From positions 46,696 to 110,695 of the forward strand of contig JAQTSO010000002.1 in NCBI GenBank assembly GCA_028711215.1: DNA of 64,000 bases, read 5' to 3'. The notes below the pieces were generated by a model. That model ran no database searches. It was not told the DNA's origin and saw only the letters and a program-made list of their open reading frames with translations. The position numbers were made by a program, and so were the translations under genes. This document shows, piece after piece, positions 1 to 64,000 of the stretch (position 1 is the stretch's first letter; each line of letters opens with the position of its first letter). The DNA comes from Endomicrobiaceae bacterium. Its GTDB lineage: Bacteria > Elusimicrobiota > Endomicrobiia > Endomicrobiales > Endomicrobiaceae.

Positions 1-146
1 ATTTAGATTTGGTTTTTTTGCCGGAAGCATTTGATAGGATAGAGTATAAAATAAAAAAGGACGGACATCCCAGCGCAAAAGCAAACGAAGAATTGGCAAA
101 TATTTTAATTGGACATATACAAAATAATGAGTCGCGGCAGAAGTAA
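1..146 (+). CDS. SGNH hydrolase-like protein, C-terminal fragment cut by the window edge
   Basis: The first complete codon begins at position 3 and the frame ends at TAA 144-146. The encoded tail carries the DGHPSAKANEELA block, the Asp-His motif of SGNH hydrolases, and is nearly identical to the tail of the next gene (173-1285): I count about nine base differences over some 145 bases. The similarity continues past the stop codon into the next start, so this is the 3' end of an upstream tandem copy with a repeat unit of about 1,139 bp. The N-terminus lies outside the window. I infer the same product as the next gene. Confidence 0.85.
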   Translation, partial: LDLVFLPEAFDRIEYKIKKDGHPSAKANEELANILIGHIQNNESRQK

Positions 147-172
147 AATTTGAAGTTTATAATGTAATAAAT

Positions 173-1285
173 ATGGATAAAATAATAGAAATATTAATAA
201 ATCATTTTTTAAAATATCAATTTGTATATGTTTTTTTGTTTATAAGTTTAATTTTTACAATTTTAGCAATATTTACCAAAAAGAAAACATTAAAACTAGT
301 GTTTTTAGTAATTTTTTCGTTATTTATCACAATGGGATTGACAGAATTTATATTGTCATCAAAAATTAAAAATCTTAAAGATTTTGTGGATTATCCGGAA
401 GGGTTATTTTGTCTTGAAGCAAAAAGTATTTATCAAACCAGGCAAATACATATTGTTGATCAAAGCGGTCAAAAAAGAAAATATGAAAATAGACCGGCCA
501 ATACGAATGAAATTGTTCTTTATGATGTTGTTTATTCACAATATTTAAATGGTTTTAGATATACAAGATGTAATTTAAATTCGGATACAAATTATGTGTT
601 TTTGGGATGTTCGTTTGCTTTTGGAGACGGACTGAATGATAATCAGACATTGCCTTATTATTTTTCAAAGTTGATGAATTTTGAGAATAATGTCTTAAAT
701 TGCGGTATGAGCGGACGTTCAACTAATATGGTAATAAATATTTTAGAATCGGATATAATTAATAATTTTATTAGTGAAAACAGCAAAACCAAATATTTTA
801 TTTATTCTTTAATTGATGACCATATGCCAAGAAATTTCAGAATTTCTTGTTACAGGGAGTTCCCAAAAGATAACTGGTTGTACAAAAACGGCAAATGGAA
901 AAGAGTAAGTCAGCCTTTTGGCATATTAAAGGTTATGTTTGCAAGGAGTTATATATTCAATAAAATATTTTTAGATTTTATTGAAAAACATAATATGCCA
1001 TATTATGAAGAATATATGATAAAAAGTTTACAAAGAATAAAAGAAATAGCAGAAATAAAATATAAATCAAAATTAATAATTGTGTTAGGGAGATGTTGCC
1101 AGCAAAATCTCTTGTTTTTGAATGAAATTAAAAAAACAGATTTAGATTTGGTTTTTTTGCCGGAAGCATTTGATAGTATAGAATATAAAATAAAAAAGGA
1201 CGGGCATCCCAGTGCAAAAGCAAATGAAGAACTGGCAAATATTTTAATTAGCCATATACAAAATAATGAGTCGGGGCAGAAGTAA
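173..1285 (+). CDS. Membrane-anchored SGNH/GDSL-like hydrolase
   Basis: 370 residues. Two hydrophobic segments (about 13-35 and 42-62) anchor it in the membrane. Then comes an SGNH-type domain: block I is GCSFAFGDG at 145-153 with Ser147 as likely nucleophile, followed by CGMSGRSTN at 177-185 and a C-terminal DGHPS motif with Asp343 and His345. Such proteins are usually esterases or O-acyl (acetyl) transferases/hydrolases acting on cell-surface polysaccharide; the substrate cannot be read from the sequence. It is the intact member of a tandem array: the tail of one copy precedes it and a collapsed copy follows. No clear Shine-Dalgarno sequence precedes ATG 173. Confidence 0.75.
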   Translation: MDKIIEILINHFLKYQFVYVFLFISLIFTILAIFTKKKTLKLVFLVIFSLFITMGLTEFILSSKIKNLKDFVDYPEGLFCLEAKSIYQTRQIHIVDQSGQKRKYENRPANTNEIVLYDVVYSQYLNGFRYTRCNLNSDTNYVFLGCSFAFGDGLNDNQTLPYYFSKLMNFENNVLNCGMSGRSTNMVINILESDIINNFISENSKTKYFIYSLIDDHMPRNFRISCYREFPKDNWLYKNGKWKRVSQPFGILKVMFARSYIFNKIFLDFIEKHNMPYYEEYMIKSLQRIKEIAEIKYKSKLIIVLGRCCQQNLLFLNEIKKTDLDLVFLPEAFDSIEYKIKKDGHPSAKANEELANILISHIQNNESGQK

Positions 1286-1312
1286 AATCTTGAAGTTTAT
1301 AATGTAATAAAT

Positions 1313-1562
1313 ATGGATAAAATAACAGAAATATTAATAAATCATTTTTTTATTTATCAGTTTGCATATATTTTTTGATTAATAAGTTTAGTTTTTATAA
1401 TTTTCGCAATATTTATTAAAATTAAATTATTAAAATCGGTATGTTTATTATTTTTTTCTGTTTTTATTGTTTTTGCAGTAACCGAATCACTGTTTTTTCT
1501 TCCCAAAGGAATTAGCTGATATTATTGCAGACCATATTAATAAGAAAGATAATAAAAATTAA
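1313..1562 (+). pseudogene. Collapsed third copy of the SGNH hydrolase gene
   Basis: From ATG 1313 the DNA repeats the start of the 173-1285 gene (MDKITEILINHF...), but TGA interrupts the frame at about 1367, after some 18 codons. Homology to the second membrane segment continues to about 1490. It then jumps, in another frame, to a short C-terminal remnant (ELADIIADHINKKDNKN, stop 1560-1562) equivalent to the ELANILISHIQN tail of the intact copy. The catalytic middle, about 280 codons, is missing. I read this as a tandem duplicate inactivated by an internal deletion plus a nonsense change. Confidence 0.75.
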
Positions 1563-1586
1563 ACACAAAATGGTATAATAACTGAC

Positions 1587-3128
1587 ATGAATATAAAATC
1601 ACTTGTATTTGCATTTGTTTTTGCTTTTTTCCCCGCCAATCTTTTTGCAAAAGACAGAGCAATTGTATTTTTTTTAGAAACTTCGGACGGGATTTCTCCA
1701 AAAGTATCTCAAAAAATACTTGCGTCAAAAAATTTTTCTTTTACGGCAGAAATTGATGCAACAAAAGAAATCACAAACGAAGTTAACGAACTTGTTTTGG
1801 CAAATAAACTGGAACCGACATTAGTTGTGGAAACAGAACCATACCTGCCTCTGATATCATCAACAATTAAAATAAATGATTCAATATCTTTTGACAGAAC
1901 AAAAGATTTAAAAAACTTCTTGTCAAAATATAATGAAAATTTTAATAATCTTTTTGAAAGAGAAGAATACGGGGTATTTTTTGAGGATTTATATATAAGC
2001 ACTGATACATTTAAGTATTTTGAGAAATTCGGAATAAAATGGTGCGCATCAAAATTTGCGGATGATACAGCGAGGGGTATATTTATTTATGAGGGGATGG
2101 TAGTATTTGTGCCATATACTGATTTTCCATCAAATCCCAAAAATATAGAAAACTGGTTATTAAATAGAAAAGAAAAAATAATCCCTATATATTTGTCAAA
2201 AAAACAGATAAAAAATGAACAGTTTATGACATATTTGGTTGATCTTTTCAAAAACAGCAAATATACTGATATTTTGCTGCCTTCGGATGTGCTGGAACTT
2301 ATTAAACAAAATGAAAAAGAATATACAAATAATTCATATTTACCTCAGGAGTCGGAATTACCGCAAAATATATTGGCAAAAATTGCACTGTCGGCACAAG
2401 AAGTTGATGAACAGGAAAGTTCCCCTTTGTACGTGAGTATAAATGATGAGTTTCTTAATATGTGCAGTGCAAAGATTATCAAAGGAATAATTAAAAATGA
2501 TCTGAGATCTCAAATGTTGTTTGATATTTCCTATTCAAATATATTCAAATTATCAGGCAAGGAAATCCCCGCGATTGACTTGCAAAATATTAGATTAAAT
2601 GAAAATGCTCTGCAAACTATTGATCAACAAAAAACATTTGGTTTTAAAAAAACCGAAGACGGTTATATAATAGAAAACAGTAGCCGCACAATCAGTTCAT
2701 TTGCTGTTAAAAAAACGGACAAATCTGTTGATTTTATTATTAATGTAGATTATGCAAATACTGATACGATTGATATTTATATAGATATGAATGGTATTCC
2801 GGATGCAGGGTGTAATGTCATGCTAAAGGGTGCAGAAGGTTTTTTTATGTCAGAAAATTACTGGGAATATGCGATAAGAATATCAAATAATAAAGTCAGC
2901 GGTTACAGATTTTATGTTGATTCCCTTACACTTGTAAAAAATATTTCAAAAACCGGTAATACAATAAGTATCCCAAATGATATTTTAAGAGGTAATCCGT
3001 ACAATTGGAGTTATCAGGTTGTTGCTACAAAGGAAAACAAAATAGTTGATTTGTTGGCAGATGATAAAGAAAAGGAAAGAATAATAAATACTCATCCGCT
3101 ACAGCTGCAAATGTTTAAATGCGAGTAA
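1587..3128 (+). CDS. Secreted protein of unknown function with a possible DOMON-like C-terminus
   Basis: 513 residues starting with a signal peptide (MNIKSLVFAFVFAFFPANLFA, cleavage near residue 21), so exported. The middle, about 25-270, contains YGVFFEDLYISTDTFKYFEKFGIKWCASK and later FVPYTDFPSNP; this loosely recalls the barrel region of GH57 or polysaccharide-deacetylase-like enzymes, but I cannot place catalytic residues. The C-terminal part, about 370-480, looks all-beta (IDIYIDMNGIPDAG, then EGFFMSENYWEYAIRIS), like the DOMON-like modules that end some GH57 or glucodextranase proteins. It sits 38 bases before dnaX. The function is unassigned and the family resemblance is tentative. Confidence 0.6.
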   Translation: MNIKSLVFAFVFAFFPANLFAKDRAIVFFLETSDGISPKVSQKILASKNFSFTAEIDATKEITNEVNELVLANKLEPTLVVETEPYLPLISSTIKINDSISFDRTKDLKNFLSKYNENFNNLFEREEYGVFFEDLYISTDTFKYFEKFGIKWCASKFADDTARGIFIYEGMVVFVPYTDFPSNPKNIENWLLNRKEKIIPIYLSKKQIKNEQFMTYLVDLFKNSKYTDILLPSDVLELIKQNEKEYTNNSYLPQESELPQNILAKIALSAQEVDEQESSPLYVSINDEFLNMCSAKIIKGIIKNDLRSQMLFDISYSNIFKLSGKEIPAIDLQNIRLNENALQTIDQQKTFGFKKTEDGYIIENSSRTISSFAVKKTDKSVDFIINVDYANTDTIDIYIDMNGIPDAGCNVMLKGAEGFFMSENYWEYAIRISNNKVSGYRFYVDSLTLVKNISKTGNTISIPNDILRGNPYNWSYQVVATKENKIVDLLADDKEKERIINTHPLQLQMFKCE

Positions 3129-3165
3129 AATACAAATATAGCGGCAAAAGCAAAAGAGGTAATAT

Positions 3166-4869
3166 ATGTCATATTTAGTATTGGCAAGAAAATTCAGACC
3201 GGCAAAATTCAGCGAAGTTGTCGGTCAGAACCATATTTCACAAACACTTAAAAATGCGATTACTGAAAATAAAGTCGCACATGCTTATATTTTTAGCGGT
3301 CCCAGGGGAACCGGCAAAACAACAATGGCAAGAATTTTTGCAAAGGCTTTAAATTGTCAGGAAGGAATATCTTCAGAACCATGCGGGAAATGTAAAAACT
3401 GTCTGGAAATAGGAGCAAATCAAAGTTTAGATGTTTTGGAAATAGACGGGGCTTCAAATAACAGAATAGATGAAATAAGAGAAATAAGGGACAACGTCAA
3501 ATTCGGGGCGATGTCTTCAAGATATAAAATTTATATTATTGATGAATTTCACAGAATAACACCACAGGCCTTTGATGCACTGCTTAAAACGCTGGAAGAA
3601 CCGCCGCCACATGTTATTTTTATACTGGCAACAACCGAATTGCAAAAAGCACCGAGTACAATTCTTTCAAGATGTCAGAAGTATCGTTTCAGATTATTGT
3701 CCGCAAAAGAAATAACCGAAGCAATTCAAAATATAGCAAAAAAAGATGATTTTGAAATAGATGACGGTGCTCTTGAAATAATAGTCAATTCAGCCGGCGG
3801 TTCCATGAGAGATGCTTTAAGTCTGCTTGACCAGGCAATTTCATCGTCAAACGGGAAAATTACGTTTGAATATATGAGAAATCTTTTAGGGTTGTTGCCT
3901 AAAGAAATAATAGCTCAGACAACAGAAGATATTGCGAGCAATAATGTTGAATCATTGTTGAGAACATGCAGAAGAGTATATGAAGACGGATATAATATTT
4001 TACAATTTGCTAAAGATTTAAGAGATCATTTGCGCCAGCTTATGATTTACTCTGTTAATCCGGAAATAGCCGATATTTCAACAAATGATAAAAATCTTTA
4101 CAATAAGCAAAAAACACTTTTTACAATATCAAGATTTATAAGGTTGGGCAATCTTATTTCAAAAGTTTTGGAAGAAATGAAGGAGCATGATCAACCGAGA
4201 ATATTATTGGAAATTTATTTATTAAAAATGGCAGAACCGTATTACAACGTAGGCGAATTAATATCAAAGGTAGATGAAATAAGCAAAACGGGAATAAATA
4301 TGGTTAATGATACAAAAGAATTAACTAATCAGGTTAACGATGTTGATGATGATGCGGTTGAGCAGAATATTGATGTTTCGACGATGTCTGAAACAACTGA
4401 TTATGATTTGTTATCCATATCAAAAAATGTAATTTGTGAAGTTGCCCAAAAACATCCTATAAGAGCCCCTATGTTGAACAGTGCACAGATAAAAATATTG
4501 AATAACAATGCCATACAATTATTGTTTAAAGATAAATATGATTTCAACATGGTAAAATCATATGATGAATTAATCAAAAAATTAATATCAAGAAAAATTG
4601 GCAGAGAAATCGGGATTAATATGGGAGTTGATGAAAATATAAGCGTTCCCGATGAAGATATTGTTGCAAAACCGGAGCCGGAACAACCGAAAGAAACATT
4701 TGTTGTGGTTGAGGATTTAAAAGAAACTGCCAAAACTGCCATGCCTGTAAAAATTGAAAATATAGCAAAAAAATTTGCAGGAAAAACAATAAAGAAAAAA
4801 AATAATGAACAACGGGAAAAAATTGGCACAAACAATTCTGATTTTAGTCATGAACAGCCCGAAGAATAA
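3166..4869 (+). CDS. dnaX: DNA polymerase III subunit gamma/tau
   Basis: 567 residues. DnaX is the AAA+ ATPase of the clamp-loader complex that puts the beta sliding clamp on DNA. Visible features: N-terminal MSYLVLARKFRP signature, Walker A GPRGTGKT at 45-52, a zinc site with Cys64, Cys73, Cys76 and Cys79, Walker B followed by DEFH (most relatives have DEVH), sensor 1 LATTE, and the arginine-finger region SRCQKYRF. After about 370 the sequence becomes a charged, variable tau-like C-terminus ending in a Lys-rich tail. A good AGAGG ribosome site precedes ATG 3166. Confidence 0.97.
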   Translation: MSYLVLARKFRPAKFSEVVGQNHISQTLKNAITENKVAHAYIFSGPRGTGKTTMARIFAKALNCQEGISSEPCGKCKNCLEIGANQSLDVLEIDGASNNRIDEIREIRDNVKFGAMSSRYKIYIIDEFHRITPQAFDALLKTLEEPPPHVIFILATTELQKAPSTILSRCQKYRFRLLSAKEITEAIQNIAKKDDFEIDDGALEIIVNSAGGSMRDALSLLDQAISSSNGKITFEYMRNLLGLLPKEIIAQTTEDIASNNVESLLRTCRRVYEDGYNILQFAKDLRDHLRQLMIYSVNPEIADISTNDKNLYNKQKTLFTISRFIRLGNLISKVLEEMKEHDQPRILLEIYLLKMAEPYYNVGELISKVDEISKTGINMVNDTKELTNQVNDVDDDAVEQNIDVSTMSETTDYDLLSISKNVICEVAQKHPIRAPMLNSAQIKILNNNAIQLLFKDKYDFNMVKSYDELIKKLISRKIGREIGINMGVDENISVPDEDIVAKPEPEQPKETFVVVEDLKETAKTAMPVKIENIAKKFAGKTIKKKNNEQREKIGTNNSDFSHEQPEE

Positions 4870-4937
4870 AGCACAACGGTAAAAAGTTAAAATATAATCA
4901 TGAATTAGACCGTGACGTACGAACATTGCAGGATAAT

Positions 4938-6560
4938 ATGGCGGAACTAAATTATTGTAAATATACACAAACATTTCTTGAAAAGGCAAACAGCGGCATA
5001 ATATTTTTATTTATAGCTGTAGTATATATTATTTGCAATTTTATTTGGTGGCAGTCAAATACTCCGGTTATCCCGGCAGGGGGATCGGCAGAATATTTTA
5101 TTTATGTTTTTAGAGGCAAAGGATTATCTTTGCATTATATTGCTCCGTTAGTAACGTGGATAATGAGAGGAATGTTTGGTGTTTTTGGTCAGAAATATTT
5201 TGATTTGCAAATTATATTTGTAAATTATATTTTCTTTTTAATCCCGTTATATTTTATATATAAGATAGGAACGGAGTTAAAAGATAGAGAAACCGGCAGA
5301 ATAGCAATGATGTTATTTGCTTTGACGCCTGCAGTATATGGAATGACCAGACAATACGGTCATCATGATTATCATATAATAGCCGGCATAACATTTAATA
5401 TATACTGTTTAATAAAAACAAATTATTTTACTGATAGAAAATGGTCCATAATATACGGGATATCAACAGGGATAGCTTTATTGATAAAAGATTTTTTTGC
5501 AGTGTATTTCTTTGCCCCGTGGCTGTACATGGCAATACAAAGTTTAAAAGAAAAGGGATGTAATAGACATATAATTATTAATATTTTACTGGCGATAGGG
5601 GCAGGTTCTTTGATAGCAGGAATCCATTACTTCAGATTAGGCATAATTATGAAGATGTTGTATGATCCTATAAGCAATTCAACACCGATATTTTTATTTG
5701 AAAATATGCGGGCAATGACAATTGGTTTATACGAAGAACTTTTGTCGCCGCCATTATTTATACTTTTTTTAGTTGGGTTTGTATGGTTTATATGGAAATA
5801 TAAAAATAAGCGTAATAAAATTATAATGTTATTATGGTTTTTAACGCCTTGGACAATAATATTTTTTATGCCGCAACATAAAGTGTCGGAGTGGGGGGCC
5901 GGTTTCATCCCCGCAATAATTTTAATAACCTCGGTTTATTTATCAAATATTAAGATAAAAAATATGAAAATTTTGATTTTATCGTTGATGTTGTTAATAG
6001 GGGTTTTGCAATTATACGTTTTTTCTTACATGCCCGAAAGAAATTTTTTAAATATTGGTTTTAAATTTAAAAATCATTATATTAGTTATTATAATAATAA
6101 ATTTAATTATTATGATGCGGTTACGGCAAAAAATATGTATGATCTGATATCTTATATAAAAATCAAATATCCTAAAGAAATTTTTTATGTAGAAATTACC
6201 GATTATGAGGCCAATAGAATTCTAGAAATGCTTGCAGCTAAAGAAAAAATAAAAATGTTTGCGCTTGAAGATTGGATATGGAATAATTCTTTTAACGGGA
6301 TTAGTAAAATAAAATATATAATTTTTATCGGTAAAAAAATCACGACAAACGACAGAATAAATGTTTTTATGAAACTATATGATCAAGAGCTCAGGCTGTC
6401 ACAAAAGACTCCGCGGGAAGAATATTTAAATTCAATTAGAAATATGATGGAAAAATTTGGTAAAACAATTGAGCAGGACTTTAAAACTGTTGAAATATGG
6501 CATCCTGAAAATGATGAAGAGAACTTAGGAGTTGAGTTTCTAAAGAGAATTAAAGAATAA
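4938..6560 (+). CDS. GT39-like (PMT/ArnT superfamily) membrane glycosyltransferase
   Basis: 540 residues from ATG 4938; an in-frame TTG at 4926 exists, but AGGA just before 4938 favours the ATG. About ten membrane segments fill residues 15-370, followed by a soluble C-terminal region of about 150 residues. The early loop with NTPVIPAGGSAEYFIY and the later stretch YGMTRQYGHHDYHIIAG have the layout of dolichyl/polyprenyl-phosphate-sugar:protein mannosyltransferase relatives (PMT_2), which transfer sugars from lipid carriers outside the membrane. The acceptor is unknown. It lies between dnaX and recR, with no functional link visible. Confidence 0.65.
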   Translation: MAELNYCKYTQTFLEKANSGIIFLFIAVVYIICNFIWWQSNTPVIPAGGSAEYFIYVFRGKGLSLHYIAPLVTWIMRGMFGVFGQKYFDLQIIFVNYIFFLIPLYFIYKIGTELKDRETGRIAMMLFALTPAVYGMTRQYGHHDYHIIAGITFNIYCLIKTNYFTDRKWSIIYGISTGIALLIKDFFAVYFFAPWLYMAIQSLKEKGCNRHIIINILLAIGAGSLIAGIHYFRLGIIMKMLYDPISNSTPIFLFENMRAMTIGLYEELLSPPLFILFLVGFVWFIWKYKNKRNKIIMLLWFLTPWTIIFFMPQHKVSEWGAGFIPAIILITSVYLSNIKIKNMKILILSLMLLIGVLQLYVFSYMPERNFLNIGFKFKNHYISYYNNKFNYYDAVTAKNMYDLISYIKIKYPKEIFYVEITDYEANRILEMLAAKEKIKMFALEDWIWNNSFNGISKIKYIIFIGKKITTNDRINVFMKLYDQELRLSQKTPREEYLNSIRNMMEKFGKTIEQDFKTVEIWHPENDEENLGVEFLKRIKE

Positions 6561-6581
6561 TAAAAATAAGGTTAAAATTTT

Positions 6582-7178
6582 ATGAACAGACCTCAAGTAA
6601 TAGAAAGAATGATAGATGTTATAAAAAAGTTGCCCGGTGTCGGTCCGAAAATGGCTGAAAGATTATGCTACCATATACTTAAAAGTCAGTCTTATGAAAT
6701 TGATAAACTGATAGATGTAATACAAAAAGCAAGGCAAAAAATCAGAGTATGTTCCGTGTGCTATAATATGAGCGAAACAGATCCATGCCCGATATGTTCT
6801 GACAATTCAAAAGAAAAAGATATTTTATGTGTGGTTGAAACTCCACAGGATTTGATAGCAGTCAGCAAAGTAAAAGATTATAACGGATTATATTTTGTTT
6901 TAGGCGGAGCATTGTCGCCGTTAGATGCAATAGGTCCGAATGACATAAGAATAGATAAGCTTTTAAACAGACTAAAAGATGATAAAATTACCGAAGTTAT
7001 ATTGGCTACTGATATGGATTTGAAAGGTGAAACAACGGCAATATATTTAGCGCAATTAATAAAACCGTTAGGCATAAAAGTATCACGACTCGGTTATGGC
7101 ATTCCGGTAGGAGGCGATATAGAATATGCGGACGAAGTTACAATATCCAGAGCAATTGCCGGCAGAAAGGAAATGTGA
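6582..7178 (+). CDS. recR: Recombination protein RecR
   Basis: 198 residues, the usual RecR length. RecR acts with RecF/RecO to load RecA at gapped DNA. Visible: N-terminal helix-hairpin-helix with LPGVGPKMAERL, the four-cysteine zinc motif CSVCYNMSETDPCPIC at about 57-72, the Toprim domain opening with LCVVETPQDL, and the C-terminal SRLGYGIPVGGDIEYAD signature. It follows the GT39-like gene by 21 bases. The dnaX-recR association is common in bacteria; here one membrane gene has been inserted between them. Confidence 0.97.
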   Translation: MNRPQVIERMIDVIKKLPGVGPKMAERLCYHILKSQSYEIDKLIDVIQKARQKIRVCSVCYNMSETDPCPICSDNSKEKDILCVVETPQDLIAVSKVKDYNGLYFVLGGALSPLDAIGPNDIRIDKLLNRLKDDKITEVILATDMDLKGETTAIYLAQLIKPLGIKVSRLGYGIPVGGDIEYADEVTISRAIAGRKEM

Positions 7179-7267
7179 GTTTATGTTCCGTTTGGCGGAT
7201 TTTCTATATTTTTGTAGAATAGTGGTGTTTATATGGACAGTTACATTTGGAGTTTTAGTGTAAAACT

Positions 7268-7846
7268 ATGAGAAAAATTAAAAATTTTAAAATAAATATC
7301 AGACCGAGAGAAATTTCAAGGATAGTCCGCAAACTCATAAATGTTTCCGAGCTTAGTATTGATATTGAAGAATCAGTACAAAGAGCATGTTATTTTTACG
7401 GTAAAACAATAAATCCCGCAGTTGTATATGAAACATTTTCGAAAGATACGACAACATTTGTTTTTGATAATCCGGAAATACCAAATAAATGGGTGGCAGC
7501 CAGTTATTATATTCTTACAATAGGCAATACTTTGAAAGAAGAATTTGAAAAAAAACAGGATATTTTTGGGCAATATACAACCCAAATAGTTTCTGCAATA
7601 TCTGCAGACACATTAGAACAATCAAAAAGTTTTGTTCAAAAACTTGTAATATCCGAGGCAAGTGACGAGCAATGTGAATTATCAAGAGGGATAGAGCTTC
7701 CTGCCGATAAATATAATGATATTTGTGAAATTCTCCCGATAGAGAAAATTAATGTTTCAATATCAGAAGACGGGAAGTTTTTGCCCGAATATACAGTGGC
7801 AGGAGTTTTTTATTGGATTCCGGTAAAGAGAAGAAGTAAAAAATAA
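7268..7846 (+). CDS. MetH activation domain-like protein (tentative)
   Basis: 192 residues, no signal peptide or membrane segment. The central stretch (TIGNTLKEEFEKK, then TTQIVSAISADTLEQ) and the later CELSRGIELPADKY resemble the reactivation domain of cobalamin-dependent methionine synthase, which in some bacteria is a separate small protein; the CELSR region would correspond to the substrate/AdoMet contact loop. The C-terminus VFYWIPVKRRSKK is basic. Family assignment is by pattern only. It follows recR after 89 bases that hold no other gene. Confidence 0.5.
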   Translation: MRKIKNFKINIRPREISRIVRKLINVSELSIDIEESVQRACYFYGKTINPAVVYETFSKDTTTFVFDNPEIPNKWVAASYYILTIGNTLKEEFEKKQDIFGQYTTQIVSAISADTLEQSKSFVQKLVISEASDEQCELSRGIELPADKYNDICEILPIEKINVSISEDGKFLPEYTVAGVFYWIPVKRRSKK

Positions 7847-7917
7847 TTTTTTAATAAAGTGTTTTAGAAACACAAATAATTTATAAAATTACTTTTTTCA
7901 CGAGCTAAAAAAGTTTA

Positions 7918-8185
7918 GGGCAAGCTAACAAATATAAAGCAATTGTGTTAGCTGTCAAAACAGATGATATGTGAGGCAGAGGGACGAAGTAATAGCGAGC
8001 CTATTACGAGGAAGTCTAACGAAGCAGAGCGCTGTTTGGGTGCTAACCCTTCGGGCTGCGTTACTTTTTGATAAATTTGTACATTTTGCTTGTAAAGTAG
8101 CGAAAACTACTCTCCTGCACAAAATATACAAATTGATTTTCAAAAATTTTAGCAGCACAAATGTTTTATATTTGTTAGATTGTCC
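7918..8185. repeat. Long nested inverted repeat, left element
   Basis: A 21-base arm at 7918-7938 pairs with 8165-8185 with two mismatches. Inside it, 8073-8088 pairs with 8120-8135 with two mismatches. Smaller perfect hairpins occur at 7989-8007 (GTAATAG/CTATTAC) and 8047-8055 (CCC-TTC-GGG). The 7985-8035 part reads GCGAG...GAGGAAGTCTAACGAAGCAG, which resembles the dispersed GAGGAAG/GAAGCA-type intergenic repeats of many bacterial genomes. It is noticeably richer in G+C than its surroundings. A structured RNA or a MITE-like palindromic repeat are both possible; the open frames across it look spurious. Confidence 0.75.
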
Positions 8186-8198
8186 TCAAAAAAAGCCC

Positions 8199-8367
8199 CC
8201 GCAAAGCACATTCGCTCGTATTTTTCAATGGCATCGCTGAACTTGAAATTTTTGGGCTGCACAGTGGAACCAAAAATTTCTTTAAACAATCAGCGATTAA
8301 AAAACTTTGTAATTTATAGTTTTTTACATTGAAAAATACTTCGCTCATAGGCAGTGCTTTAATGCGG
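8199..8367. repeat. Long interrupted hairpin, right element
   Basis: Four nested complementary arm pairs are visible: 8199-8209 with 8354-8367 (three-base bulge), 8218-8230 with 8327-8339 (13 of 13), 8233-8240 with 8290-8297 (8 of 8) and 8245-8255 with 8270-8280 (11 of 11). The terminal loop is about 14 bases. The heptamer TTCGCTC occurs beside both outer arms (8211-8217 and 8340-8346). Such a long stack suggests a palindromic mobile repeat or a structured RNA. It starts 14 bases after the left element, so both may be one composite unit upstream of waaA. Confidence 0.8.
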
Positions 8368-8450
8368 AAAATACAACAAACGGAAAATTTGTAATAAAAG
8401 TTTGTTTTAAAAAGGCGTTGACAGTTCGGTAAGTTTCAAGGATTTATTTT

Positions 8451-9713
8451 ATGGTAAAAATTTTTTTAATAATTTATAACTTATTTCTTTTAATTTTTCT
8501 TGTCCCGATACTTTTGGGGATAGTTTTATCCGGGAAGAGAAACAGGAAAGATTTTTTTTACTGTATAAAAGAAAGGCTTGCCTGTTATGATATGCCTCAG
8601 TTGGATAAAAATAAAAAAACCGTATGGATTCATTGTGCTTCTCTGGGTGAGGCAAGAGCTGTTGAACCTATGATGGACAAATTGCAAGAGTACAATGTTG
8701 TTATAACTGCAATCACAAAATCTGCCAGAGAATATATTTCTAAATTAAAATCAGTTGATTTTTATGCATTGGCTCCTGTAGATATATATCCGTTTGTCGC
8801 AAAAGTTATTAAAAAAATAAAACCGGATATGTTGCTCCTTATAGAGACTGAATTTTGGCCCAGTCTTCTTTACTGTGCAAATAAATCAAATGTAAAAATA
8901 GTTACGGTTAACGGCAGACTTTCCAAAAGTGCATTTCCTTATTATAAATTGTCATCATTTTTTTGGAGAAAGTTTTTAAATTTAATTTCGCATATATTGG
9001 TGAGAAATGAGCAGGATTATGAAAGATTCATTAAAATAACGGGGTCGTCAGAAAAAATTAAAATAACCGGTAATATTAAATATGACAGGGACTGGACTAA
9101 CGAAAAAACAAACAGAGAAAGTTTGGGTTACCGTAACGATGATTTAATTTTGATTGCAGGAAGCACAAGAAAGGACGAAGAGAAAATTTTGTTAAATGCT
9201 TTTGAAAAATTAAAAAACAAATACAATAATTTAAAATTAATAATAGCACCCAGACATATATCAAGGGTCAATGAAATAGTTAATATTATACAAGAAAAAA
9301 AATTAGAATATTCTTTGTTTTCAACCATAAACAAAAACAATAATAAAAATGTTTTAATGTTAGATGTTTTTGGTAAGTTGCAAATGTTATATTCAGTATC
9401 AGACATAGTTTTTATAGGCGGGTCTATTATAAAAAAAGGCGGACAAAATCCGATAGAACCGTCAGCATACGCCAAACCGACAATTTTCGGCAAATATATG
9501 TATAATTTCGATACTGAATCAAAATTGTTAAAAGATGCCGGTGCATCTTTTGAAGTGTCTGATGAAAATGATTTGCAGGTAAAAATAGATCAGTTACTTG
9601 CAGATAAACAATTGAGAATAAGTATGGGGCAAAAATCATTGAAAGTTGTTGAAAATCAAACGGGTGCAATAAATAAAAATATAGGGATCATAAAGAAATA
9701 TATAGATGAATAA
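8451..9713 (+). CDS. waaA: 3-deoxy-D-manno-octulosonic acid (Kdo) transferase
   Basis: 420 residues, normal for WaaA/KdtA. The enzyme adds Kdo from CMP-Kdo to the lipid A precursor at the inner face of the inner membrane. Visible: an N-terminal membrane anchor at about 3-25, the GT30 N-domain with IHCASLGEARAVEPM and IETEFWPSLL, the TVNGRLS motif, and the C-terminal nucleotide-sugar site with GGSIIKKGGQNPIEPSAYAKP. AAGGA lies upstream of ATG 8451. It overlaps the next gene, another LPS function, by 8 bases, so the two are probably co-translated. This is direct evidence for an LPS-type outer membrane. Confidence 0.95.
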   Translation: MVKIFLIIYNLFLLIFLVPILLGIVLSGKRNRKDFFYCIKERLACYDMPQLDKNKKTVWIHCASLGEARAVEPMMDKLQEYNVVITAITKSAREYISKLKSVDFYALAPVDIYPFVAKVIKKIKPDMLLLIETEFWPSLLYCANKSNVKIVTVNGRLSKSAFPYYKLSSFFWRKFLNLISHILVRNEQDYERFIKITGSSEKIKITGNIKYDRDWTNEKTNRESLGYRNDDLILIAGSTRKDEEKILLNAFEKLKNKYNNLKLIIAPRHISRVNEIVNIIQEKKLEYSLFSTINKNNNKNVLMLDVFGKLQMLYSVSDIVFIGGSIIKKGGQNPIEPSAYAKPTIFGKYMYNFDTESKLLKDAGASFEVSDENDLQVKIDQLLADKQLRISMGQKSLKVVENQTGAINKNIGIIKKYIDE

Positions 9714-11385
9714 ATTAAAAATACTATCATTTATCGGATGGATTGCAGTCAGAATTATAGGCAAAACATTCAGAATAAGAAAAATAAAAATTGTTGACAT
9801 TGACAAAGTTCAAAGTGTTTGTGCCTTTTGGCATGGGGATTTAATAACGTCGTTTTATGTTAACAGAAATAAAAATGCTGTTGTTATGATTAGTATGTCA
9901 AAAGACGGTGAAATTCAGGCTAATGTAGCAAAATATTTTGGATATATCCCGGTCAGAGGTTCTTCATCAAGAGGAGGCAATAAAGCTTTGGCTGAAATTG
10001 TAAGATATGCAAAAGAAGGTTATATAACCGGATTTGCAGTTGACGGACCAAAAGGCCCTATTCATAAGGTTAAACCGGGAGTATTATTTGTTTCACAAAC
10101 TTTGGGCATTCCTGTTGTGCCGATTTGTGCAGTTGCAAGCAGAGTAAAGATTTTGGAAAAATCATGGGATAAATTTAAAATCCCGATGCCGTTTTCAAAA
10201 GTAATAATGATTTACGGTAGCCCTATTAAAATAGGACCGGAAGACAATCTTGAAGAAAAAGCAATTGCAGTAGAGGACGGATTGAATAAAATAACAGATT
10301 TTGCAAATGATTATGCCTGGACTAAGAATATAAAAGATTATTTAAAACATCATCCCCAACCCAAAATTTTAATAATTCAGCCGAGCAGAATGGGCGATGT
10401 TATATTTGCACTTCCGGCAGTAAATGCAATAAAAAAACAATACCCTCATGCACATATAAGCTGGATAGTTGATGAAAGATGTGCCGGTATATTAAAAGGC
10501 AACGATTTAATTGATGATTTAATTATTTTTGACAGAACAAAAATTTCATTATCATACGTCATAAAATTTTACAAACAATTGAGAAAAAACGGCTATGACC
10601 TGAGTATAGATTTTCACGGTTTATTTAAATCTGCGTTTATTGTGAAACTTGCAGGAGCAAGATTTAAACTTGCATCATCATCAACAAACGGCATGAGAGA
10701 ACTGTCATGGTTATTTTCAAAAGAAATAAAGCCGAAATCCGTTGATTCTCACTGTATAGAAAGACATCTTGCAGTTGCAAAATACCTCGGATGTCCCACA
10801 GAAAATTTTGAATATGGTTTAAATGTTGCCCAAGAAGAAATTGAAACTCTTAAAAAACGTCTGGAACAAGAAAAAATAGATTTGAATAAAAAAATTGTGG
10901 CAATTCATCCCGGTGGCGGTTGGATTTCAAGAAGATGGCAAACCGAAAAATTTGCACAACTTATAGATTTAATAAAAGCAAAATATAATGTGAATATTGT
11001 TTTAGTCGGAGGTAAAGAAGGCGGAGCAAGTGAAAAGGGATTAAATGAAGAGATTATATCGCAGGCTAAAACAAAAGACATTATTGATTTAACGGGTAAA
11101 CTTCAGCTTAAAGAACTGATGGCATTTTTGAAAATTTGCAATTTGTTTATTGCCAATGAAGCAGGTCCTATGCATATAGCAACAGCTTTAAATACAAATG
11201 CAATTGCTATTTTGGGTCCGACAAATGCTAAAAGAACAGGTCCTTTTAAAGGCAATACCGTTATCATGCAAAAGAAGGTTGAATGTCAGCCTTGCAGAAA
11301 CAGACAATGCATAAAAGTTGATTGCATGAACCTGATATCTGTTGAAGAAGTTTTTGAATCAGTTGTTAGAAAACTTGGAGCGTAA
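9706..11385 (+). CDS. Fusion protein: DUF374 acyltransferase + GT9 heptosyltransferase
   Basis: 559 residues with two separable domains. Residues 1-210 match the DUF374 branch of the lysophospholipid acyltransferase family: FWHGDLITSFY holds the HxxxD-like motif, then SKDGEI, PVRGSSSRGG and AVDGPKGP. Residues about 222-559 form a GT9 heptosyltransferase (WaaF/WaaC type): ILIIQPSRMGDVIFALPA, IDFHGLFKSA, AIHPGGGWISRRW and NEAGPMHIATAL. No stop codon or frameshift lies between them. The GT9 part would add ADP-heptose to the LPS core; the acyltransferase part may acylate lipid A or the core. Overlap with waaA supports a joint role in LPS assembly. Confidence 0.85.
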   Translation: MNKLKILSFIGWIAVRIIGKTFRIRKIKIVDIDKVQSVCAFWHGDLITSFYVNRNKNAVVMISMSKDGEIQANVAKYFGYIPVRGSSSRGGNKALAEIVRYAKEGYITGFAVDGPKGPIHKVKPGVLFVSQTLGIPVVPICAVASRVKILEKSWDKFKIPMPFSKVIMIYGSPIKIGPEDNLEEKAIAVEDGLNKITDFANDYAWTKNIKDYLKHHPQPKILIIQPSRMGDVIFALPAVNAIKKQYPHAHISWIVDERCAGILKGNDLIDDLIIFDRTKISLSYVIKFYKQLRKNGYDLSIDFHGLFKSAFIVKLAGARFKLASSSTNGMRELSWLFSKEIKPKSVDSHCIERHLAVAKYLGCPTENFEYGLNVAQEEIETLKKRLEQEKIDLNKKIVAIHPGGGWISRRWQTEKFAQLIDLIKAKYNVNIVLVGGKEGGASEKGLNEEIISQAKTKDIIDLTGKLQLKELMAFLKICNLFIANEAGPMHIATALNTNAIAILGPTNAKRTGPFKGNTVIMQKKVECQPCRNRQCIKVDCMNLISVEEVFESVVRKLGA

Positions 11386-11391
11386 AATATT

Positions 11392-11913
11392 ATGGGACAA
11401 ATAAACAATCCGAATTTATCAAAGTTTTTCTGCGGTTTACTTTTTCCGGCGACATACAATGTTAACGAAATTTATAAATTACTGGAATCAAAATTCCAAG
11501 ATGATATTGATATCAAAAGTGACATAATCGATTTTAATTTTACAACTTACTATAATCACGAAATGGGCGATAATTTAAAAAGACAATGGGTATCTTTTAA
11601 AACTTTATTAAATCCCGACAGACTGGCGGATATTAAAATAATGACAAATTATATTGAAGACGGTCTGGCGAAAGATAATAAAAGAATAATAAATATCGAT
11701 CCGGGATATTTAACGCTTGCAAATGTTATACTTGCCTCAACAAAAGATTTCAGTCACAGAATATATTTATCAAAAGGAATATATGCGGAAGTAACGACAA
11801 TATATAAAAAAGACGGTTTTATAAAATTGCCTTGGACTTATCCTGATTATCTCTGCCCTACCGCAACAAATTTTATGATAAAAGCCAGACAATGTTTGTT
11901 CAACCCGAGATAA
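11392..11913 (+). CDS. DUF4416 family protein
   Basis: 173 residues, about full length for DUF4416. Family-typical stretches are FCGLLFPATYN near the N-terminus, FTTYYNHEMGDNLKRQWVSF, IMTNYIEDGLA, INIDPGYLTLANVILAS, HRIYLSKGIYAEVT and LPWTYPDYLCP. No signal peptide or membrane segment. The biochemical function of the family is not known to me. It lies 6 bases after the LPS fusion gene and 4 before an MFS transporter, so it belongs to the same transcription unit. Confidence 0.85.
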   Translation: MGQINNPNLSKFFCGLLFPATYNVNEIYKLLESKFQDDIDIKSDIIDFNFTTYYNHEMGDNLKRQWVSFKTLLNPDRLADIKIMTNYIEDGLAKDNKRIINIDPGYLTLANVILASTKDFSHRIYLSKGIYAEVTTIYKKDGFIKLPWTYPDYLCPTATNFMIKARQCLFNPR

Positions 11914-11917
11914 TATT

Positions 11918-13117
11918 ATGATAAATACAGCAATATTCAAATCTTTAAATATTAAAAATTACAGACTGTTTTTCTTCGGGCAGATAATATCTGTTATGGG
12001 CACGTGGCTACAGATGACGGCATTGCCATGGCTTGTGTACAGCATGACAAAATCTGCCATTTTACTCGGACTGGTTGCTTTTTTGAGTCAGATTTTTATT
12101 TTAGTAATATCTCCCTTTGCAGGTTCGTTTGCCGATAAATATGATCGCAAAAAATTACTTTTTATAACCCAAAGTGCTTTGATGTTGCAATCTGCTCTTC
12201 TGGCATATTTAACTATCACAAATCAGATTTTATTATGGCATATCCTTATAATATCAACATTTTTGGGGATAGTTAATGCTTTTGATATGACCATAAGACA
12301 GTCGTTTATAATAGACTTAGTGCCCAAAGAAAATCTTATGAACGCAATAGGTTTGAATTCATTAATTTTTAATATGGGCAGACTCATAGGACCTGCAATA
12401 GCAGCTATTATTATTGCAAAATTCGGAGAAGGCTATTGTTTTTTATTTAATGCAATTTCCTATATTGCAGTTTTCATAGCACTTGCTCATATTATCCCTA
12501 TCAGTAATTTAATTGAAAAACAGGTTGAATCGTTTAAAGAAAAATTTTTGGCAAGCTGGGATTTTATTAAAAAAGATAAAAAAATTTCAGCAATGTTAAT
12601 ACTTCTTGCAGTAAACGGCATAGTAACGGTTTTTCCGATGATATTAATGCCTGTTTTTGTTAAAGAGGTATATGGTATGGATGCAACCGGGCTGGGCTTA
12701 TTCATGTCGTCAATTGGTTGCGGAGCATTGCTTGCAACAATTACCGTAGCAGGAAAGCAAAATACCGATAATATTGGTTCATGGATTTGTTACAGTTCGG
12801 TAATTTTGGGTGCTGTCGTTATATTGTTTGCAACTATTACCAATATTTATACATCATGTTTCTTTTTGGCGATTTCCGGTTATTGTATGGTTGTAGGTAT
12901 GAGTCTGACAAATACATATGTGCAAATGCATGCTCCTGCTAAATACAGAGGAACAATTATAGGTTTTTTTATAACTGCTTTTTTGGGATTTACGCCGATA
13001 GGCAGTTTGTTCGGCGGGAATCTTTCATATGCAATTGGTCCGCAAATGGCAACGGCTTTGGGCGGAATACTGACAGTAATGACGACTTTGTGGCTTAGAA
13101 AGAAACTTAGAAGTTAA
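11918..13117 (+). CDS. MFS transporter, MFS_3 (EntS-like) family
   Basis: 399 residues with about 12 membrane segments. The N-terminus NYRLFFFGQIISVMGTWLQMTALPWLVY and the loop DKYDRKKLL after TM2-3 are typical of the MFS_3 branch, proton-driven exporters including the enterobactin exporter EntS. The substrate cannot be inferred. It follows DUF4416 by 4 bases and is probably co-transcribed with the waaA group. Confidence 0.85.
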   Translation: MINTAIFKSLNIKNYRLFFFGQIISVMGTWLQMTALPWLVYSMTKSAILLGLVAFLSQIFILVISPFAGSFADKYDRKKLLFITQSALMLQSALLAYLTITNQILLWHILIISTFLGIVNAFDMTIRQSFIIDLVPKENLMNAIGLNSLIFNMGRLIGPAIAAIIIAKFGEGYCFLFNAISYIAVFIALAHIIPISNLIEKQVESFKEKFLASWDFIKKDKKISAMLILLAVNGIVTVFPMILMPVFVKEVYGMDATGLGLFMSSIGCGALLATITVAGKQNTDNIGSWICYSSVILGAVVILFATITNIYTSCFFLAISGYCMVVGMSLTNTYVQMHAPAKYRGTIIGFFITAFLGFTPIGSLFGGNLSYAIGPQMATALGGILTVMTTLWLRKKLRS

Positions 13118-13145
13118 AATTGCGATTTTAAACGGAGATTATCAA

Positions 13146-14252
13146 ATGAGATGGTTTTTTATATCTTTTTTAATTATATACCTTGGTGCTCATTATTATA
13201 TATTCCACAGAGTATCAAGTGATTTGCGGTTAACTCACAATGCATCCGTTTGGTTTTTACTAGTGATTTGTTTGCTGGCTTTTTTTGGTGTTTTTAATCA
13301 GATTTTTATTTACCACCATGCAGGACATAATGCAAATTTTAATTTTGTTATTGAGTTTGCTTATATTTGGGTTGGAATGTTATCAATAGCGTTTACTCTT
13401 TTGTTCTTCGGCAATATTTTATTTATTTTTTTTAAAAATCCGCAAATCAGGTTTTATATAACGTCAACAGCTTTGTTTTTAACGGTTTTCGTCACAATAT
13501 ACTCTTATATTAATGTAAAAGTAAATTCGCCGATTGTTAAAAAAATTGAGATAAAAGTTCCAAATTTATCGGTTGACAAGTTTACAATAGTTCAAATATC
13601 GGATATGCATATCAATCTTTTGACAAAACCGGCAGAAATAAAAAAAATAGTTGCTATGGTTAATTCATTAAATCCCGATATTGTGGCAATGACCGGCGAT
13701 TTTATTGACACGGATATTTCTCAAACATTTCAAGATTACGATATTGATAAAATCAAATCAAAATATGGTATTTTCGCCGTAAGCGGGAACCACGAATATT
13801 ACCGCGGGATTGATAAATTTAAAACTTCCATGGATAATATTGGTTACACATTAATAGATAATAAAAATATATTAATAAATGACATAATTTATATTGCCGG
13901 GATATCTGATTTTAAGGCATCAAAAAGGTTTGGATATGAAATATCTGATTTTGGCAAGGCTTTTGAGGGTATAGATTTTTTAAAACCGGTTATATTTTTA
14001 AGTCATCAGCCGGAAGCATTCGCCGGTGCCGAAAAATACCCTTTTACATTACAGCTTTCAGGTCATACTCATGCAGGGCAAGTTCCGCCGTTTGATATCA
14101 TAGAAAAAATAATATTCAAACATTTTTACGGATTATATAACGAAGACGGCAAATATATTTATGTTACATCCGGGACAAGATGGTGGGGGCCGCCTCTAAG
14201 ATTATTTTCAAAATCCGAGATTGTGTATATACAATTATACCGGGGAAATTGA
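13146..14252 (+). CDS. Membrane-anchored calcineurin-like metallophosphoesterase
   Basis: 368 residues. Four or five membrane segments occupy residues 1-125; the rest is a metallophosphoesterase domain with all metal-binding blocks: ISDMHI, MTGDFID, GNHEYY, LSHQPEA and SGHTHAGQ. The arrangement matches YkuE/YaeI-type phosphodiesterases, some of which act on lipid A precursors (LpxH-like) or phospholipids; the real substrate is unknown. The ribosome site is GGAG before ATG 13146. It is the last gene of the waaA-led run; the next gene has its own promoter. Confidence 0.88.
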   Translation: MRWFFISFLIIYLGAHYYIFHRVSSDLRLTHNASVWFLLVICLLAFFGVFNQIFIYHHAGHNANFNFVIEFAYIWVGMLSIAFTLLFFGNILFIFFKNPQIRFYITSTALFLTVFVTIYSYINVKVNSPIVKKIEIKVPNLSVDKFTIVQISDMHINLLTKPAEIKKIVAMVNSLNPDIVAMTGDFIDTDISQTFQDYDIDKIKSKYGIFAVSGNHEYYRGIDKFKTSMDNIGYTLIDNKNILINDIIYIAGISDFKASKRFGYEISDFGKAFEGIDFLKPVIFLSHQPEAFAGAEKYPFTLQLSGHTHAGQVPPFDIIEKIIFKHFYGLYNEDGKYIYVTSGTRWWGPPLRLFSKSEIVYIQLYRGN

Positions 14253-14269
14253 TAAAAAACGGCATTAAT

Positions 14270-14297
14270 TTGTATGTCGGTCAAAATTTGTTATAAT
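14270..14297 (+). promoter_or_regulatory. Sigma-70-type promoter for the small membrane protein / rsmA
   Basis: TTGTAT at 14270-14275 and a perfect TATAAT at 14292-14297 are separated by 16 bases. The start codon 14324 follows 26 bases after the -10 box, with GAGGGA as ribosome site. Confidence 0.75.
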
Positions 14298-14323
14298 TAA
14301 CCTTATTAAAATTGAGGGAATAA

Positions 14324-14608
14324 ATGTTTGACAGATTGGAATTACTGAAATTAATTGTTAATATTTTGTTGATAGCGCCTATTGTCAGTATGTTGTTTTA
14401 CAGGTGTTTTGATGCAATATTTATGTTTGTCGGAAGTTGGTGGCTGTTTAGTTTTGCGTTTGCCATTTTGCATTATTTGGCCGTAACATATTACCCCGTG
14501 GAATATATTGCAAATCCGCTTTTAATGGTAGCTATTATTGGAGCAGTAATTACAAATGTTTCTACAATAATATTGGTCCTGCCTGAAATAATAAAAAAAA
14601 TCAAATAG
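14324..14608 (+). CDS. Small integral membrane protein, unknown function
   Basis: 94 residues with three hydrophobic segments (about 9-25, 31-53 and 61-87) ending in a short Lys-rich tail, a topology marker for the cytoplasmic side. I do not recognise a family. It has its own promoter and a GAGGGA ribosome site and precedes rsmA by 20 bases, so it is likely co-transcribed with it. Confidence 0.7.
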   Translation: MFDRLELLKLIVNILLIAPIVSMLFYRCFDAIFMFVGSWWLFSFAFAILHYLAVTYYPVEYIANPLLMVAIIGAVITNVSTIILVLPEIIKKIK

Positions 14609-14628
14609 CGTATTTTTGGATAAATAAA

Positions 14629-15378
14629 ATGAGACAGCCACACGGTCAAAATTTCTTAGTTGATAATAATATCGCAAATAAAATTGTGAGCTTTGCAGGT
14701 ATAACAAAAGATGATTTTGTAATTGAAGTCGGACCCGGAAAAGGTATTTTAACGGATATTTTAAAAAATTTAACCGATAATTTAACGATAGTTGATATTG
14801 ATGCAAAATTGGCGGAAAGTTTATCTGCCAAGTACAAAGATAATAAAAACATTACAGTTATAAATCAAGATTTTTTAAAATTTGTATTGCCGTCAACCCC
14901 GTTTAAAGTTGTTGCAAATCTGCCCTATAACGTAGGGACCGCAATCGTACAAAAAATATTGCCTTGCCCGAATTTAATTTCTGCAGTTATTATGTTGCAA
15001 AAAGATGTGATCACAAGACTTATCGGCCATTTAGGTTCAAAAGATTACGGATACATTTCAATATTCAGACATTACTATGCGGATGCAAAATTTTTATTTG
15101 ACGTTCCACCCGGATGTTTCAACCCGAAACCAAAAGTCATGTCATCAGTTGTAAGTTTTATTAATAAAACTCCGAAAGAACCGAATCTGAAATTATTCCC
15201 CTTTGTAAAACATTGTTTTTCTATGAGAAGAAAAACGATATTAAACGGATTATCAACATATTTAAAGTCAGAAAAAACTGTTGCACAGGATTTATTAAAA
15301 AAAGCAGAAATTGACCATATGACAAGACCGGATAATCTTAATTTACAACAGTATATAAAACTTGTAAATTTATTATAG
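14629..15378 (+). CDS. rsmA: 16S rRNA dimethyladenosine transferase RsmA/KsgA
   Basis: 249 residues. It dimethylates two adjacent adenines in helix 45 of 16S rRNA during small-subunit maturation. Visible: N-terminal GQNFLVD, AdoMet motif I VIEVGPGKGILTDIL, the acidic IVDIDAKL motif, the catalytic NLPY in VVANLPYNVG, and C-terminal FSMRRKTILNGL. The protein is slightly shorter than the roughly 270 residues of E. coli KsgA, but all motifs are present. Confidence 0.96.
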   Translation: MRQPHGQNFLVDNNIANKIVSFAGITKDDFVIEVGPGKGILTDILKNLTDNLTIVDIDAKLAESLSAKYKDNKNITVINQDFLKFVLPSTPFKVVANLPYNVGTAIVQKILPCPNLISAVIMLQKDVITRLIGHLGSKDYGYISIFRHYYADAKFLFDVPPGCFNPKPKVMSSVVSFINKTPKEPNLKLFPFVKHCFSMRRKTILNGLSTYLKSEKTVAQDLLKKAEIDHMTRPDNLNLQQYIKLVNLL

Positions 15379-15412
15379 GACATTAATTGTTTTTGCTGCT
15401 TTGGAAGCCTTA

Positions 15413-15475
15413 TGTTTTTTGCTGTGTCTTTTCAGTTGCCCAGCTTCCAAGCTTCCCGGCTTCTAAGCTGCCATT
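15413..15475. repeat. AGCTTC-rich dispersed repeat, copy 1
   Basis: The intergenic segment carries the alternating motif CAGCTTCCAAGCTTCCCGGC followed by TTCTAAGCTGCC, mostly reiterations of the palindromic core AAGCTT and its GAAGCT/AGCTTC halves. The same vocabulary recurs at about 47868-47968 and 63908-63936, always between genes. On the other strand the motif is followed by strings such as AACTGAAAAGACACAGC, similar to the AACAGCAAAGAC string beside the third copy. Confidence 0.7.
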
Positions 15476-15545
15476 GTTTGTTTGATTTACTTTTTAAAAA
15501 CTGGTAATATAAACAAAATTTATTTTGTACGGAGAATATATAAAA

Positions 15546-16250
15546 ATGAAAAAGATATTAGTTACATTGTTATTATTATTTGCTGTGCAAGCAGGGTATT
15601 CTTCAGTTGCACCTGTAACAGAAATCATAGATACTCCTACTCACTCAATATTGGATTACAGCGGCTATGAAATGCAATTCAGGATGTTTGCCGGAGGAGG
15701 AGTTCTTTCAAAATTAAATTTTGGTATATTTAAATCTCTTAATCTTGGAGTTGGCTGGGAAATAAGCAATATAATCGGTGTAGGAAATGTTGTTGTTGCA
15801 CCTCCTACGTTACAACTAAAATTCAACATATACGAAGGTGATATTAAATGGCCCGGTTTTTCCATAGGATATGACGGTCAGGGTTATTTCTATGACGAAA
15901 CAAGTGCCGAATTTTTGCAGAAAGGCAAGGGAATTTATATAGTTGTCGGTAAAGAGCTGTTTTTGCCTTCTTTAAATTTTAATGCGGGGTTAAACATAAA
16001 TGATTTTAAGGAAGCCAGAGTAATCGGTTTTGTAAACTCTTCGGTTGTTGTTATTGAAGACGCTTTGATGTTTATGCTTGAGTGCGATAATATAGGCAAA
16101 GGCGATATGACAAGATTAAACAGCGGTTTAAAATTATGGATAACGGAAACATTTAATATAGATTTTGCAGTTAGAAATTTAACAAGTTCCGATGAAAGTA
16201 AGTTTGGATGTGAAAGAATTTTCAGGATAAATTATCAGGGTAAGTTTTAA
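15546..16250 (+). CDS. Probable outer-membrane beta-barrel protein
   Basis: 234 residues from ATG 15546; an upstream in-frame TTG is possible but would disrupt the signal peptide. It starts with a signal peptide ([20 protein letters not shown]). The mature part alternates hydrophobic and polar residues with many glycines and ends in aromatic-X-F (FRINYQGKF), a typical C-terminal beta-signal for outer-membrane insertion. GGAG precedes the start. I do not recognise a named family. It lies 11 bases before accA, an odd partner for an outer-membrane protein. Confidence 0.65.
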
Positions 16251-16261
16251 GAGGTTATATA

Positions 16262-17287
16262 ATGACAGAATTTGCATTAGATTTTGAACAGCCGATTATA
16301 GAACTTGAAAAGAAAATTTTAAGTTTAAAAATATCCGGCGAACACAGTAAAATTGATTTTTCCGGCGAAATCGCTGACTTGGCAGAAAAAAAGGAAAAAT
16401 TAAAAAAAGAAATATACGGTTCGCTGACTTCTTGGCAAAGAGTTCTTCTTGCCAGACATCCCAGAAGACCATATACGTTAGACTATATCAAAACTATTTG
16501 TGAGAATTTTGTTGAATTGCACGGTGACAGAGCATATGGTGATGATAGGGCATTAGTCTGCGGGTTGGCTACAATAGACAATGCTCCGGTAGTTGTTATG
16601 GGTCATCAAAAAGGCAGAACGGTTCACGAAAATTTAGAAAGAAATTTTGCTATGGCGCATCCTGAAGGCTACAGAAAAGCCATGAGAATTATGAAAATGG
16701 CTGAAAAATTTAACAGACCGATTATTACATTTATTGATACATCCGGCGCATATCCGGGCATAGCGGCAGAAGAAAGAGGACAGGCCGAAGCTATTGCAAA
16801 AAATTTAAGAGATATGGCTCTTCTTAAGGTTCCGGTTATAAGTATTGTTATAGGCGAAGGCGGTTCGGGCGGAGCACTTGGAATCGGAGTTGCAAATAAA
16901 GTTTTAATGTTAGAAAATTCGTATTATTCGGTTATATCGCCTGAAGGATGTGCGGCTATTTTGTTTAGAGACGCAACAAAAGCAAAAGAAGCAGCCGAGG
17001 CTCTTAAAATTACGGCTAAAGATTTACTGAAAAGTAAAGTGATAGACGAAATTATAAAAGAACCGATAGGCGGAGCTCATATGGATGCTGTTGAAACAGC
17101 AATGAATATAAAAAGAGCAATAAATAAATACCTTTTACAATATTCAAAAGTATCAAAAGAAAATATTGCTCAGGACAGATATGAAAAATTCAGAGCGATG
17201 GGTATTTTTCAGGAAGAGATTGTAAATAAATTAGTAAAAAAGCCGGCAAAAAATAAAAAAATTACGGTAAAACCCAGGAGGAAGTAA
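16262..17287 (+). CDS. accA: Acetyl-CoA carboxylase carboxyltransferase subunit alpha
   Basis: 341 residues, slightly longer than E. coli AccA. With AccD it transfers CO2 from carboxybiotin to acetyl-CoA, giving malonyl-CoA for fatty-acid synthesis. Visible: N-terminal coiled region, [52 protein letters not shown] and [16 protein letters not shown], all AccA hallmarks. The C-terminus has an extra Lys-rich tail. AGAGG lies before the start. It is separated from fba by a single base; accD and the biotin subunits are not in this window. Confidence 0.96.
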
Positions 17288-17288
17288 A

Positions 17289-18278
17289 ATGCCATTAGTA
17301 CCTATGAGACAAATTTTGGACGAAGCAAGAAAAAAAAATTACGGAGTCGGTGCCTACAACGTTAACAATATGGAACAAGTTCAGGCGATTATGGCTGCCG
17401 CAAAAGAAACGCAGTCGCCTGTAATCATTCAGGCAAGTAAGGGAGCATTAAAGTATTCAAATTTTACATATTTGAAACATATAATGTTTGCCGCAGTTGA
17501 AGAAAATCCGGAAATTCCTATAGCTGTACATTTGGATCACGGAAATTCCTTGGCAACTGTAAAAGAGGCAATTGCAATCGGATTCTCGTCTGTTATGATC
17601 GACGGTTCTCTTATGGAAGACGGAAAAACACCGTCGGATTATGCATACAACGTCGCTGTAACAAAATCAGTTGTTGAATATGCACACAAGTACGGTGTAA
17701 CGGTTGAAGCAGAAATCGGAAGACTGGGCGGAATTGAAGACGGAGTAGGTTCAGGTTCAATACATTTGACTGACCCGAAAGAAGCAGAAAAATTTGTTAA
17801 AGAAACAGGTGTCGATGCTCTTGCAATTGCAATCGGGACATCACACGGCGCATATAAATTTAAAGGTTCAAAAGAACTGGCATTTGACGTTTTAAAAGAA
17901 GTCAGAAGTTTAATTGATATTCCGATAGTTCTTCACGGAGCATCTTCTGTACCGCAGGAATTAATAGACGCTGTAAATAAATACGGCGGTAAAATGCCGG
18001 GTGCAACAGGCGTTCCTATGGAAAGCTTAAAAAAAGCAATTCAGCTCGGTGTAACAAAAATCAATGTTGATACGGACGGCAGACTTGCAATTACGGCAGC
18101 AATCAGAAAGGTATTTGCAGAAACACCTGAAAAATTTGATCCTAGAGACTATTTGGGACCTGCAAGAGAAGCATTGAAAGGTGTTATCGCAGGCAAAATG
18201 AAAGATTTCGGAACAGCAGGACACAGCGGTGATTATAAAGGCGTTTCATTGGAAGAAATGAAAGCGATTTATAAGTAA
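17289..18278 (+). CDS. fba: Class II fructose-1,6-bisphosphate aldolase
   Basis: 329 residues. It cleaves fructose-1,6-bisphosphate to dihydroxyacetone phosphate and glyceraldehyde 3-phosphate in glycolysis, or runs the reverse in gluconeogenesis. Zinc and active-site motifs are present: GVGAYNVNN, HLDHG (catalytic Asp and zinc His), VEAEIGRLGG, IGTSHGAYK, VLHGASS and KINVDTDGR. The AGGAGG ribosome site overlaps the end of accA. The carbon-metabolism partner pckG lies elsewhere in the window. Confidence 0.96.
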   Translation: MPLVPMRQILDEARKKNYGVGAYNVNNMEQVQAIMAAAKETQSPVIIQASKGALKYSNFTYLKHIMFAAVEENPEIPIAVHLDHGNSLATVKEAIAIGFSSVMIDGSLMEDGKTPSDYAYNVAVTKSVVEYAHKYGVTVEAEIGRLGGIEDGVGSGSIHLTDPKEAEKFVKETGVDALAIAIGTSHGAYKFKGSKELAFDVLKEVRSLIDIPIVLHGASSVPQELIDAVNKYGGKMPGATGVPMESLKKAIQLGVTKINVDTDGRLAITAAIRKVFAETPEKFDPRDYLGPAREALKGVIAGKMKDFGTAGHSGDYKGVSLEEMKAIYK

Positions 18279-18288
18279 CAAAATCCTG

Positions 18289-18317
18289 TTGACATAAACA
18301 GATTAGTCTAGTATAAT
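18289..18317 (+). promoter_or_regulatory. Consensus sigma-70 promoter upstream of the 95-residue membrane protein
   Basis: Perfect TTGACA at 18289-18294 and perfect TATAAT at 18312-18317 with a 17-base spacer. It lies 11 bases after the fba stop and about 50 bases before the next start codon, which suggests a strongly transcribed monocistronic gene. Confidence 0.9.
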
Positions 18318-18367
18318 TACTCGTGTGTAGCAAAAATAGTGTTGCAAAAATATAAAGGGAGGATAGC

Positions 18368-18655
18368 ATGGCAAAGTATGAAATAAAAGGTGTTGTTGTT
18401 GGTTCTTTGGTTAAAAATTTTCCAGTTGTGTTTGCATTGTTGGGTGCATTGATTGGTATTTTTACATTCTTTATATTCCCAACGGAATTAGCAGCTAATC
18501 TGGGTTTTGGTGCAAAACTATTGTCTTGGTTAATCTTTATCGTTCTATACACACTGATAATGTCAGTGGGTGTAATTGCTATTGCATGGATTTATAATTT
18601 TATCGTTGGTAAAATTGGCAAGGGTGCGGTTTTAGAATTAGAACAAGCAGAATAA
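18368..18655 (+). CDS. Small membrane protein, DUF3566-like (tentative)
   Basis: 95 residues. Two long hydrophobic segments (about 17-40 and 48-82) and a polar end with IYNFIVGKIGKGAVLELEQ. The closing pattern (YN, then a Gly-rich stretch and an acidic strand) is shared by DUF3566-like small transmembrane proteins, but the resemblance is only by eye. A consensus promoter, GGGAGG ribosome site and strong terminator frame it as a single-gene, well-expressed unit. The function is unknown. Confidence 0.7.
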   Translation: MAKYEIKGVVVGSLVKNFPVVFALLGALIGIFTFFIFPTELAANLGFGAKLLSWLIFIVLYTLIMSVGVIAIAWIYNFIVGKIGKGAVLELEQAE

Positions 18656-18668
18656 TTTATAAACATAA

Positions 18669-18711
18669 TCGGTCTGCTATAGGGATATAGCAGACCGAAT
18701 TTATTTTTTTA
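18669..18711 (+). terminator. Rho-independent terminator
   Basis: Perfect 12-bp stem, 18669-18680 with 18687-18698 (TCGGTCTGCTAT and its complement), six-base loop, followed by ATTTATTTTTTT. It ends the small membrane protein unit and isolates it from the histidine kinase gene. Confidence 0.93.
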
Positions 18712-18727
18712 GAAAAGGGTATTTTTG

Positions 18728-20155
18728 ATGAGTCTAAGATTTAAGTTTACCCTGTACATCTCAGTCCTTTTGCTGTTGGTTATCATAGGCGTGTCATATA
18801 ACATATACGTAACCCAGAAGAAATTTCTTACACATCAATTTTCAGAAACAAGAGAAAAAACATTAACCAGTTTTGTTGCAATGTGCAATGAAGCATTGAA
18901 ATTAAAAGATGAATTGCAGGTATATAATGCAATAGAACTTTTGATTAAAACATATAATCCGGCTGTGGTTTATGCCGGCTATGTCAGCGTTAACAATGTT
19001 AATATGTATTTGTCGAGAGACAATAATAAAAATATTGATTCTGAATTTAAGCCGAGAATAAGAAAAGTAAGAACAGAATATTCCGAGAACTATTACTCAT
19101 TAAGCGGTGAAAAAATCTATGAGCATTCGGCTCCGTTAAAAATTGACGGTGAAAATATCGGAACTTTTGTGGTGGGTTTTTCTCAAGACTACATGGAAAA
19201 ACAAATCAGCGTCGGTATTTCCAAAATGACAACGCAAATAAAACTTGTGTCATATGTTGCCATGATAATAGGTATTTTGCTTGCCAATTTCTTAGGTTAC
19301 ACATTTACTAAACCGTTAAAATTGCTTACGGAAGCATCGGAAGAAATTACAAAGGGAAATCTTGATGTCGAAATTAAATTAAAAAGAAAAGATGAAATAG
19401 GTGTTCTTTTTAACACGTTTAACAATATGGCTAAACAGGTAAAAGAGCTTGATTCAATGAAAGACAGTTTCGTCTCGAGTGTTTCTCATGAATTGAGATC
19501 GCCGTTATCGGCAATAGACGGATATTGTGATTTATTAATAGACGGGGTTAATCAGGGGCATCCTCAGGAACAGCAATTAAAAGGTTTGCAAATAATCAAA
19601 CAGGCGACGGTAAGACTTACAAGTTTCATAAACAATATTTTGGATTTGGCAAAAATTAAGGCTAACAAGTTAGAAATCAGAAGAGCGGAAACAGATATAG
19701 TCGCACTTATTTCAGAGATAGTTTCTTTATACGAACCTTTAGCCGTTCAACAAAAGAAAACAATCAGTTTAGATATAGTTTTCAAGACATCAATAATTAT
19801 AAATGCCGATGCTGAAAAAATAAAACAAATAATAACGAATTTAGTAAGTAATGCAATGAAGTTTACAAAAGAAAACGGCAATATTATACTTAAAGTTTTG
19901 GAAAATTCAACAGGTTACGGTGATAATTATGTTGAAATATGGGTTAAAGATGACGGGATAGGAATTCCAAAACATCAGGTTGACCTTGTTTTTGAAAAGT
20001 TTTTCCAAGTACAGGACGGGCAATTTAAAAGGCCAAAAGGTACGGGTTTGGGACTAACAATAGTTGCCGAGATGATAAAATTACATAAAGGATATGTTTG
20101 GGCAGAAAGTGATTTAGGGTGCGGTACAACATTTAAATTTGTTCTGCCAAAATAA
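18728..20155 (+). CDS. Membrane sensor histidine kinase
   Basis: 475 residues from ATG 18728 (an in-frame TTG lies directly before it). Layout: TM1 about 8-28, a periplasmic sensing region about 30-170, TM2 about 173-195, HAMP about 195-245, HisKA with SVSHELRSPLSAI (phospho-His254), then a HATPase domain with the N-box NLVSNAMKFT, DDGIGIP and GTGLGLTI. It should autophosphorylate and pass phosphate to the receiver proteins encoded directly downstream. The signal sensed is unknown. The next regulator starts four bases after its stop. Confidence 0.93.
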   Translation: MSLRFKFTLYISVLLLLVIIGVSYNIYVTQKKFLTHQFSETREKTLTSFVAMCNEALKLKDELQVYNAIELLIKTYNPAVVYAGYVSVNNVNMYLSRDNNKNIDSEFKPRIRKVRTEYSENYYSLSGEKIYEHSAPLKIDGENIGTFVVGFSQDYMEKQISVGISKMTTQIKLVSYVAMIIGILLANFLGYTFTKPLKLLTEASEEITKGNLDVEIKLKRKDEIGVLFNTFNNMAKQVKELDSMKDSFVSSVSHELRSPLSAIDGYCDLLIDGVNQGHPQEQQLKGLQIIKQATVRLTSFINNILDLAKIKANKLEIRRAETDIVALISEIVSLYEPLAVQQKKTISLDIVFKTSIIINADAEKIKQIITNLVSNAMKFTKENGNIILKVLENSTGYGDNYVEIWVKDDGIGIPKHQVDLVFEKFFQVQDGQFKRPKGTGLGLTIVAEMIKLHKGYVWAESDLGCGTTFKFVLPK

Positions 20156-20159
20156 TAAT

Positions 20160-21095
20160 ATGACAAAAGTTTTAGTAGTTGATGACGAACCGTTTTTAAA
20201 GGAAATGCTGTATGATATATTTACTATGGCTGGATATGATGTTATTACTGCGGAAAACGGTAAAGAGGGATTAGATAAAATATACGGTGAAAGTCCGGAT
20301 TTTGTTATTTTAGATTGCTCAATGCCGATAATGGACGGATTTGAAGTATTGACAATTATCAGAAAAGAAGCAAGATTTGTTAATTTGCCTGTTATAATGC
20401 TTACTGCTTTGGCAGGTGATGCCGAGCAAATTAAGGGTTTGAGTCTCGGGGTGGATGATTATATCACAAAACCTTTTAAATCTTCGGTATTACTTACGAA
20501 AGTAAAAAATATTTTAGAAAGAAAGAAACAAAGTTTGGATGTCAATCCTTTAACGTCGTTACCGGGTAATGTTTCAATACAAAAGTATATAGAATCAAAA
20601 ATTGCAAGTAAAAGCGATTTTTCAATATTATATTTTGACTTGGCAAATTTTAAAAGTTTTAACGATAAATACGGTTTTTTTGCGGGAGATAATGTCATAC
20701 GATTTACGGCAAGTGTTTTAGAAAAATCTTTGAAAGAATTTGGGAAAAATGATAGTTGTTTGATCGGGCATATAGGCGGGGATGATTTTGTCGTTATATC
20801 ACCGATAGATTTGGAAATTAAAATTGCAGAAAAAGTTATAGAATTGTTTGATGCGGGAATTAAGGATTTTTATAACAAGGAAGATTTAGAAAAAGGATAC
20901 ATTGTTTCAATTGACAGAAATGACAATATCCAAAACTTTCCGATAATGACAATTTCTATAAGTATTATAGTGACAAATATTGCCGATATTGTGGATTTTG
21001 AAGATGTGGCACAAAGAGCTTCAGAACTTAAAAAAATTGCTAAAAAAAATAGTAAAAGTTCATATGTCTTTGAACGCAGAAAGTATGGCAGATAA
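20160..21095 (+). CDS. Response regulator with a degenerate GGDEF domain
   Basis: 311 residues from ATG 20160. Residues 1-120 are a receiver with acidic pocket DDE, phospho-Asp52 in LDCSMPIMDG and Lys104 in YITKPF. Residues about 128-305 follow the GGDEF fold (NPLTSLPGN, LYFDLANFKSFNDKYGF), but the signature is GGDDF at 206-210 instead of GG(D/E)EF. Many GGDDF proteins are weak or non-catalytic, so diguanylate cyclase activity is uncertain. It is sandwiched between a histidine kinase and an OmpR-type regulator, so phosphorylation by that kinase is likely. Confidence 0.88.
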   Translation: MTKVLVVDDEPFLKEMLYDIFTMAGYDVITAENGKEGLDKIYGESPDFVILDCSMPIMDGFEVLTIIRKEARFVNLPVIMLTALAGDAEQIKGLSLGVDDYITKPFKSSVLLTKVKNILERKKQSLDVNPLTSLPGNVSIQKYIESKIASKSDFSILYFDLANFKSFNDKYGFFAGDNVIRFTASVLEKSLKEFGKNDSCLIGHIGGDDFVVISPIDLEIKIAEKVIELFDAGIKDFYNKEDLEKGYIVSIDRNDNIQNFPIMTISISIIVTNIADIVDFEDVAQRASELKKIAKKNSKSSYVFERRKYGR

Positions 21096-21120
21096 AATTC
21101 TATTGTGGTGAGGTTTTAAA

Positions 21121-21819
21121 ATGATAGAAAACAACAAAATCGTTATAGTTGATGACGAAGAAGAACTCAGGGAATTAGTGGCAGATGTTTTGGGGCGCGA
21201 TAATTTTAAAGTTATAAAATGTGCAGATACGGACGAGGGGTATAAAAGAATTTTAAAGTCAAAACCCGATTTGGCTATTCTTGACGTCAAAATGCCTCAA
21301 ATCGGCGGCATAGAACTTTGCAGATTATTAAGATCGGACCCTGTAACAAAAAACATGCCGGTCATTATGCTTACGGTTGAATCTACGGAAACCGATAAAG
21401 TTATAGGGCTTGGCGTCGGGGCTGATGACTATATAACAAAACCTTTCAGCAATAAGGAATTGGTGGCAAGAGTCAGAGCATTGTTAAGACGCACTGCAAG
21501 AAAAGATGTGTCAAATTGTATTAAATCTGACGGTTTATTAATGAATTTGGACGCAAGGACAGTAATAATTAATTCAAAAGAAATAAAATTAAGGCCAAAA
21601 GAATTTGATTTATTGCACATGTTTTTACTTAAACCAAACATTGTTCTCTCCAGAGATTTTATTTTGGAAAATGTTTTTGAATATAATGTTGCCGTGACTA
21701 CAAGAACAATAGATACCCACATAAAAAATTTGAGACAGGCATTAGGAAGTTGGGCAGATAAAATAATTACAATTTTTGGCAGGGGATTTAAATTTGTCCC
21801 AAATGTAAGAAAAAAATAA
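21121..21819 (+). CDS. OmpR/PhoB-family response regulator
   Basis: 232 residues. Receiver domain 1-118 with DDEEE, phospho-Asp55 in LDVKMPQ and Lys107 in YITKPF; C-terminal winged helix about 130-230 with LRPKEFDLLHMFL, TRTIDTHIKNLRQALG and the closing IFGRGFKFV. It should bind DNA as a phosphorylation-induced dimer. AGGTTT lies before the start, weak as a ribosome site. The PorV-TPR gene begins 33 bases downstream and is a natural candidate target, but that is inference. Confidence 0.94.
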   Translation: MIENNKIVIVDDEEELRELVADVLGRDNFKVIKCADTDEGYKRILKSKPDLAILDVKMPQIGGIELCRLLRSDPVTKNMPVIMLTVESTETDKVIGLGVGADDYITKPFSNKELVARVRALLRRTARKDVSNCIKSDGLLMNLDARTVIINSKEIKLRPKEFDLLHMFLLKPNIVLSRDFILENVFEYNVAVTTRTIDTHIKNLRQALGSWADKIITIFGRGFKFVPNVRKK

Positions 21820-21852
21820 AAAATTTGATATAATCTAAAAAGGGTTTATTAT

Positions 21853-23988
21853 ATGAAAATAAAAAAAATAATGTCAGCCGTTTTTGCGTTGAGTTTCTTG
21901 TTTGTTTATTCAAATTCCCATGCCGGTTCAATAATATATGCTTTAAATCCTGATCCTGTTTCAGCTGCCATGGCTGATTCAGGTGTGGCTCTTATTTCAA
22001 ATGTAATGACAGGCACTGTCATTAATCCTGCTTCAACTGTCGGTATTTACAGAACGGTTGCTTCATTAGGCGGGTCAAATATGACAGGAGATATACAATA
22101 TAATTTTGGTTCAATAGGATTTGCAACGAGCATAGGTATTTTCGGTGCATCATTGATGTATGTTGATTATAATACCGACAAATACTACGATAATGCGGGA
22201 ACCGAAATCGGGATGGGCAAAACAACCGATATGGGGGCAATTCTTACTTATGCATTGCCGCTTAGAAAATACCTGCCGGTATTTATAGATAACGGCGGAG
22301 TAGGTATTAATTTCAAAATAATGAGAAGCACATTGGCAGATTATATTTCCGAAACATTGGCAGTTGATGTCGGAGGTATTTTGACAGTCCCCAAAATGAG
22401 AAATTTTACTCTGGGTTTTGCTTTGAAAAATCTTGGGACGTCGGAAAAGTTTGTTAAGACCGCATCGGAACTTCCGCAAATGATGACAGTCGGTTTGGGA
22501 TACAGTAATCTTAATTTTTATAATTTGAAATTGGCTTTTGATTTTACCGACCAGAAACAGTATGAAGATTTTACATCCGTGGGTTGCTCAATAAGTCCGG
22601 TATATTTTATGACTTTAAGGGCAGGTGTAAAATTTGGCGGAGATTCATTACTGAATAATACCAGAATGGGTGTGGGGTTACAATTTGAGACCGTAAGTTT
22701 TGATTATGCTTTCATTCCGTCGTTGGATTTAAATGCGACACACAGTTTTAATTTAAGTTTTGCTTTTGGTTCTTTTTCAAACCAGAGAACCGCATATGAA
22801 TATTATTTAACGGAACATTTCAGACAGGCTCAGGCAAATTTTTATGCAAAAGATTTTGTAAAGTCAAGACAGCAATTTGACGATATTTTATCTGTTTATC
22901 CCGATCACAAACCTTCTCAGGAATATTTAAGAAAAACAATAGAAGAACTTGAAAAAATTGATGATTATAATTTTGCAATAGTCAACAAGTATATGAAAAA
23001 AGCGAATAAGGCAAGAGAAAATAACAATGTTGTAAAAGCAGATCAGTATTATAGAAAAGTTTTAGATTTGGACCCTGAAAACAGAGTTGCAAAATCTGCT
23101 ATAGAAGATATTGAAACGGCAACAACAGATGTAAAAGTTTTACAGGAGAGAGACGCTAACAGTGACAGAATAGTTTATTTGTGGGGAAGATACCAGAAAT
23201 TTTATAAAAAAGGTGACATAGTCAGAGCAAAGAATTCTCTAAAATATTTGTTGGATATTGATCCGCAGAATGCACTTGCAAAAGAAAAAATGGTCGATGT
23301 TGATAATCAGTTGTCAAAAATCGCATCCGATAAAGCAAACGATATTTATGATCAGGCTATGAAATATTATAACAAGGGCAATTATGAGGAAGCTATCAAA
23401 TATTTTGAAGCAGTTATAGTTGCAGCCCCGCACAGACTTGACGTACGTGCATTAATTGAAAAATCAGAAAGAAATATTCAGGAAATAGCAGAATATAAGA
23501 GATTAACCGCCTTAGAAAAAGAACAGGATAAAGTCAGAGGTAAACTTGTCGATTATTTTGAAGACGGTCTTAAAAATTATGAAAAAGGCAGATATGAAGC
23601 TGCAGTTGAATATTTTAAAAAGGCAAAAGATATTTCAGAAAAATATGAATTTAATGAATACTATAAAAATGCAAATAATTATATAGCCAAAATGAGTAGG
23701 AGCCTGTCCGAAGAATATTATAAAAAAGGTTTTAATGCATTCAGAACAAATAATTTTGAATTGGCGGCACAGTCTTATAAGAAAGCACTGGAATATAATC
23801 CGGGCAATACTTCCGCTTCATTTGAACTTGACAGGGTTGCAGATGCGGTTTCTCAAAAATATTATGAAGAAGGTATGAACGCATACAGCAGCAACGATAT
23901 GGAAAAAGCCAGAGAATATTTGAGAAAAGCATTATATTATAAACCTGACAAAACCGAAGCAAAAAGAGCTCTTGACAGAATCAGATAA
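21853..23988 (+). CDS. PorV/PorQ-like outer-membrane protein with C-terminal TPR repeats
   Basis: 711 residues. Signal peptide 1-25 (MKIKKIMSAVFALSFLFVYSNSHAG). Residues about 26-310 look like a PorV/UPF0164-type beta-barrel: ALNPDPVSAAMADSGVALISN and INPASTVGIYR at the start, regular short beta strands, and VSFDYAFIPSLDLNATHSFNLSFAFGSF at the end. From about 315 it becomes a chain of TPR-like helical repeats (NNNVVKADQYYRKVLDLDPEN, YNKGNYEEAIKYFEAV, NNFELAAQSYKKALEYNPGN). The barrel would sit in the outer membrane with the TPRs in the periplasm as a docking platform. A secreted FlgD/CTD-like domain protein is encoded next. Confidence 0.8.
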   Translation: MKIKKIMSAVFALSFLFVYSNSHAGSIIYALNPDPVSAAMADSGVALISNVMTGTVINPASTVGIYRTVASLGGSNMTGDIQYNFGSIGFATSIGIFGASLMYVDYNTDKYYDNAGTEIGMGKTTDMGAILTYALPLRKYLPVFIDNGGVGINFKIMRSTLADYISETLAVDVGGILTVPKMRNFTLGFALKNLGTSEKFVKTASELPQMMTVGLGYSNLNFYNLKLAFDFTDQKQYEDFTSVGCSISPVYFMTLRAGVKFGGDSLLNNTRMGVGLQFETVSFDYAFIPSLDLNATHSFNLSFAFGSFSNQRTAYEYYLTEHFRQAQANFYAKDFVKSRQQFDDILSVYPDHKPSQEYLRKTIEELEKIDDYNFAIVNKYMKKANKARENNNVVKADQYYRKVLDLDPENRVAKSAIEDIETATTDVKVLQERDANSDRIVYLWGRYQKFYKKGDIVRAKNSLKYLLDIDPQNALAKEKMVDVDNQLSKIASDKANDIYDQAMKYYNKGNYEEAIKYFEAVIVAAPHRLDVRALIEKSERNIQEIAEYKRLTALEKEQDKVRGKLVDYFEDGLKNYEKGRYEAAVEYFKKAKDISEKYEFNEYYKNANNYIAKMSRSLSEEYYKKGFNAFRTNNFELAAQSYKKALEYNPGNTSASFELDRVADAVSQKYYEEGMNAYSSNDMEKAREYLRKALYYKPDKTEAKRALDRIR

Positions 23989-24019
23989 TTTTAAACATCT
24001 TATCGGTTAAAAAGAAAAA

Positions 24020-24457
24020 ATGAAAAAAATAATTTTAATCTTAATTTTAATGTCTGCCGTAACGACAGTTTTGCAGGCAGAGGTAAAAGTTTTCCCTAAT
24101 CCCTGGATACCGGAATCAGGGCAGTCTCTTGCCTCAACCGGAGATACAAAAAAACACGGAAGTCTTGATGCCGACGGATGGATTAAATTTGAGTTTATTG
24201 ACTATGCCACAGAGCCTGTTTCTTCAGGCGAACTTGTAATTTATGATGTTTTGGGCAATCTCATCAGAAGAAAAGCATGGACACTTCCTGAATATGTTCC
24301 TTTGCCTAATACAAATACTACGGAAGACAGAGACCATACCATACATTGGGACGGAAAAGACAACGGGTACAATTTTGTTCCAAGCGGTGTTTACATCTGG
24401 ATTATTTATGTTGACGGCGGTAAAAAATATAAAGGTAAACTTGTTATTATTCGTTAA
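24020..24457 (+). CDS. Secreted stand-alone FlgD/CTD-like beta-sandwich domain
   Basis: 145 residues: signal peptide 1-20 (MKKIILILILMSAVTTVLQA), then one Ig-like domain. It opens with VFPNPWIP and contains FEFIDYATEPVSSGELVIYDVLGNLIRR, HTIHWDGKDN and closes with SGVYIWIIYVDGGKKYKGKLVIIR. This is the layout of FlgD-Ig and of the C-terminal sorting domains used by type IX secretion, but here it is the whole protein with no cargo. It directly follows the PorV-TPR gene, a known type of partner for such domains. Its last 11 bases overlap the convergent glycosyltransferase gene. Confidence 0.75.
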   Translation: MKKIILILILMSAVTTVLQAEVKVFPNPWIPESGQSLASTGDTKKHGSLDADGWIKFEFIDYATEPVSSGELVIYDVLGNLIRRKAWTLPEYVPLPNTNTTEDRDHTIHWDGKDNGYNFVPSGVYIWIIYVDGGKKYKGKLVIIR

Positions 24458-25592
24458 TGCCCGTCAATTCCAAGTAGATGTTTTCATGTTGTTTAATCAT
24501 ATAATCTATACTGAATGTTTCATTAATAGTCTGTCTCGCATTTAAACTCATTTTGTTTTTTATATCAGGATTTTCTGCCAAAAATAAAATTTTATCCGCA
24601 GTTGCTTTTGTATCGTAAGGTTTAATTAAAAACCCGTTTTCATTATCTTTTATAATTTCCCGTTGCCCGTCAACATCGTTTACAATCGGCACAAGCCCGC
24701 AGCTCATTGCTTCTATTGTTGAAATTGGGAGGCCTTCCCATAATGAAGTCATAATAAAAAAATCGCTGGAATTTAAAATATTTGAAATATCTCTGCGCCA
24801 TCCTAAAAGATAAACATTGTTTTTAAGGTTAAAATTTTTTATTAAATTTTCTAATTTCTTTCTTTCAATGCCGTCTCCGGTTATAATAAATTTATAATTG
24901 CTATTTTTGTTTACAATAATATTTGCAACATTAATAAAATCTTCTAAATTTTTTTGAGGTTTAAAAGGTCCTATTGTAGTAACAAAAATGTCTGTATCTT
25001 TTAAATTTAATTCTCTTTTTAACGATGGGGTACCTTTAATTTTTTTAAAATTTTCAATATCTATTCCCAATCTTACATAGCGATATTGTATTTCTTTTCC
25101 GATACCATAACTCAGACCTTTTTTTATATTTTCAGTGCTTACAGGTATAAGAATTTTTGAAATTTTTGCACAAAACTTTTCAAGCATGATATATAAGTTT
25201 CTTTTAAGAAAAGACTGCGTGCCGTTAAACGGAAATCCGTGAATAGTATGAATTATATTTTTAATACCGGCGGCGAAAGCAGAGCATCTGCCTAAAATAC
25301 CGGCTTTTGAAGAGTGCGTGTGGACAATATCCGGTCTTTCTTTTTTCAATATTTTATATATCTCAAGTCCCGCTTTAAAATCTTTAAAAGGATTTAATTG
25401 TCTTATCAAATCTTTAACAAAATAAATTTTTATTTCATTTGCGGTTTCATTATCCAGTATGCCGCCGAGTCCGCAAATCATAAAAGTTTCAAATTTGTTT
25501 TTATCAAGTTTTTTGCATAAATCTATGGCAACTTTCTGTGCCCCGCCAAGTTCAAGTTTTGTAACGATAATACAAACTTTAATTTTTTTCAT
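24447..25592 (-). CDS. GT4-family glycosyltransferase
   Basis: 381 residues, no membrane segment. GT-B fold: N-domain with KLELGGAQKVAIDLC and DIVHTHSSKAGILGR, C-domain with FVTTIGPFKPQKNLEDFI, ITGDGIERKKLENLI, and the donor-binding EGLPISTIEAMSCGLVPIVNDVDGQREII with the EX7E-type motif. It should add a hexose or N-acetyl-hexosamine to a lipid-linked or surface glycan. Its start overlaps the stop of the FAD enzyme gene by 4 bases (ATGA), so it is translationally coupled and sits at the end of the minus-strand operon with a WecA-like initiator. Confidence 0.9.
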   Translation of the reverse strand: MKKIKVCIIVTKLELGGAQKVAIDLCKKLDKNKFETFMICGLGGILDNETANEIKIYFVKDLIRQLNPFKDFKAGLEIYKILKKERPDIVHTHSSKAGILGRCSAFAAGIKNIIHTIHGFPFNGTQSFLKRNLYIMLEKFCAKISKILIPVSTENIKKGLSYGIGKEIQYRYVRLGIDIENFKKIKGTPSLKRELNLKDTDIFVTTIGPFKPQKNLEDFINVANIIVNKNSNYKFIITGDGIERKKLENLIKNFNLKNNVYLLGWRRDISNILNSSDFFIMTSLWEGLPISTIEAMSCGLVPIVNDVDGQREIIKDNENGFLIKPYDTKATADKILFLAENPDIKNKMSLNARQTINETFSIDYMIKQHENIYLELTGINE

Positions 25593-26878
25593 TTTAAATT
25601 TAATTTATCCGCCAATTTTTTTGCATCTGTTATATTTTTTTCAATAAAGGAATATTCCCATGCTCCGTATCTGCCGATAGAATAGATATCATGAAAATTT
25701 AAAAATTTTATTATCGTGTTCAATATTTTTTGCCGGTTTCTATCAAATATTACATAGGCATAAGGCATATCTATAATATTTGCCGTTATTATTTCGTCAT
25801 CAATACCGATAATCCCGAGATTTATTAAATGTTTTATCGTATCCTGACAGTTTAAGAATTTATTATCTTTGCCTGAAAATTCAACATATAAACAATAGCT
25901 GTTTTTCGGGGCAAGTTTCGGACAGACATTGGAATAAATCCCCACTCTGTAAAACGGATATTTTTTTTCAGGTACATAAATCCAGTGTTTCCCCTTAATA
26001 TTTGCCGGAATTTCCTTTTTATATTTTACGCCTATATTAATGCATCTTACCGATGTGTGATAAAGTTTTTGTGCCGATTCAATAATGTCTGCCGGAGCAT
26101 TTTTTAATTGAAGTATCAGTTCTGTTAACGGTTGGGTTGAAATTAAGTTGTTATATTGAAAATATTTGCCGTTAACAAAAACAGTTTTATTTTTATAATC
26201 TATTTGTCCGGCTTTTGCATTTTTTATAATACTATTTTTTAATTGCTTGTAAAATCCGTTTATTATTTCCCCGCATCCGTTCCTTTGCGGATAATAAAAT
26301 ACGCTGTTATATCCGTAATCTGTTTTATTTTTTTCGTAAGCATATTTTAAAATGCTTCCGGCATCCGGTTTAGGCACGAACGGAGCAGTCCACGAAGCTG
26401 TTAGTTTGGTTAAGTCATAATTCCAAAGTTTTTCATTGTAAGGTTGCATAAAATATTTTGTTATTCCTTCTCCGAACATTGCTTTAGCCCAGTTTATAAA
26501 AGGCATATCGTTATAAATTTTTATATTTTTTCTTGTTTTAATACCGTCAATACATTCCTGTCTTTCTTTTTCCGGAAGATAATATAAATTAGCCTGAAAA
26601 GGAAAAGGAATAAAAGAATTTTTTGTATATATCCATGCATTACGTTGTATAGTTAAAAATTTTTTATTGATTAACTTTTCAAGCAGATTTTTTATCGCAG
26701 AATCTTTTATATGTATAAAATGTCCTGAATAATCAAAGGTAAAACCGTCTTCTTTTATTGATTTGCACAGTCCGCCGACTTGATTTGATTTTTCAAATAA
26801 AATATACGGTTTTTTTGTAAAATAACCAAAAGATAGTCCGCTGATTCCTGCGCCGATAATAATATTATTACTTATCAT
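25589..26878 (-). CDS. FAD-dependent amine-oxidase-fold protein
   Basis: 429 residues. The N-terminal dinucleotide motif is IIIGAGISGLSFGYF, followed by YILFEKSNQVGGLC and YSGHFIHI, as in the amine oxidase / protoporphyrinogen oxidase-like superfamily that also includes UDP-galactopyranose mutase. The middle part (MFGEGITKYFMQPYNEKLW) and the C-terminal GRYGAWEYSFIEKNITDAKKLAD, which closes the FAD site, are typical of surface-polysaccharide cluster members of this superfamily. A sugar mutase or oxidoreductase role is plausible from the neighbours (WecA-like and GT4), but the substrate is not visible. Confidence 0.8.
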   Translation of the reverse strand: MISNNIIIGAGISGLSFGYFTKKPYILFEKSNQVGGLCKSIKEDGFTFDYSGHFIHIKDSAIKNLLEKLINKKFLTIQRNAWIYTKNSFIPFPFQANLYYLPEKERQECIDGIKTRKNIKIYNDMPFINWAKAMFGEGITKYFMQPYNEKLWNYDLTKLTASWTAPFVPKPDAGSILKYAYEKNKTDYGYNSVFYYPQRNGCGEIINGFYKQLKNSIIKNAKAGQIDYKNKTVFVNGKYFQYNNLISTQPLTELILQLKNAPADIIESAQKLYHTSVRCINIGVKYKKEIPANIKGKHWIYVPEKKYPFYRVGIYSNVCPKLAPKNSYCLYVEFSGKDNKFLNCQDTIKHLINLGIIGIDDEIITANIIDMPYAYVIFDRNRQKILNTIIKFLNFHDIYSIGRYGAWEYSFIEKNITDAKKLADKLNLK

Positions 26879-26885
26879 ATTTTAT

Positions 26886-27917
26886 TTAATCCATTTTAAC
26901 TTTTGCCAACATATAAGACATAAATATAAAAACCAGTGAAATAAAAATCAAAATAAAAATCGATAAAACACTTGATGAATTAACAAAAAGATATGCAAAA
27001 GTACCTAAAATTACGCAAGTTATATAAACAATTATAAGTATTTGTTTTCTGGAAAAACCGATTTTTTCAAGCCGTAAAGGAAAATGATCTTTGCTTCCAA
27101 GAAAAGGTGATTTGCCGTTTTCAATTCTTACAAGACTTACGAATATTGTTTCAAATAAAGGTACAGCCAATATCAATAAAGGAGCAAAAACGCCAATTAA
27201 ATTTAACTTTGTATAAGATGTTCCCAGTGCTATGGTAGCAAGAATAAATCCGATTGATAAACTGCCGGTATCGCCCATAAAAATTTTTCTTTTTTTAGAC
27301 AGATTATAAGGTAAAAATCCAAGACATGCCCCTACAAGCGCTATTGCCGAAAAGTTTACATAAAGCATTTCGCTTGGCAGTGCAATAAAGAAAAAGAAAA
27401 AGGATGCAATAGTTGCAATTCCACATGAAAGACCGTCCATAATATCTATAAGATTAAATGCATTTGACAGTCCGATTATCCATAAAATACTTAATGCAAT
27501 TGAAATAAAATAATTATCAATAAAACTTATTCTGATATCAAATCCTACGGTCACTACTAAACTAGCCGCTATCTGTATCAAAAATTTTATTTTAAAGCCC
27601 AGACCGCCTTTTTTTATGTCGTCAAATAAGCCTAATAATAAAAATAATAAAGAACCTATCAGTAATGCTCTTATGTTTGTAAGGGTTCCGGTCGGAAAAT
27701 TTGTAAACAGTCTGATTGTTATTAATGAAATTATCCATGCGCTCCATATTGCAAGCCCGCCAAGATAGGGAGTGCTTATTTTATGTGTTTTAACGGCAGT
27801 TATAGGATGGTCGTAAATATTTAATTTCATTGCAACAAATCTGAAAAATAAAGTTGCAGATAAAGACACCACAAAAGCAACGGCAAAAGAAATAATATAA
27901 AAATTTTCCATTATCAT
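26886..27917 (-). CDS. WecA/TagO-like undecaprenyl-phosphate sugar-1-phosphate transferase
   Basis: 343 residues with about 10-11 membrane segments. It belongs to the MraY/WecA family, which moves a sugar-1-phosphate from a UDP-sugar onto undecaprenyl phosphate to start glycan synthesis. Visible: KTHKISTPYLGGLAIW, GLFDDIKKGGLGFKIK (Asp-Asp Mg site), NAFNLIDIMDGLSCG, FMGDTGSLSIGF and the cytoplasmic loop KSPFLGSKDHFPLRL with the His motif of the WecA branch. It starts one base after the lplA stop and precedes the FAD enzyme by 7 bases. Confidence 0.9.
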   Translation of the reverse strand: MIMENFYIISFAVAFVVSLSATLFFRFVAMKLNIYDHPITAVKTHKISTPYLGGLAIWSAWIISLITIRLFTNFPTGTLTNIRALLIGSLLFLLLGLFDDIKKGGLGFKIKFLIQIAASLVVTVGFDIRISFIDNYFISIALSILWIIGLSNAFNLIDIMDGLSCGIATIASFFFFFIALPSEMLYVNFSAIALVGACLGFLPYNLSKKRKIFMGDTGSLSIGFILATIALGTSYTKLNLIGVFAPLLILAVPLFETIFVSLVRIENGKSPFLGSKDHFPLRLEKIGFSRKQILIIVYITCVILGTFAYLFVNSSSVLSIFILIFISLVFIFMSYMLAKVKMD

Positions 27918-27918
27918 G

Positions 27919-28593
27919 TTAAAACAATTTGCTCCATTTATCTGTTCTATACTTTAAATTTGCAAGTTGGTCTGCCTGATTTAATTCATAATCTGTCAAA
28001 TTTTCAACACTTACGGCACAATTCAAAGTTTTACCGATACTGCTAAAAAACATGCCTGCAAATTTTTCAACGGTTATTTCATCAAAATGCAAATGAATAG
28101 ATCCTTCAATTAATATTTTTTTGCCTCTTCTTCGCTGGCATGAGCCTACAATTTTTTTGCCGTTTAAAAAAACATCATCTTTATAAAAAGTATCAACACA
28201 GGAAATATTTTTACCAAAACCGTAAATGCCCGGTGACTCATCGCATATTATATTAAAAAAAACAAGAGTTTTCTTTATAGTTTCATGTATTAATTTATAA
28301 GTTTTTCCCTGATCATAAATATTTGGCCAAATTTCATCTGAAACAATAAAGGAAAACGATAAATCTTTACTGTGAAGGACTGTAAGCCCGCCGGTTAATC
28401 TTCTTATAATAGGATAATTATCGCAATTTGAAATATCATTGAATTTTTGAAAATAACCGATCGTGTATGATGGTCTGGTCCATGTATAGAATCTGAAAGT
28501 AGGGATAAATTGTTCATTTGTAAAAACAATTTCATCTAAAGCTATGTTTGTTGCACAATCTCTGGGCTTGTCAGTAATACATCTTAAATTCAT
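27919..28593 (-). CDS. lplA: Lipoate-protein ligase A-like protein
   Basis: 224 residues, the catalytic BPL/LPL domain without the C-terminal accessory domain of E. coli LplA. Visible: NIALDEIVF, FRFYTWTRPSYTIGYFQ, IIRRLTGGLTVLHSKDLSFSFI (the RRxTGGxxVxH signature) and the lipoyl-AMP lysine region VFLNGKKIVGSCQRRRGKKILIEGSIHL. It attaches lipoate or an octanoyl group to carrier domains; because the accessory domain is missing, a transferase (LipM/LipL-like) activity is an alternative. Its position between HD-GYP and wecA-like genes looks like operon packing rather than a functional link. Confidence 0.85.
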   Translation of the reverse strand: MNLRCITDKPRDCATNIALDEIVFTNEQFIPTFRFYTWTRPSYTIGYFQKFNDISNCDNYPIIRRLTGGLTVLHSKDLSFSFIVSDEIWPNIYDQGKTYKLIHETIKKTLVFFNIICDESPGIYGFGKNISCVDTFYKDDVFLNGKKIVGSCQRRRGKKILIEGSIHLHFDEITVEKFAGMFFSSIGKTLNCAVSVENLTDYELNQADQLANLKYRTDKWSKLF

Positions 28594-28607
28594 GAAAGAA
28601 TCTCTGT

Positions 28608-29777
28608 TTATATTTCATTATAGGATATTGTCTTCAGGAAAGCATCTACAACAATGGGGCTAAACTGTTTATTTTTATTATTAACAATTTCTTTTATAAT
28701 TTCATTTCTTTTCATGGTTTTTCTGTAAGGTCTGTCGCTGGACATTGCATCGTAAGAATCAGCAACAGATATAATGGAAGCGATTAAAGGTATTTCATCG
28801 CCCAATAAATTGTACGGATAGCCTCTGCCGTCATATCTTTCGTGATGGTATTTAACCCCGAGTGAAATTATTTTGAACTCGTTTATCGGTTCTAAAATCT
28901 CAGCTCCCATAGCAGGATGTTTCTTTACAATATCCATTTCGGATTTTGTAAGACCTGAAGGTTTATTGAGAATATCTTCCGGAATACCGATTTTCCCTAT
29001 ATCGTGCAGTAATGCGGCTATTTTCAGAGAGTCGTCAAAAGACTGGTATGCAACTTTTAAATGTTTTGGTATGTATTTTGATATAATCATTGAATATTTT
29101 GTCACACGTTCAGCATGACCGTGCGTGTATTCATTTTTCACATCTATAGCATTTGCCAAAGTCTCAACGGTATTTAATAATAAACGTTTATTTTCTTCCA
29201 ATTGCTGTTTTGTGTCTTCAAAAAGTTTTGCATTTTCTATTGCCATAACAACATCGGATGATAGTACCGTTAAAAAATTGATTTCGCCTTTTGTAAATTT
29301 CTTGCCGTCCTCTTTTTTACCTATAAAAAACACAACAAGCAAATTGCTCCTGAAAAAGCCGGGAACTATTAATTTTGCATGATAAAGAGATATGTCGTTT
29401 TCCAAATTATAAATGAAATCCATAATCTTTTTATCATTTTTATATTTCTTTTTAAAAGTTTTTATTTGACTTGCCAACAGATAATCTTTTTTTACATTGG
29501 ATAAAAGACTTTTGTCAGAAAAAAATCTTATGATAGGTCTTGTGCTTTTAATTTTTGCAAATCCAACCGGGATTTTCAACCCTTTTTTTCCGCTGGACAC
29601 ATTGATTATATATTCCTGAGAATTTTTATCATAAAGAAATAGTCCGGAGTATTTTACCCCGAGAGTTCTTGTAACGGTTCGGATAATCATTTTTGAGAGT
29701 AGTTCGGCATCATGTATCAAAATCATCTGTTTTGCCACATGAGACAAATACTCTTTAAAATCTTTTCTTCTTTTCAT
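28608..29777 (-). CDS. GAF + HD-GYP cyclic-di-GMP phosphodiesterase
   Basis: 389 residues. Residues 1-190 form a GAF-like sensor domain. Residues about 200-385 form an HD-GYP domain with every metal-site motif: THGHAERVTKYS, LLHDIGKIGIPEDIL (HD at about 257-258), KHPAMGAEIL, YHHERYDGRGYP and VADSYDAM. It should hydrolyse cyclic-di-GMP. It is encoded 4 bases after a lone receiver protein and downstream of a histidine kinase, so the three form a signalling cassette. Confidence 0.93.
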   Translation of the reverse strand: MKRRKDFKEYLSHVAKQMILIHDAELLSKMIIRTVTRTLGVKYSGLFLYDKNSQEYIINVSSGKKGLKIPVGFAKIKSTRPIIRFFSDKSLLSNVKKDYLLASQIKTFKKKYKNDKKIMDFIYNLENDISLYHAKLIVPGFFRSNLLVVFFIGKKEDGKKFTKGEINFLTVLSSDVVMAIENAKLFEDTKQQLEENKRLLLNTVETLANAIDVKNEYTHGHAERVTKYSMIISKYIPKHLKVAYQSFDDSLKIAALLHDIGKIGIPEDILNKPSGLTKSEMDIVKKHPAMGAEILEPINEFKIISLGVKYHHERYDGRGYPYNLLGDEIPLIASIISVADSYDAMSSDRPYRKTMKRNEIIKEIVNNKNKQFSPIVVDAFLKTISYNEI

Positions 29778-29781
29778 TTAG

Positions 29782-30141
29782 TTATTTAATATAAGTTAGG
29801 ATTTTGTCTTTAAAGTCAGATAAATCTATAGGCTTTTGTATATAATCTACTACTCCCAAACTGTGGACATCCGTTTTTAAATCGGAACAAATATTGCCGG
29901 TTATAATCATCGCTTTTACGCCGGGATTCAATTTTTTCATGCTTTTTAAAACTTCAACCCCGTTCATTCCGCCCAGATGAATATCCAGTAATACGCAATC
30001 AAAGGTATTTTTCTTGTATAAATCTAGCGCATCTTCTCCTGATACTGCCGTTACGCTGTCAATCTCAAGTCTCTTTAAAAATCTTGCCATAAAAGCAAGA
30101 ATTTCTTCTTCGTCATCTACGATAAGTATCTTTTTTTTCAC
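29782..30141 (-). CDS. Single-domain response regulator
   Basis: 119 residues, a receiver and nothing else. Acidic pocket DDEEE at 8-12, phospho-acceptor Asp in VLLDIHLGGMNGVEV, Thr in MIITGN and Lys in DYIQKPI. With no output domain it must work through protein contact, like CheY or Spo0F. The neighbours suggest it receives phosphate from the 715-residue kinase and acts on the HD-GYP protein. AGGAGC lies upstream of the start. Confidence 0.93.
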   Translation of the reverse strand: MKKKILIVDDEEEILAFMARFLKRLEIDSVTAVSGEDALDLYKKNTFDCVLLDIHLGGMNGVEVLKSMKKLNPGVKAMIITGNICSDLKTDVHSLGVVDYIQKPIDLSDFKDKILTYIK

Positions 30142-30187
30142 AGATAGCTCCTGATGTTAACAACTGGTGCATAGTATAACAAAAGTT

Positions 30188-32335
30188 TTACATATTTGGC
30201 AACTCGATAAATATCTCAGTTCCATGCATGTATGTGGATTCAATCCAAATTTTACCCTTTAAATTTTCCACAACAATTCTTTTAACAATATACATTCCTA
30301 TGCCGGTTCCGGATTTAGTCGATGATTTTGTTGTGAAAAACGGAACAAATATTTTTGATAAATTTTCTTCTTTAATGCCAATACCGTTATCGGATATATG
30401 TAGTGTTGTAAGTTTGTCTTTTTTTAATAATGAAATTTCTATTTTAGGTATAAAATTTTTTAAATTTTCACCTGTTAACATATTGTGTTTTTCACAAATT
30501 GCTTCATAAGCATTGTCAATCAGATTATATACAATCTCCATCATGTGAGCCTGTACTGCAAAAATTGTTACATCTTCTTTAAAATTGTTGATAACTTTGA
30601 GATTGCCTAAATCGGAAATCTTATGTTTTGCACTTAATAATTCAAACGATAAATCAATAATTTCTTTAAATTTAAAATGTTCAAACATAACTTGTTTTGA
30701 TTCAATTTTTGCATAATTTAAAATACTGCTTACAACATCATTGGTTTTTGTAACATTTGTTTGAAGCGAATCGGCTATTTTTGTAATATAATCGAAAGTT
30801 TCAGTTAAGTTTTTGTTGCCTGCAATTTCTTTATTCTGTTTTAAGCAATCTATAATTTCATATTTTAAATCTCCTGTCAAAACCGAAAATTGATGAAGCC
30901 TGTTTCTTATCTGGTGAGCAACACCTTCGGCAAGACCTCCGATAGAGGCGAGTTTTTCTGCGGTAAATATTTTTTCCTGTGCCTGTTTATATTCATCAAA
31001 AAAAAGACAGTTCCCCATAGCCAGTGAAGTTTGTCTTGCCAGCATTTTAAATATATTTATATCGTCTCTTGTGAAAATGTCTTTGTTGTTTTTTTCACCG
31101 ATTACCATAAACCCTTTAACGCCTTCGTAAAACGACGGGATAACAAGAGCGACTTTAAAAGGCAACACTACAGAATTTGCTATATATTGCGGTATTTCGT
31201 CAAATAGAAACGGATTTTCTTTATGTTGTATGTAATTAATAAAAGGATGTTCATAGTCATATGAGAACAGAAGTTCATTTGCTGAACTTGAAAATGATCT
31301 TAAAATTTTAATTTCAAAATTATTTTGTTCTTTGTTCTCAAGAAAAATTGCTACAAAGTTTACTTTTATGGTTTTCAATACGATAATTGCAATTAACTTT
31401 AATAATCTTTCTAAATTGTGTTCCTGTGCCATTCCGCTTGCAGCATGTAAAAGCAGGTTCTGATAATGTTTATTTTTTGCAAGCAGCAGATCTTCAGCTT
31501 TTGAAATAATCCTCTTATATAAAAGGAAGCATCCTATGGTTAACAAAAACGTAAATAAATTTGACAGAAATATATTGTTTGAAAATTTTGCAATATGGCT
31601 GGTAATTGATAAAACAAAAAGCAACATAAATAAAAAAATTACAAATTTAATAGATAATACTTTTAAATTTGCCAAATTATAATTGGCGATAATTAAAGCA
31701 GTTGTTGATAAACAAAATAACATTATCAAATGTGTAATAGGTTCGAATTTAAAAATATTATAAAAGAACATATTTTCAAACACAAATAATGCCAAAAACA
31801 ACGAATATGTTAATATGACGTATATAACTTTATATTTTTTTATGGACGTAATATCATCATTTTTTATGTATTTGTATGCTTTGTGCAGTGCAAATAAAAT
31901 AATACAAATGCTGTATATGATAAACAAAAAATGAAATTGCCCGCAATGAGGATATGGACCCCAGTCATTAATATTAACACGACTTATAAAAAGGTTTGAG
32001 AATAAAAGCAGAAATACAAAAATTGCCGTAGGCAAATATGCAGTCCAGTATAATATTTTTGTTGGTGTTATCTTGATAAATGAAAGTATAAAAAACATTG
32101 AAAATGCCGGTATAAAAAGCATGCCGATTGTGCCGATATTTAACCAGATATTGATTGTTTCAAATGAAGCTGAGAGCATCTGTGCGTATGAAAAAAGCCA
32201 AATAAAAGTTGCCAGACATAAAACGGCAAAAGTGGTGCTTACGGGATTTTTCTTGTTTTTTATAAAAATAAAGACTGCAAGTGCTATTGCGGTTACAGAA
32301 GAGATGTATAATAAAAGTTGATAAAGGTTATACAT
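30188..32335 (-). CDS. Multi-membrane-span histidine kinase with GAF domain
   Basis: 715 residues. About nine or ten hydrophobic segments occupy residues 1-285 (7TM-type sensor region), then a GAF domain at about 290-440, a HisKA helix with EGVAHQIRNRLHQF (phospho-His near 474), and a HATPase domain with NLIDNAYEAI, DNGIGIKEEN and GTGIGMYIVKRI. The H-box HQIRNRL differs from the common HExRxPL but keeps the critical His. First gene of the minus-strand run; a receiver and an HD-GYP protein follow. Confidence 0.9.
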   Translation of the reverse strand: MYNLYQLLLYISSVTAIALAVFIFIKNKKNPVSTTFAVLCLATFIWLFSYAQMLSASFETINIWLNIGTIGMLFIPAFSMFFILSFIKITPTKILYWTAYLPTAIFVFLLLFSNLFISRVNINDWGPYPHCGQFHFLFIIYSICIILFALHKAYKYIKNDDITSIKKYKVIYVILTYSLFLALFVFENMFFYNIFKFEPITHLIMLFCLSTTALIIANYNLANLKVLSIKFVIFLFMLLFVLSITSHIAKFSNNIFLSNLFTFLLTIGCFLLYKRIISKAEDLLLAKNKHYQNLLLHAASGMAQEHNLERLLKLIAIIVLKTIKVNFVAIFLENKEQNNFEIKILRSFSSSANELLFSYDYEHPFINYIQHKENPFLFDEIPQYIANSVVLPFKVALVIPSFYEGVKGFMVIGEKNNKDIFTRDDINIFKMLARQTSLAMGNCLFFDEYKQAQEKIFTAEKLASIGGLAEGVAHQIRNRLHQFSVLTGDLKYEIIDCLKQNKEIAGNKNLTETFDYITKIADSLQTNVTKTNDVVSSILNYAKIESKQVMFEHFKFKEIIDLSFELLSAKHKISDLGNLKVINNFKEDVTIFAVQAHMMEIVYNLIDNAYEAICEKHNMLTGENLKNFIPKIEISLLKKDKLTTLHISDNGIGIKEENLSKIFVPFFTTKSSTKSGTGIGMYIVKRIVVENLKGKIWIESTYMHGTEIFIELPNM

Positions 32336-32406
32336 TTTATATCGGAGATTATATAAAAAATTAAGTGTATTTACAATTGTTCTGCAATATAATCATTTTT
32401 CAATTT

Positions 32407-32447
32407 AAAAAACACACCGATTTAAATTTTAAACAGGTGCGTTTTTT
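32407..32447 (-). terminator. Terminator of the tetR-tolC-RND operon
   Basis: A 12-base arm at 32407-32418 pairs with 32436-32447 with one mismatch, flanked by A/T runs so that the minus-strand transcript ends in a U-rich tract. It lies 13 bases past the RND pump stop codon and separates that operon from the histidine kinase unit. Confidence 0.75.
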
Positions 32448-32459
32448 AAATTTTTGTGA

Positions 32460-35400
32460 TTAATTATTTAAGTCTTCGTGGTCTATCATTCTTTTTTCAG
32501 GTCTTCCAAGCAATTTTCTGGACCACATTCTGAATGAATTCAAATATTCAAATATTGCCGGGACTATAAGTAATGTTAAAACGGTTGAACTTATAATTCC
32601 GCCTATTACGACTATACCCATACTCATTCTGAATTTTCCGACTTCACTCAACCCCATAGCTGTCGGTAACATGCCGGCAGACAGTGCCACTGAAGTCATA
32701 AGAATAGGTCTTAGTCTTTTTTTGCCGGAGATAACAATTGCTTCTTTTATACTATATCCTTTCCGCATCATTTGTTGAATATAATCCACAAGCAGAATTG
32801 AGTTTTTAGCGACTATTCCGAGTAACATTATAAACCCTATCATAGTAAACATGCTTATAGGCTGGTTCGTCATATATAATGCCAGCAATCCTCCCACTAT
32901 TGCAAGAGGAAGGGCAATCATGATTGTAAAAGGAGTTATAAGAGATTCGTACAAGCTTGCCAGCACCATGTATATAAATACCAGAGACAAACTGGCGGTA
33001 ATAATCATGTTGGTAAACAATTCTTTCATTTGTTCGGCATCTCCGGAATAATTATAAGTAAGATCTTTCATGAAAACATTTTCAGGTTTTGCTTTTTCTT
33101 CTTTTATTATCTTTTCAACCTGTTTCTGTATGCCCTGTAAACTTGCATTTTTGGAAATGTTTCCTTCAATTGATATGTATACGGCTCTGTCTCGTCTGTA
33201 TATTTTTGTAGGTCCGTCCGTATCAACTAGTGAAGAAACATTTTTAAGCCTTATGAGTTTGTTGTTTGTGTTGCCTATGTAAATATCGTTAAATGCATTC
33301 ATAATATCTTTTTGGTCGTCCTGCAGTTTTACCCTTATATCGTATTCAAGCCCGTTTTCTCTAAACTTTGCAGGAGTCACGCCTTCAACCATTGCTCTCA
33401 TTTCCATCCCGGCAGTTACAGAATGGACTCCCAAAGCCTGCATTTTTTCCGGAATCATTACTACCTGTCTTTCGGGTTTACCGCTTCTGAAATTAGTTGT
33501 TATATCAAGTAACCCGTCTATATTTTTAATTTTATCTACAAGAAAGTTTGCCGTTTTTGAAAGAGTTTTAGTATCGGCTCCGTATAACATAAGCATAAAC
33601 GGTTTTTCAGTTCCGAAAGCACCTATATCATCAAGTGAAATGATAAAATCTTTGTCAAATTTTCCTTTTAAATTGTCTCTTAGGAGCTGTTTCATTTGGT
33701 TTGTTGAAATTTTTCTGTTTTTATCCGGTACCATTTTAACAAAAACGGTTGCAGTATTAAGTTCTTTTTGCGAATTGCCTACCATTGTTACCGTAAATTC
33801 TATTTCTTTTTCTTTCATCAGTGTTTCTTCAACAGTTTTAACATAATACTGATCAAGTTGTTTTAAGGAAGTTCCCGGTTTTGCCTCAAGAGATACCATG
33901 AATTCCCCGCTTTCATGATTCGGCATGAATATGACCGGAAGGAATTTTGCTATGTAAAGAGATGAGAAAAATATTAAAAGAGTCCCGACCAGCACTTTCT
34001 TTTTATTATCAAGAATATATCTCACCAATTTTTCGTAGAATTTTTCAATAGCATGATAAAATTTATTAAACCATCCGACAGTCAGTATCCTGAAAACTCT
34101 TACAAAAATATTTTGTTTTTTTTCAATAATTTTTCTTTTTGTTATCATATATGCCGAAAGAAGAGGCGCTATAGTTAAAGCATCAAGAAGCGATATTATC
34201 ATTGCAAAAACAACCGTCAGTCCGAACTCTCTGAAAAATTGTCCGACTATACCTGACAAAAATCCGATAGGCAAAAATACTGAAATAACCGTAAGTGTAG
34301 TTGCTATTACAGCCAAAGCCACTTCGTTTGTTCCTTTTTCTGCAGCCGTAACAGGATCTTCTCCCTCTTCAAAATGTCTGAAAATATTTTCTCTGACAAC
34401 AATTGCATCGTCTATAAGAAGCCCTACCGTCAGAGATAAAGCCATAAGGGATATAACGTTGATACTGAAATCAAAAAGTGACATAAAAATAAAAGCACCG
34501 ATTAAACTGTTAGGCAAAGCAAGAGCCGTTATAAAAGTAGATCTCCAGCTTCCCAAAAAGAAATAAACTACCACAATGGCAAGAAATATGCCTTCAAATA
34601 TTGTGGCCACAACATCTTTAATGTTTGCTCTTACCGGCCATGCGGCATCTTTTACTATTTTTAATTTAGGATTTCCGTTTATTAAGTCTGATTTTTTATT
34701 AAGTTCGTTAACTTTTAGTGTCAACTGATCCGATATTTTAACGTCGTTAGATTTTGCCTGTTTGTAAACAGCGAGAATAAGAGTGGAGTCTGATTTTACC
34801 TGGTTTCCTTCTCTGATATTGATTCGCCCTAATGTATAAGTTTCTTCGGTTGAATCATTAACTTTGCCGATATCTTTTATTGTAACAGGTATATCGTTGC
34901 CCACAAAATTTACTACAACGTCGCTTATCTGTTTGATTGAACGAAATTCTCCGATTGTTCTGAAAGATATATCGCTTGGACCTTTTGAAACGTGCCCTAT
35001 AGGTATGTTTGTGCTGTTTAAAGCAACTTTACCTGCAATTGCCGTTAGCGTCATGTCATGTTTTCTTATTTTATTTTTATCGATATCTACGTGAATTTCT
35101 CTTTTTGTTCCGCCGAAGATGTCAACTTTAGAAACTCCGTCTATTCTTGAAAATTCTTTTTTAAAATAATCGTCCGCAAGGTCATAAATTTCATTATCTT
35201 TAAGATTAGCTCTCAAGCTGATTAACAGTATGGGCTGGGCGTTAGGATCAAGTTTTTGTATTATAGGCTCTTTTATATCCGTAGGAAAATCATTTCTTAT
35301 TTCGGCTATTTTATCTTTTGCTTCCTGAAGAGCTATATCGGGATTTTTACTGAGATTAAATTCAATCCATGCTATACCGTATCCGTCCTGGCTTACGGAA

Positions 35401-35642
35401 TATATATGTTTTATGCCCGAAATAGAACTTAAGGCGTCTTCAACTTTTTTGTTTACAAGAAGTTCTATTTCCTCGGGACCTGCTCCGGGATATTGTATTG
35501 TGACAACAACGTAAGGAAATTCAACGTCCGGAAACATTCTTACGGGCAGAGTTCTCATCGCTATTAATCCGATGACGATAACTGCCATCAATAAAGCGAA
35601 TATAAAAGTCGGTCTTCTGATTGCTATTTTTGCTAAATTCAT
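32460..35642 (-). CDS. RND efflux transporter permease (AcrB/HAE1-like)
   Basis: 1,060 residues, full length. TM1 is at about 11-30, followed by a large periplasmic porter loop and 11 further segments in two halves. RND signatures: VRMFPDVEFPYVVVTIQYPGAGPEEIE near the N-terminus, the proton-relay pair in GLLIDDAIVVREN (TM4), EGEDPVTAAEKGTNEVALAVIATTLTVISVFLPIGF, and C-half GFIMLLGIVAKNSILLVDYIQ and RLRPILMTSVALSAGMLP. It pumps hydrophobic compounds across the envelope using proton motive force. A TolC-like channel gene lies 6 bases upstream, but no periplasmic adaptor (membrane fusion protein) gene is adjacent. Confidence 0.93.
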   Translation of the reverse strand: MNLAKIAIRRPTFIFALLMAVIVIGLIAMRTLPVRMFPDVEFPYVVVTIQYPGAGPEEIELLVNKKVEDALSSISGIKHIYSVSQDGYGIAWIEFNLSKNPDIALQEAKDKIAEIRNDFPTDIKEPIIQKLDPNAQPILLISLRANLKDNEIYDLADDYFKKEFSRIDGVSKVDIFGGTKREIHVDIDKNKIRKHDMTLTAIAGKVALNSTNIPIGHVSKGPSDISFRTIGEFRSIKQISDVVVNFVGNDIPVTIKDIGKVNDSTEETYTLGRINIREGNQVKSDSTLILAVYKQAKSNDVKISDQLTLKVNELNKKSDLINGNPKLKIVKDAAWPVRANIKDVVATIFEGIFLAIVVVYFFLGSWRSTFITALALPNSLIGAFIFMSLFDFSINVISLMALSLTVGLLIDDAIVVRENIFRHFEEGEDPVTAAEKGTNEVALAVIATTLTVISVFLPIGFLSGIVGQFFREFGLTVVFAMIISLLDALTIAPLLSAYMITKRKIIEKKQNIFVRVFRILTVGWFNKFYHAIEKFYEKLVRYILDNKKKVLVGTLLIFFSSLYIAKFLPVIFMPNHESGEFMVSLEAKPGTSLKQLDQYYVKTVEETLMKEKEIEFTVTMVGNSQKELNTATVFVKMVPDKNRKISTNQMKQLLRDNLKGKFDKDFIISLDDIGAFGTEKPFMLMLYGADTKTLSKTANFLVDKIKNIDGLLDITTNFRSGKPERQVVMIPEKMQALGVHSVTAGMEMRAMVEGVTPAKFRENGLEYDIRVKLQDDQKDIMNAFNDIYIGNTNNKLIRLKNVSSLVDTDGPTKIYRRDRAVYISIEGNISKNASLQGIQKQVEKIIKEEKAKPENVFMKDLTYNYSGDAEQMKELFTNMIITASLSLVFIYMVLASLYESLITPFTIMIALPLAIVGGLLALYMTNQPISMFTMIGFIMLLGIVAKNSILLVDYIQQMMRKGYSIKEAIVISGKKRLRPILMTSVALSAGMLPTAMGLSEVGKFRMSMGIVVIGGIISSTVLTLLIVPAIFEYLNSFRMWSRKLLGRPEKRMIDHEDLNN

Positions 35643-35648
35643 AATTTT

Positions 35649-37103
35649 TTACTCCAAAGTAATAGTTTGAGTATTGTAAAGCATTTGGCTTTCCAATAAT
35701 ATAAAAATTAAATCCATAGACATTTGATACTGAGTCAAAACGGCATTGTCAAGGTCGTCCTCGCTTTGTATCATTTCAAATGTTGTGCTTCGACCTCTTT
35801 TTAATAATTTCTGTTCTTCAATATTTCTTTCCTGCTGGATTTGGTTTATTTCTTTTGCAATTTCATATTTTTCCAAAGCATTTTTCCAATTTGTATTTAA
35901 TTGTATCCAATCATTTTTCTCGGTAAGGTCCGCTTGTTCCGCCTGTTTTTTTGCAGCTTGAATATCGGCAGCAAAACCTTCGTTAACAGATTTTTGCAGC
36001 GAAAAATCAAGAGGTACGGAATATGATAAACCCAATGTCCATGAAGGGTATTGTAATTTTGTCATTTCCGAAAAAGCTTCAGAAAATGATGAATCAACCC
36101 CGTTAAAAGCAAGTTTGCCGGTAAGTTTTAAATCAGAACCTATTGATTTATTTTTTTCTTCTTGGGCATAGGCATAACTTTGAGCATTTGCCATAGATGC
36201 CAATGTGTCGGCTCTTTTCCCGTCGGTTCTTTCTAATTCGGTTACATTTTTAAAATAATTTTCTAAATTATCAATAGATTCAACGCTAGAGTCAACAATA
36301 TTTGAAGAAATATTTATCATTTCGTTAAAATTTCTTGAAGCATTTGCAATATCGTCCTGTGCCTGTTTTAAAGTAAGTTCCCTTCCTTTGTATAGAGCCT
36401 TTGACTGTAAAACATCATTTTTTTCAGCTAAATCTTTATTGAATCTGTTCATATTCCAGTCAAGTATTTTTTTGCTTCTTCCCAATGACAATTTTCTGAA
36501 TTCACTGACCGTTCTTGCATATGAAAGAGCCCAATATGTTTTTTTGGCATTCAATAGAATTTGTTGTTTTTTATAAGTCTGTACATATATAAGAGACTCG
36601 GCTGATGCCTTAAATTTTGCTATTGAAATTTTAGTTAAATCTCCGTTAAGGTTTTGCATTAAAGATTGTTCCAAAGCAATATACGGAGCCATGTCAGTAG
36701 TTGTGTATTTCGGTACTATATATTCAATGGAAGTGTCAGATGATCCATAACCTGCAGAAAATAATGTTCCGGTTTTAAACTGTTTGTTTACGGACACATC
36801 AAAATTTAATATGGCGGTATCTTGATTGCTAAAAGCAGAAGAAGGAAAATAAAATGCCTTTGTTTTATCATGAGTATAATTTAAATTTGAGTTCAGGTAT
36901 GTTGAATATGCCCTGTAACTTTCTTTAAATTTTTTAGTTGTGGCTTCAATTTGATAATTTATTTCTTTCAAAGTGTTGTTGTTTTCTTCAACTTTTTTAA
37001 CATATTGTTCAACCGTCAAAAATTCTGCGAAAGATGACGTGGTTAAAAATATGCATCCGAACATAAAAATAAAAGTTAATATTTTTCTATTTGTTTTTTT
37101 CAT
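35649..37103 (-). CDS. TolC-like outer-membrane efflux protein
   Basis: 484 residues. Signal peptide 1-27 (MKKTNRKILTFIFMFGCIFLTTSSFA). Long Gln/Asn/Ala/Lys-rich amphipathic helices (YVKKVEENNNTLKEINYQIEATTKKFKES, then AADIQAAKKQAEQADLTEKNDW) alternate with beta-strand stretches (LNSNLNYTHDK, WTLGLSYSVPLDFS), the alpha-barrel/beta-barrel pattern of the OEP family. A YxxS(T) motif appears in RSTTFEMIQSEDDLDNA, typical near the end of the second repeat. It would form the outer-membrane exit duct for the RND pump encoded downstream. Its start overlaps the tetR stop by 4 bases. Confidence 0.88.
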   Translation of the reverse strand: MKKTNRKILTFIFMFGCIFLTTSSFAEFLTVEQYVKKVEENNNTLKEINYQIEATTKKFKESYRAYSTYLNSNLNYTHDKTKAFYFPSSAFSNQDTAILNFDVSVNKQFKTGTLFSAGYGSSDTSIEYIVPKYTTTDMAPYIALEQSLMQNLNGDLTKISIAKFKASAESLIYVQTYKKQQILLNAKKTYWALSYARTVSEFRKLSLGRSKKILDWNMNRFNKDLAEKNDVLQSKALYKGRELTLKQAQDDIANASRNFNEMINISSNIVDSSVESIDNLENYFKNVTELERTDGKRADTLASMANAQSYAYAQEEKNKSIGSDLKLTGKLAFNGVDSSFSEAFSEMTKLQYPSWTLGLSYSVPLDFSLQKSVNEGFAADIQAAKKQAEQADLTEKNDWIQLNTNWKNALEKYEIAKEINQIQQERNIEEQKLLKRGRSTTFEMIQSEDDLDNAVLTQYQMSMDLIFILLESQMLYNTQTITLE

Positions 37104-37711
37104 TTTAATCCTCTAAATATAGTATCTGTTAATTTATCCGTGTATTTTTTTAAATTCACATTTTTTTTCATAATAATGGTTCCCTGTTCGTCAATGCTTT
37201 CTGTTTTAAATAATTCTGTTACAACCGCAAAATTCGCGATGGGCAGCAAAAGCGGAAGTATGTATTGTATTCCAAGTTTTTGAGATATATCTTTGTCTTT
37301 TTTGCATTGTTCTATTATCGGTACCAAAAATTTCAATTCTTCTTTTTTGTGGTTTTTTATAATTTTGTCAAAAGATCTGTTTATCATTTCTTTAAAAATA
37401 ATAAAAAACAATTGCTTATTGGCAACCGCCGTAACGGCTCTCTGATAAATAATTGCCCTTAACTTATCTATTGCTTTTGAATATTTTTTTGCTGATTCTT
37501 TCTGTGCGTCTAAATACTTTTCAAGAACTTGTTCAAACAAAAGTTCTATAAAATGTTCCCGGGTTTTAAAATAATAATGAAACATTCCGAGATTAACATT
37601 TGTTTCTTTGCATAATCTTCGGATGCTGAATTTATCAAATCCTACTTTCAACAGAAGTTTTAGTCCGTTGTCAAATAATAATACGTCAATGTTGTGAGAA
37701 GGTCTAGTCAT
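37100..37711 (-). CDS. TetR-family transcriptional regulator
   Basis: 203 residues. The N-terminal helix-turn-helix is KFSIRRLCKETNVNLGMFHYYFKTREHFIE at about 22-51, the best conserved region of TetR repressors; the rest is a variable all-helical ligand domain. It heads the efflux operon and probably represses it, being relieved by a pumped compound. The -10 box of its promoter lies only 7 bases before the ATG and no Shine-Dalgarno sequence is seen, so the message may be leaderless. Confidence 0.9.
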   Translation of the reverse strand: MTRPSHNIDVLLFDNGLKLLLKVGFDKFSIRRLCKETNVNLGMFHYYFKTREHFIELLFEQVLEKYLDAQKESAKKYSKAIDKLRAIIYQRAVTAVANKQLFFIIFKEMINRSFDKIIKNHKKEELKFLVPIIEQCKKDKDISQKLGIQYILPLLLPIANFAVVTELFKTESIDEQGTIIMKKNVNLKKYTDKLTDTIFRGLK

Positions 37712-37713
37712 GC

Positions 37714-37747
37714 GTATAATTATACATAAGTATAATTACGATGTCAA
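37714..37747 (-). promoter_or_regulatory. Promoter and palindromic operator of the efflux operon
   Basis: Read on the minus strand: perfect TTGACA (37747-37742), 17-base spacer, perfect TATAAT (37724-37719), 7 bases, then the tetR ATG. A perfect 12-base palindrome GTATAATTATAC at 37714-37725 covers the -10 box, and a related TATAATTACG lies within the spacer (37731-37740). This is the position expected for an autoregulatory TetR operator. Confidence 0.85.
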
Positions 37748-37816
37748 GACAGGGCAACAGCGATAAAGATAAGGCAGTATCAGTTGCCGCCTGTTAAAAT
37801 ATATGCGGTTATTTTT

Positions 37817-38554
37817 TTATTTAAATTTTCTATTTTGCCAACATAGAACCACAAAATATATTATAAAAATTATGGCAGTATATAAATTTATATTCGAGCA
37901 AAAACATCCTTCGTAAATAACCGGGAAAATGGGATTAAAAACAATTGCTACAATCAAAAACAACCAAAAAAACAAATTTGTTTTAATTTTTACCCTTAAC
38001 CCGTATACAAAGTAAAGAGAAGTCAGAAAAACAGCGGTTCTCATTAATGTGTAAAATTTATCGTCTACCTTTGAACTGTCAACATATATCAAAAGAACAG
38101 TTGTTATTACAAGGAGTATTAAATTATTGAAAATATCTTTTAAGCATACTTTATTTGCAAGTTGTAACGATAAAAATGAAATAAATAAAATAAACCATAC
38201 ATGCATCATATCAAAAAATTTCTTCTCTGCATTATGCATAAATTCATATTCAAGTTTGCAAAAAGATTGTGATTTCAACCATAACTCTTTATCATTATAA
38301 AAAAGAGCCATATATGTTTTTTTTAATTCTGCTTTTTTTTGTTTTTTAAACAAGTTTTTTTCTTGATTTTGTTCAAGGGGAGATTCAAAAAATGTATATA
38401 AAATTCTTTCTTCTTGTGCCATAAGTCCGGATAGATCTGTAGATATTTCCCGTTGCAAAGGTACTATGAAAATATTCCAAAAAGAGAGAGCAAAAAGTAA
38501 AAACACAATAAACAAAAGTAAAATCATATAAAAATACTTGTCTATGAATCTCAT
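37817..38554 (-). CDS. Membrane protein, DUF6804-like C-terminus (tentative)
   Basis: 245 residues. One N-terminal membrane segment (about 8-30) is followed by a polar region of about 80 residues and then four or five further segments. The last part (RTAVFLTSLYFVYGL, IVAIVFNPIFPVIYEGCF) resembles the small DUF6804-type membrane proteins, which share an FNPI.P motif. No function is known to me. It lies 12 bases after the porin gene and is probably co-transcribed with it. Confidence 0.6.
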   Translation of the reverse strand: MRFIDKYFYMILLLFIVFLLFALSFWNIFIVPLQREISTDLSGLMAQEERILYTFFESPLEQNQEKNLFKKQKKAELKKTYMALFYNDKELWLKSQSFCKLEYEFMHNAEKKFFDMMHVWFILFISFLSLQLANKVCLKDIFNNLILLVITTVLLIYVDSSKVDDKFYTLMRTAVFLTSLYFVYGLRVKIKTNLFFWLFLIVAIVFNPIFPVIYEGCFCSNINLYTAIIFIIYFVVLCWQNRKFK

Positions 38555-38566
38555 CTATACCGCCTC

Positions 38567-39817
38567 TTAAAAATTAAGCGTTAATTCAGTTTTTAAAAAA
38601 GAACCGCTTTTTAAATCGTTATTATAAAAATTTCCTGCTCTAAAATATTCCCCGTAAACAAGAAATTTTATGTTTTTATTAAATTTGTAAATAAATTCCG
38701 CTAATGTTAAATTGCCTCTGTCTTTTCCGGTTCCGTAAAACGTTCCGGTTACAGATTCATTTGCATACAACATTGCGTAAGTTGCAGATATACATATTTT
38801 TTCAGATAAATTAACTTTATATTGTAATTGATACATTTGTAAATTTGTCCAATAACCGACATCCCCGGTTTCAGGCAGGTAAAGAAAGCATAATAAATCC
38901 GACCAAATAAACATTCCTCTTCCATATAAATTATCCCAGCCCTCATTGGCGCTTGTATCTTCTTTATTGCCGGAAAGATAGGTGGTACCAAATGTTAAAG
39001 TATCATTAAACAATATCTTTTCTCTTTCTATAAATCCATACCCGCCGAAAGCGGCGCCGACATCGTTCAAGTTATCTCTCAGCTGTCCTGCAAGCTGACC
39101 TCTGACAGTCCATAAGTTATTTTTATATTTAATATAACTTCCCAAAGTATGTATATTTTCATAATAAGTTACATTTTCATTTTTAAAAACGTAAAAGGGT
39201 TCTAAATAAACCTTATCTGAAAGATTGCTTTTAACAAATATCATTGCCGATTGTTCGTTGCTGTTATTTAACTTTGCGGGTGGATTTGTCTGGTTGAAAA
39301 CCGGCAGATACTGCTCATATTTTGTACCGGAATGCCCTACTATGTCTATAGTAACAGGTTCGGTTTTTATCGTAAATTTTACGGCATTAAAATATATTGA
39401 CCTTGAACCGTCTCCGGGAGTTCCTTCCCAAACTAAAAAACCGTCTCCATAGTAAAGGTTTTGTCTTCCGATTCTTATATCCAAAGTACTATTAAAAAGA
39501 TTATTGGCGTCAAAATATAAACTTTCGAATATAAACTCGTTTATATTATACTGGCTTGATTTGCCCGCCATATTGTATATGTAAGGTCTGTTTTCGTTCA
39601 TTAGTCTGACGTATGCACCGTAATTTTCGCTGAAAGTTGTTTTTAACCCTAATGAAGTTTTTATTCTGAAAGTATTATAGTTTAAGTTGTTGTTATTATT
39701 CTCAAAATCTTGGTCAACATATCGTATTCTCATGTAAAAATCAGGAGTTACTTCGATTGCTTTTGCAAATGATACAAACAACAAAATACAAATCATACCC
39801 AATGCTATTTTTTTCAT
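38567..39817 (-). CDS. Alginate-export-like outer-membrane porin
   Basis: 416 residues from ATG 39817. An upstream in-frame ATG exists, but 39817 is preceded by GGGGA and starts a clear signal peptide (MKKIALGMICILLFVSFAKA). The mature protein is a succession of amphipathic strands with FYMRIRYVDQDFENN, DIRIGRQNLYYGDGFLVWEG and a C-terminal aromatic beta-signal (LKTELTLNF). The IGRQ.L.YGD stretch is typical of alginate_exp-type barrels, which carry polysaccharides or small solutes. A promoter (39883-39911) supports this start. Confidence 0.75.
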   Translation of the reverse strand: MKKIALGMICILLFVSFAKAIEVTPDFYMRIRYVDQDFENNNNNLNYNTFRIKTSLGLKTTFSENYGAYVRLMNENRPYIYNMAGKSSQYNINEFIFESLYFDANNLFNSTLDIRIGRQNLYYGDGFLVWEGTPGDGSRSIYFNAVKFTIKTEPVTIDIVGHSGTKYEQYLPVFNQTNPPAKLNNSNEQSAMIFVKSNLSDKVYLEPFYVFKNENVTYYENIHTLGSYIKYKNNLWTVRGQLAGQLRDNLNDVGAAFGGYGFIEREKILFNDTLTFGTTYLSGNKEDTSANEGWDNLYGRGMFIWSDLLCFLYLPETGDVGYWTNLQMYQLQYKVNLSEKICISATYAMLYANESVTGTFYGTGKDRGNLTLAEFIYKFNKNIKFLVYGEYFRAGNFYNNDLKSGSFLKTELTLNF

Positions 39818-39882
39818 TTTTCCCCGCACAACAAAATAATAAACCAGTATGACAATCTCATCATGCCAGTTTAGCAAATATA

Positions 39883-39911
39883 AATATAACAATTACGTGT
39901 TTTGCTGTCAA
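39883..39911 (-). promoter_or_regulatory. Promoter of the porin gene
   Basis: On the minus strand TTGACA (39911-39906), 17-base spacer, TATATT (39888-39883). The porin start at 39817 lies about 65 bases downstream, giving a leader that ends in a good GGGGA ribosome site. Confidence 0.75.
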
Positions 39912-39966
39912 TAAGATACAATATTATATTGTTATTGTCAACCATTATACTTATAAAGGTTTACAA

Positions 39967-42558
39967 TTAAGATTTTTTAAATATTAAATCCGTACCTGTT
40001 TTTGTCATATCCGCTTTAATATTATCGCCTTCTGAAAATTCTCCGGAAATAAGCTTTGATGAAAGAGGATTTAATATGTAAGTTTGTAATGCCCTTTTTA
40101 AAGGTCTTGCCCCGAAAGACGGTTCATAGCCCTGTTCGGATATAAAATCTTTTGCTTTATCCGTTAATGTGAGAGAAATTTTTCTTTCACTAAGCCTGTT
40201 AGAAATAGCATTCAGTTGAATATCTATAATTTTTCTTAAATCTTCTTTTTCAAGTCTTGTGAATATTATTGTTTCGTCGATTCTGTTCAAAAATTCAGGT
40301 TTAAAGTGCAGATGTAATGCTTCATCTACCTTCTTTTTAATTTCAGCGTAATCAGAACTTTCCTGTATCCATTGAGAACCTATATTAGATGTCATAATAA
40401 TAACGGTATTTTTAAAATCGATTGTTCTTCCCTGGCTGTCCGTTAATCTTCCGTCATCTAATAATTGAAGCATTATATTGAAAACTTCGGGATGTGCTTT
40501 TTCAATTTCATCAAATAATACAACGGAATATGGCCTTCTTCTAACCGCTTCTGTTAACTGTCCGCCTTCCTCAAAACCCACATAGCCGGGAGGTGCTCCT
40601 ATTAATTTTGAAACGGCATGTTTTTCCATATATTCGGACATATCTATTCTGACAATGTTTTTTTCATCATCAAATAAAAGTTCGGCAAGAGCTTTTGCAA
40701 GTTCTGTTTTGCCCACACCGGTAGGCCCTAAAAATATAAACGAGCCCATAGGTTTATGAGGATCAGAAATTCCCGAGCGGGATCTTCTGACCGCATTTGA
40801 TATTGCAATCACGGCATCATCTTGTCCGATAACTCTTTTGTGCAGTCTGTCTTCCATTTCAAGAAGTTTTTTCATTTCGCCTTCAAGCATTCTGGATACG
40901 GGAATGCCCGTCCACTTACTTACAACAGAAGCTATATCATCATCGTCAACTTCTTCCTTTAACATCTTTTTTTCTTTTTGCAACGAATGTAATTTTTTAT
41001 TTTCTTTTTCAAGTTCACTTTGAATATTGGGAATTTTTCCGTAACGGATTTCAGCAACGATGTTCAATTCTCCGTTTCGTTCTGCTTTTTGTTCATCAAT
41101 TTTAAGTTGTTCAATATTTTCTTTTAACTTTCTTATTTTTGATATAGAATCTTTTTCTTTTTGCCAATGAACTTTCATCGCGCTTGACGAATTTTTAAGT
41201 TTTTCAATTTCAGATTCTATGTTTGCAAGTCTTTCTTTTGATGATCCGTCAGTATCTTTTTTAACTGCCTGTTTTTCAATTTCAAGTTGCATTATTTTTC
41301 TTTCAACGGTATCTAATTCGGTCGGCATTGAATCAATTTCTATTCTCAATTTACTTGCCGCTTCATCAACCAAATCAATGGCTTTATCGGGTAAAAATCT
41401 TCCCGTAATATATCTTGAACTCAATGTGGCGGCTGCAACAAGAGCCGAATCTTTAATTTTAACACCATGGTGCACTTCATATTTTTCTTTGAGTCCTCTT
41501 AAAATGGCAATAGTATCTTCAACGGACGGTTCTCCTGTATAAATTGTTTGAAATCTTCTTTCCAATGCCTTATCTTTTTCTATATATTTTCTGTATTCGT
41601 CTAAAGTTGTTGCACCTATTAATTTAAGCTCTCCCCTTGCAAGTAAAGGTTTTAACATATTACCGGCATCCATGGCACCTTCCGTAGCACCTGCACCGAC
41701 AATAGTGTGTAATTCATCTATAAATAAGATGATTTTGCCCTGAGCAGATTGGATTTCTTTTAAAACGGCTTTTAATCTGTCTTCAAATTCTCCTCTGTAT
41801 TTTGCCCCTGCAATCAATGCTCCCAAATCAAGAGCTATTAATTTTTTATCTTTCAATGATTCCGGGACATCCTTTGATATAATTCTCTGGGCAAGTCCTT
41901 CAACTATTGCAGTTTTGCCTACTCCGGGCTCACCTATCAAAACAGGATTATTTTTAGTTCTTCTTGATAGAACCTGAATGCTTCTTCTTATTTCTTCATC
42001 TCTGCCTATAACGGGGTCAAGTTTGCCTTTTTTTGCCAAATCTGTTAAATCTTTTCCGTATTTTTCCAAAGCCTGATATTTATCTTCGGGATTTTGGTCT
42101 GTTACCCGGTTATTACCCCTGATATCAACAAGTGCCTTTAAAACATTGTCCTGCGTTATTCCGTATTTTTTTAAAATCTTTGTTGTTTCCTGATTATTAA
42201 AACTTACTATAGACAGTAACAAATGTTCGGTTGACACAAACTCATCTTTTAAATCTTTTGCTATTTTTTCAGATACAGAAAATATTTTCTCCAAATCTTG
42301 AGAAAGATAATTTCTTGCGCCGGAAACTTTAGGTTTTGATTCAATTAACTTTAAAATATCTTGTTCAATCAAACTTTGAGTATTTTGTTCCGAAGATGAG
42401 AGTTTTGATATTATGGAGCTTACAACACCTTGATCTTGCTTTAATAGGCTGTAAAGCAAATGTTCAGGTGTAATTTCTTGGTTCCCGTATTGCGTTGCAA
42501 GTTCTTGCATATCAGCCAAAACTTCCTGGGATTTGATCGTGAATTTATTAATATTCAT
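39967..42558 (-). CDS. clpB: ATP-dependent chaperone ClpB (disaggregase)
   Basis: 863 residues, standard ClpB length. N-domain 1-150 ([27 protein letters not shown]), first AAA+ with Walker A GEPGVGKT and [16 protein letters not shown], a coiled-coil middle domain at about 405-540 that distinguishes ClpB from ClpC, second AAA+ with Walker A GPTGVGKT and C-terminal [11 protein letters not shown]. With DnaK it dissolves protein aggregates after heat stress. AGGAGG precedes the start, and the promoter is covered by a CIRCE element, so HrcA repression is expected. Confidence 0.97.
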
Positions 42559-42573
42559 AAAAACCTCCTATAA

Positions 42574-42600
42574 TTGGCACTCATATTATTTGAGTGCTAG
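42574..42600 (-). promoter_or_regulatory. CIRCE operator of clpB
   Basis: Inverted repeat with 9-base arms 42574-42582 and 42592-42600 (minus strand CTAGCACTC and GAGTGCCAA) and a 9-base spacer, against the CIRCE consensus TTAGCACTC-N9-GAGTGCTAA. It lies between the -10 box and ATG, so HrcA binding would block transcription. CIRCE usually controls groESL and dnaK; use on clpB is less common. HrcA is not encoded in the window. Confidence 0.92.
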
Positions 42601-42627
42601 TATATCATAAGAATTTTGATTTGTCAA
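42599..42627 (-). promoter_or_regulatory. Promoter of clpB
   Basis: On the minus strand TTGACA (42627-42622), 17-base spacer, TATACT (42604-42599). The -10 box overlaps the outer edge of the CIRCE element by two bases. Confidence 0.88.
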
Positions 42628-42650
42628 TTTCAAGTACTTAAATAAAACAC

Positions 42651-42679
42651 TTGATTTTTAAGATTTTGTAATATATAAT
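42651..42679 (+). promoter_or_regulatory. Promoter of the 32-residue peptide gene
   Basis: TTGATT at 42651-42656, 17-base spacer and perfect TATAAT at 42674-42679. The start codon 42723 lies 43 bases downstream. It is divergent from the clpB promoter, with the two -35 boxes about 23 bases apart. Confidence 0.85.
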
Positions 42680-42722
42680 AATAAGGTGTAGACACATGTG
42701 ATATATTTTCGGAGAATATAAA

Positions 42723-42821
42723 ATGAAAAAAGATAAGAAAAAAGTTTGGTCAAAGCCAAAACTTACCAAGATTAAAGTGGAAATAGATTCTGTTATTTCT
42801 GCCAGTGATATGTATTATTAA
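42723..42821 (+). CDS. 32-residue peptide, RiPP-leader-like (function unknown)
   Basis: 32 codons from ATG 42723 to TAA 42819-42821, with GGAG eight bases before the start. The peptide has a basic N-terminus (MKKDKKK), a central WSKPKLTKIKVEIDSV and ends ISASDMYY. A K/W-x-K-P-x-L-x-x-I start with a hydrophobic/acidic middle is common in short RiPP precursors and related orphan peptides of Clostridia and Bacteroides, in which a core follows the leader. Here the part after VISAS is only DMYY, and no modifying enzyme, protease or ABC exporter is adjacent. Its own promoter and terminator argue that it is really expressed. Confidence 0.75.
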   Translation: MKKDKKKVWSKPKLTKIKVEIDSVISASDMYY

Positions 42822-42847
42822 TTATGAAATTCAGTTAAAAAATATTA

Positions 42848-42885
42848 AAATGTATCCACTTTAAAGTGGATACATTTATTTTTAC
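42848..42885 (+). terminator. Terminator after the 32-residue peptide gene
   Basis: A perfect 30-base palindrome (42848-42877) with its centre at TTAA gives a long stem with a minimal loop, followed by ATTTTT. It lies 26 bases after the peptide stop codon and 17 bases before acpS, so acpS must start from its own signal or from readthrough. Confidence 0.88.
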
Positions 42886-42894
42886 GGGCAAAAT

Positions 42895-43230
42895 ATGAAA
42901 ATAGGCATAGATATTGAAGAAGTTAAAAGATTTTCAAAACTTATAAAAGATAAAACTTTCTTGAAAAGGGTTTTTTCAAAAGAAGAAATAGCTTATTGTT
43001 TGTCAAAAAAACAATCATCTCAGCATTTTGCAGTTCGTTTTGCCGCCAAAGAAGCAGTTTGGAAGGCAGTGAACCATCAAAAAAATGTGGTTATTACCGA
43101 TATTTACATAAAAAATGAAGAATCAGGCAAACCTCAGGTTTTTATAAAAAATAAGAAAGTGTCGTATATAGATGTTTCCTTGTCGCATACGGCAAATATT
43201 GTTGTTGCGGTTGCAGTATCATCTAAATAA
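42895..43230 (+). CDS. acpS: Holo-[acyl-carrier-protein] synthase
   Basis: 111 residues, typical of AcpS. It transfers 4'-phosphopantetheine from CoA to the serine of acyl carrier protein, activating fatty-acid synthesis. Visible: IGIDIEEVKRF (Mg-binding Asp), FSKEEIAYCLSKK, RFAAKEAVWKA and VSLSHT. It is followed by nnrD after two bases; the acpS-nnrD pair is a frequent bacterial arrangement. Confidence 0.95.
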   Translation: MKIGIDIEEVKRFSKLIKDKTFLKRVFSKEEIAYCLSKKQSSQHFAVRFAAKEAVWKAVNHQKNVVITDIYIKNEESGKPQVFIKNKKVSYIDVSLSHTANIVVAVAVSSK

Positions 43231-43232
43231 AT

Positions 43233-44102
43233 ATGAAAATTCATAATATTTTTAAAAGAGACAAAACAAGTTACAAAAATCATTATGGGCATGTTTTAGT
43301 TGTAGCAGGTTCTTATAATATGCCGGGAGCCGGCATATTATGTGCAAATTCTGCTATTTGCAGCGGAGCAGGACTGGTAACGTTTGCCTTTCCTAAATCT
43401 GCTTATAATGCAGTTGTTAGAAATATCAAACCGGAAATAATGCTGCTTCCATTAGATGACAACAATGGTAAGATATCAATAAAAGCAAAAAAATCAATTT
43501 TAAATTTTATTGAAGATATAAGGGTAAATTCAGTTGTTATAGGTTGTGGTGTCGGACAAAACAATTCAATAAAAAATATAATCAAAAATATAATCAAAAA
43601 ATATGAAATACCGGTAATTATAGATGCTGACGGTTTAAATGTTTTCAAAGGACAACAAAAAAACGGAGTTATTAAAGAATTCAAAAATGCAAAAGCCAAA
43701 ATAATTGTAACTCCTCATCCCAAAGAATTTGAAAGAATATCCGGAATAAAATATATTCAGTCATTCCCCTTAAGAAAAAAGAATGCCAAACTTTTTGCAA
43801 AAAATAATGCTACAATTTGTGTGTTGAAAGGACATAAAACAATTGTAAGTGACGGCAACAGAGTTTATGTAAATAAAACGGGCAATCCCGGTATGGCAAC
43901 TGCGGGAAGCGGAGATGTTTTATCAGGAATAATTTCGGCATTTGTCTGTAATAAGAATGATGATTTGATGCTTAAAGTTGCAACGGCAGTTTACATACAC
44001 GGTCTTGCAGGAGACATAGCTGCAAAAAAAAAGACACAGGTGTCACTTATTGCAAGCGATATAATAGATAACATATCATCAGCGGTTAGGAGAATTAAAT
44101 GA
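43233..44102 (+). CDS. nnrD: ADP-dependent NAD(P)H-hydrate dehydratase
   Basis: 289 residues corresponding to the C-terminal (dehydratase) half of the bifunctional Nnr/YjeF protein; the epimerase half is absent. It repairs hydrated NAD(P)H using ADP. Ribokinase-like fold motifs: HVLVVAGSYNMPGAGILCA, IDADGLNVF, VTPHPKEFERI, VLKGHKTIV and the ATP/ADP-site NPGMATAGSGDVLSGIISA. It overlaps the M20 gene by 4 bases (ATGA). Confidence 0.94.
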   Translation: MKIHNIFKRDKTSYKNHYGHVLVVAGSYNMPGAGILCANSAICSGAGLVTFAFPKSAYNAVVRNIKPEIMLLPLDDNNGKISIKAKKSILNFIEDIRVNSVVIGCGVGQNNSIKNIIKNIIKKYEIPVIIDADGLNVFKGQQKNGVIKEFKNAKAKIIVTPHPKEFERISGIKYIQSFPLRKKNAKLFAKNNATICVLKGHKTIVSDGNRVYVNKTGNPGMATAGSGDVLSGIISAFVCNKNDDLMLKVATAVYIHGLAGDIAAKKKTQVSLIASDIIDNISSAVRRIK

Positions 44103-45268
44103 ATTTATCAGAAGAACTAAAAAATATTAGAAGAACAATCCATCAAAATCCTGAGTTAGGCAATGAAGAATTTAAAACCTCCGCTTTGGTTGAAAAATTT
44201 TTAAAAAAACATAAAGTTAAAACTTACAGATTATGTAAAACGGGGATAGTTGGTGTTTTAGAAGGAACAAAAAAAAGCAGTACAAAACAAAAAACAATAG
44301 CATTGAGAGCAGACTTGGATGCACTTCCTATATGTGAAAAAAATAAAGTTCCGTATAAATCAAAAAACAACGGGGTAATGCATGCCTGCGGGCATGACGG
44401 TAATACCGCAATAGTACTTGGTACAGCGATGTTATTGGCTGAACAAAGAGATCAATTTTCAGGCAAAGTCCAATTTATATTTCAGCCGAATGAAGAAGCG
44501 TCCGGCGGTGCAAGAAGAATGATAGAAGAGGGAGTGCTCGCAAAAAATAAAGTTGATACTATTTTGGGTGTTCATGTAAATCCATGGATTAAAACAGGTA
44601 AAATCGGATTAAAATACGGAGCCATGATGGCAGGGGTTGATAAATTTATTGTTGAAATAGAAGGATTAACCGGACACGGGGCATATCCTCATTTTTCAAA
44701 AGATGCAATAGTTTGCGCATCTCAATTTGTGATGTCCTTGCAAACAATAGTTTCTCGAGTCATAAGTCCGCTTGAACCTGTGGTTGTAAGTGTCGGGGAA
44801 ATATCAGGCGGAGAAAGGTATAATATTATTTGCGGGAAAGTTAAACTTGTAGGAACCGTCAGAACGTTAAATAATAAAATAAGAACAAAAATCAAACAAG
44901 AAATTATAAAAAGACTTGACGGGGTATCAAAAATGTATGATACCAAATATACCCTTGACTACAAAACATTAGGTTTGCCGCTTATAAATGCTGACAGCAT
45001 TGTTGACATATGTGAGAAATCTGCAATTGAACATTACGGGAAAAACAATGTTTGTTTACTGAAAGAGCCGTCAATGGGCGGGGAAGATTTTGCAGAGTAT
45101 TTACAAAAAATCAAGGGGTGTTTTATTTATATAGGAACATCTTCAAATAAACAAACATCATATCCTTGGCACCATGAAAACTTTGATATTGACGAAAAAT
45201 CTCTGGCAACAGGCGCTCAATACATAGCATATACTGCTAAAAAAATATTGAATAACTGCAAAATTTAA
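44099..45268 (+). CDS. M20-family amidohydrolase (N-acyl-amino-acid/hippurate hydrolase type)
   Basis: 389 residues. Di-zinc aminoacylase-like fold: RRTIHQNPELGNEEFKT at the start, ALRADLDALPI, MHACGHDGNTAIVLGTA (metal His-Asp), FQPNEEASGGARRMIEEG, the dimerisation lid with GHGAYPH, and a C-terminal MGGEDFAEY and PWHHENFDIDE. It cleaves acyl groups from amino acids or related amides; substrate preference cannot be read. No signal peptide, so cytoplasmic. Translationally coupled to nnrD. Confidence 0.9.
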   Translation: MNLSEELKNIRRTIHQNPELGNEEFKTSALVEKFLKKHKVKTYRLCKTGIVGVLEGTKKSSTKQKTIALRADLDALPICEKNKVPYKSKNNGVMHACGHDGNTAIVLGTAMLLAEQRDQFSGKVQFIFQPNEEASGGARRMIEEGVLAKNKVDTILGVHVNPWIKTGKIGLKYGAMMAGVDKFIVEIEGLTGHGAYPHFSKDAIVCASQFVMSLQTIVSRVISPLEPVVVSVGEISGGERYNIICGKVKLVGTVRTLNNKIRTKIKQEIIKRLDGVSKMYDTKYTLDYKTLGLPLINADSIVDICEKSAIEHYGKNNVCLLKEPSMGGEDFAEYLQKIKGCFIYIGTSSNKQTSYPWHHENFDIDEKSLATGAQYIAYTAKKILNNCKI

Positions 45269-45293
45269 AACGATAAAAATAGAAAGTTGTTTT

Positions 45294-46481
45294 TTATTTG
45301 AAATCTAAATCTGCCATCGGCAGAGGGGTGAGGGTATTTATAACGCTTAAGAATCTAAATCCGTCAATGTCTTTCCTCAAAGGATTAAAACACTGCGCAC
45401 TGAATCTGTCGAAATAATTAGGTTCTTCCAGTATGAGAGTTCTGATTAATTTTTTTGCCAAATCAAGTTTCCCCTGTCTCATAAATTCAAAAGATTTAAT
45501 AAAGTTATTTTCAGGTTTTTGGGAATTTATTGTTTCCAAAGAATTTTCAATAAATTCCAAAATATTGGCAAAATCTTTGTCTTTTCTGATACGATAAATA
45601 AATTTTAAATCTTCCTGGAGAATCTTCAACAGGATATCAAGAGCATCTTTGTCTTTTGCCATTAATATATTTGCTTTAGCTTTAGAATATTTAGCTTCCA
45701 GAGTCGGATAAACGCTGTCTGATAAATTCGCAAGTTCCAACATTTTGTTATAACTTACTAAAACCGGATCAGTCAAAAGTTCCTGTTCTTTAAAATATAA
45801 ATCATTCCCGTTTATCAAATGAACGACGGAATAGTGTAATGCAACTTCAGCAACCATTTTTTTTATATCATATGCTTCTTTTGATTTGCCGATAAGTCTC
45901 GGCGATGTCAATTCCGCCTGCCCGTATCTTAAAGCATTTTTTAAATATTCTTCAGCCTTTTTTAAGTCAACAAGATTTTGTTCGCTGTTATTGCAATACA
46001 GATATATTTTTGCTGCCGCCAAGTTAACAAAAAAATCCGTATCATCCAATTCCAAAGATTTTAAAAACAATTCCAATGCCTTATCAAACAACGACACGGA
46101 AAGTTTATTTATTCCGCTTGAACGATATTCGCATGCCTGGGCGGTTTTTGGATTTTTTTGCGGTTCTCTGAGTTCATCCATATAAGAAAGAATAGCACGC
46201 AAATTTCCGTTAGCAACAGTAATAGTGTCTATCGGTAAACAAAGTTTGTAATCAAAAATATTACCTAAAGTTTCAATTGTATTTATTGTGCTTGAAAATC
46301 TCTGAACGGCACTTTCACCTATTTCATAAAGACTGCTTGAAATTTCGGTAAATCCTTCGGGTAATGTATCCATATATTCCTGAATATGCTTACGTATCAT
46401 AGCATTCGGAGTTGTTTGCAAAATAGAAGGTAAAAACGAATAGTTCAGCCAGTTGAAATCCTTAGCTCTTTGATATGTCAT
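45294..46481 (-). CDS. TPR-containing protein, unknown function
   Basis: 395 residues, no signal peptide. It starts MTYQRAKDFNWLNYSFLPSIL. Residues about 130-190 hold TPR-like helices (SLFDKALELFLKSLELDDTDFFVNLAAAKIYLY, DLKKAEEYLKNALRYGQ), and weaker repeats follow to about 350 (MRQGKLDLAKKLIRTLILEEPNYFDRF). It ends PMADLDFK. It is presumably a cytoplasmic scaffold. It is 10 bases downstream of another TPR protein, so the two probably form one unit. Confidence 0.7.
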   Translation of the reverse strand: MTYQRAKDFNWLNYSFLPSILQTTPNAMIRKHIQEYMDTLPEGFTEISSSLYEIGESAVQRFSSTINTIETLGNIFDYKLCLPIDTITVANGNLRAILSYMDELREPQKNPKTAQACEYRSSGINKLSVSLFDKALELFLKSLELDDTDFFVNLAAAKIYLYCNNSEQNLVDLKKAEEYLKNALRYGQAELTSPRLIGKSKEAYDIKKMVAEVALHYSVVHLINGNDLYFKEQELLTDPVLVSYNKMLELANLSDSVYPTLEAKYSKAKANILMAKDKDALDILLKILQEDLKFIYRIRKDKDFANILEFIENSLETINSQKPENNFIKSFEFMRQGKLDLAKKLIRTLILEEPNYFDRFSAQCFNPLRKDIDGFRFLSVINTLTPLPMADLDFK

Positions 46482-46491
46482 ATTTTATTCC

Positions 46492-47343
46492 TCATTTTGA
46501 ATTAATAACTTTATCAATAAAATCAAGTTTTCTTTTAATTTTTATTGAATTTCGAATATCTTTATCGTCAATTACAAGTTTTAAATCCTGCAAAGTTCCC
46601 GTTGCATCATTTAATCTCGATTTTGCTAAAGCTCTGTTGAAATAGGCATAGGTATTGGGTGATATTTCTATTGCTTTATCAAAATATTCAATCGCATCCT
46701 GATATTTTTCTAAGTGAAACAAACACAGTGCTTTGTTATAAAAAAATTTATAACTGGAATTACTGTCAGCCTGATTAAAATAACCTATTGCTTCCTTATA
46801 ATTATTTTGGAGGAAATAGTAGATCGCCAGTTCGTAATATTTATTCTGCGATTTTAATATGTCAATAATGGAACTTTTCTTGCTGTAAATACATGCAATT
46901 TCATAATCTCTTTGAGTTACAAGAGGATTACTTTTATTATTGTAAATATTGATTATGTAGTCATAATGTCTGCCTCTGGTGAGGCTTAAATAATTATCCT
47001 GATTCTTTTTTTGTTCATCTTCCAAATGCCCTTTTTTTTGTGAACTTTTTGCAAAAATTACTACAAGTATACGAATTAACATTGAAAATGCCAATAAAAC
47101 CGACGGAATAGTTGTCAGAGGCAATAAAAGTCCGCGATAATTATGACTGAATATTAATGCTGTCCATATAAGGGAAGCAAATGCTCCCACAAATAAGAAC
47201 AATAGACCTACACTACTGCCGTAACCCGATATATTGCTTCTTGTTTTATATGAATAAATGGAATAAAAGATATAATGTAAAATAAAGAAAAACAGAAACA
47301 TTCCGATAAACAGCGCTATTTTTGTGCCCATAATACCAACCAT
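46492..47343 (-). CDS. Membrane-anchored TPR protein
   Basis: 283 residues from ATG 47343 (a second ATG four codons later is an alternative). Three hydrophobic segments (about 8-30, 42-65 and 70-95) are followed by a charged linker (SSQKKGHLEDEQKKNQDN) and three or so TPR units at about 160-250 (NNYKEAIGYFNQADSNSSYKFFYNKALCLFH, EKYQDAIEYFDKAIEISPNTYAYFNRALAKSRL). The topology suggests a docking protein facing the cytoplasm. No family name recognised. Confidence 0.7.
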   Translation of the reverse strand: MVGIMGTKIALFIGMFLFFFILHYIFYSIYSYKTRSNISGYGSSVGLLFLFVGAFASLIWTALIFSHNYRGLLLPLTTIPSVLLAFSMLIRILVVIFAKSSQKKGHLEDEQKKNQDNYLSLTRGRHYDYIINIYNNKSNPLVTQRDYEIACIYSKKSSIIDILKSQNKYYELAIYYFLQNNYKEAIGYFNQADSNSSYKFFYNKALCLFHLEKYQDAIEYFDKAIEISPNTYAYFNRALAKSRLNDATGTLQDLKLVIDDKDIRNSIKIKRKLDFIDKVINSK

Positions 47344-47421
47344 GTTTTATTTTTAATAATTTATACTCAATAAATGATTATCTCAAATTTTATTTTTTAT
47401 TTCAATAGTTCATTGATTTGT

Positions 47422-47450
47422 TTGACAAAAAGTAAATAAAAAGATAAAAT
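47422..47450 (+). promoter_or_regulatory. Promoter of the initiator tRNA gene
   Basis: TTGACA at 47422-47427, 17-base spacer, TAAAAT at 47445-47450. The tRNA begins 24 bases downstream. Confidence 0.8.
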
Positions 47451-47473
47451 CACTTGCATATTCTGTAATAAAT

Positions 47474-47550
<77 letters not shown>

Positions 47551-47555
47551 TTTTA

Positions 47556-47590
47556 AGAAAGACAAGGTTTTTATTTTCTTGTCTTTTTTA
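47556..47590. terminator. Terminator after tRNA-fMet, probably bidirectional
   Basis: Nine-base arms AAAGACAAG (47558-47566) and CTTGTCTTT (47578-47586) with an 11-base T-rich loop and T-run 47584-47589. It also lies at the very end of the convergent PQ-loop gene and can serve both strands. Confidence 0.8.
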
Positions 47591-47854
47591 TTTTTTATTT
47601 TTGGATAATCTGTAATTCCTGTAATAAATAAAAGTATCTGTTAAAACAAGGCAGAAGTTAAATAGATATAAATAAAAAACCCCGTCAAAATTGTATAAAT
47701 ATTTGTGTAACATGCCTGCCAGATATCCGACCAGAACAATGTAGAGAAAAATTATGCTTTTGCCGGAATTTTCTCTTGATTTATAAGATTTATAAATTGA
47801 AAAAGGCCATGCGCTGGCAAAACACAACAACATTGTAATTTCAAAAATACTCAC
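47588..47854 (-). CDS. Small PQ-loop (SemiSWEET-like) membrane protein
   Basis: 88 residues with three hydrophobic segments. The first holds LLCFASAWPFSIYKSYKSRENSGKSIIFLY, where a Pro in the helix followed by a Lys/Ser-rich loop and GKS fits the PQ-loop/SemiSWEET pattern of three-helix units that dimerise to carry small sugars or other solutes. The later GYLAGMLHKYLYN is also typical. The substrate is not known. Downstream it shares the terminator of tRNA-fMet. Confidence 0.7.
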   Translation of the reverse strand: MSIFEITMLLCFASAWPFSIYKSYKSRENSGKSIIFLYIVLVGYLAGMLHKYLYNFDGVFYLYLFNFCLVLTDTFIYYRNYRLSKNKK

Positions 47855-47867
47855 AATCCTCTCCTAA

Positions 47868-47968
47868 AAGCTGAAGCTGGGAAGCTCAGATGCTTAGAAG
47901 CTGAGCAAAGGCTTTAACGGCAGTTGTTGTTGCTCAGCTTCTAAGCCGCTAAGCTGCTAAGCTTCCAA
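47868..47968. repeat. AGCTTC-rich dispersed repeat, copy 2
   Basis: Two opposed arms: AAGCTGAAGCTGGGAAGCTC with GATGCTTAGAAGCTGAGC on the left, and GCTCAGCTTCTAAGCCGC with TAAGCTGCTAAGCTTCC on the right, separated by the AAAGGCTTTAACGGCAG spacer. The GCTTAGAAGCTGAGC segment is complementary to GCTCAGCTTCTAAGC, so the RNA would fold into a long hairpin. It runs into the 3' end of the flavoprotein gene (which ends at 47957). Copies 1 and 3 are at 15413 and 63908. Confidence 0.75.
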
Positions 47969-49198
47969 ATTGGTTCCTGCCAAATAGCCGGTTGAAAATG
48001 CAACCTGTAAATTAAAACCGCCTGTCGGTCCGTCCAAATCTAAAATTTCTCCGCAAAAATACAGATTATCAATTAATTTTGATTTCATTGTATTTTGTTC
48101 TATTTCAGTCAGGGCTATTCCGCCTTTAGTTATAATTGCTTCGTTAATGGGTCTGGTTGATGAGACTTTAAACTTTATAGTTCTGAGTCCGTTAAATATC
48201 TGTTGTCTTTCAAGTTTGCTTACTTCAAAACATTTTTTTGTATGTTTGATATTATTTATCTGCATAAAAGTATCTATTAATTGCAAAGGAAGCAGTTCTT
48301 TCAGCATTTGTCTTACGGGCAAACTGCCAAAATTATTTAATTCTCTGACGAGTCTTTGGTCCAATTGTTTGTCATCAAGGCTTGATTTGAGGTTTATTGA
48401 TATTTCAACTTTTTTATTTTCTTGTAATAAACTGTAAATTTCAGAACTCACTGTTAAAATTACAGGACCGGTCAAACCGAAAATTGTAAATTCCAGTTCG
48501 CCGAAGAGTTTCATTATTTCTTTTTCATTTGCCAAAACAGTTAGTTCAATATTTTTTAATTTTAATCCGTTTAATTGTTTTAAATATGGGCAGTCTAAAA
48601 CGATAGGAACCAAAGCTGGAGTAGGATGGATAACAGTATGTCCGAGTTGTTTTGCAAATTTGTATCCGTCACCGGTTGAACCGGTTTGAGGATAAGATAA
48701 TCCGCCTGTTGCTAAAATATATTTTTTTGCCTTTAAAATTTCTCCGTTTGATAAAATAACTTCTTTTATTGAATTATTTTCTTTTACTATTTTTGCAACT
48801 TCACATGAGGTTTTAATTTTTACTTTATTTTCTTTTGCATATTTTATTAAGGCATTTACAATGCTGTGGGCATCATCGCTTAAGGGAAAATATCTTCCGC
48901 CTCTTTCCAAACGGGTTTCTACTCCATGTTTTTCAAAGAAAGATATCAGGTCGGTATTAAAAAATTTGTTGAAAGTGCTGAATAAAAATTTTCCGTTGCT
49001 GCCGAATTCCGATATAAATTCTCCAAGTTCCGCATTGTTTGTTATATTGCATCTGCCTTTGCCTGTAATTGAGAGTTTTATGCCGGGTCTTGATTTTTTT
49101 TCAAGCAAACAAACATTTAAACCCTGTTCGCCTGCTTTACCGCTTGCCATTAGTCCTGATGCTCCGGCGCCGATTACAATAACGTCAAAGTTATTCAT
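47957..49198 (-). CDS. HI0933-like FAD/NAD(P)-binding flavoprotein
   Basis: 413 residues. N-terminal Rossmann motif VIVIGAGASGLMASGKAGEQG, then LLEKKSRPGIKLSITGKGRCNITN, a signature of the HI0933/YhiN family. Later motifs: ATGGLSYPQTGSTGDGYKFA and C-terminal YFCGEILDLDGPTGGFNLQVAFSTGYLAG. The family binds FAD, but its reaction is not well established. The last residues (GTNLEA) are encoded by DNA of the AGCTTC repeat, which may have moved into the gene end. Overlaps the P-loop kinase gene by 8 bases. Confidence 0.9.
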   Translation of the reverse strand: MNNFDVIVIGAGASGLMASGKAGEQGLNVCLLEKKSRPGIKLSITGKGRCNITNNAELGEFISEFGSNGKFLFSTFNKFFNTDLISFFEKHGVETRLERGGRYFPLSDDAHSIVNALIKYAKENKVKIKTSCEVAKIVKENNSIKEVILSNGEILKAKKYILATGGLSYPQTGSTGDGYKFAKQLGHTVIHPTPALVPIVLDCPYLKQLNGLKLKNIELTVLANEKEIMKLFGELEFTIFGLTGPVILTVSSEIYSLLQENKKVEISINLKSSLDDKQLDQRLVRELNNFGSLPVRQMLKELLPLQLIDTFMQINNIKHTKKCFEVSKLERQQIFNGLRTIKFKVSSTRPINEAIITKGGIALTEIEQNTMKSKLIDNLYFCGEILDLDGPTGGFNLQVAFSTGYLAGTNLEA

Positions 49199-49754
49199 GA
49201 TATTTAGATTTTAAATCCGATAATAAATTATTAATTTTTGAATATAAGCCGGAAAGGCTGTCGGCATCATTAATGAACACAATGTCTGCCATTGAAGCGC
49301 ATAAAGAAACCTGCTGTCCTGATCCGGACACCTGTGATTCTTTTTTCTCAAGTTCTATAAATTTTTCCAACGTTGTCGGATCGCCCGGTCTTTTTCTGGT
49401 TTGCATTCTGTTAAATCTGATTTCTTCCGGTGCATCAACATTTATTAAAACAAAATTCTTTAGAGTTTTTAATCTTTCAACTTCTTTGCTGTGTCTTATT
49501 GAGGTGATACAGTAATTCTTATTTGGTTCAAACTTTTTGATTACCGACTTTGCCAAAACATCGTTGCCTTCATCTTGCCTTAATTTTGTTCCGAAAACTA
49601 TTAAATTTTCTCTGGTCGGTTCAATGCCGGCCTGTTTCATAAGAAATCTGATTTCGTCTGATAAAGAAAAATGTCTGAAGCCGTAATGATTTACAATATA
49701 TTCCGCGACAGTATCTTTCCCTGAGCAATAAGAACCGGTTAATCCTATAATCAT
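49191..49754 (-). CDS. P-loop kinase, dephospho-CoA kinase-like (tentative)
   Basis: 187 residues. Walker A GLTGSYCSGKDT at 4-15 with a nucleoside-kinase-type layout: FGFRHFSLSDEIRF-like substrate region, the ARG-like NYCITSIRHSKEVERL, and INVDAPEEIRFNRMQTRKRPGDPTT resembling the lid of dephospho-CoA or nucleotide kinases. This AAA_18-type protein is not the standard CoaE, so I leave it unnamed. It sits between a PorV protein and the flavoprotein in one minus-strand unit with overlaps or short gaps. Confidence 0.7.
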   Translation of the reverse strand: MIIGLTGSYCSGKDTVAEYIVNHYGFRHFSLSDEIRFLMKQAGIEPTRENLIVFGTKLRQDEGNDVLAKSVIKKFEPNKNYCITSIRHSKEVERLKTLKNFVLINVDAPEEIRFNRMQTRKRPGDPTTLEKFIELEKKESQVSGSGQQVSLCASMADIVFINDADSLSGLYSKINNLLSDLKSKYHE

Positions 49755-49758
49755 AAGT

Positions 49759-50703
49759 TTATTTGTTTATAACCTCTCCAAATTTCATTCCGAAAGAAAA
49801 GCGGTGAGTCATTCCTATATCTCCGTAAGGGACAAAAGCATAATCAAAAATAATGTCTGCGTAAGATATTCCGAAGCCTAAATTTAACCAGTTAAATCCG
49901 GGAATGTCTTTATTTCTGCCGTCATATCCTGCTCTGAAAAATAGGTCTGATTTGTCTGAGATTGAGATCCCGTATTCTGAACCTAAATTAAAATAAATAC
50001 TATTATCGTTCGGGAAGTTTACATCGAGTGCGATTAATAAATCTTGCAAAACATAACTTGAAACACCGGTCTTAAATAATAAAGGAAGTTTTTCGGATTC
50101 ATTATTAAATTTCATTTCTGTCCCGAAATTTGTAATCGTCATGGCAACTGATGTCTTATCATCAGGCAAATTCCAATTTGTGCCCAAATCAATAGCAAAA
50201 GCCGTAGCTGAATTTTCAATTTTTGAATTTATATATTTTAGATTTCCGCCGAATTGGAAACTTTTATAAGATGTTGCATAAGATAAATATAATGCCATAT
50301 CCATGGGAGAAAAAGAGCCGTCACTTACGGCACTTGAATCAACCTTTGCTATACTGCCATAAGAAACATATTGCAATGCAAATCCAAAAGTTCCGCTTTT
50401 TTGTGTCGGGATTGCCAAGGCAATCCATTCATAATTTATATCTTCAAACCAAACCGTATGGGAAAATGATAATGTTTTTTGATCTAGAAAGTATAAATGG
50501 GCAGGATTCCAATAAATGGCATCACTGCCACATGGGTTGCTTATGGAAGTATTTCCCATGCCTGCATTTTTTGCTCCAATCCCTAATTTTAAAAATTGTG
50601 CAGTTGTTGTGCCAAGTTCCCGGTCTGAGAGAAACGCTTGAGACGAAGTTGTAAACAGCAAAACAATAAAAAGAATTAAAAAATATTTAATTAAATTATA
50701 CAT
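49759..50703 (-). CDS. PorV/PorQ-family outer-membrane protein
   Basis: 314 residues. Signal peptide 1-23 (MYNLIKYFLILFIVLLFTTSSQA). It continues GTTTAQFLKLGIGAKNAGMGNTSISNPCGSDAIYWNPAHL, the diagnostic PorV/UPF0164 opening, then about 14 short strands with FGFALQYVSYGSIAKVD and FDYAFVPYGDIGMTHRFSFGMKFG at the end. In Bacteroidota PorV escorts cargo in type IX secretion; no other type IX component is seen here. This is the second PorV-like gene in the window (compare 21853), but it lacks TPRs. Confidence 0.85.
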   Translation of the reverse strand: MYNLIKYFLILFIVLLFTTSSQAFLSDRELGTTTAQFLKLGIGAKNAGMGNTSISNPCGSDAIYWNPAHLYFLDQKTLSFSHTVWFEDINYEWIALAIPTQKSGTFGFALQYVSYGSIAKVDSSAVSDGSFSPMDMALYLSYATSYKSFQFGGNLKYINSKIENSATAFAIDLGTNWNLPDDKTSVAMTITNFGTEMKFNNESEKLPLLFKTGVSSYVLQDLLIALDVNFPNDNSIYFNLGSEYGISISDKSDLFFRAGYDGRNKDIPGFNWLNLGFGISYADIIFDYAFVPYGDIGMTHRFSFGMKFGEVINK

Positions 50704-50743
50704 GACTGATATTGTATCAAATTTTTTAAAGATTATTTAATAG

Positions 50744-50772
50744 TTGATACATGCTTTTTCTTTTTATATAAT
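50744..50772 (+). promoter_or_regulatory. Promoter of the thioredoxin operon
   Basis: TTGATA at 50744-50749, 17-base spacer, TATAAT at 50767-50772. ATG of trxA is 38 bases downstream, with AGGGGG as ribosome site. Confidence 0.85.
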
Positions 50773-50809
50773 TGCGTGCAAACATATTAAAAAAATCAGG
50801 GGGCAAAAA

Positions 50810-51127
50810 ATGGCATTAAACATCAATGAAGAAAATTTTGAAAAGGAAATCACAAACTCAGATATTCCGGTGTTGCTTGATTTTTGGGCGCCATGGTGCG
50901 GTCCGTGTAAAATGTTATCGCCTATAGTTGATGAATTGTCAAAAGAGTATGAAGGCAGAGTAAAAGTTTGTAAAGTCAATACGGATGAAAATATGGCTCT
51001 GTCTTCACAATTTCAAATTACATCAATACCTTGTTTAATCATATTTAAAGAAGGCAAACCGGTCAGAAAAATAGTCGGATTTAAACCAAAAGGCGAAATA
51101 AAGAGGGATTTAGATGAAATTATTTAA
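50810..51127 (+). CDS. trxA: Thioredoxin
   Basis: 105 residues from ATG 50810; the longer in-frame start would fall inside the promoter, and AGGGGG precedes 50810. Classical thioredoxin fold: VLLDFWAPWCGPCKMLSPI with the WCGPC active site at about residues 30-34, cis-Pro in ITSIPCLIIF, and VGFKPKGE near the C-terminus. It reduces protein disulfides in the cytoplasm. It is followed directly by a TlpA-like gene (14-base overlap) and trxB, forming a complete thiol-redox operon. Confidence 0.96.
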   Translation: MALNINEENFEKEITNSDIPVLLDFWAPWCGPCKMLSPIVDELSKEYEGRVKVCKVNTDENMALSSQFQITSIPCLIIFKEGKPVRKIVGFKPKGEIKRDLDEII

Positions 51128-51611
51128 GCAAACATTAATGTTGTTTTTTTTGTGTTTGGTTTTTGCTTCCTGTTCGTATTCTCCGGGTGACAATATATCT
51201 CCCGGTGATTTTACATTGAAAGATTTAGACGGCAAAACAGTTTCATTGTCCGATTTTAAAGATAAAATTGTTTTTATTGATTTTTGGGCGTCGTGGTGTC
51301 CTCCCTGTGTTCAATCAATACCTGCCGTTGAAAGATTGTATAACAAAAATAAAGATAATCCTAATATTGTTTTTCTTGGTATAAATGTTAACGAAGACAA
51401 ACAAAAAGTTATAGATTTTGTAAAAGAAAAAGGTATTACATATAAAGTTTTATTAGGCGACAAGGAAGTTATGATCAGGTACAAGATAAGAAGTATCCCT
51501 TCATTTTTTATATTGGATAAAGGTGGCAATATTACAAACAAACACGTCGGCTATATGCCGGGGCTTGAGACTCAATGGGATCAGGATATAAAATTTTTGT
51601 TGGAAAAATAA
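51114..51611 (+). CDS. TlpA/ResA-like thioredoxin-fold lipoprotein
   Basis: 165 residues. It starts with a lipoprotein signal ending in a lipobox (LVFASC, Cys20), so anchored by lipid outside the cytoplasmic membrane. The rest is an AhpC/TSA/TlpA fold with FTLKDLDGKTVSLSDFKDKIVFIDFWASWCPPCVQSIP, active site WCPPC, and cis-Pro in IRSIPSFFIL. It likely reduces extracytoplasmic disulfides or haem-maturation substrates, though an electron route from cytoplasmic thioredoxin (DsbD/CcdA type) is not encoded here. Overlaps trxA by 14 bases. Confidence 0.9.
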   Translation: MKLFKQTLMLFFLCLVFASCSYSPGDNISPGDFTLKDLDGKTVSLSDFKDKIVFIDFWASWCPPCVQSIPAVERLYNKNKDNPNIVFLGINVNEDKQKVIDFVKEKGITYKVLLGDKEVMIRYKIRSIPSFFILDKGGNITNKHVGYMPGLETQWDQDIKFLLEK

Positions 51612-51637
51612 ATTATAAAGGCTGGGCTAAAAATAAA

Positions 51638-52555
51638 ATGATATATGATACAATTATTATCGGTGGCGGACCTGCCGGACTTAGTTCTGCAATTTATTCA
51701 TCAAGAGCAAGACTCAATACGCTGATAATTGAAAAGGCCGGTTGTGGCGGGTTGATTGCAATGACTGATTTTTTAGAAAACTATCCGGGATTTGAGTCCG
51801 GCATAAACGGTTTTGAATTAACTTCAAAAATGGAACAGCAGGCGAGAAATTTCGGAACAAAAATTGTTTATGGTGAAGTTCTTTCAATAGAAACTAAAGA
51901 AACGCTGAAAAAAGTTATTCTTGCCGACAAAACATACATAACAAAAACAATTATCGTTGCAAGCGGTTCGAATTTTAAAAAACTGGGCGTTAGGGGCGAA
52001 GTAGAATTTATCGGCAAAGGCGTTTCTTATTGTGCAACTTGTGACGGACCTTTTTTTAAAAACAAAGAAGTAGCAGTCATAGGCGGCGGAGATTCTGCAT
52101 TGCAGGAAGCATTGTTTTTAACAAAGTTTGTTAACAAAGTTTTTTTAGTACACAGAAGAGATAAGTTTAGAGCAACCCAAATTTTACAAGAAAGAGTTTT
52201 GGGTGAACCGAAAATAGAAGTTGTTTTCGACAGTATTGTTGAAGAAATAACGGGAAGCGAATTTGTAGAAAAAGTAAAGATAAAAAATGTTAAATCCAAT
52301 ATGGTAAAAGAAATTGCTTTAAACGGAGTTTTTATATTTATAGGATGGACCCCAAATACAAATTTTCTCACACAAAATAAAATCACATTGGATGAAAAAG
52401 GATATATTGTTACCGATGATCAGATGAAAACATCTATGGACGGAATTTTTGCATGCGGTGATGTAAGAAAAAAAATTCTAAGGCAAGTTGTAACGGCAGC
52501 AGGAGACGGGGCAGTCGCATCAATAAGTGCACAAAAACATATAGAATCAGATTAA
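51638..52555 (+). CDS. trxB: Thioredoxin reductase
   Basis: 305 residues from ATG 51638, which starts the conserved MIYDTIIIGGGPAGLSSAIY. An upstream in-frame GTG/ATG would add unrelated residues and overlap the previous gene. Motifs: FAD site GGGPAG, redox-active CATC in SYCATCDGPFF, NADPH site VIGGGDSALQEALFL, and FAD site 2 FACGDVRKKILRQVVTAAGDGA. It reduces TrxA with NADPH. Third gene of the trxA operon. Confidence 0.96.
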   Translation: MIYDTIIIGGGPAGLSSAIYSSRARLNTLIIEKAGCGGLIAMTDFLENYPGFESGINGFELTSKMEQQARNFGTKIVYGEVLSIETKETLKKVILADKTYITKTIIVASGSNFKKLGVRGEVEFIGKGVSYCATCDGPFFKNKEVAVIGGGDSALQEALFLTKFVNKVFLVHRRDKFRATQILQERVLGEPKIEVVFDSIVEEITGSEFVEKVKIKNVKSNMVKEIALNGVFIFIGWTPNTNFLTQNKITLDEKGYIVTDDQMKTSMDGIFACGDVRKKILRQVVTAAGDGAVASISAQKHIESD

Positions 52556-52626
52556 TTTGTTGGTGTGTTTTATGCGTGCATTTTTGCACCGAGGGGAAAT
52601 AAAAAATCCATAGAGAATAAAATCTG

Positions 52627-52655
52627 TTGACAAAATAAAATAAAAAATATACTAT
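52627..52655 (+). promoter_or_regulatory. Promoter of the lysine-tailed repeat protein
   Basis: TTGACA at 52627-52632, 17-base spacer and TACTAT at 52650-52655 (or TATACT at 52648-52653 with a 15-base spacer). It leaves a leader of about 115-120 bases before ATG 52778. Confidence 0.75.
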
Positions 52656-52693
52656 AGCGACAGATGATAGTTTTTTTGAGAGATAAAAATAAT

Positions 52694-52773
52694 AACTAAG
52701 AAAACATTTTGATTGTTATTAACTAACTTTCTTGGTTTTTCATAAAAAAGCAGTAATTTCCTTGAGGAGGAAA
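52694..52773 (+). promoter_or_regulatory. Structured leader with Shine-Dalgarno sequestering hairpin
   Basis: The leader contains a hairpin between 52694-52703 and 52728-52737 (one G-U pair). Near the start, TTTCCT (52757-52762) pairs with AGGAAA (52768-52773), with part of the GAGGAGG ribosome site in the stem and loop. The stem is only 6 bp, so it may tune translation rather than switch it. No known riboswitch or ribosomal-protein leader is recognised. Confidence 0.5.
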
Positions 52774-52777
52774 AATT

Positions 52778-53101
52778 ATGGCAGAAAAAGTTTTCAAAGT
52801 TGGAGTAAAAAGAGAAGACGGTTATCTCTATTTCATCGACAAGAACGGTGATGTTTCAAGAGCTCAAATGGCAAGAGGCGGAAAAAAAGGCGGCAAGCCA
52901 AGTAAAGTTGCTAAAGCCGGCGTAAAGAAAGAAAAAGGCTATCTTTATTTCTTGGACAAAGCCGGTGATGTCTCAAGAGCTAAGATGAGCAGAGGCGGAA
53001 CAAAGAAAGCTAAGAAAGCCGTAAAAAAAGTTGCTAAGAAAGCCGTAAAAAAAGTTGCTAAGAAAGCTGTAAAAAAAGGTGCTAAAAAAGGTAAAAAATA
53101 A
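52778..53101 (+). CDS. Basic protein with two KxGxxY-type repeats and a lysine/alanine tail (histone-H1-like)
   Basis: 107 residues. Two near-identical units, VGVKREDGYLYFIDKNGDVS plus RAQMARGG (about 8-35) and AGVKKEKGYLYFLDKAGDVS plus RAKMSRGG (about 48-74), each followed by a Gly/Lys linker. Residues 76-107 are reiterated KKAVKKVA, as in histone H1-like bacterial tails. The net charge is strongly positive, suggesting a nucleic-acid binding, nucleoid-associated role, but the GYLYF unit itself is not a fold I recognise. It has its own promoter, structured leader, GAGGAGG site and terminator, indicating high expression. Confidence 0.8.
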   Translation: MAEKVFKVGVKREDGYLYFIDKNGDVSRAQMARGGKKGGKPSKVAKAGVKKEKGYLYFLDKAGDVSRAKMSRGGTKKAKKAVKKVAKKAVKKVAKKAVKKGAKKGKK

Positions 53102-53118
53102 TAAGAATGATAATAAAA

Positions 53119-53148
53119 AAACCCGGTGCTAAAACACCGGGTTTTTTT
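53119..53148 (+). terminator. Terminator of the lysine-tailed repeat protein
   Basis: Perfect 10-bp stem, 53119-53128 with 53135-53144 (AAACCCGGTG and complement), six-base loop CTAAAA, followed by a T-run. It closes the monocistronic unit. Confidence 0.95.
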
Positions 53149-53317
53149 ATTTTTAACAAAACATACTGTTAAATTAAAATTCCGGCATAATGTATTGATG
53201 CAAAAAACAACGGACAATTCAATAATATTTTCTTCTGTTCAAGTATCAGATTTGTGAAATATTCAACAAAATATATATTTATAATTTTGGTGTTAAAATA
53301 ACCGGGCTTTGTTTATT

Positions 53318-53346
53318 TTGACAAACACAAATAAAATAAATAGAAT
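53318..53346 (+). promoter_or_regulatory. Promoter of pilin gene 1
   Basis: TTGACA at 53318-53323, 17-base spacer, TAGAAT at 53341-53346. The rest of the 53149-53414 gap shows no other gene or clear element. The pilin start is about 68 bases downstream of the -10 box. Confidence 0.8.
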
Positions 53347-53414
53347 AGAGATGATTAGGACGTTCTTTGAGTTTGCACCAAGAGATAATTTTAAAAGTAG
53401 AGAGGAACCCCAAA

Positions 53415-53795
53415 ATGAAAAGCATAAAAGGATTTACGCTTATAGAGCTGATTATTGTAATAGTCATCATAGGTATTTTGACGGTAGTTGCACTTCCGAT
53501 TTACAGGGGGTATGTAAAAAAGGCAATGGCAACAGAGGGCAAATCATTGTTGGGAACAGTCCTTACTGCACAAAAACTTTATTTTTCAGAATTTAATCAT
53601 TTTGTTGCAGGTGACGAATCTTTGCTTTTAGGTGTTGACCCAATCGCTAATAAATATTTTACAACGTTTACGCTTAGCGGCGATAATGCGGGTTTTACGG
53701 CAACAACAGCAGGGTCTGGGAATGCAACAGGAATAAGCTTGACTTTAACGGGTTCATCATCTGTTTCGGCTCAGATTACAGAATCAGGAATGTGA
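53415..53795 (+). CDS. Type IV pilin-like protein 1
   Basis: 126 residues from ATG 53415. A six-residue leader MKSIKG is cut before FTLIELIIVIVIIGILTVVALP, the class III/type IV prepilin signature with Phe+1 and Glu5. The rest (YRGYVKKAMATEGKSLLGTVLTAQKLYF) is the alpha-1 spine, then a small, Gly/Thr/Ser-rich globular part with little cysteine content. It is likely a subunit of a type IV pilus or a type II secretion-like pseudopilus. It is the most divergent of the first three copies. The assembly machinery genes are not in this window. Confidence 0.93.
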   Translation: MKSIKGFTLIELIIVIVIIGILTVVALPIYRGYVKKAMATEGKSLLGTVLTAQKLYFSEFNHFVAGDESLLLGVDPIANKYFTTFTLSGDNAGFTATTAGSGNATGISLTLTGSSSVSAQITESGM

Positions 53796-53818
53796 AGATT
53801 TATAAAAAATTTAATAAT

Positions 53819-53852
53819 AAAAAATCCCGGCATAAAAAGCGGGATTTTTTTG
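53819..53852 (+). terminator. Terminator of pilin gene 1
   Basis: Arms AAAATCCCG and CGGGATTTT around a GCATAAAAAG loop, followed by a run of T. It separates pilin 1 from pilin 2. Confidence 0.88.
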
Positions 53853-53878
53853 TTTTTTTGTAAAATAAATAAAAACTG

Positions 53879-53907
53879 TTGACAGAAAATTTCAAATGTA
53901 TTAAAAT
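53879..53907 (+). promoter_or_regulatory. Promoter of pilin gene 2
   Basis: TTGACA at 53879-53884, 17-base spacer, TAAAAT at 53902-53907. In the transcript, TATTCCA (53920-53926) pairs with TGGAATA (53932-53938), a leader hairpin also found in simpler form before pilin 3 (54671-54691). Confidence 0.82.
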
Positions 53908-53983
53908 ATAAACAGTCAATATTCCAAGCTTTGGAATAACTGGCATTTAAATATAAAAAATAAAATAAAAAGGGAGATTCATG

Positions 53984-54367
53984 ATGAAGAGTATGAAAGG
54001 TTTTACACTTGTTGAGTTGGTCATAGTAATCGTAATCGTAGGTATTTTGTCAGTAGTAGCAGTTCCGGTTTACAAAGGTTATACAAAAAAAGCGATGGCA
54101 ACGGAAGGAAAAGCATTGTTAGGTGCAATCAATACGTCACAGAAGGTTTATTTTGCAGAATGGGCTAATTTTGCTACAGGAACACAATCGGCAGCATTAG
54201 ACGTTGATGCAGGAACAAACAAATATTTTACAACTTATGCACTTACGGGAACAGCTACAGGGTTTACAGCAACAACAGCAGGAGCAGGCGGAGCAGCAGG
54301 AATTGGTTTGACAATTGTAGGTTCGTCAACCGGTCCGTCAGCAATCACAGAATCGGGTCTAAAATAA
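53984..54367 (+). CDS. Type IV pilin-like protein 2
   Basis: 127 residues from ATG 53984 (ATG 53981 directly before it is possible; the paralogous gene aligns to 53984). Leader MKSMKG, then FTLVELVIVIVIVGILSVVAVP with Glu5. Ribosome site GGGAG at 53972-53976. Only three residues differ from pilin 3 (Thr/Ala near 63, Thr/Ala near 93 and Ala/Glu near 121), and the DNA is nearly identical throughout. A recent duplication, possibly maintained by gene conversion, explains this. Confidence 0.93.
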   Translation: MKSMKGFTLVELVIVIVIVGILSVVAVPVYKGYTKKAMATEGKALLGAINTSQKVYFAEWANFATGTQSAALDVDAGTNKYFTTYALTGTATGFTATTAGAGGAAGIGLTIVGSSTGPSAITESGLK

Positions 54368-54373
54368 TTATTG

Positions 54374-54407
54374 CAAAAGGTGGGGAACAGAAATGTTCCC
54401 CGCCTTT
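54374..54407 (+). terminator. Terminator of pilin gene 2
   Basis: A 14-base stem at 54374-54387 and 54394-54407 (one G-U pair, AAAAGGTGGGGAAC side) with a six-base loop; only a short T-run follows. A second stem-loop lies 26 bases downstream. Confidence 0.8.
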
Positions 54408-54432
54408 TGAGTTAATAAAGTGAGCATTTATG

Positions 54433-54462
54433 AAACTTGAGCTTTAGCTCAAGTTTTTTTAT
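54433..54462 (+). terminator. Second stem-loop terminator after pilin 2
   Basis: Perfect 10-bp stem AAACTTGAGC (54433-54442) and GCTCAAGTTT (54447-54456), TTTA loop, then a run of seven T. Its arm sequence closely resembles the terminator of the orphan small transcript at 54573-54602. Confidence 0.92.
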
Positions 54463-54480
54463 GACGGAGATAAGTGGGAT

Positions 54481-54509
54481 TTGACAAAATAAAATAAATC
54501 GTTTAGAAT
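54481..54509 (+). promoter_or_regulatory. Promoter of the orphan small transcript
   Basis: TTGACA at 54481-54486, 17-base spacer, TAGAAT at 54504-54509, the same two boxes and spacing as pilin promoter 1. No protein gene follows before a terminator. Confidence 0.78.
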
Positions 54510-54515
54510 ATGCAA

Positions 54516-54602
54516 CAAAGCTGTTTGGGAACACTGGTTACAAGTAGTTAAAACTTAATAGATACTTTCAGTAAACTTGGGTTAAAAACTCAAGTTTTTT
54601 TT
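54516..54602 (+). ncRNA. Candidate small RNA of about 87 nt between pilin genes
   Basis: A strong promoter (54481-54509) would start transcription near 54516. A Rho-independent terminator (arms 54573-54583 and 54587-54597 with G-U pairs, then a T-run) ends it. No open reading frame with a ribosome site is visible between them. It may be the leftover promoter and leader of a lost pilin gene joined to its terminator, or a functional sRNA. No family match recognised. Confidence 0.6.
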
Positions 54603-54629
54603 AGAGGTGTTAGAACTTTTAAAAAGTTA

Positions 54630-54658
54630 TTGACAAATATAAACAAATAGATTAAAGT
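54630..54658 (+). promoter_or_regulatory. Promoter of pilin gene 3
   Basis: TTGACA at 54630-54635, 17-base spacer, TAAAGT at 54653-54658. A leader hairpin TATTCT (54671-54676) with AGAATA (54686-54691) follows. Confidence 0.78.
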
Positions 54659-54729
54659 ATTGCTTGTCTATATTCTTGAGGCTTTAGAATAAGAGACATA
54701 GCAAATAAAAATAAAAAAGGAGATTCAAA

Positions 54730-55113
54730 ATGAAGAGTATGAAAGGTTTTACACTTGTTGAGTTGGTCATAGTAATCGTAATCGTAGGTATTTTGTCAGT
54801 AGTAGCAGTTCCGGTTTACAAAGGTTATACAAAAAAAGCGATGGCAACGGAAGGAAAAGCATTGTTAGGTGCAATCAATACGTCACAGAAGGTTTATTTT
54901 GCAGAATGGGCTAATTTTGCTACAGGAGCACAATCGGCAGCATTAGACGTTGATGCAGGAACAAACAAATATTTTACAACTTATGCACTTACGGGAACAG
55001 CTGCAGGGTTTACAGCAACAACAGCAGGAGCAGGCGGAGCAGCAGGAATTGGTTTGACAATTGTAGGTTCATCAACCGGTCCGTCAGAAATTACAGAATC
55101 GGGTTTAAAATAA
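54730..55113 (+). CDS. Type IV pilin-like protein 3
   Basis: 127 residues from ATG 54730, ribosome site AAGGAG. Leader MKSMKG followed by FTLVELVIVIVIVGILSVVAVP with Glu5. It differs from pilin 2 at three residues only (Ala at GAQSAALDV, Ala at TGTAAGFTA, Glu at PSEITESG). Because the DNA is also nearly identical, the pair is a recent tandem duplication. Confidence 0.93.
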   Translation: MKSMKGFTLVELVIVIVIVGILSVVAVPVYKGYTKKAMATEGKALLGAINTSQKVYFAEWANFATGAQSAALDVDAGTNKYFTTYALTGTAAGFTATTAGAGGAAGIGLTIVGSSTGPSEITESGLK

Positions 55114-55123
55114 TTTTTGCCAT

Positions 55124-55163
55124 AAAACATGGGGAGTACACATTGTACTCCCTGTGTTTTTTT
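55124..55163 (+). terminator. Terminator of pilin gene 3
   Basis: A 16-base stem (55124-55139 and 55145-55160, two G-U pairs) with a five-base loop, then T-run. Pilin 4 begins only 17 bases downstream and has no obvious promoter in between, so it may depend on readthrough. Confidence 0.88.
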
Positions 55164-55179
55164 AATGAGAGAATTTTTT

Positions 55180-55572
55180 ATGTCTAAAAAATTAGGTTTT
55201 ACGCTTGTTGAGTTGGTCATAGTAATTGTTATTGTCGGCATTTTGTCAGTAGTTGCAGTGCCCATTTACACAGGATATACAAAAAGAGCTATGGCTACCG
55301 AAGCAGAAGGTACATTGGGAGCAATAAATACTGCCCAAAAAGTATATTATGCCGAGCATAGTTGTTTTTTACCTACCGTAGGTGCGGTTTCTGATAACGG
55401 AACACTTGATATTAACCTGGTGTCTAATAAGTATTTTACATCTTTTCAGGTTGATACGGATGCAACCGGTTTTACGGCAACTACTACAGGAACAGGCGGT
55501 GCAACCGGTATTTCAGTTACTCTAACAGGCTCAGATACAGGCGGTGCAAACATAACCAGAAGCGGTATATAG
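55180..55572 (+). CDS. Type IV pilin-like protein 4
   Basis: 130 residues from ATG 55180 (a longer in-frame start would cross the preceding terminator). Leader MSKKLG then FTLVELVIVIVIVGILSVVAVP with Glu5. The N-terminal 45 residues match pilins 2 and 3 but the globular part has diverged (YYAEHSCFLPTVGAVSDNGTLDINL), and it carries a Cys the others lack. A weak GAGA serves as ribosome site. Confidence 0.9.
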   Translation: MSKKLGFTLVELVIVIVIVGILSVVAVPIYTGYTKRAMATEAEGTLGAINTAQKVYYAEHSCFLPTVGAVSDNGTLDINLVSNKYFTSFQVDTDATGFTATTTGTGGATGISVTLTGSDTGGANITRSGI

Positions 55573-55632
55573 TTTTTAACTATCAAACCGTTTCGTTTTT
55601 GCAATAAAAAAAGTTTATTAAATTAGACTTGC

Positions 55633-57285
55633 TTATTGTTGGATCATTTCTTTGGCATGTTTTAATGCATGTTCCGTTATTTTTTCTCCGGATATTATCT
55701 TTGCGATTTCTTTGATGTGTTCTTCAGTGTTTAAAACCTTTGCTTTTGTTATATTCCTGTTACTTAGGGATTCTTTGTAAATACTTATATGGGTATCCGC
55801 ATTTGATGCTATTTGTGCTTGATGCGATACAAGTATTACTTGTTTTTGGGTTGAAATTTTTTTTAACTTTTTACCTATCTTTTGGCTTGTTTGCCCGCTG
55901 GTACCCGTATCTATTTCATCAAAAATAATAGTTGATATTTTATAGTAGTTTGACAATGTGGTTGCAATTGCAAGCATTACTCTTGATAATTCCCCGCCGG
56001 AAGCCACTTCAGACAAAGGATATATATTTTCCCCTTTATTTGCGCAGAACATAAATTCTATTTTATCAAAACCGTATTGTGTTATATCTTGTTTTTGAAT
56101 TGAAATTTCAAATTGAACATTTTTCATATTAAGGTCTTCTAATTCCGCAACTATATCTTTTGCAAGTTTTTTTGATACGGATTTTCTGTTATCCGATATT
56201 TTTTCACAAATAATTTCCACTTCTCTTTTTGCATCAGATATTTCTTTTTCCAAAGTTTCAATATTAAAATCATAATCGGTTAAATTTTTTAATTTTCCCG
56301 TAATTTCTTCTTTGTATTTTAAAATATCTTCAATGGATTTCCCGTATTTTGATTTTAGTTTTTTTATAAGTTGCTGTTTTTCAAGAATATTATTTAAACT
56401 TGCCGGATTTATATCAATGTTTTGAGAAATATTATTTATCTCTCTGTAAACATCATCAATCTGGATAAAGGCTTCGTTCATTGTTTTTGATAAAGTATCG
56501 GTATCAATCCCGAGTTGTCCCAACAAATCAATTTGTTTTATTGTTTTTGATAAGCAATCTAATACGGATTGATCTTGTTTGTATACGGTATTTAAAATTT
56601 CTGCAGTTAAATTTTGTATTTTTTCCGCATTTTTTAATTTTGGCAGTTCAGTTTCTATCACTGCATCGTCATTTATGTTCAAATCAGCTTTTGTGATTTC
56701 CTGTAATTGAAAATCATATAAATCTGCCATTCGTTCTCTTTCGGACTGAGAAAGCATTAAAGCATTTTGTTTGTCTTTGAGTTGAATTAATTTTAAATAT
56801 TTTTCATTTAATTCGTTCAATAATTTTTTGTTGCCGGCAACATCATCTATAATTTGCCTTTGGTACTGTTCATCAAATAATAAATTGCTTTTATGCTGGG
56901 CATAAAAATCAATTAAGTGTCTGCCGATATCATACAGAGTTGATATGCTGATGGGAGTATCATTTATAAATGCTTTGTTTTTGCCGGAAACATCAAGTTG
57001 TCTCCGGACAATAATTTCACCGTTAAATTCAATGCCCAGATCTTCTAATATTTTTTGTATGGTTTTGTTGTTTGTAATATCAAAATTTGCAGAAAGTGTG
57101 CATGTGGTGCTGCCTGTCCGGATGGAAGATGATGTTGCTCTGGCACCCAATAACAAATCTATTGATTGAATAATTATGGATTTGCCGGCCCCGGTTTCTC
57201 CGGTTATTACAGTCAATCCTTTATTAAAATCTAAAGATATATCCTCTATTAAGGCATAATTTTTTATTGACAAACTTGTAAGCAA
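55633..57285 (-). CDS. recN: DNA repair protein RecN
   Basis: 550 residues. An SMC-like ATPase that tethers DNA ends in double-strand break repair. Walker A GETGAGKS at 29-36, long coiled coils in the middle (about 160-370), C-terminal signature motif EVASGGELSRVMLAIA and Walker B TIIFDEIDTGTSGQTSQ, then VILVSHQAQIA. Its start lies directly after nadK (zero-base gap), a common bacterial pairing. Convergent with pilin 4. Confidence 0.96.
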   Translation of the reverse strand: MLTSLSIKNYALIEDISLDFNKGLTVITGETGAGKSIIIQSIDLLLGARATSSSIRTGSTTCTLSANFDITNNKTIQKILEDLGIEFNGEIIVRRQLDVSGKNKAFINDTPISISTLYDIGRHLIDFYAQHKSNLLFDEQYQRQIIDDVAGNKKLLNELNEKYLKLIQLKDKQNALMLSQSERERMADLYDFQLQEITKADLNINDDAVIETELPKLKNAEKIQNLTAEILNTVYKQDQSVLDCLSKTIKQIDLLGQLGIDTDTLSKTMNEAFIQIDDVYREINNISQNIDINPASLNNILEKQQLIKKLKSKYGKSIEDILKYKEEITGKLKNLTDYDFNIETLEKEISDAKREVEIICEKISDNRKSVSKKLAKDIVAELEDLNMKNVQFEISIQKQDITQYGFDKIEFMFCANKGENIYPLSEVASGGELSRVMLAIATTLSNYYKISTIIFDEIDTGTSGQTSQKIGKKLKKISTQKQVILVSHQAQIASNADTHISIYKESLSNRNITKAKVLNTEEHIKEIAKIISGEKITEHALKHAKEMIQQ

Positions 57286-58110
57286 TTAAACACCCCAATT
57301 CAATTTTGTTTTAAGTGTTTCAAAATAACAATTTTTATGAGTTTTTATAAATTTTGCAGGTTTTGGATGAAGTTTAATTTTTACTTTTTGATTTTTCTTT
57401 AAAGTATAATTTTCCTGACCGTCTATTGAAACTACCAAATCATGTTTTTTGGAATTTTCAGAAGAGGCAAATTCCAAAATATTTTCAGATGAAACAATCA
57501 TAGGTCTGTGTGTTAAAGTATGCGGTGAGATTGGATTAATAATAAATATTGATAATGTCGGATAAACTATCGGCCCTGAAATAGCAAGAGAATAAGCGGT
57601 TGAACCTGTCGGTGTTGAAATAACAATCCCGTCTCCTTTATAATTACATAAAAAATTACCGTTTATAAAAGAATCTATTGAAGCAAGTCTTCCGTCGTAT
57701 ACCGAACGGATTACGCAATCATTTAATGCCGTTGTTTTTATGATTTTTCTGTTTGATTGAAATTCTATATCAAGCATTATTCTTTCCTGACAATGTATTC
57801 CGTTTTTAAAAACACCTTCCAAGGACTCATATACTTCGTTTGTGTCAGTGTCAGTTAAAAATCCCAAAGTGCCCAGATTAACACCCATTATAGGGATTGC
57901 AAAACCCGATGCTATTCTGCTGGCTCTCAGCATTGTCCCGTCTCCGCCAAGCGAAATAATAAAATCAATATTCGGATTTTTTGTTAAATGGGCTGAAATT
58001 TGTTTGACCTTAATGTTTTTTGCCGAAAGCCATTTTGTAATAGCAATGGAGTATTCTTTTGCTTTGCTTTTTGACTCATTAAAAATTATTCCTACAGTTT
58101 TATGTTTCAT
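57286..58110 (-). CDS. nadK: NAD kinase
   Basis: 274 residues from ATG 58110, which starts MKHKTVGIIFNESK as in the family. ATGs at 58149 and 58167 are in frame but would add a stretch that overlaps a promoter-like TATAAT and palindrome. NadK phosphorylates NAD to NADP. Motifs: ISLGGDGTMLRASR (GGDG), MGVNLGTLGFLTD, NDCVIRS, KGDGIVISTPTGSTAYSLAISGPIV. Upstream gene of a nadK-recN pair. Confidence 0.93.
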   Translation of the reverse strand: MKHKTVGIIFNESKSKAKEYSIAITKWLSAKNIKVKQISAHLTKNPNIDFIISLGGDGTMLRASRIASGFAIPIMGVNLGTLGFLTDTDTNEVYESLEGVFKNGIHCQERIMLDIEFQSNRKIIKTTALNDCVIRSVYDGRLASIDSFINGNFLCNYKGDGIVISTPTGSTAYSLAISGPIVYPTLSIFIINPISPHTLTHRPMIVSSENILEFASSENSKKHDLVVSIDGQENYTLKKNQKVKIKLHPKPAKFIKTHKNCYFETLKTKLNWGV

Positions 58111-58138
58111 ATGTAATCTTTTCGCTAAATTTGTTATA

Positions 58139-58161
58139 ATCTCAAACATATAATTTGAGAT
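58139..58161. promoter_or_regulatory. Palindrome between divergent nadK and paaK-like genes
   Basis: ATCTCAAA at 58139-58146 and TTTGAGAT at 58154-58161 are exact inverted repeats with a seven-base spacer. TATAAT-like boxes occur on both sides (TTATAATCTC and its opposite-strand ATATAATATGG). It may be an operator for one or both genes. Confidence 0.6.
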
Positions 58162-58205
58162 AACCATATTATATATAAAAATATAGAAATATTAAAGGTA
58201 AAATT

Positions 58206-59501
58206 ATGTTTTGGCAAAAAGAAATAGAATTTATGGATAGGCAGAAATTATCAACTTTCCAGTTAGAACATATTAATAAATCAATAAAAACTGCAAAAAA
58301 CTCAGAATTTTATAAAAAACAACTCGCAGATATAGATAAAATTAACTCACTTGAAGATATTAAAAATTTACCGTTTACAACAAAAGAAGATTTAAGAAAT
58401 TCTTTTCCCTATGGTTTTTTGGCAACGGATTTGAAAAATGCGGTCAGACTTCATTCTTCTTCAGGAACAACGGGAAATCCTACGGTTGTATTTCATACCG
58501 CGGAAGATATATCAAATTGGGCTAATTTATCTGCAAGGTGTATGTATACGGCAGGTGCAAGAAATACGGATGTTTTTCAAAATACTATGGGCTACGGACT
58601 TTTTACCGGCGGAATAGGATTTCATTACGGAGCCGAAAAACTCGGAATGTTGACAATCCCGGTAGGCCCCGGCAACAGCAAAAGACAAGTTTGGTTTATG
58701 CAAAATTTTAAAACATCGGTTATTCATATTTTACCGAGTTATGCTTTAAGATTATTTCAGACGATAGAAGAAATGAAAATAGATGTGAAAAAAGATTTGA
58801 ATTTAAGAATTGCTTTTATAGGAGCAGAACCACACAGTGAACAAATGCGAAAAAAGATAGAGGAACTCTATCAAATTAAAGCATTTAATTCTTACGGTTT
58901 ATCAGAAATTTGCGGACCGGGTGTTGCTTTTGAATGCCGGTGTCAGGACGGATTGCACGTCTGGGAAGATTTTGTGTATCCTGAAATTGTTGACCCTAAA
59001 ACATTGCAGGTTCTCCAAGACGGTAAAGAAGGCGAACTTGTATTTACAACTTTACAAAGACAGGCAATGCCTCTTATAAGATACAGGACAAGAGACTTAA
59101 CCAAGATAATCAAAGAAAAATGTGCCTGCGGAAGAATTCACAGAAAAATTGCAAGAATTACAGGCAGAACCGATGATATGATGATAATTAACGGAGTTAA
59201 TATATTCCCTATACAGATAGAAAAGACAATTATGGCAATCCCTGAGGCAGGTAAAAATTACATCATTGAAATTTTTGAACAAAATTTTATGGATAAACTT
59301 TGCATTAAACTTGAAATTAACAATGAAAATTTCAGCGGGACATTGCAGGACTTGGAAAAATTGCAAGATAAATTAGAAAACGAATTAAAACAAGAAATAG
59401 GGGTAAGCCCTGTAATAAAATTTGTTGATGCAGGAAGTCTTCCGGTTGAAGAAGGCAAAGCAAAAAGAGTTTTTGATTTAAGAAAAAATAAAAAGACGTA
59501 A
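58206..59501 (+). CDS. paaK: Phenylacetate-CoA ligase-like adenylating enzyme
   Basis: 431 residues, the short PaaK branch of the ANL superfamily. N-terminal QLEHINKSIKTAKNSEFYKKQL, AMP-binding motif HSSSGTTGNPTVVFHT, GAEPHSEQMRKKIEELY, SYGLSEICGPGVAFEC, and the catalytic RTDDMMIINGVNIFP with the hinge Asp. It activates an aryl acid (phenylacetate or indoleacetate type) to the CoA thioester. An ACT domain protein follows, as is usual where the enzyme works with indolepyruvate ferredoxin oxidoreductase; iorAB are not in this window. Confidence 0.9.
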   Translation: MFWQKEIEFMDRQKLSTFQLEHINKSIKTAKNSEFYKKQLADIDKINSLEDIKNLPFTTKEDLRNSFPYGFLATDLKNAVRLHSSSGTTGNPTVVFHTAEDISNWANLSARCMYTAGARNTDVFQNTMGYGLFTGGIGFHYGAEKLGMLTIPVGPGNSKRQVWFMQNFKTSVIHILPSYALRLFQTIEEMKIDVKKDLNLRIAFIGAEPHSEQMRKKIEELYQIKAFNSYGLSEICGPGVAFECRCQDGLHVWEDFVYPEIVDPKTLQVLQDGKEGELVFTTLQRQAMPLIRYRTRDLTKIIKEKCACGRIHRKIARITGRTDDMMIINGVNIFPIQIEKTIMAIPEAGKNYIIEIFEQNFMDKLCIKLEINNENFSGTLQDLEKLQDKLENELKQEIGVSPVIKFVDAGSLPVEEGKAKRVFDLRKNKKT

Positions 59502-59531
59502 AGTCTTTAAAAACAGATGTATGGAGGTAAT

Positions 59532-59957
59532 ATGCCGTATCATATATCAGTATTTTTAGTCAATAGTCCCGGTAAGTTAGAAAAAATTACAAAAATTTTA
59601 GCAGACAACAATATCAATTTGAGGGCTATGTCTCTTGCAAGTTCAGGTGATTTTGGTGTTATGAAGTTACTTGTAAATGATCCGGATAAAGCGTTTGAAG
59701 TGTTAAAGCAAAGTCAATTGACGGTTACAAAAAGACAGATAATTGCCATTGTTGTTGATAATCAGCCGGGAAGTTTTAATAAACTTTTAAATAAATTAAC
59801 AAAAAAAGGTCTCAACATTGAAGATTGCTACGGTTTTTTATTGAATGACGGTAAGACGGCTGCAATAATACTTGAAATTGAAAACCAGCCCAATGCGGAA
59901 CAATTGCTATCCAATATCGGTTGTGATGTTTTAACAGAAGAACAATTATACAACTAG
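59532..59957 (+). CDS. Tandem ACT-domain protein
   Basis: 141 residues from ATG 59532, chosen because GGAGG lies at 59523-59527; an ATG at 59517 would place that site inside the gene. Two ACT modules: residues 1-68 (ISVFLVNSPGKLEKITKILADNNINLRAMSL) and about 70-140 (IAIVVDNQPGSFNKLLNKLTKKGLNIEDCY). ACT domains bind amino acids and regulate; this two-ACT form is often encoded next to paaK. Confidence 0.9.
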   Translation: MPYHISVFLVNSPGKLEKITKILADNNINLRAMSLASSGDFGVMKLLVNDPDKAFEVLKQSQLTVTKRQIIAIVVDNQPGSFNKLLNKLTKKGLNIEDCYGFLLNDGKTAAIILEIENQPNAEQLLSNIGCDVLTEEQLYN

Positions 59958-60000
59958 TTTTAATCATTTTAATATTAAGCCGATATATACAGGAGGAAAG

Positions 60001-61455
60001 ATGATTGCAGTTATAATGGTAAGTGTTTTTGTTATGCTGATGATTGTAGTTGGTTTGTGGGGAATGAAAAAAACAACAACACTTAACGATTTTTTCTTGG
60101 GCGGAAGAAGCATAGGTCCGGTAGTATCCGCTTTTGCTTACGGAACTGCATATTTTTCTGCCGTAATATTTATAGGATTTGCAGGTAAATTCGGATGGGC
60201 ATACGGACTTAATGTTTTATGGATAGCATTGGGGAATGCATTTTTGGGTTCATTTTTGGCTTGGATTGTTTTGGGAAGAAGAACAAGAGTGATGTCTCAA
60301 AATCTAAATGCTATGACAATGCCCGAATTTTTACAATCCAGATATGACGGTAAATATATAAAAACAATTTCAGCGATTTTGATATTTATGTTTTTACTGC
60401 CCTATTCCGCATCAGTATTTAAGGGGCTTGGTTATTTATTTGAAGTAAATTTTAGTATTTCATTTGATTCGGCACTACTGATTATAATGACAATAACGGG
60501 CATATACCTGATACTTGGCGGGTATTTTGCAGTTACGATAACAGATTTTATTCAGGGCTTTATAATGTTAGTAGGCGCTGTTACGATGGCATTACTTTTA
60601 TCGGCAAAAGCCGGTGGCATTATGGCTTCCATACAGGCAATATCTCTAAATTATTATAAACATGTATATTCTGTGGCAAAACCTGATTACTGGCTGTTGG
60701 CATCATTAATCTTTATGACTTCGTTTGGGGCTTGGGGTATGCCGCAAATGATTCAAAAATTTTATTCGGTAAAAAATGAAAAAGTTATAAAAATAGCTAC
60801 TTGGACAACTCTGGCATTTGCAATTATTATTACAACTTGTGCTTATTATACAGGTGCATTAACTCATATTTTCTTTGACTCGCCTATAATGGCAAACGGG
60901 AAGCCCCAATTTGACCAAATGATACCGCAGATGCTAATAACTTATTTGCCTGAAATATTTGTTGCTTTTATACTTCTTTTAATTTTATCCGCATCAATGT
61001 CAACATTATCATCGCTTATTTTGGTGTCAGCCTCGAGCGTTTCAATAGATTTATATAAGGGTAATATCAATCCTAATATTTCAAGCAAAAATTCAGTTGT
61101 AATGATGAGATTTTTAAGCGGAGTATTTATAATTATTTCTTATTTTATAGCAAGATATGAGTTTTCATTTATCGTAACATTAATGTCGTTATCCTGGGGA
61201 GTTATTGCAGGCGGATTTTTGGCTCCGTATGTTTACGGTTTATATTGGAAAAGGACGACCCTTTGGGGTGCAAAAATCGGGATGATTTCCGGTATTGTTA
61301 CGGCAATAATATTATTTTATGTTTTAGGCCCGGCAAAATCGCCTATGTCTGCAAGTATTGCAATAATAATTCCGTTTTTTGTTGTGCCGGCAGTAAGTAT
61401 ATTTACGCAAAAAATAAACAAGAGAACTTTGGTTAAAGCATTTAAAAATATTTAA
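60001..61455 (+). CDS. Sodium/solute symporter (SSS family)
   Basis: 484 residues with about 13 membrane segments. SSS (PutP/PanF) motifs: LNDFFLGGRSIGPVVSAFAYGTAYFSAVIFIGFAGKFGWAYG, FLLPYSASVFKGLGYLFEVNF, FMTSFGAWGMPQMIQKFYSVKNEK and LLILSASMSTLSSLILVSASSVSIDLY, which hold the sodium-site serines. It imports an amino acid, pantothenate or similar solute. AGGAGG precedes ATG 60001. With PaaK and ACT upstream, uptake of an amino or aryl acid is plausible but unproven. Confidence 0.9.
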   Translation: MIAVIMVSVFVMLMIVVGLWGMKKTTTLNDFFLGGRSIGPVVSAFAYGTAYFSAVIFIGFAGKFGWAYGLNVLWIALGNAFLGSFLAWIVLGRRTRVMSQNLNAMTMPEFLQSRYDGKYIKTISAILIFMFLLPYSASVFKGLGYLFEVNFSISFDSALLIIMTITGIYLILGGYFAVTITDFIQGFIMLVGAVTMALLLSAKAGGIMASIQAISLNYYKHVYSVAKPDYWLLASLIFMTSFGAWGMPQMIQKFYSVKNEKVIKIATWTTLAFAIIITTCAYYTGALTHIFFDSPIMANGKPQFDQMIPQMLITYLPEIFVAFILLLILSASMSTLSSLILVSASSVSIDLYKGNINPNISSKNSVVMMRFLSGVFIIISYFIARYEFSFIVTLMSLSWGVIAGGFLAPYVYGLYWKRTTLWGAKIGMISGIVTAIILFYVLGPAKSPMSASIAIIIPFFVVPAVSIFTQKINKRTLVKAFKNI

Positions 61456-61466
61456 TTTGCATATCG

Positions 61467-61496
61467 TTGCAAATAACAAATAATTTATTATATAAT
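61467..61496 (+). promoter_or_regulatory. Promoter of ndk
   Basis: TTGCAA at 61467-61472, 18-base spacer, TATAAT at 61491-61496. The -35 box lies within a small inverted repeat (ATTTGCA/TGCAAAT), which may act as an operator or stem-loop. Confidence 0.65.
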
Positions 61497-61533
61497 ACCA
61501 CACAATTATGTTAATTATTTTATGGGGGCAAAA

Positions 61534-62043
61534 ATGGCAGTAGAAAGACTTTTAATTTTGATTAAGCCGGATGGAGTAAAAAAATCTCTGACAGGCAATA
61601 TTTTAACAAAACTTTCAGAGGCAAAACTGACAATTATAGGAGTAAAAGCTCTTAAAGTCAGCAAAGAACTTGCATCGGAACATTACAAGCAATTGAGCGA
61701 CAAACCTTTTTTTAACGAGCTTATTGATTACATTCAGGGGAAAATGTATGGCACCCCTTATGACAGAGTATTTGCGTTTGTTTATCAGGGAGAAGATGCA
61801 ATTGCAAGAATGAGAAGAATTGCCGGCGCTACAAATCCTGAGGAAGCAGATCCTGTTTCAATCAGAGGAGCATACGGAAGAATAACAACAAAAGGTGTTT
61901 ATGAAAATGTTGTTCATTGTTCGTCAGATCCTTTAGAAGCCGAAAGAGAAATTAAGTTGTGGTTTAGTCCTGAAGAATTAACGGAAGAAGTATATCCGAC
62001 TAAAGTTGTAGAAGCTTGCACACGGAAAAAAGTTTGGGCGTAA
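61534..62043 (+). CDS. ndk: Nucleoside-diphosphate kinase
   Basis: 169 residues from ATG 61534 (GGGGG right upstream at 61525-61529; an in-frame ATG at 61522 would precede it). Motifs: ERLLILIKPDGVKKSLTG, MRRIAGATNPEEADPVSIRGAYG and the phospho-His in NVVHCSSDPLEAEREIKLWF. It is about 20 residues longer than the E. coli enzyme, with insertions such as MYGTPYDRV and RITTKGVYEN and a C-terminal tail. It balances nucleoside triphosphate pools. Confidence 0.94.
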   Translation: MAVERLLILIKPDGVKKSLTGNILTKLSEAKLTIIGVKALKVSKELASEHYKQLSDKPFFNELIDYIQGKMYGTPYDRVFAFVYQGEDAIARMRRIAGATNPEEADPVSIRGAYGRITTKGVYENVVHCSSDPLEAEREIKLWFSPEELTEEVYPTKVVEACTRKKVWA

Positions 62044-62092
62044 AACAGAAAGCTTAGTCTAAGTTTCAATTTTAATCAAGAGGTAAGTAAAA

Positions 62093-63859
62093 ATGACAAC
62101 ACCGTTACAGAAATGGGTACAGGAAGTATCAGATTTAATGACACCGGACAAAGTTTATTGGATGAATGGTTCTGATGAAGAAGCAAAAGAACTTGCAAAA
62201 ATGGCAGAATCAGAAAAAGTAAACGGTAATCCAATTTTAACTAAATTAAATGATAAGGAATATCCAAATTCTTATTATCACCGGTCAAACCCAAATGATG
62301 TTGCCAGAACAGAGCATTTAACTTTTGTTTGTTTGCCGAACAAAGACGATGTAGGTTCAAACAATATTTGGATGGATCCGAAAGAAGCAAAAGAAAAAAT
62401 GAACGGATTATTTAAAGGTTGTATGAAAGGCAGAACAATGTATGTTATTCCTTTTGTTATGGGAAATCCAAAATCAAATTATGCAAAAAACTGCGTACAG
62501 TTTACAGATTCTCTGTATGTCGCTCTCAGTATGAGAATTATGACAAGAGTCGGAGATGTTGCAGTTGAAAGAATCGGAAATTCTGATGATTTTTTCAAAG
62601 GATACCACTCAATAGGAGACGTTAATCCCGACAGAAGATTTATTATGCATTTCCCGCATGAAAATACAGTTATGAGTTTCGGCTCAGGTTACGGCGGAAA
62701 CGCATTACTCGGTAAGAAATGTTATTCATTAAGAATAGGTTCATATCTTGGCTATAAAGAAGGCTGGCTTGCAGAACATATGATTGTTATAGGAGTTGAA
62801 GATCCTCAAGGCAAAAAAACATATTTTCTCGGGGCATTTCCTTCAGCATGCGGTAAAACAAATTTAGCATTACTTGACCCTGTATTAAAAGGATATAAAG
62901 TTTGGACTATAGGCGATGACATTGCATGGATAAACGTCGGGCCTGACGGTCAACTATATGCAATTAATCCTGAAGCGGGTTTTTTCGGAGTAGCACCGGG
63001 AACAGGTGAAAAAACAAATCCTGTTATGATTGATACTTTAAAAAGTGATAAATTTTTCCCTACGCTTTTTACAAATACTGCAGTAGATAATGATAATAAT
63101 ACACCTTGGTGGGAAGGATTAAGTAAAGAAATCCCTGAAAATATGACAGAATGGCAGGGTGCAAAATATGATAAGACATCAGGAAAACCTGCAGCTCATC
63201 CAAATTCAAGATTTACGGTTTCTGCAAAGTGTTGCCCTACAATGTCAGATGAATTTGAAAATCCTCAGGGAGTACCTATTTCAGGTATTATATTCGGCGG
63301 AAGAAGAGAGAAAACAATGCCGTTAGTTTATGAATGTTCAAGTTGGGATCACGGCGTATTTACGGCTTCAATTATAGGTTCTGAAACAACAGCAGCACAG
63401 GCAGGAGCATCAGGGGTTGTCAGAAGAGACCCGATGGCTATGCTTCCTTTCTGCGGTTATAATATGGCGGATTATTTCACACATTGGTTAAGTTTTAAAA
63501 ACAGAGCAAAAAAACTTCCTAAAATATTTATGGTTAACTGGTTTAGAAAAGATGAAAACGGTAAATTTATGTGGCCGGGTTTCAGAGATAATTCAAGAAT
63601 ATTGAAATGGATGATAGACAGAATTGAAGGTACAGTTGAAGCACAGGAAAAAGAATTAGGCTTATTCCCGAAAATTGAAGACATGGATTTATCAAACTTA
63701 AATATTTCAAAAGAGATAATGGAAAAACTTTTGAGTATTTCAAAAGAAGAATGGAAATCTGAAATAGTTATGATTGAAGAATTCTATGCTAAGTTTGGCG
63801 ATAAGATGCCTAAAGAACTTAAAGATCAATTGGATATATTGAAGAAAAAATTCGCTTAA
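62093..63859 (+). CDS. pckG: GTP-dependent phosphoenolpyruvate carboxykinase
   Basis: 588 residues. Converts oxaloacetate and GTP to PEP, GDP and CO2, or in fermenting bacteria runs the carboxylating way. GTP-type motifs: LGKKCYSLRIGSYLGYKEGWLAEHM, P-loop-like FPSACGKTNLALL with catalytic Cys, DDIAWINVGPDGQLYAINPEAGFFGVAPGT, and the C-terminal WFRKDENGKFMWPGFRDNSRILKWMIDR. AGAGGTAAG precedes ATG 62093. Confidence 0.97.
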   Translation: MTTPLQKWVQEVSDLMTPDKVYWMNGSDEEAKELAKMAESEKVNGNPILTKLNDKEYPNSYYHRSNPNDVARTEHLTFVCLPNKDDVGSNNIWMDPKEAKEKMNGLFKGCMKGRTMYVIPFVMGNPKSNYAKNCVQFTDSLYVALSMRIMTRVGDVAVERIGNSDDFFKGYHSIGDVNPDRRFIMHFPHENTVMSFGSGYGGNALLGKKCYSLRIGSYLGYKEGWLAEHMIVIGVEDPQGKKTYFLGAFPSACGKTNLALLDPVLKGYKVWTIGDDIAWINVGPDGQLYAINPEAGFFGVAPGTGEKTNPVMIDTLKSDKFFPTLFTNTAVDNDNNTPWWEGLSKEIPENMTEWQGAKYDKTSGKPAAHPNSRFTVSAKCCPTMSDEFENPQGVPISGIIFGGRREKTMPLVYECSSWDHGVFTASIIGSETTAAQAGASGVVRRDPMAMLPFCGYNMADYFTHWLSFKNRAKKLPKIFMVNWFRKDENGKFMWPGFRDNSRILKWMIDRIEGTVEAQEKELGLFPKIEDMDLSNLNISKEIMEKLLSISKEEWKSEIVMIEEFYAKFGDKMPKELKDQLDILKKKFA

Positions 63860-63907
63860 TCAGGAAGATTAGATGTTGGGCGGATTTGCAAAGCAAACCG
63901 AAGTAGC

Positions 63908-63936
63908 TGGGAAGTTTGGAAGCTTGGTAACAGCAA
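63908..63936. repeat. AGCTTC-type dispersed repeat, copy 3
   Basis: AGCTGGGAAGTTTGGAAGCTTGG, then GGTAACAGCAAAGAC, resembling copies at 15413 and 47868. It lies in the 63860-63980 gap, whose remaining bases (63937-63980) are a C/A-rich string of AACGGCAAAAGAC type also found before dnaX (3139-3155). Confidence 0.65.
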
Positions 63937-63980
63937 AGACTAAAACGATAACGGCAAAAGACAAAAAGCAAAGGTAAAAA

Positions 63981-64000
63981 ATGGAAAAAGAAAAAGATTT
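63981..64000 (+). CDS. Start of a further gene, truncated by the window edge
   Basis: AAGG at 63971-63974 followed by ATG 63981 and codons for MEKEKD up to the last base. Only six codons are visible, so nothing can be said about the product. Confidence 0.5.

Follow-up and report, generated by a model that had tools for sequence, protein, structure and literature searches.

The fusion gene and its neighbours

The window analyzed here is a 64,000-nucleotide stretch of an Endomicrobiaceae genome (GenBank assembly GCA_028711215.1, contig JAQTSO010000002.1, positions 46,696 to 110,695). It contains a gene in which an acyltransferase and a heptosyltransferase are joined in one reading frame, situated in a same-strand run behind waaA. 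The features of the locus are as follows, with positions given in the window and residues numbered in the fusion protein:

8451-9713, + strand: waaA/kdtA, lipid IVA Kdo transferase (Pfam PF04413, E 1.5e-46)
9706-11385, + strand: LpxJ-type acyltransferase-GT9 heptosyltransferase fusion gene, ATG start, 559 aa, conserved in relatives
9706-10245, + strand: LPLAT/DUF374 (LpxJ-like) domain, residues 1-180 (Pfam, conservation, fold matches to PlsC/PatA/LpxM)
Residues 3-19: N-terminal hydrophobic helix of the LPLAT/DUF374 domain
9829-9834, + strand: candidate active-site residues W42 and H43 (roles from PMC6148475)
9904-9906, + strand: candidate active-site residue D67 (role from PMC6148475)
10042-10044, + strand: candidate active-site residue D113 (role from PMC6148475)
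10165-10170, + strand: candidate active-site residues W154 and D155 (roles from PMC6148475)
10246-10356, + strand: helical linker, residues 181-217, without a conserved internal start codon
10357-11382, + strand: GT9 heptosyltransferase domain, residues 218-559 (Pfam, NCBIfam, alignment, PDB fold matches)
10396-10398, + strand: D231 of the GT9 domain, aligned with the Gly-Asp motif of E. coli WaaC/WaaF
11392-11913, + strand: DUF4416 protein gene, next in the run (Pfam PF14385, E 1.2e-54)

The fusion frame is uninterrupted over 559 codons with zero internal stops, and its start overlaps the 3' end of waaA by 8 nt. DUF374 (PF04028) was matched at residues 52-118 (E 1.8e-25; 88.8 bits against a cut-off of 26.8) and Glyco_transf_9 (PF01075) at residues 286-536 of the same frame (E 6.9e-45; 153.7 bits against a cut-off of 22), while the NCBIfam heptosyltransferase II model TIGR02195 spans residues 220-553 (144 bits, above the cut-off of 134.6). 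The preliminary description of the locus, in which a single frame overlapping waaA encodes an LPLAT-family acyltransferase and a complete GT9 enzyme, is therefore correct in its coordinates and its domains. A structure model of the whole protein (pTM 0.89, pLDDT 88.3) joins the two domains by helices at residues 182-203 and 209-215.

The waaA product matches NCBIfam family PRK05749, with a score below the cut-off. Between recR and waaA is a 192-aa open reading frame (7268-7846) with no Pfam match. The position in the operon is conserved, as WaaA is encoded immediately 5' of the fusion gene in 28 of the 29 relatives examined. It was not seen beside the fusion in a Praeruminimicrobium-like genome (L009/L038), where the upstream gene is an open reading frame with a radical-SAM-like cysteine motif, or in Candidatus Endomicrobiellum dinenymphae and pyrsonymphae (L042 and L046), where the fusion is intact and no WaaA is detectable within 6 kb upstream.

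The fusion gene is the only DUF374 gene in the genome, and a second copy that might confer redundancy was not found there. The genome also contains one LpxL/LpxM-family gene, LpxK, and, on another contig (L153), a second GT9 gene whose best match is heptosyltransferase I. In many relatives this second GT9 gene lies directly 3' of the fusion, and in the GT9 tree it constitutes a separate clade. With a sole DUF374, one LpxL and a second GT9, the genome likely relies on LpxL and the fused LpxJ domain for secondary acylation, and the core is likely built by two or more GT9 enzymes.

The junction across the Endomicrobiales

The closest named relative of the fusion protein is that of Candidatus Proruminimicrobium quisquiliarum (76% identity over the full protein), followed by that of Candidatus Praeruminimicrobium (73% identity). 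Both genera are placed in the Endomicrobiaceae, phylum Elusimicrobiota (PMC11257099). The fusion is present in 32 of 42 other Endomicrobiales genomes; 30 of these copies are full length, one is a 610-aa version (G006) and one is interrupted by a contig end (G016). In seven of the remaining ten genomes the parts are separate or a GT9-only form occurs, and in three the gene is cut or decayed. Among named Endomicrobiales loci, gathered by a contig scan that relied on GT9 motifs alone and would pass over fusions with a divergent GT9, the fusion occurs in 48, and WaaA is followed directly by a GT9-only gene in 11; two further loci from termite symbionts are decayed and one is cut (L097). The fusion is thus common to nearly the whole order.

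Selection was estimated by comparing the window gene with that of a congener (G001). The acyltransferase domain gave dN 0.23 and dS 1.72, the linker dN 0.36 and dS 1.75, and GT9 dN 0.10 and dS 1.29; as dS is near saturation, the dN/dS ratios are rough. These values point to purifying selection on the LPLAT domain, the linker and GT9 alike, and with dN well below dS through the linker, the junction itself appears to be kept as protein. A dead or decayed half in the window gene is rejected on the same grounds, together with the retention of its catalytic residues. In 30 fusion genes, the 45 codons that precede the P-S-R-x-G-D motif of GT9 contained no conserved internal start codon. Five of the 30 have no start codon at all in that stretch, and the window gene has TTG at -33 only.

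The preliminary description had named two circumstances that would undo its reading: that a frameshift or assembly error joins two genes, or that the architecture is already common. The assembly is admittedly fragmented (168 contigs, estimated contamination 8.78%), but dozens of genomes, assembled independently and drawn from several families of the order, share the same junction, as in the counts given above, and purifying selection runs through it. We therefore rule out an artefactual joining of two neighboring genes, the chance of which we consider negligible. As far as searched, the architecture is common only within one order, the Endomicrobiales.

Some Endomicrobiaceae, termite endosymbionts among them, have a disrupted or eroded fusion (L091, L098, and G023:C1 near 821630-822370, L138). 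Key LPS genes have been reported in most genera of the family and as absent in many endosymbionts (PMC11257099), and the decayed copies fit this reported loss. A contig labelled Planctomycetota (L101) was considered as an independent fusion and set aside. Its 79-residue piece (5380-5616), at the contig end, is 51% identical to the linker and the start of GT9 and stands behind unrelated sequence with no acyltransferase before it; the contig is probably mis-binned or chimeric.

The two halves and their families

The DUF374 family corresponds to LpxJ, a group of late acyltransferases of lipid A (PMC6148475), so the acyltransferase half belongs to a family of known function. In Helicobacter, Campylobacter, Wolinella and Rickettsia, LpxJ takes the place of LpxM and attaches the 3' secondary acyl chain of lipid A, and mutation of R. 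typhi LpxJ shows that W60, H61, D86, D132, W172 and D173 are needed (PMC6148475). All six have counterparts in the window protein, matched by motif and spacing: W42, H43, D67, D113, W154 and D155. Across 29 fusions, D155 reaches at least 90% conservation and the other five residues do not vary. As in LpxJ, the active histidine H43 lacks an HX4D motif and is followed by GDLIT. A model of the LPLAT domain alone (pLDDT 88.7) was compared with the PDB, and all nine matches with E<=0.001 were PlsC, PatA or LpxM. From this we infer that the domain is likely a late lipid A acyltransferase, with the secondary acyl chain most likely placed at the 3' position. It resembles described LpxJ enzymes (PMC6148475) in a PF04028 score above the cut-off, the six residue counterparts, the lack of HX4D and the presence of one LpxL-family gene without a second. 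It differs in that described LpxJ is a stand-alone protein, whereas the Endomicrobiales domain carries a C-terminal heptosyltransferase.

The GT9 half aligns with E. coli WaaF and WaaC and keeps the Gly-Asp motif, and its fold matches in the PDB are 3tov, 1psw (WaaF) and 2h1h (WaaC). Scores for TIGR02193 and TIGR02195 are close, the fused form being above the cut-off for TIGR02195 only. For the GT9 copy of the split form described below, TIGR02193 gives 151.4, which is under the cut-off of that model, and TIGR02195 gives 150.2, which exceeds its own. GT9 members can use other nucleotide-sugars. The most plausible activity, judging from these matches, is transfer of heptose from ADP-heptose onto the Kdo core. 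The HldE kinase domain (TIGR02198) is present in the genome with 387.7 bits (cut-off 345), and the supply of ADP-heptose was judged from HldE alone. Like WaaC and WaaF (TIGR02193/TIGR02195, PF01075), the domain is a full-length GT9 with matches to 1psw/2h1h in sequence and fold; unlike them, it is fused behind an acyltransferase.

Origin, fission and predicted role of the fusion

DUF374 is a separate gene of about 220 aa in the outgroups checked. In one of them (L142) the gene order is secD-secF-unknown-DUF374. Neighbors able to fuse exist, since a GT9 gene comes straight after the stand-alone DUF374 gene in family f12 (L140, L141), and the stand-alone gene in f9 (L152) comes after a 431-aa open reading frame comparable to WaaA in size. 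In two other families of Elusimicrobiota, f18 and f20, Pfam searches on L124 and L131 showed that a single frame of at least 625 aa unites DUF374 with WaaA, and DUF374 lies in frames of more than 620 aa in all five genomes sampled from these families. These loci are:

L124:1300-3201: DUF374-WaaA fusion
L131:1306-3183: DUF374-WaaA fusion
L130: DUF374-WaaA fusion

In the domain trees, the Endomicrobiales fusions group together in both halves. One stand-alone f9 sequence is nested in the LPLAT clade, but its branch is long and its placement unsure. Since the LPLAT tree places the DUF374-WaaA proteins outside the Endomicrobiales clade, they are, by phylogeny, a separate fusion. Both architectures join an LpxJ-type domain to an enzyme of a neighboring step acting on the same lipid, but the partner in f18 and f20 is a Kdo transferase rather than GT9. 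The LpxC-FabZ fusion of Bacteroidetes likewise combines two enzymes involved in making lipid A or in supplying that route, and differs in its enzymes and in acting at an earlier step. GT9 genes in f13 and f14, further families of Elusimicrobiota (L146:6211-7746, L142:6043-7500), have N-terminal extensions of ~140-170 aa that match nothing in Pfam and in which no resemblance to the LPLAT domain was detected.

In rumen genera the fusion is split into two genes:

L134:3814-4746, L136:3632-4543 and L150:1413-2330: acyltransferase genes with a GT9 stub
L135:3373-4440, L137:3022-4092 and L151:916-1980: GT9-only genes behind waaA

The acyltransferase gene still includes the linker, followed by a GT9 remnant of about 90 residues that no longer has the PSRxGD motif. 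The GT9-only gene stands behind waaA, at the ancestral place of the fusion, and in its own domain tree each piece is placed within the ruminant clade. The simplest reading is that the split appears to have arisen by duplication of the fusion followed by complementary loss. Each half keeps its own catalytic motifs and decay is confined to the redundant stub, which suggests that both activities are wanted. The split also indicates that the fusion, and any coupling that it provides, is dispensable in at least one lineage.

We propose that the gene probably encodes a bifunctional, membrane-anchored enzyme of late steps, with LpxJ-type secondary lipid A acylation in one domain and core heptosylation in the other. 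We infer the activity of both domains, the acyl position, the sugar, the membrane topology and any kinetic coupling. The N-terminal domain, through an H43/D113 dyad, would add a secondary chain to lipid A, with the 3' position as the most likely site, and the GT9 domain would add heptose from ADP-heptose to the Kdo core just made by the neighboring WaaA. Both steps would have the same lipid as substrate and take place on the cytoplasmic side of the inner membrane, where the hydrophobic first helix of the acyltransferase would hold the otherwise peripheral heptosyltransferase. A single gene product would also fix the ratio of acyltransferase to heptosyltransferase. The fusion may serve for anchoring and a constant stoichiometry more than for channelling. 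In Epsilonproteobacteria, LpxJ can precede WaaA (PMC6148475), which means that acylation and heptosylation need not be consecutive.

The suggestion that the fusion links late lipid A and core steps agrees with the waaA adjacency, the LpxJ-type residues, the heptosyltransferase fold and HldE. The coupling of the steps that was read into it is less secure, a kinetic hand-over between the two active sites being only a possibility. A lipid A variant, also suggested at first, is not required, as LpxJ, LpxL and a heptosyltransferase make up an ordinary pathway.

Two other accounts of an intact fusion gene were weighed. The protein could be bifunctional and yet acylate another position of lipid A or another membrane lipid, or its GT9 domain could transfer a sugar other than heptose. 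Membership of DUF374 is a matter of sequence and only a few members have been tested, sequence does not reveal the acyl position or the GT9 donor, and a literature search yielded no description of lipid A from Elusimicrobiota. This account is nevertheless unlikely, given the adjacency of waaA across the order, the related families in which DUF374 is fused to WaaA itself, the occurrence of the sole DUF374 beside a single LpxL, and the presence of HldE. Alternatively, the fused frame might yield two proteins through an internal start or proteolysis, making the fusion merely a means of co-expression. That the halves can work apart is shown by the rumen genera, but the lack of a conserved start near GT9, with none at all in five of 30 genes, and a linker that is under purifying selection and modelled as ordered helices at high confidence make this second account very unlikely. 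The bifunctional late-step enzyme is the reading that we prefer.

Both halves are known enzymes and the architecture is a lineage-specific variant; in the open-access literature we found no paper on a DUF374-GT9 protein or an LpxJ-WaaA fusion. The lipid A pathway as such is unchanged by the finding, which names a likely late lipid A acyltransferase for the phylum Elusimicrobiota. It is conceivable, though unlikely, that Elusimicrobiota have repeatedly tied LpxJ to core glycosyltransferases, GT9 in the Endomicrobiales and WaaA in two other families, because a single membrane machine performs both steps on one lipid molecule; acylation would then take place after or with the addition of Kdo or heptose, unlike the LpxJ that acts before WaaA. 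The rumen genera offer an apparent case of gene fission by duplication and complementary loss in which the remnant is still visible. The fused, differently fused and re-split versions constitute a natural set for testing the order and physical coupling of acylation and core glycosylation.
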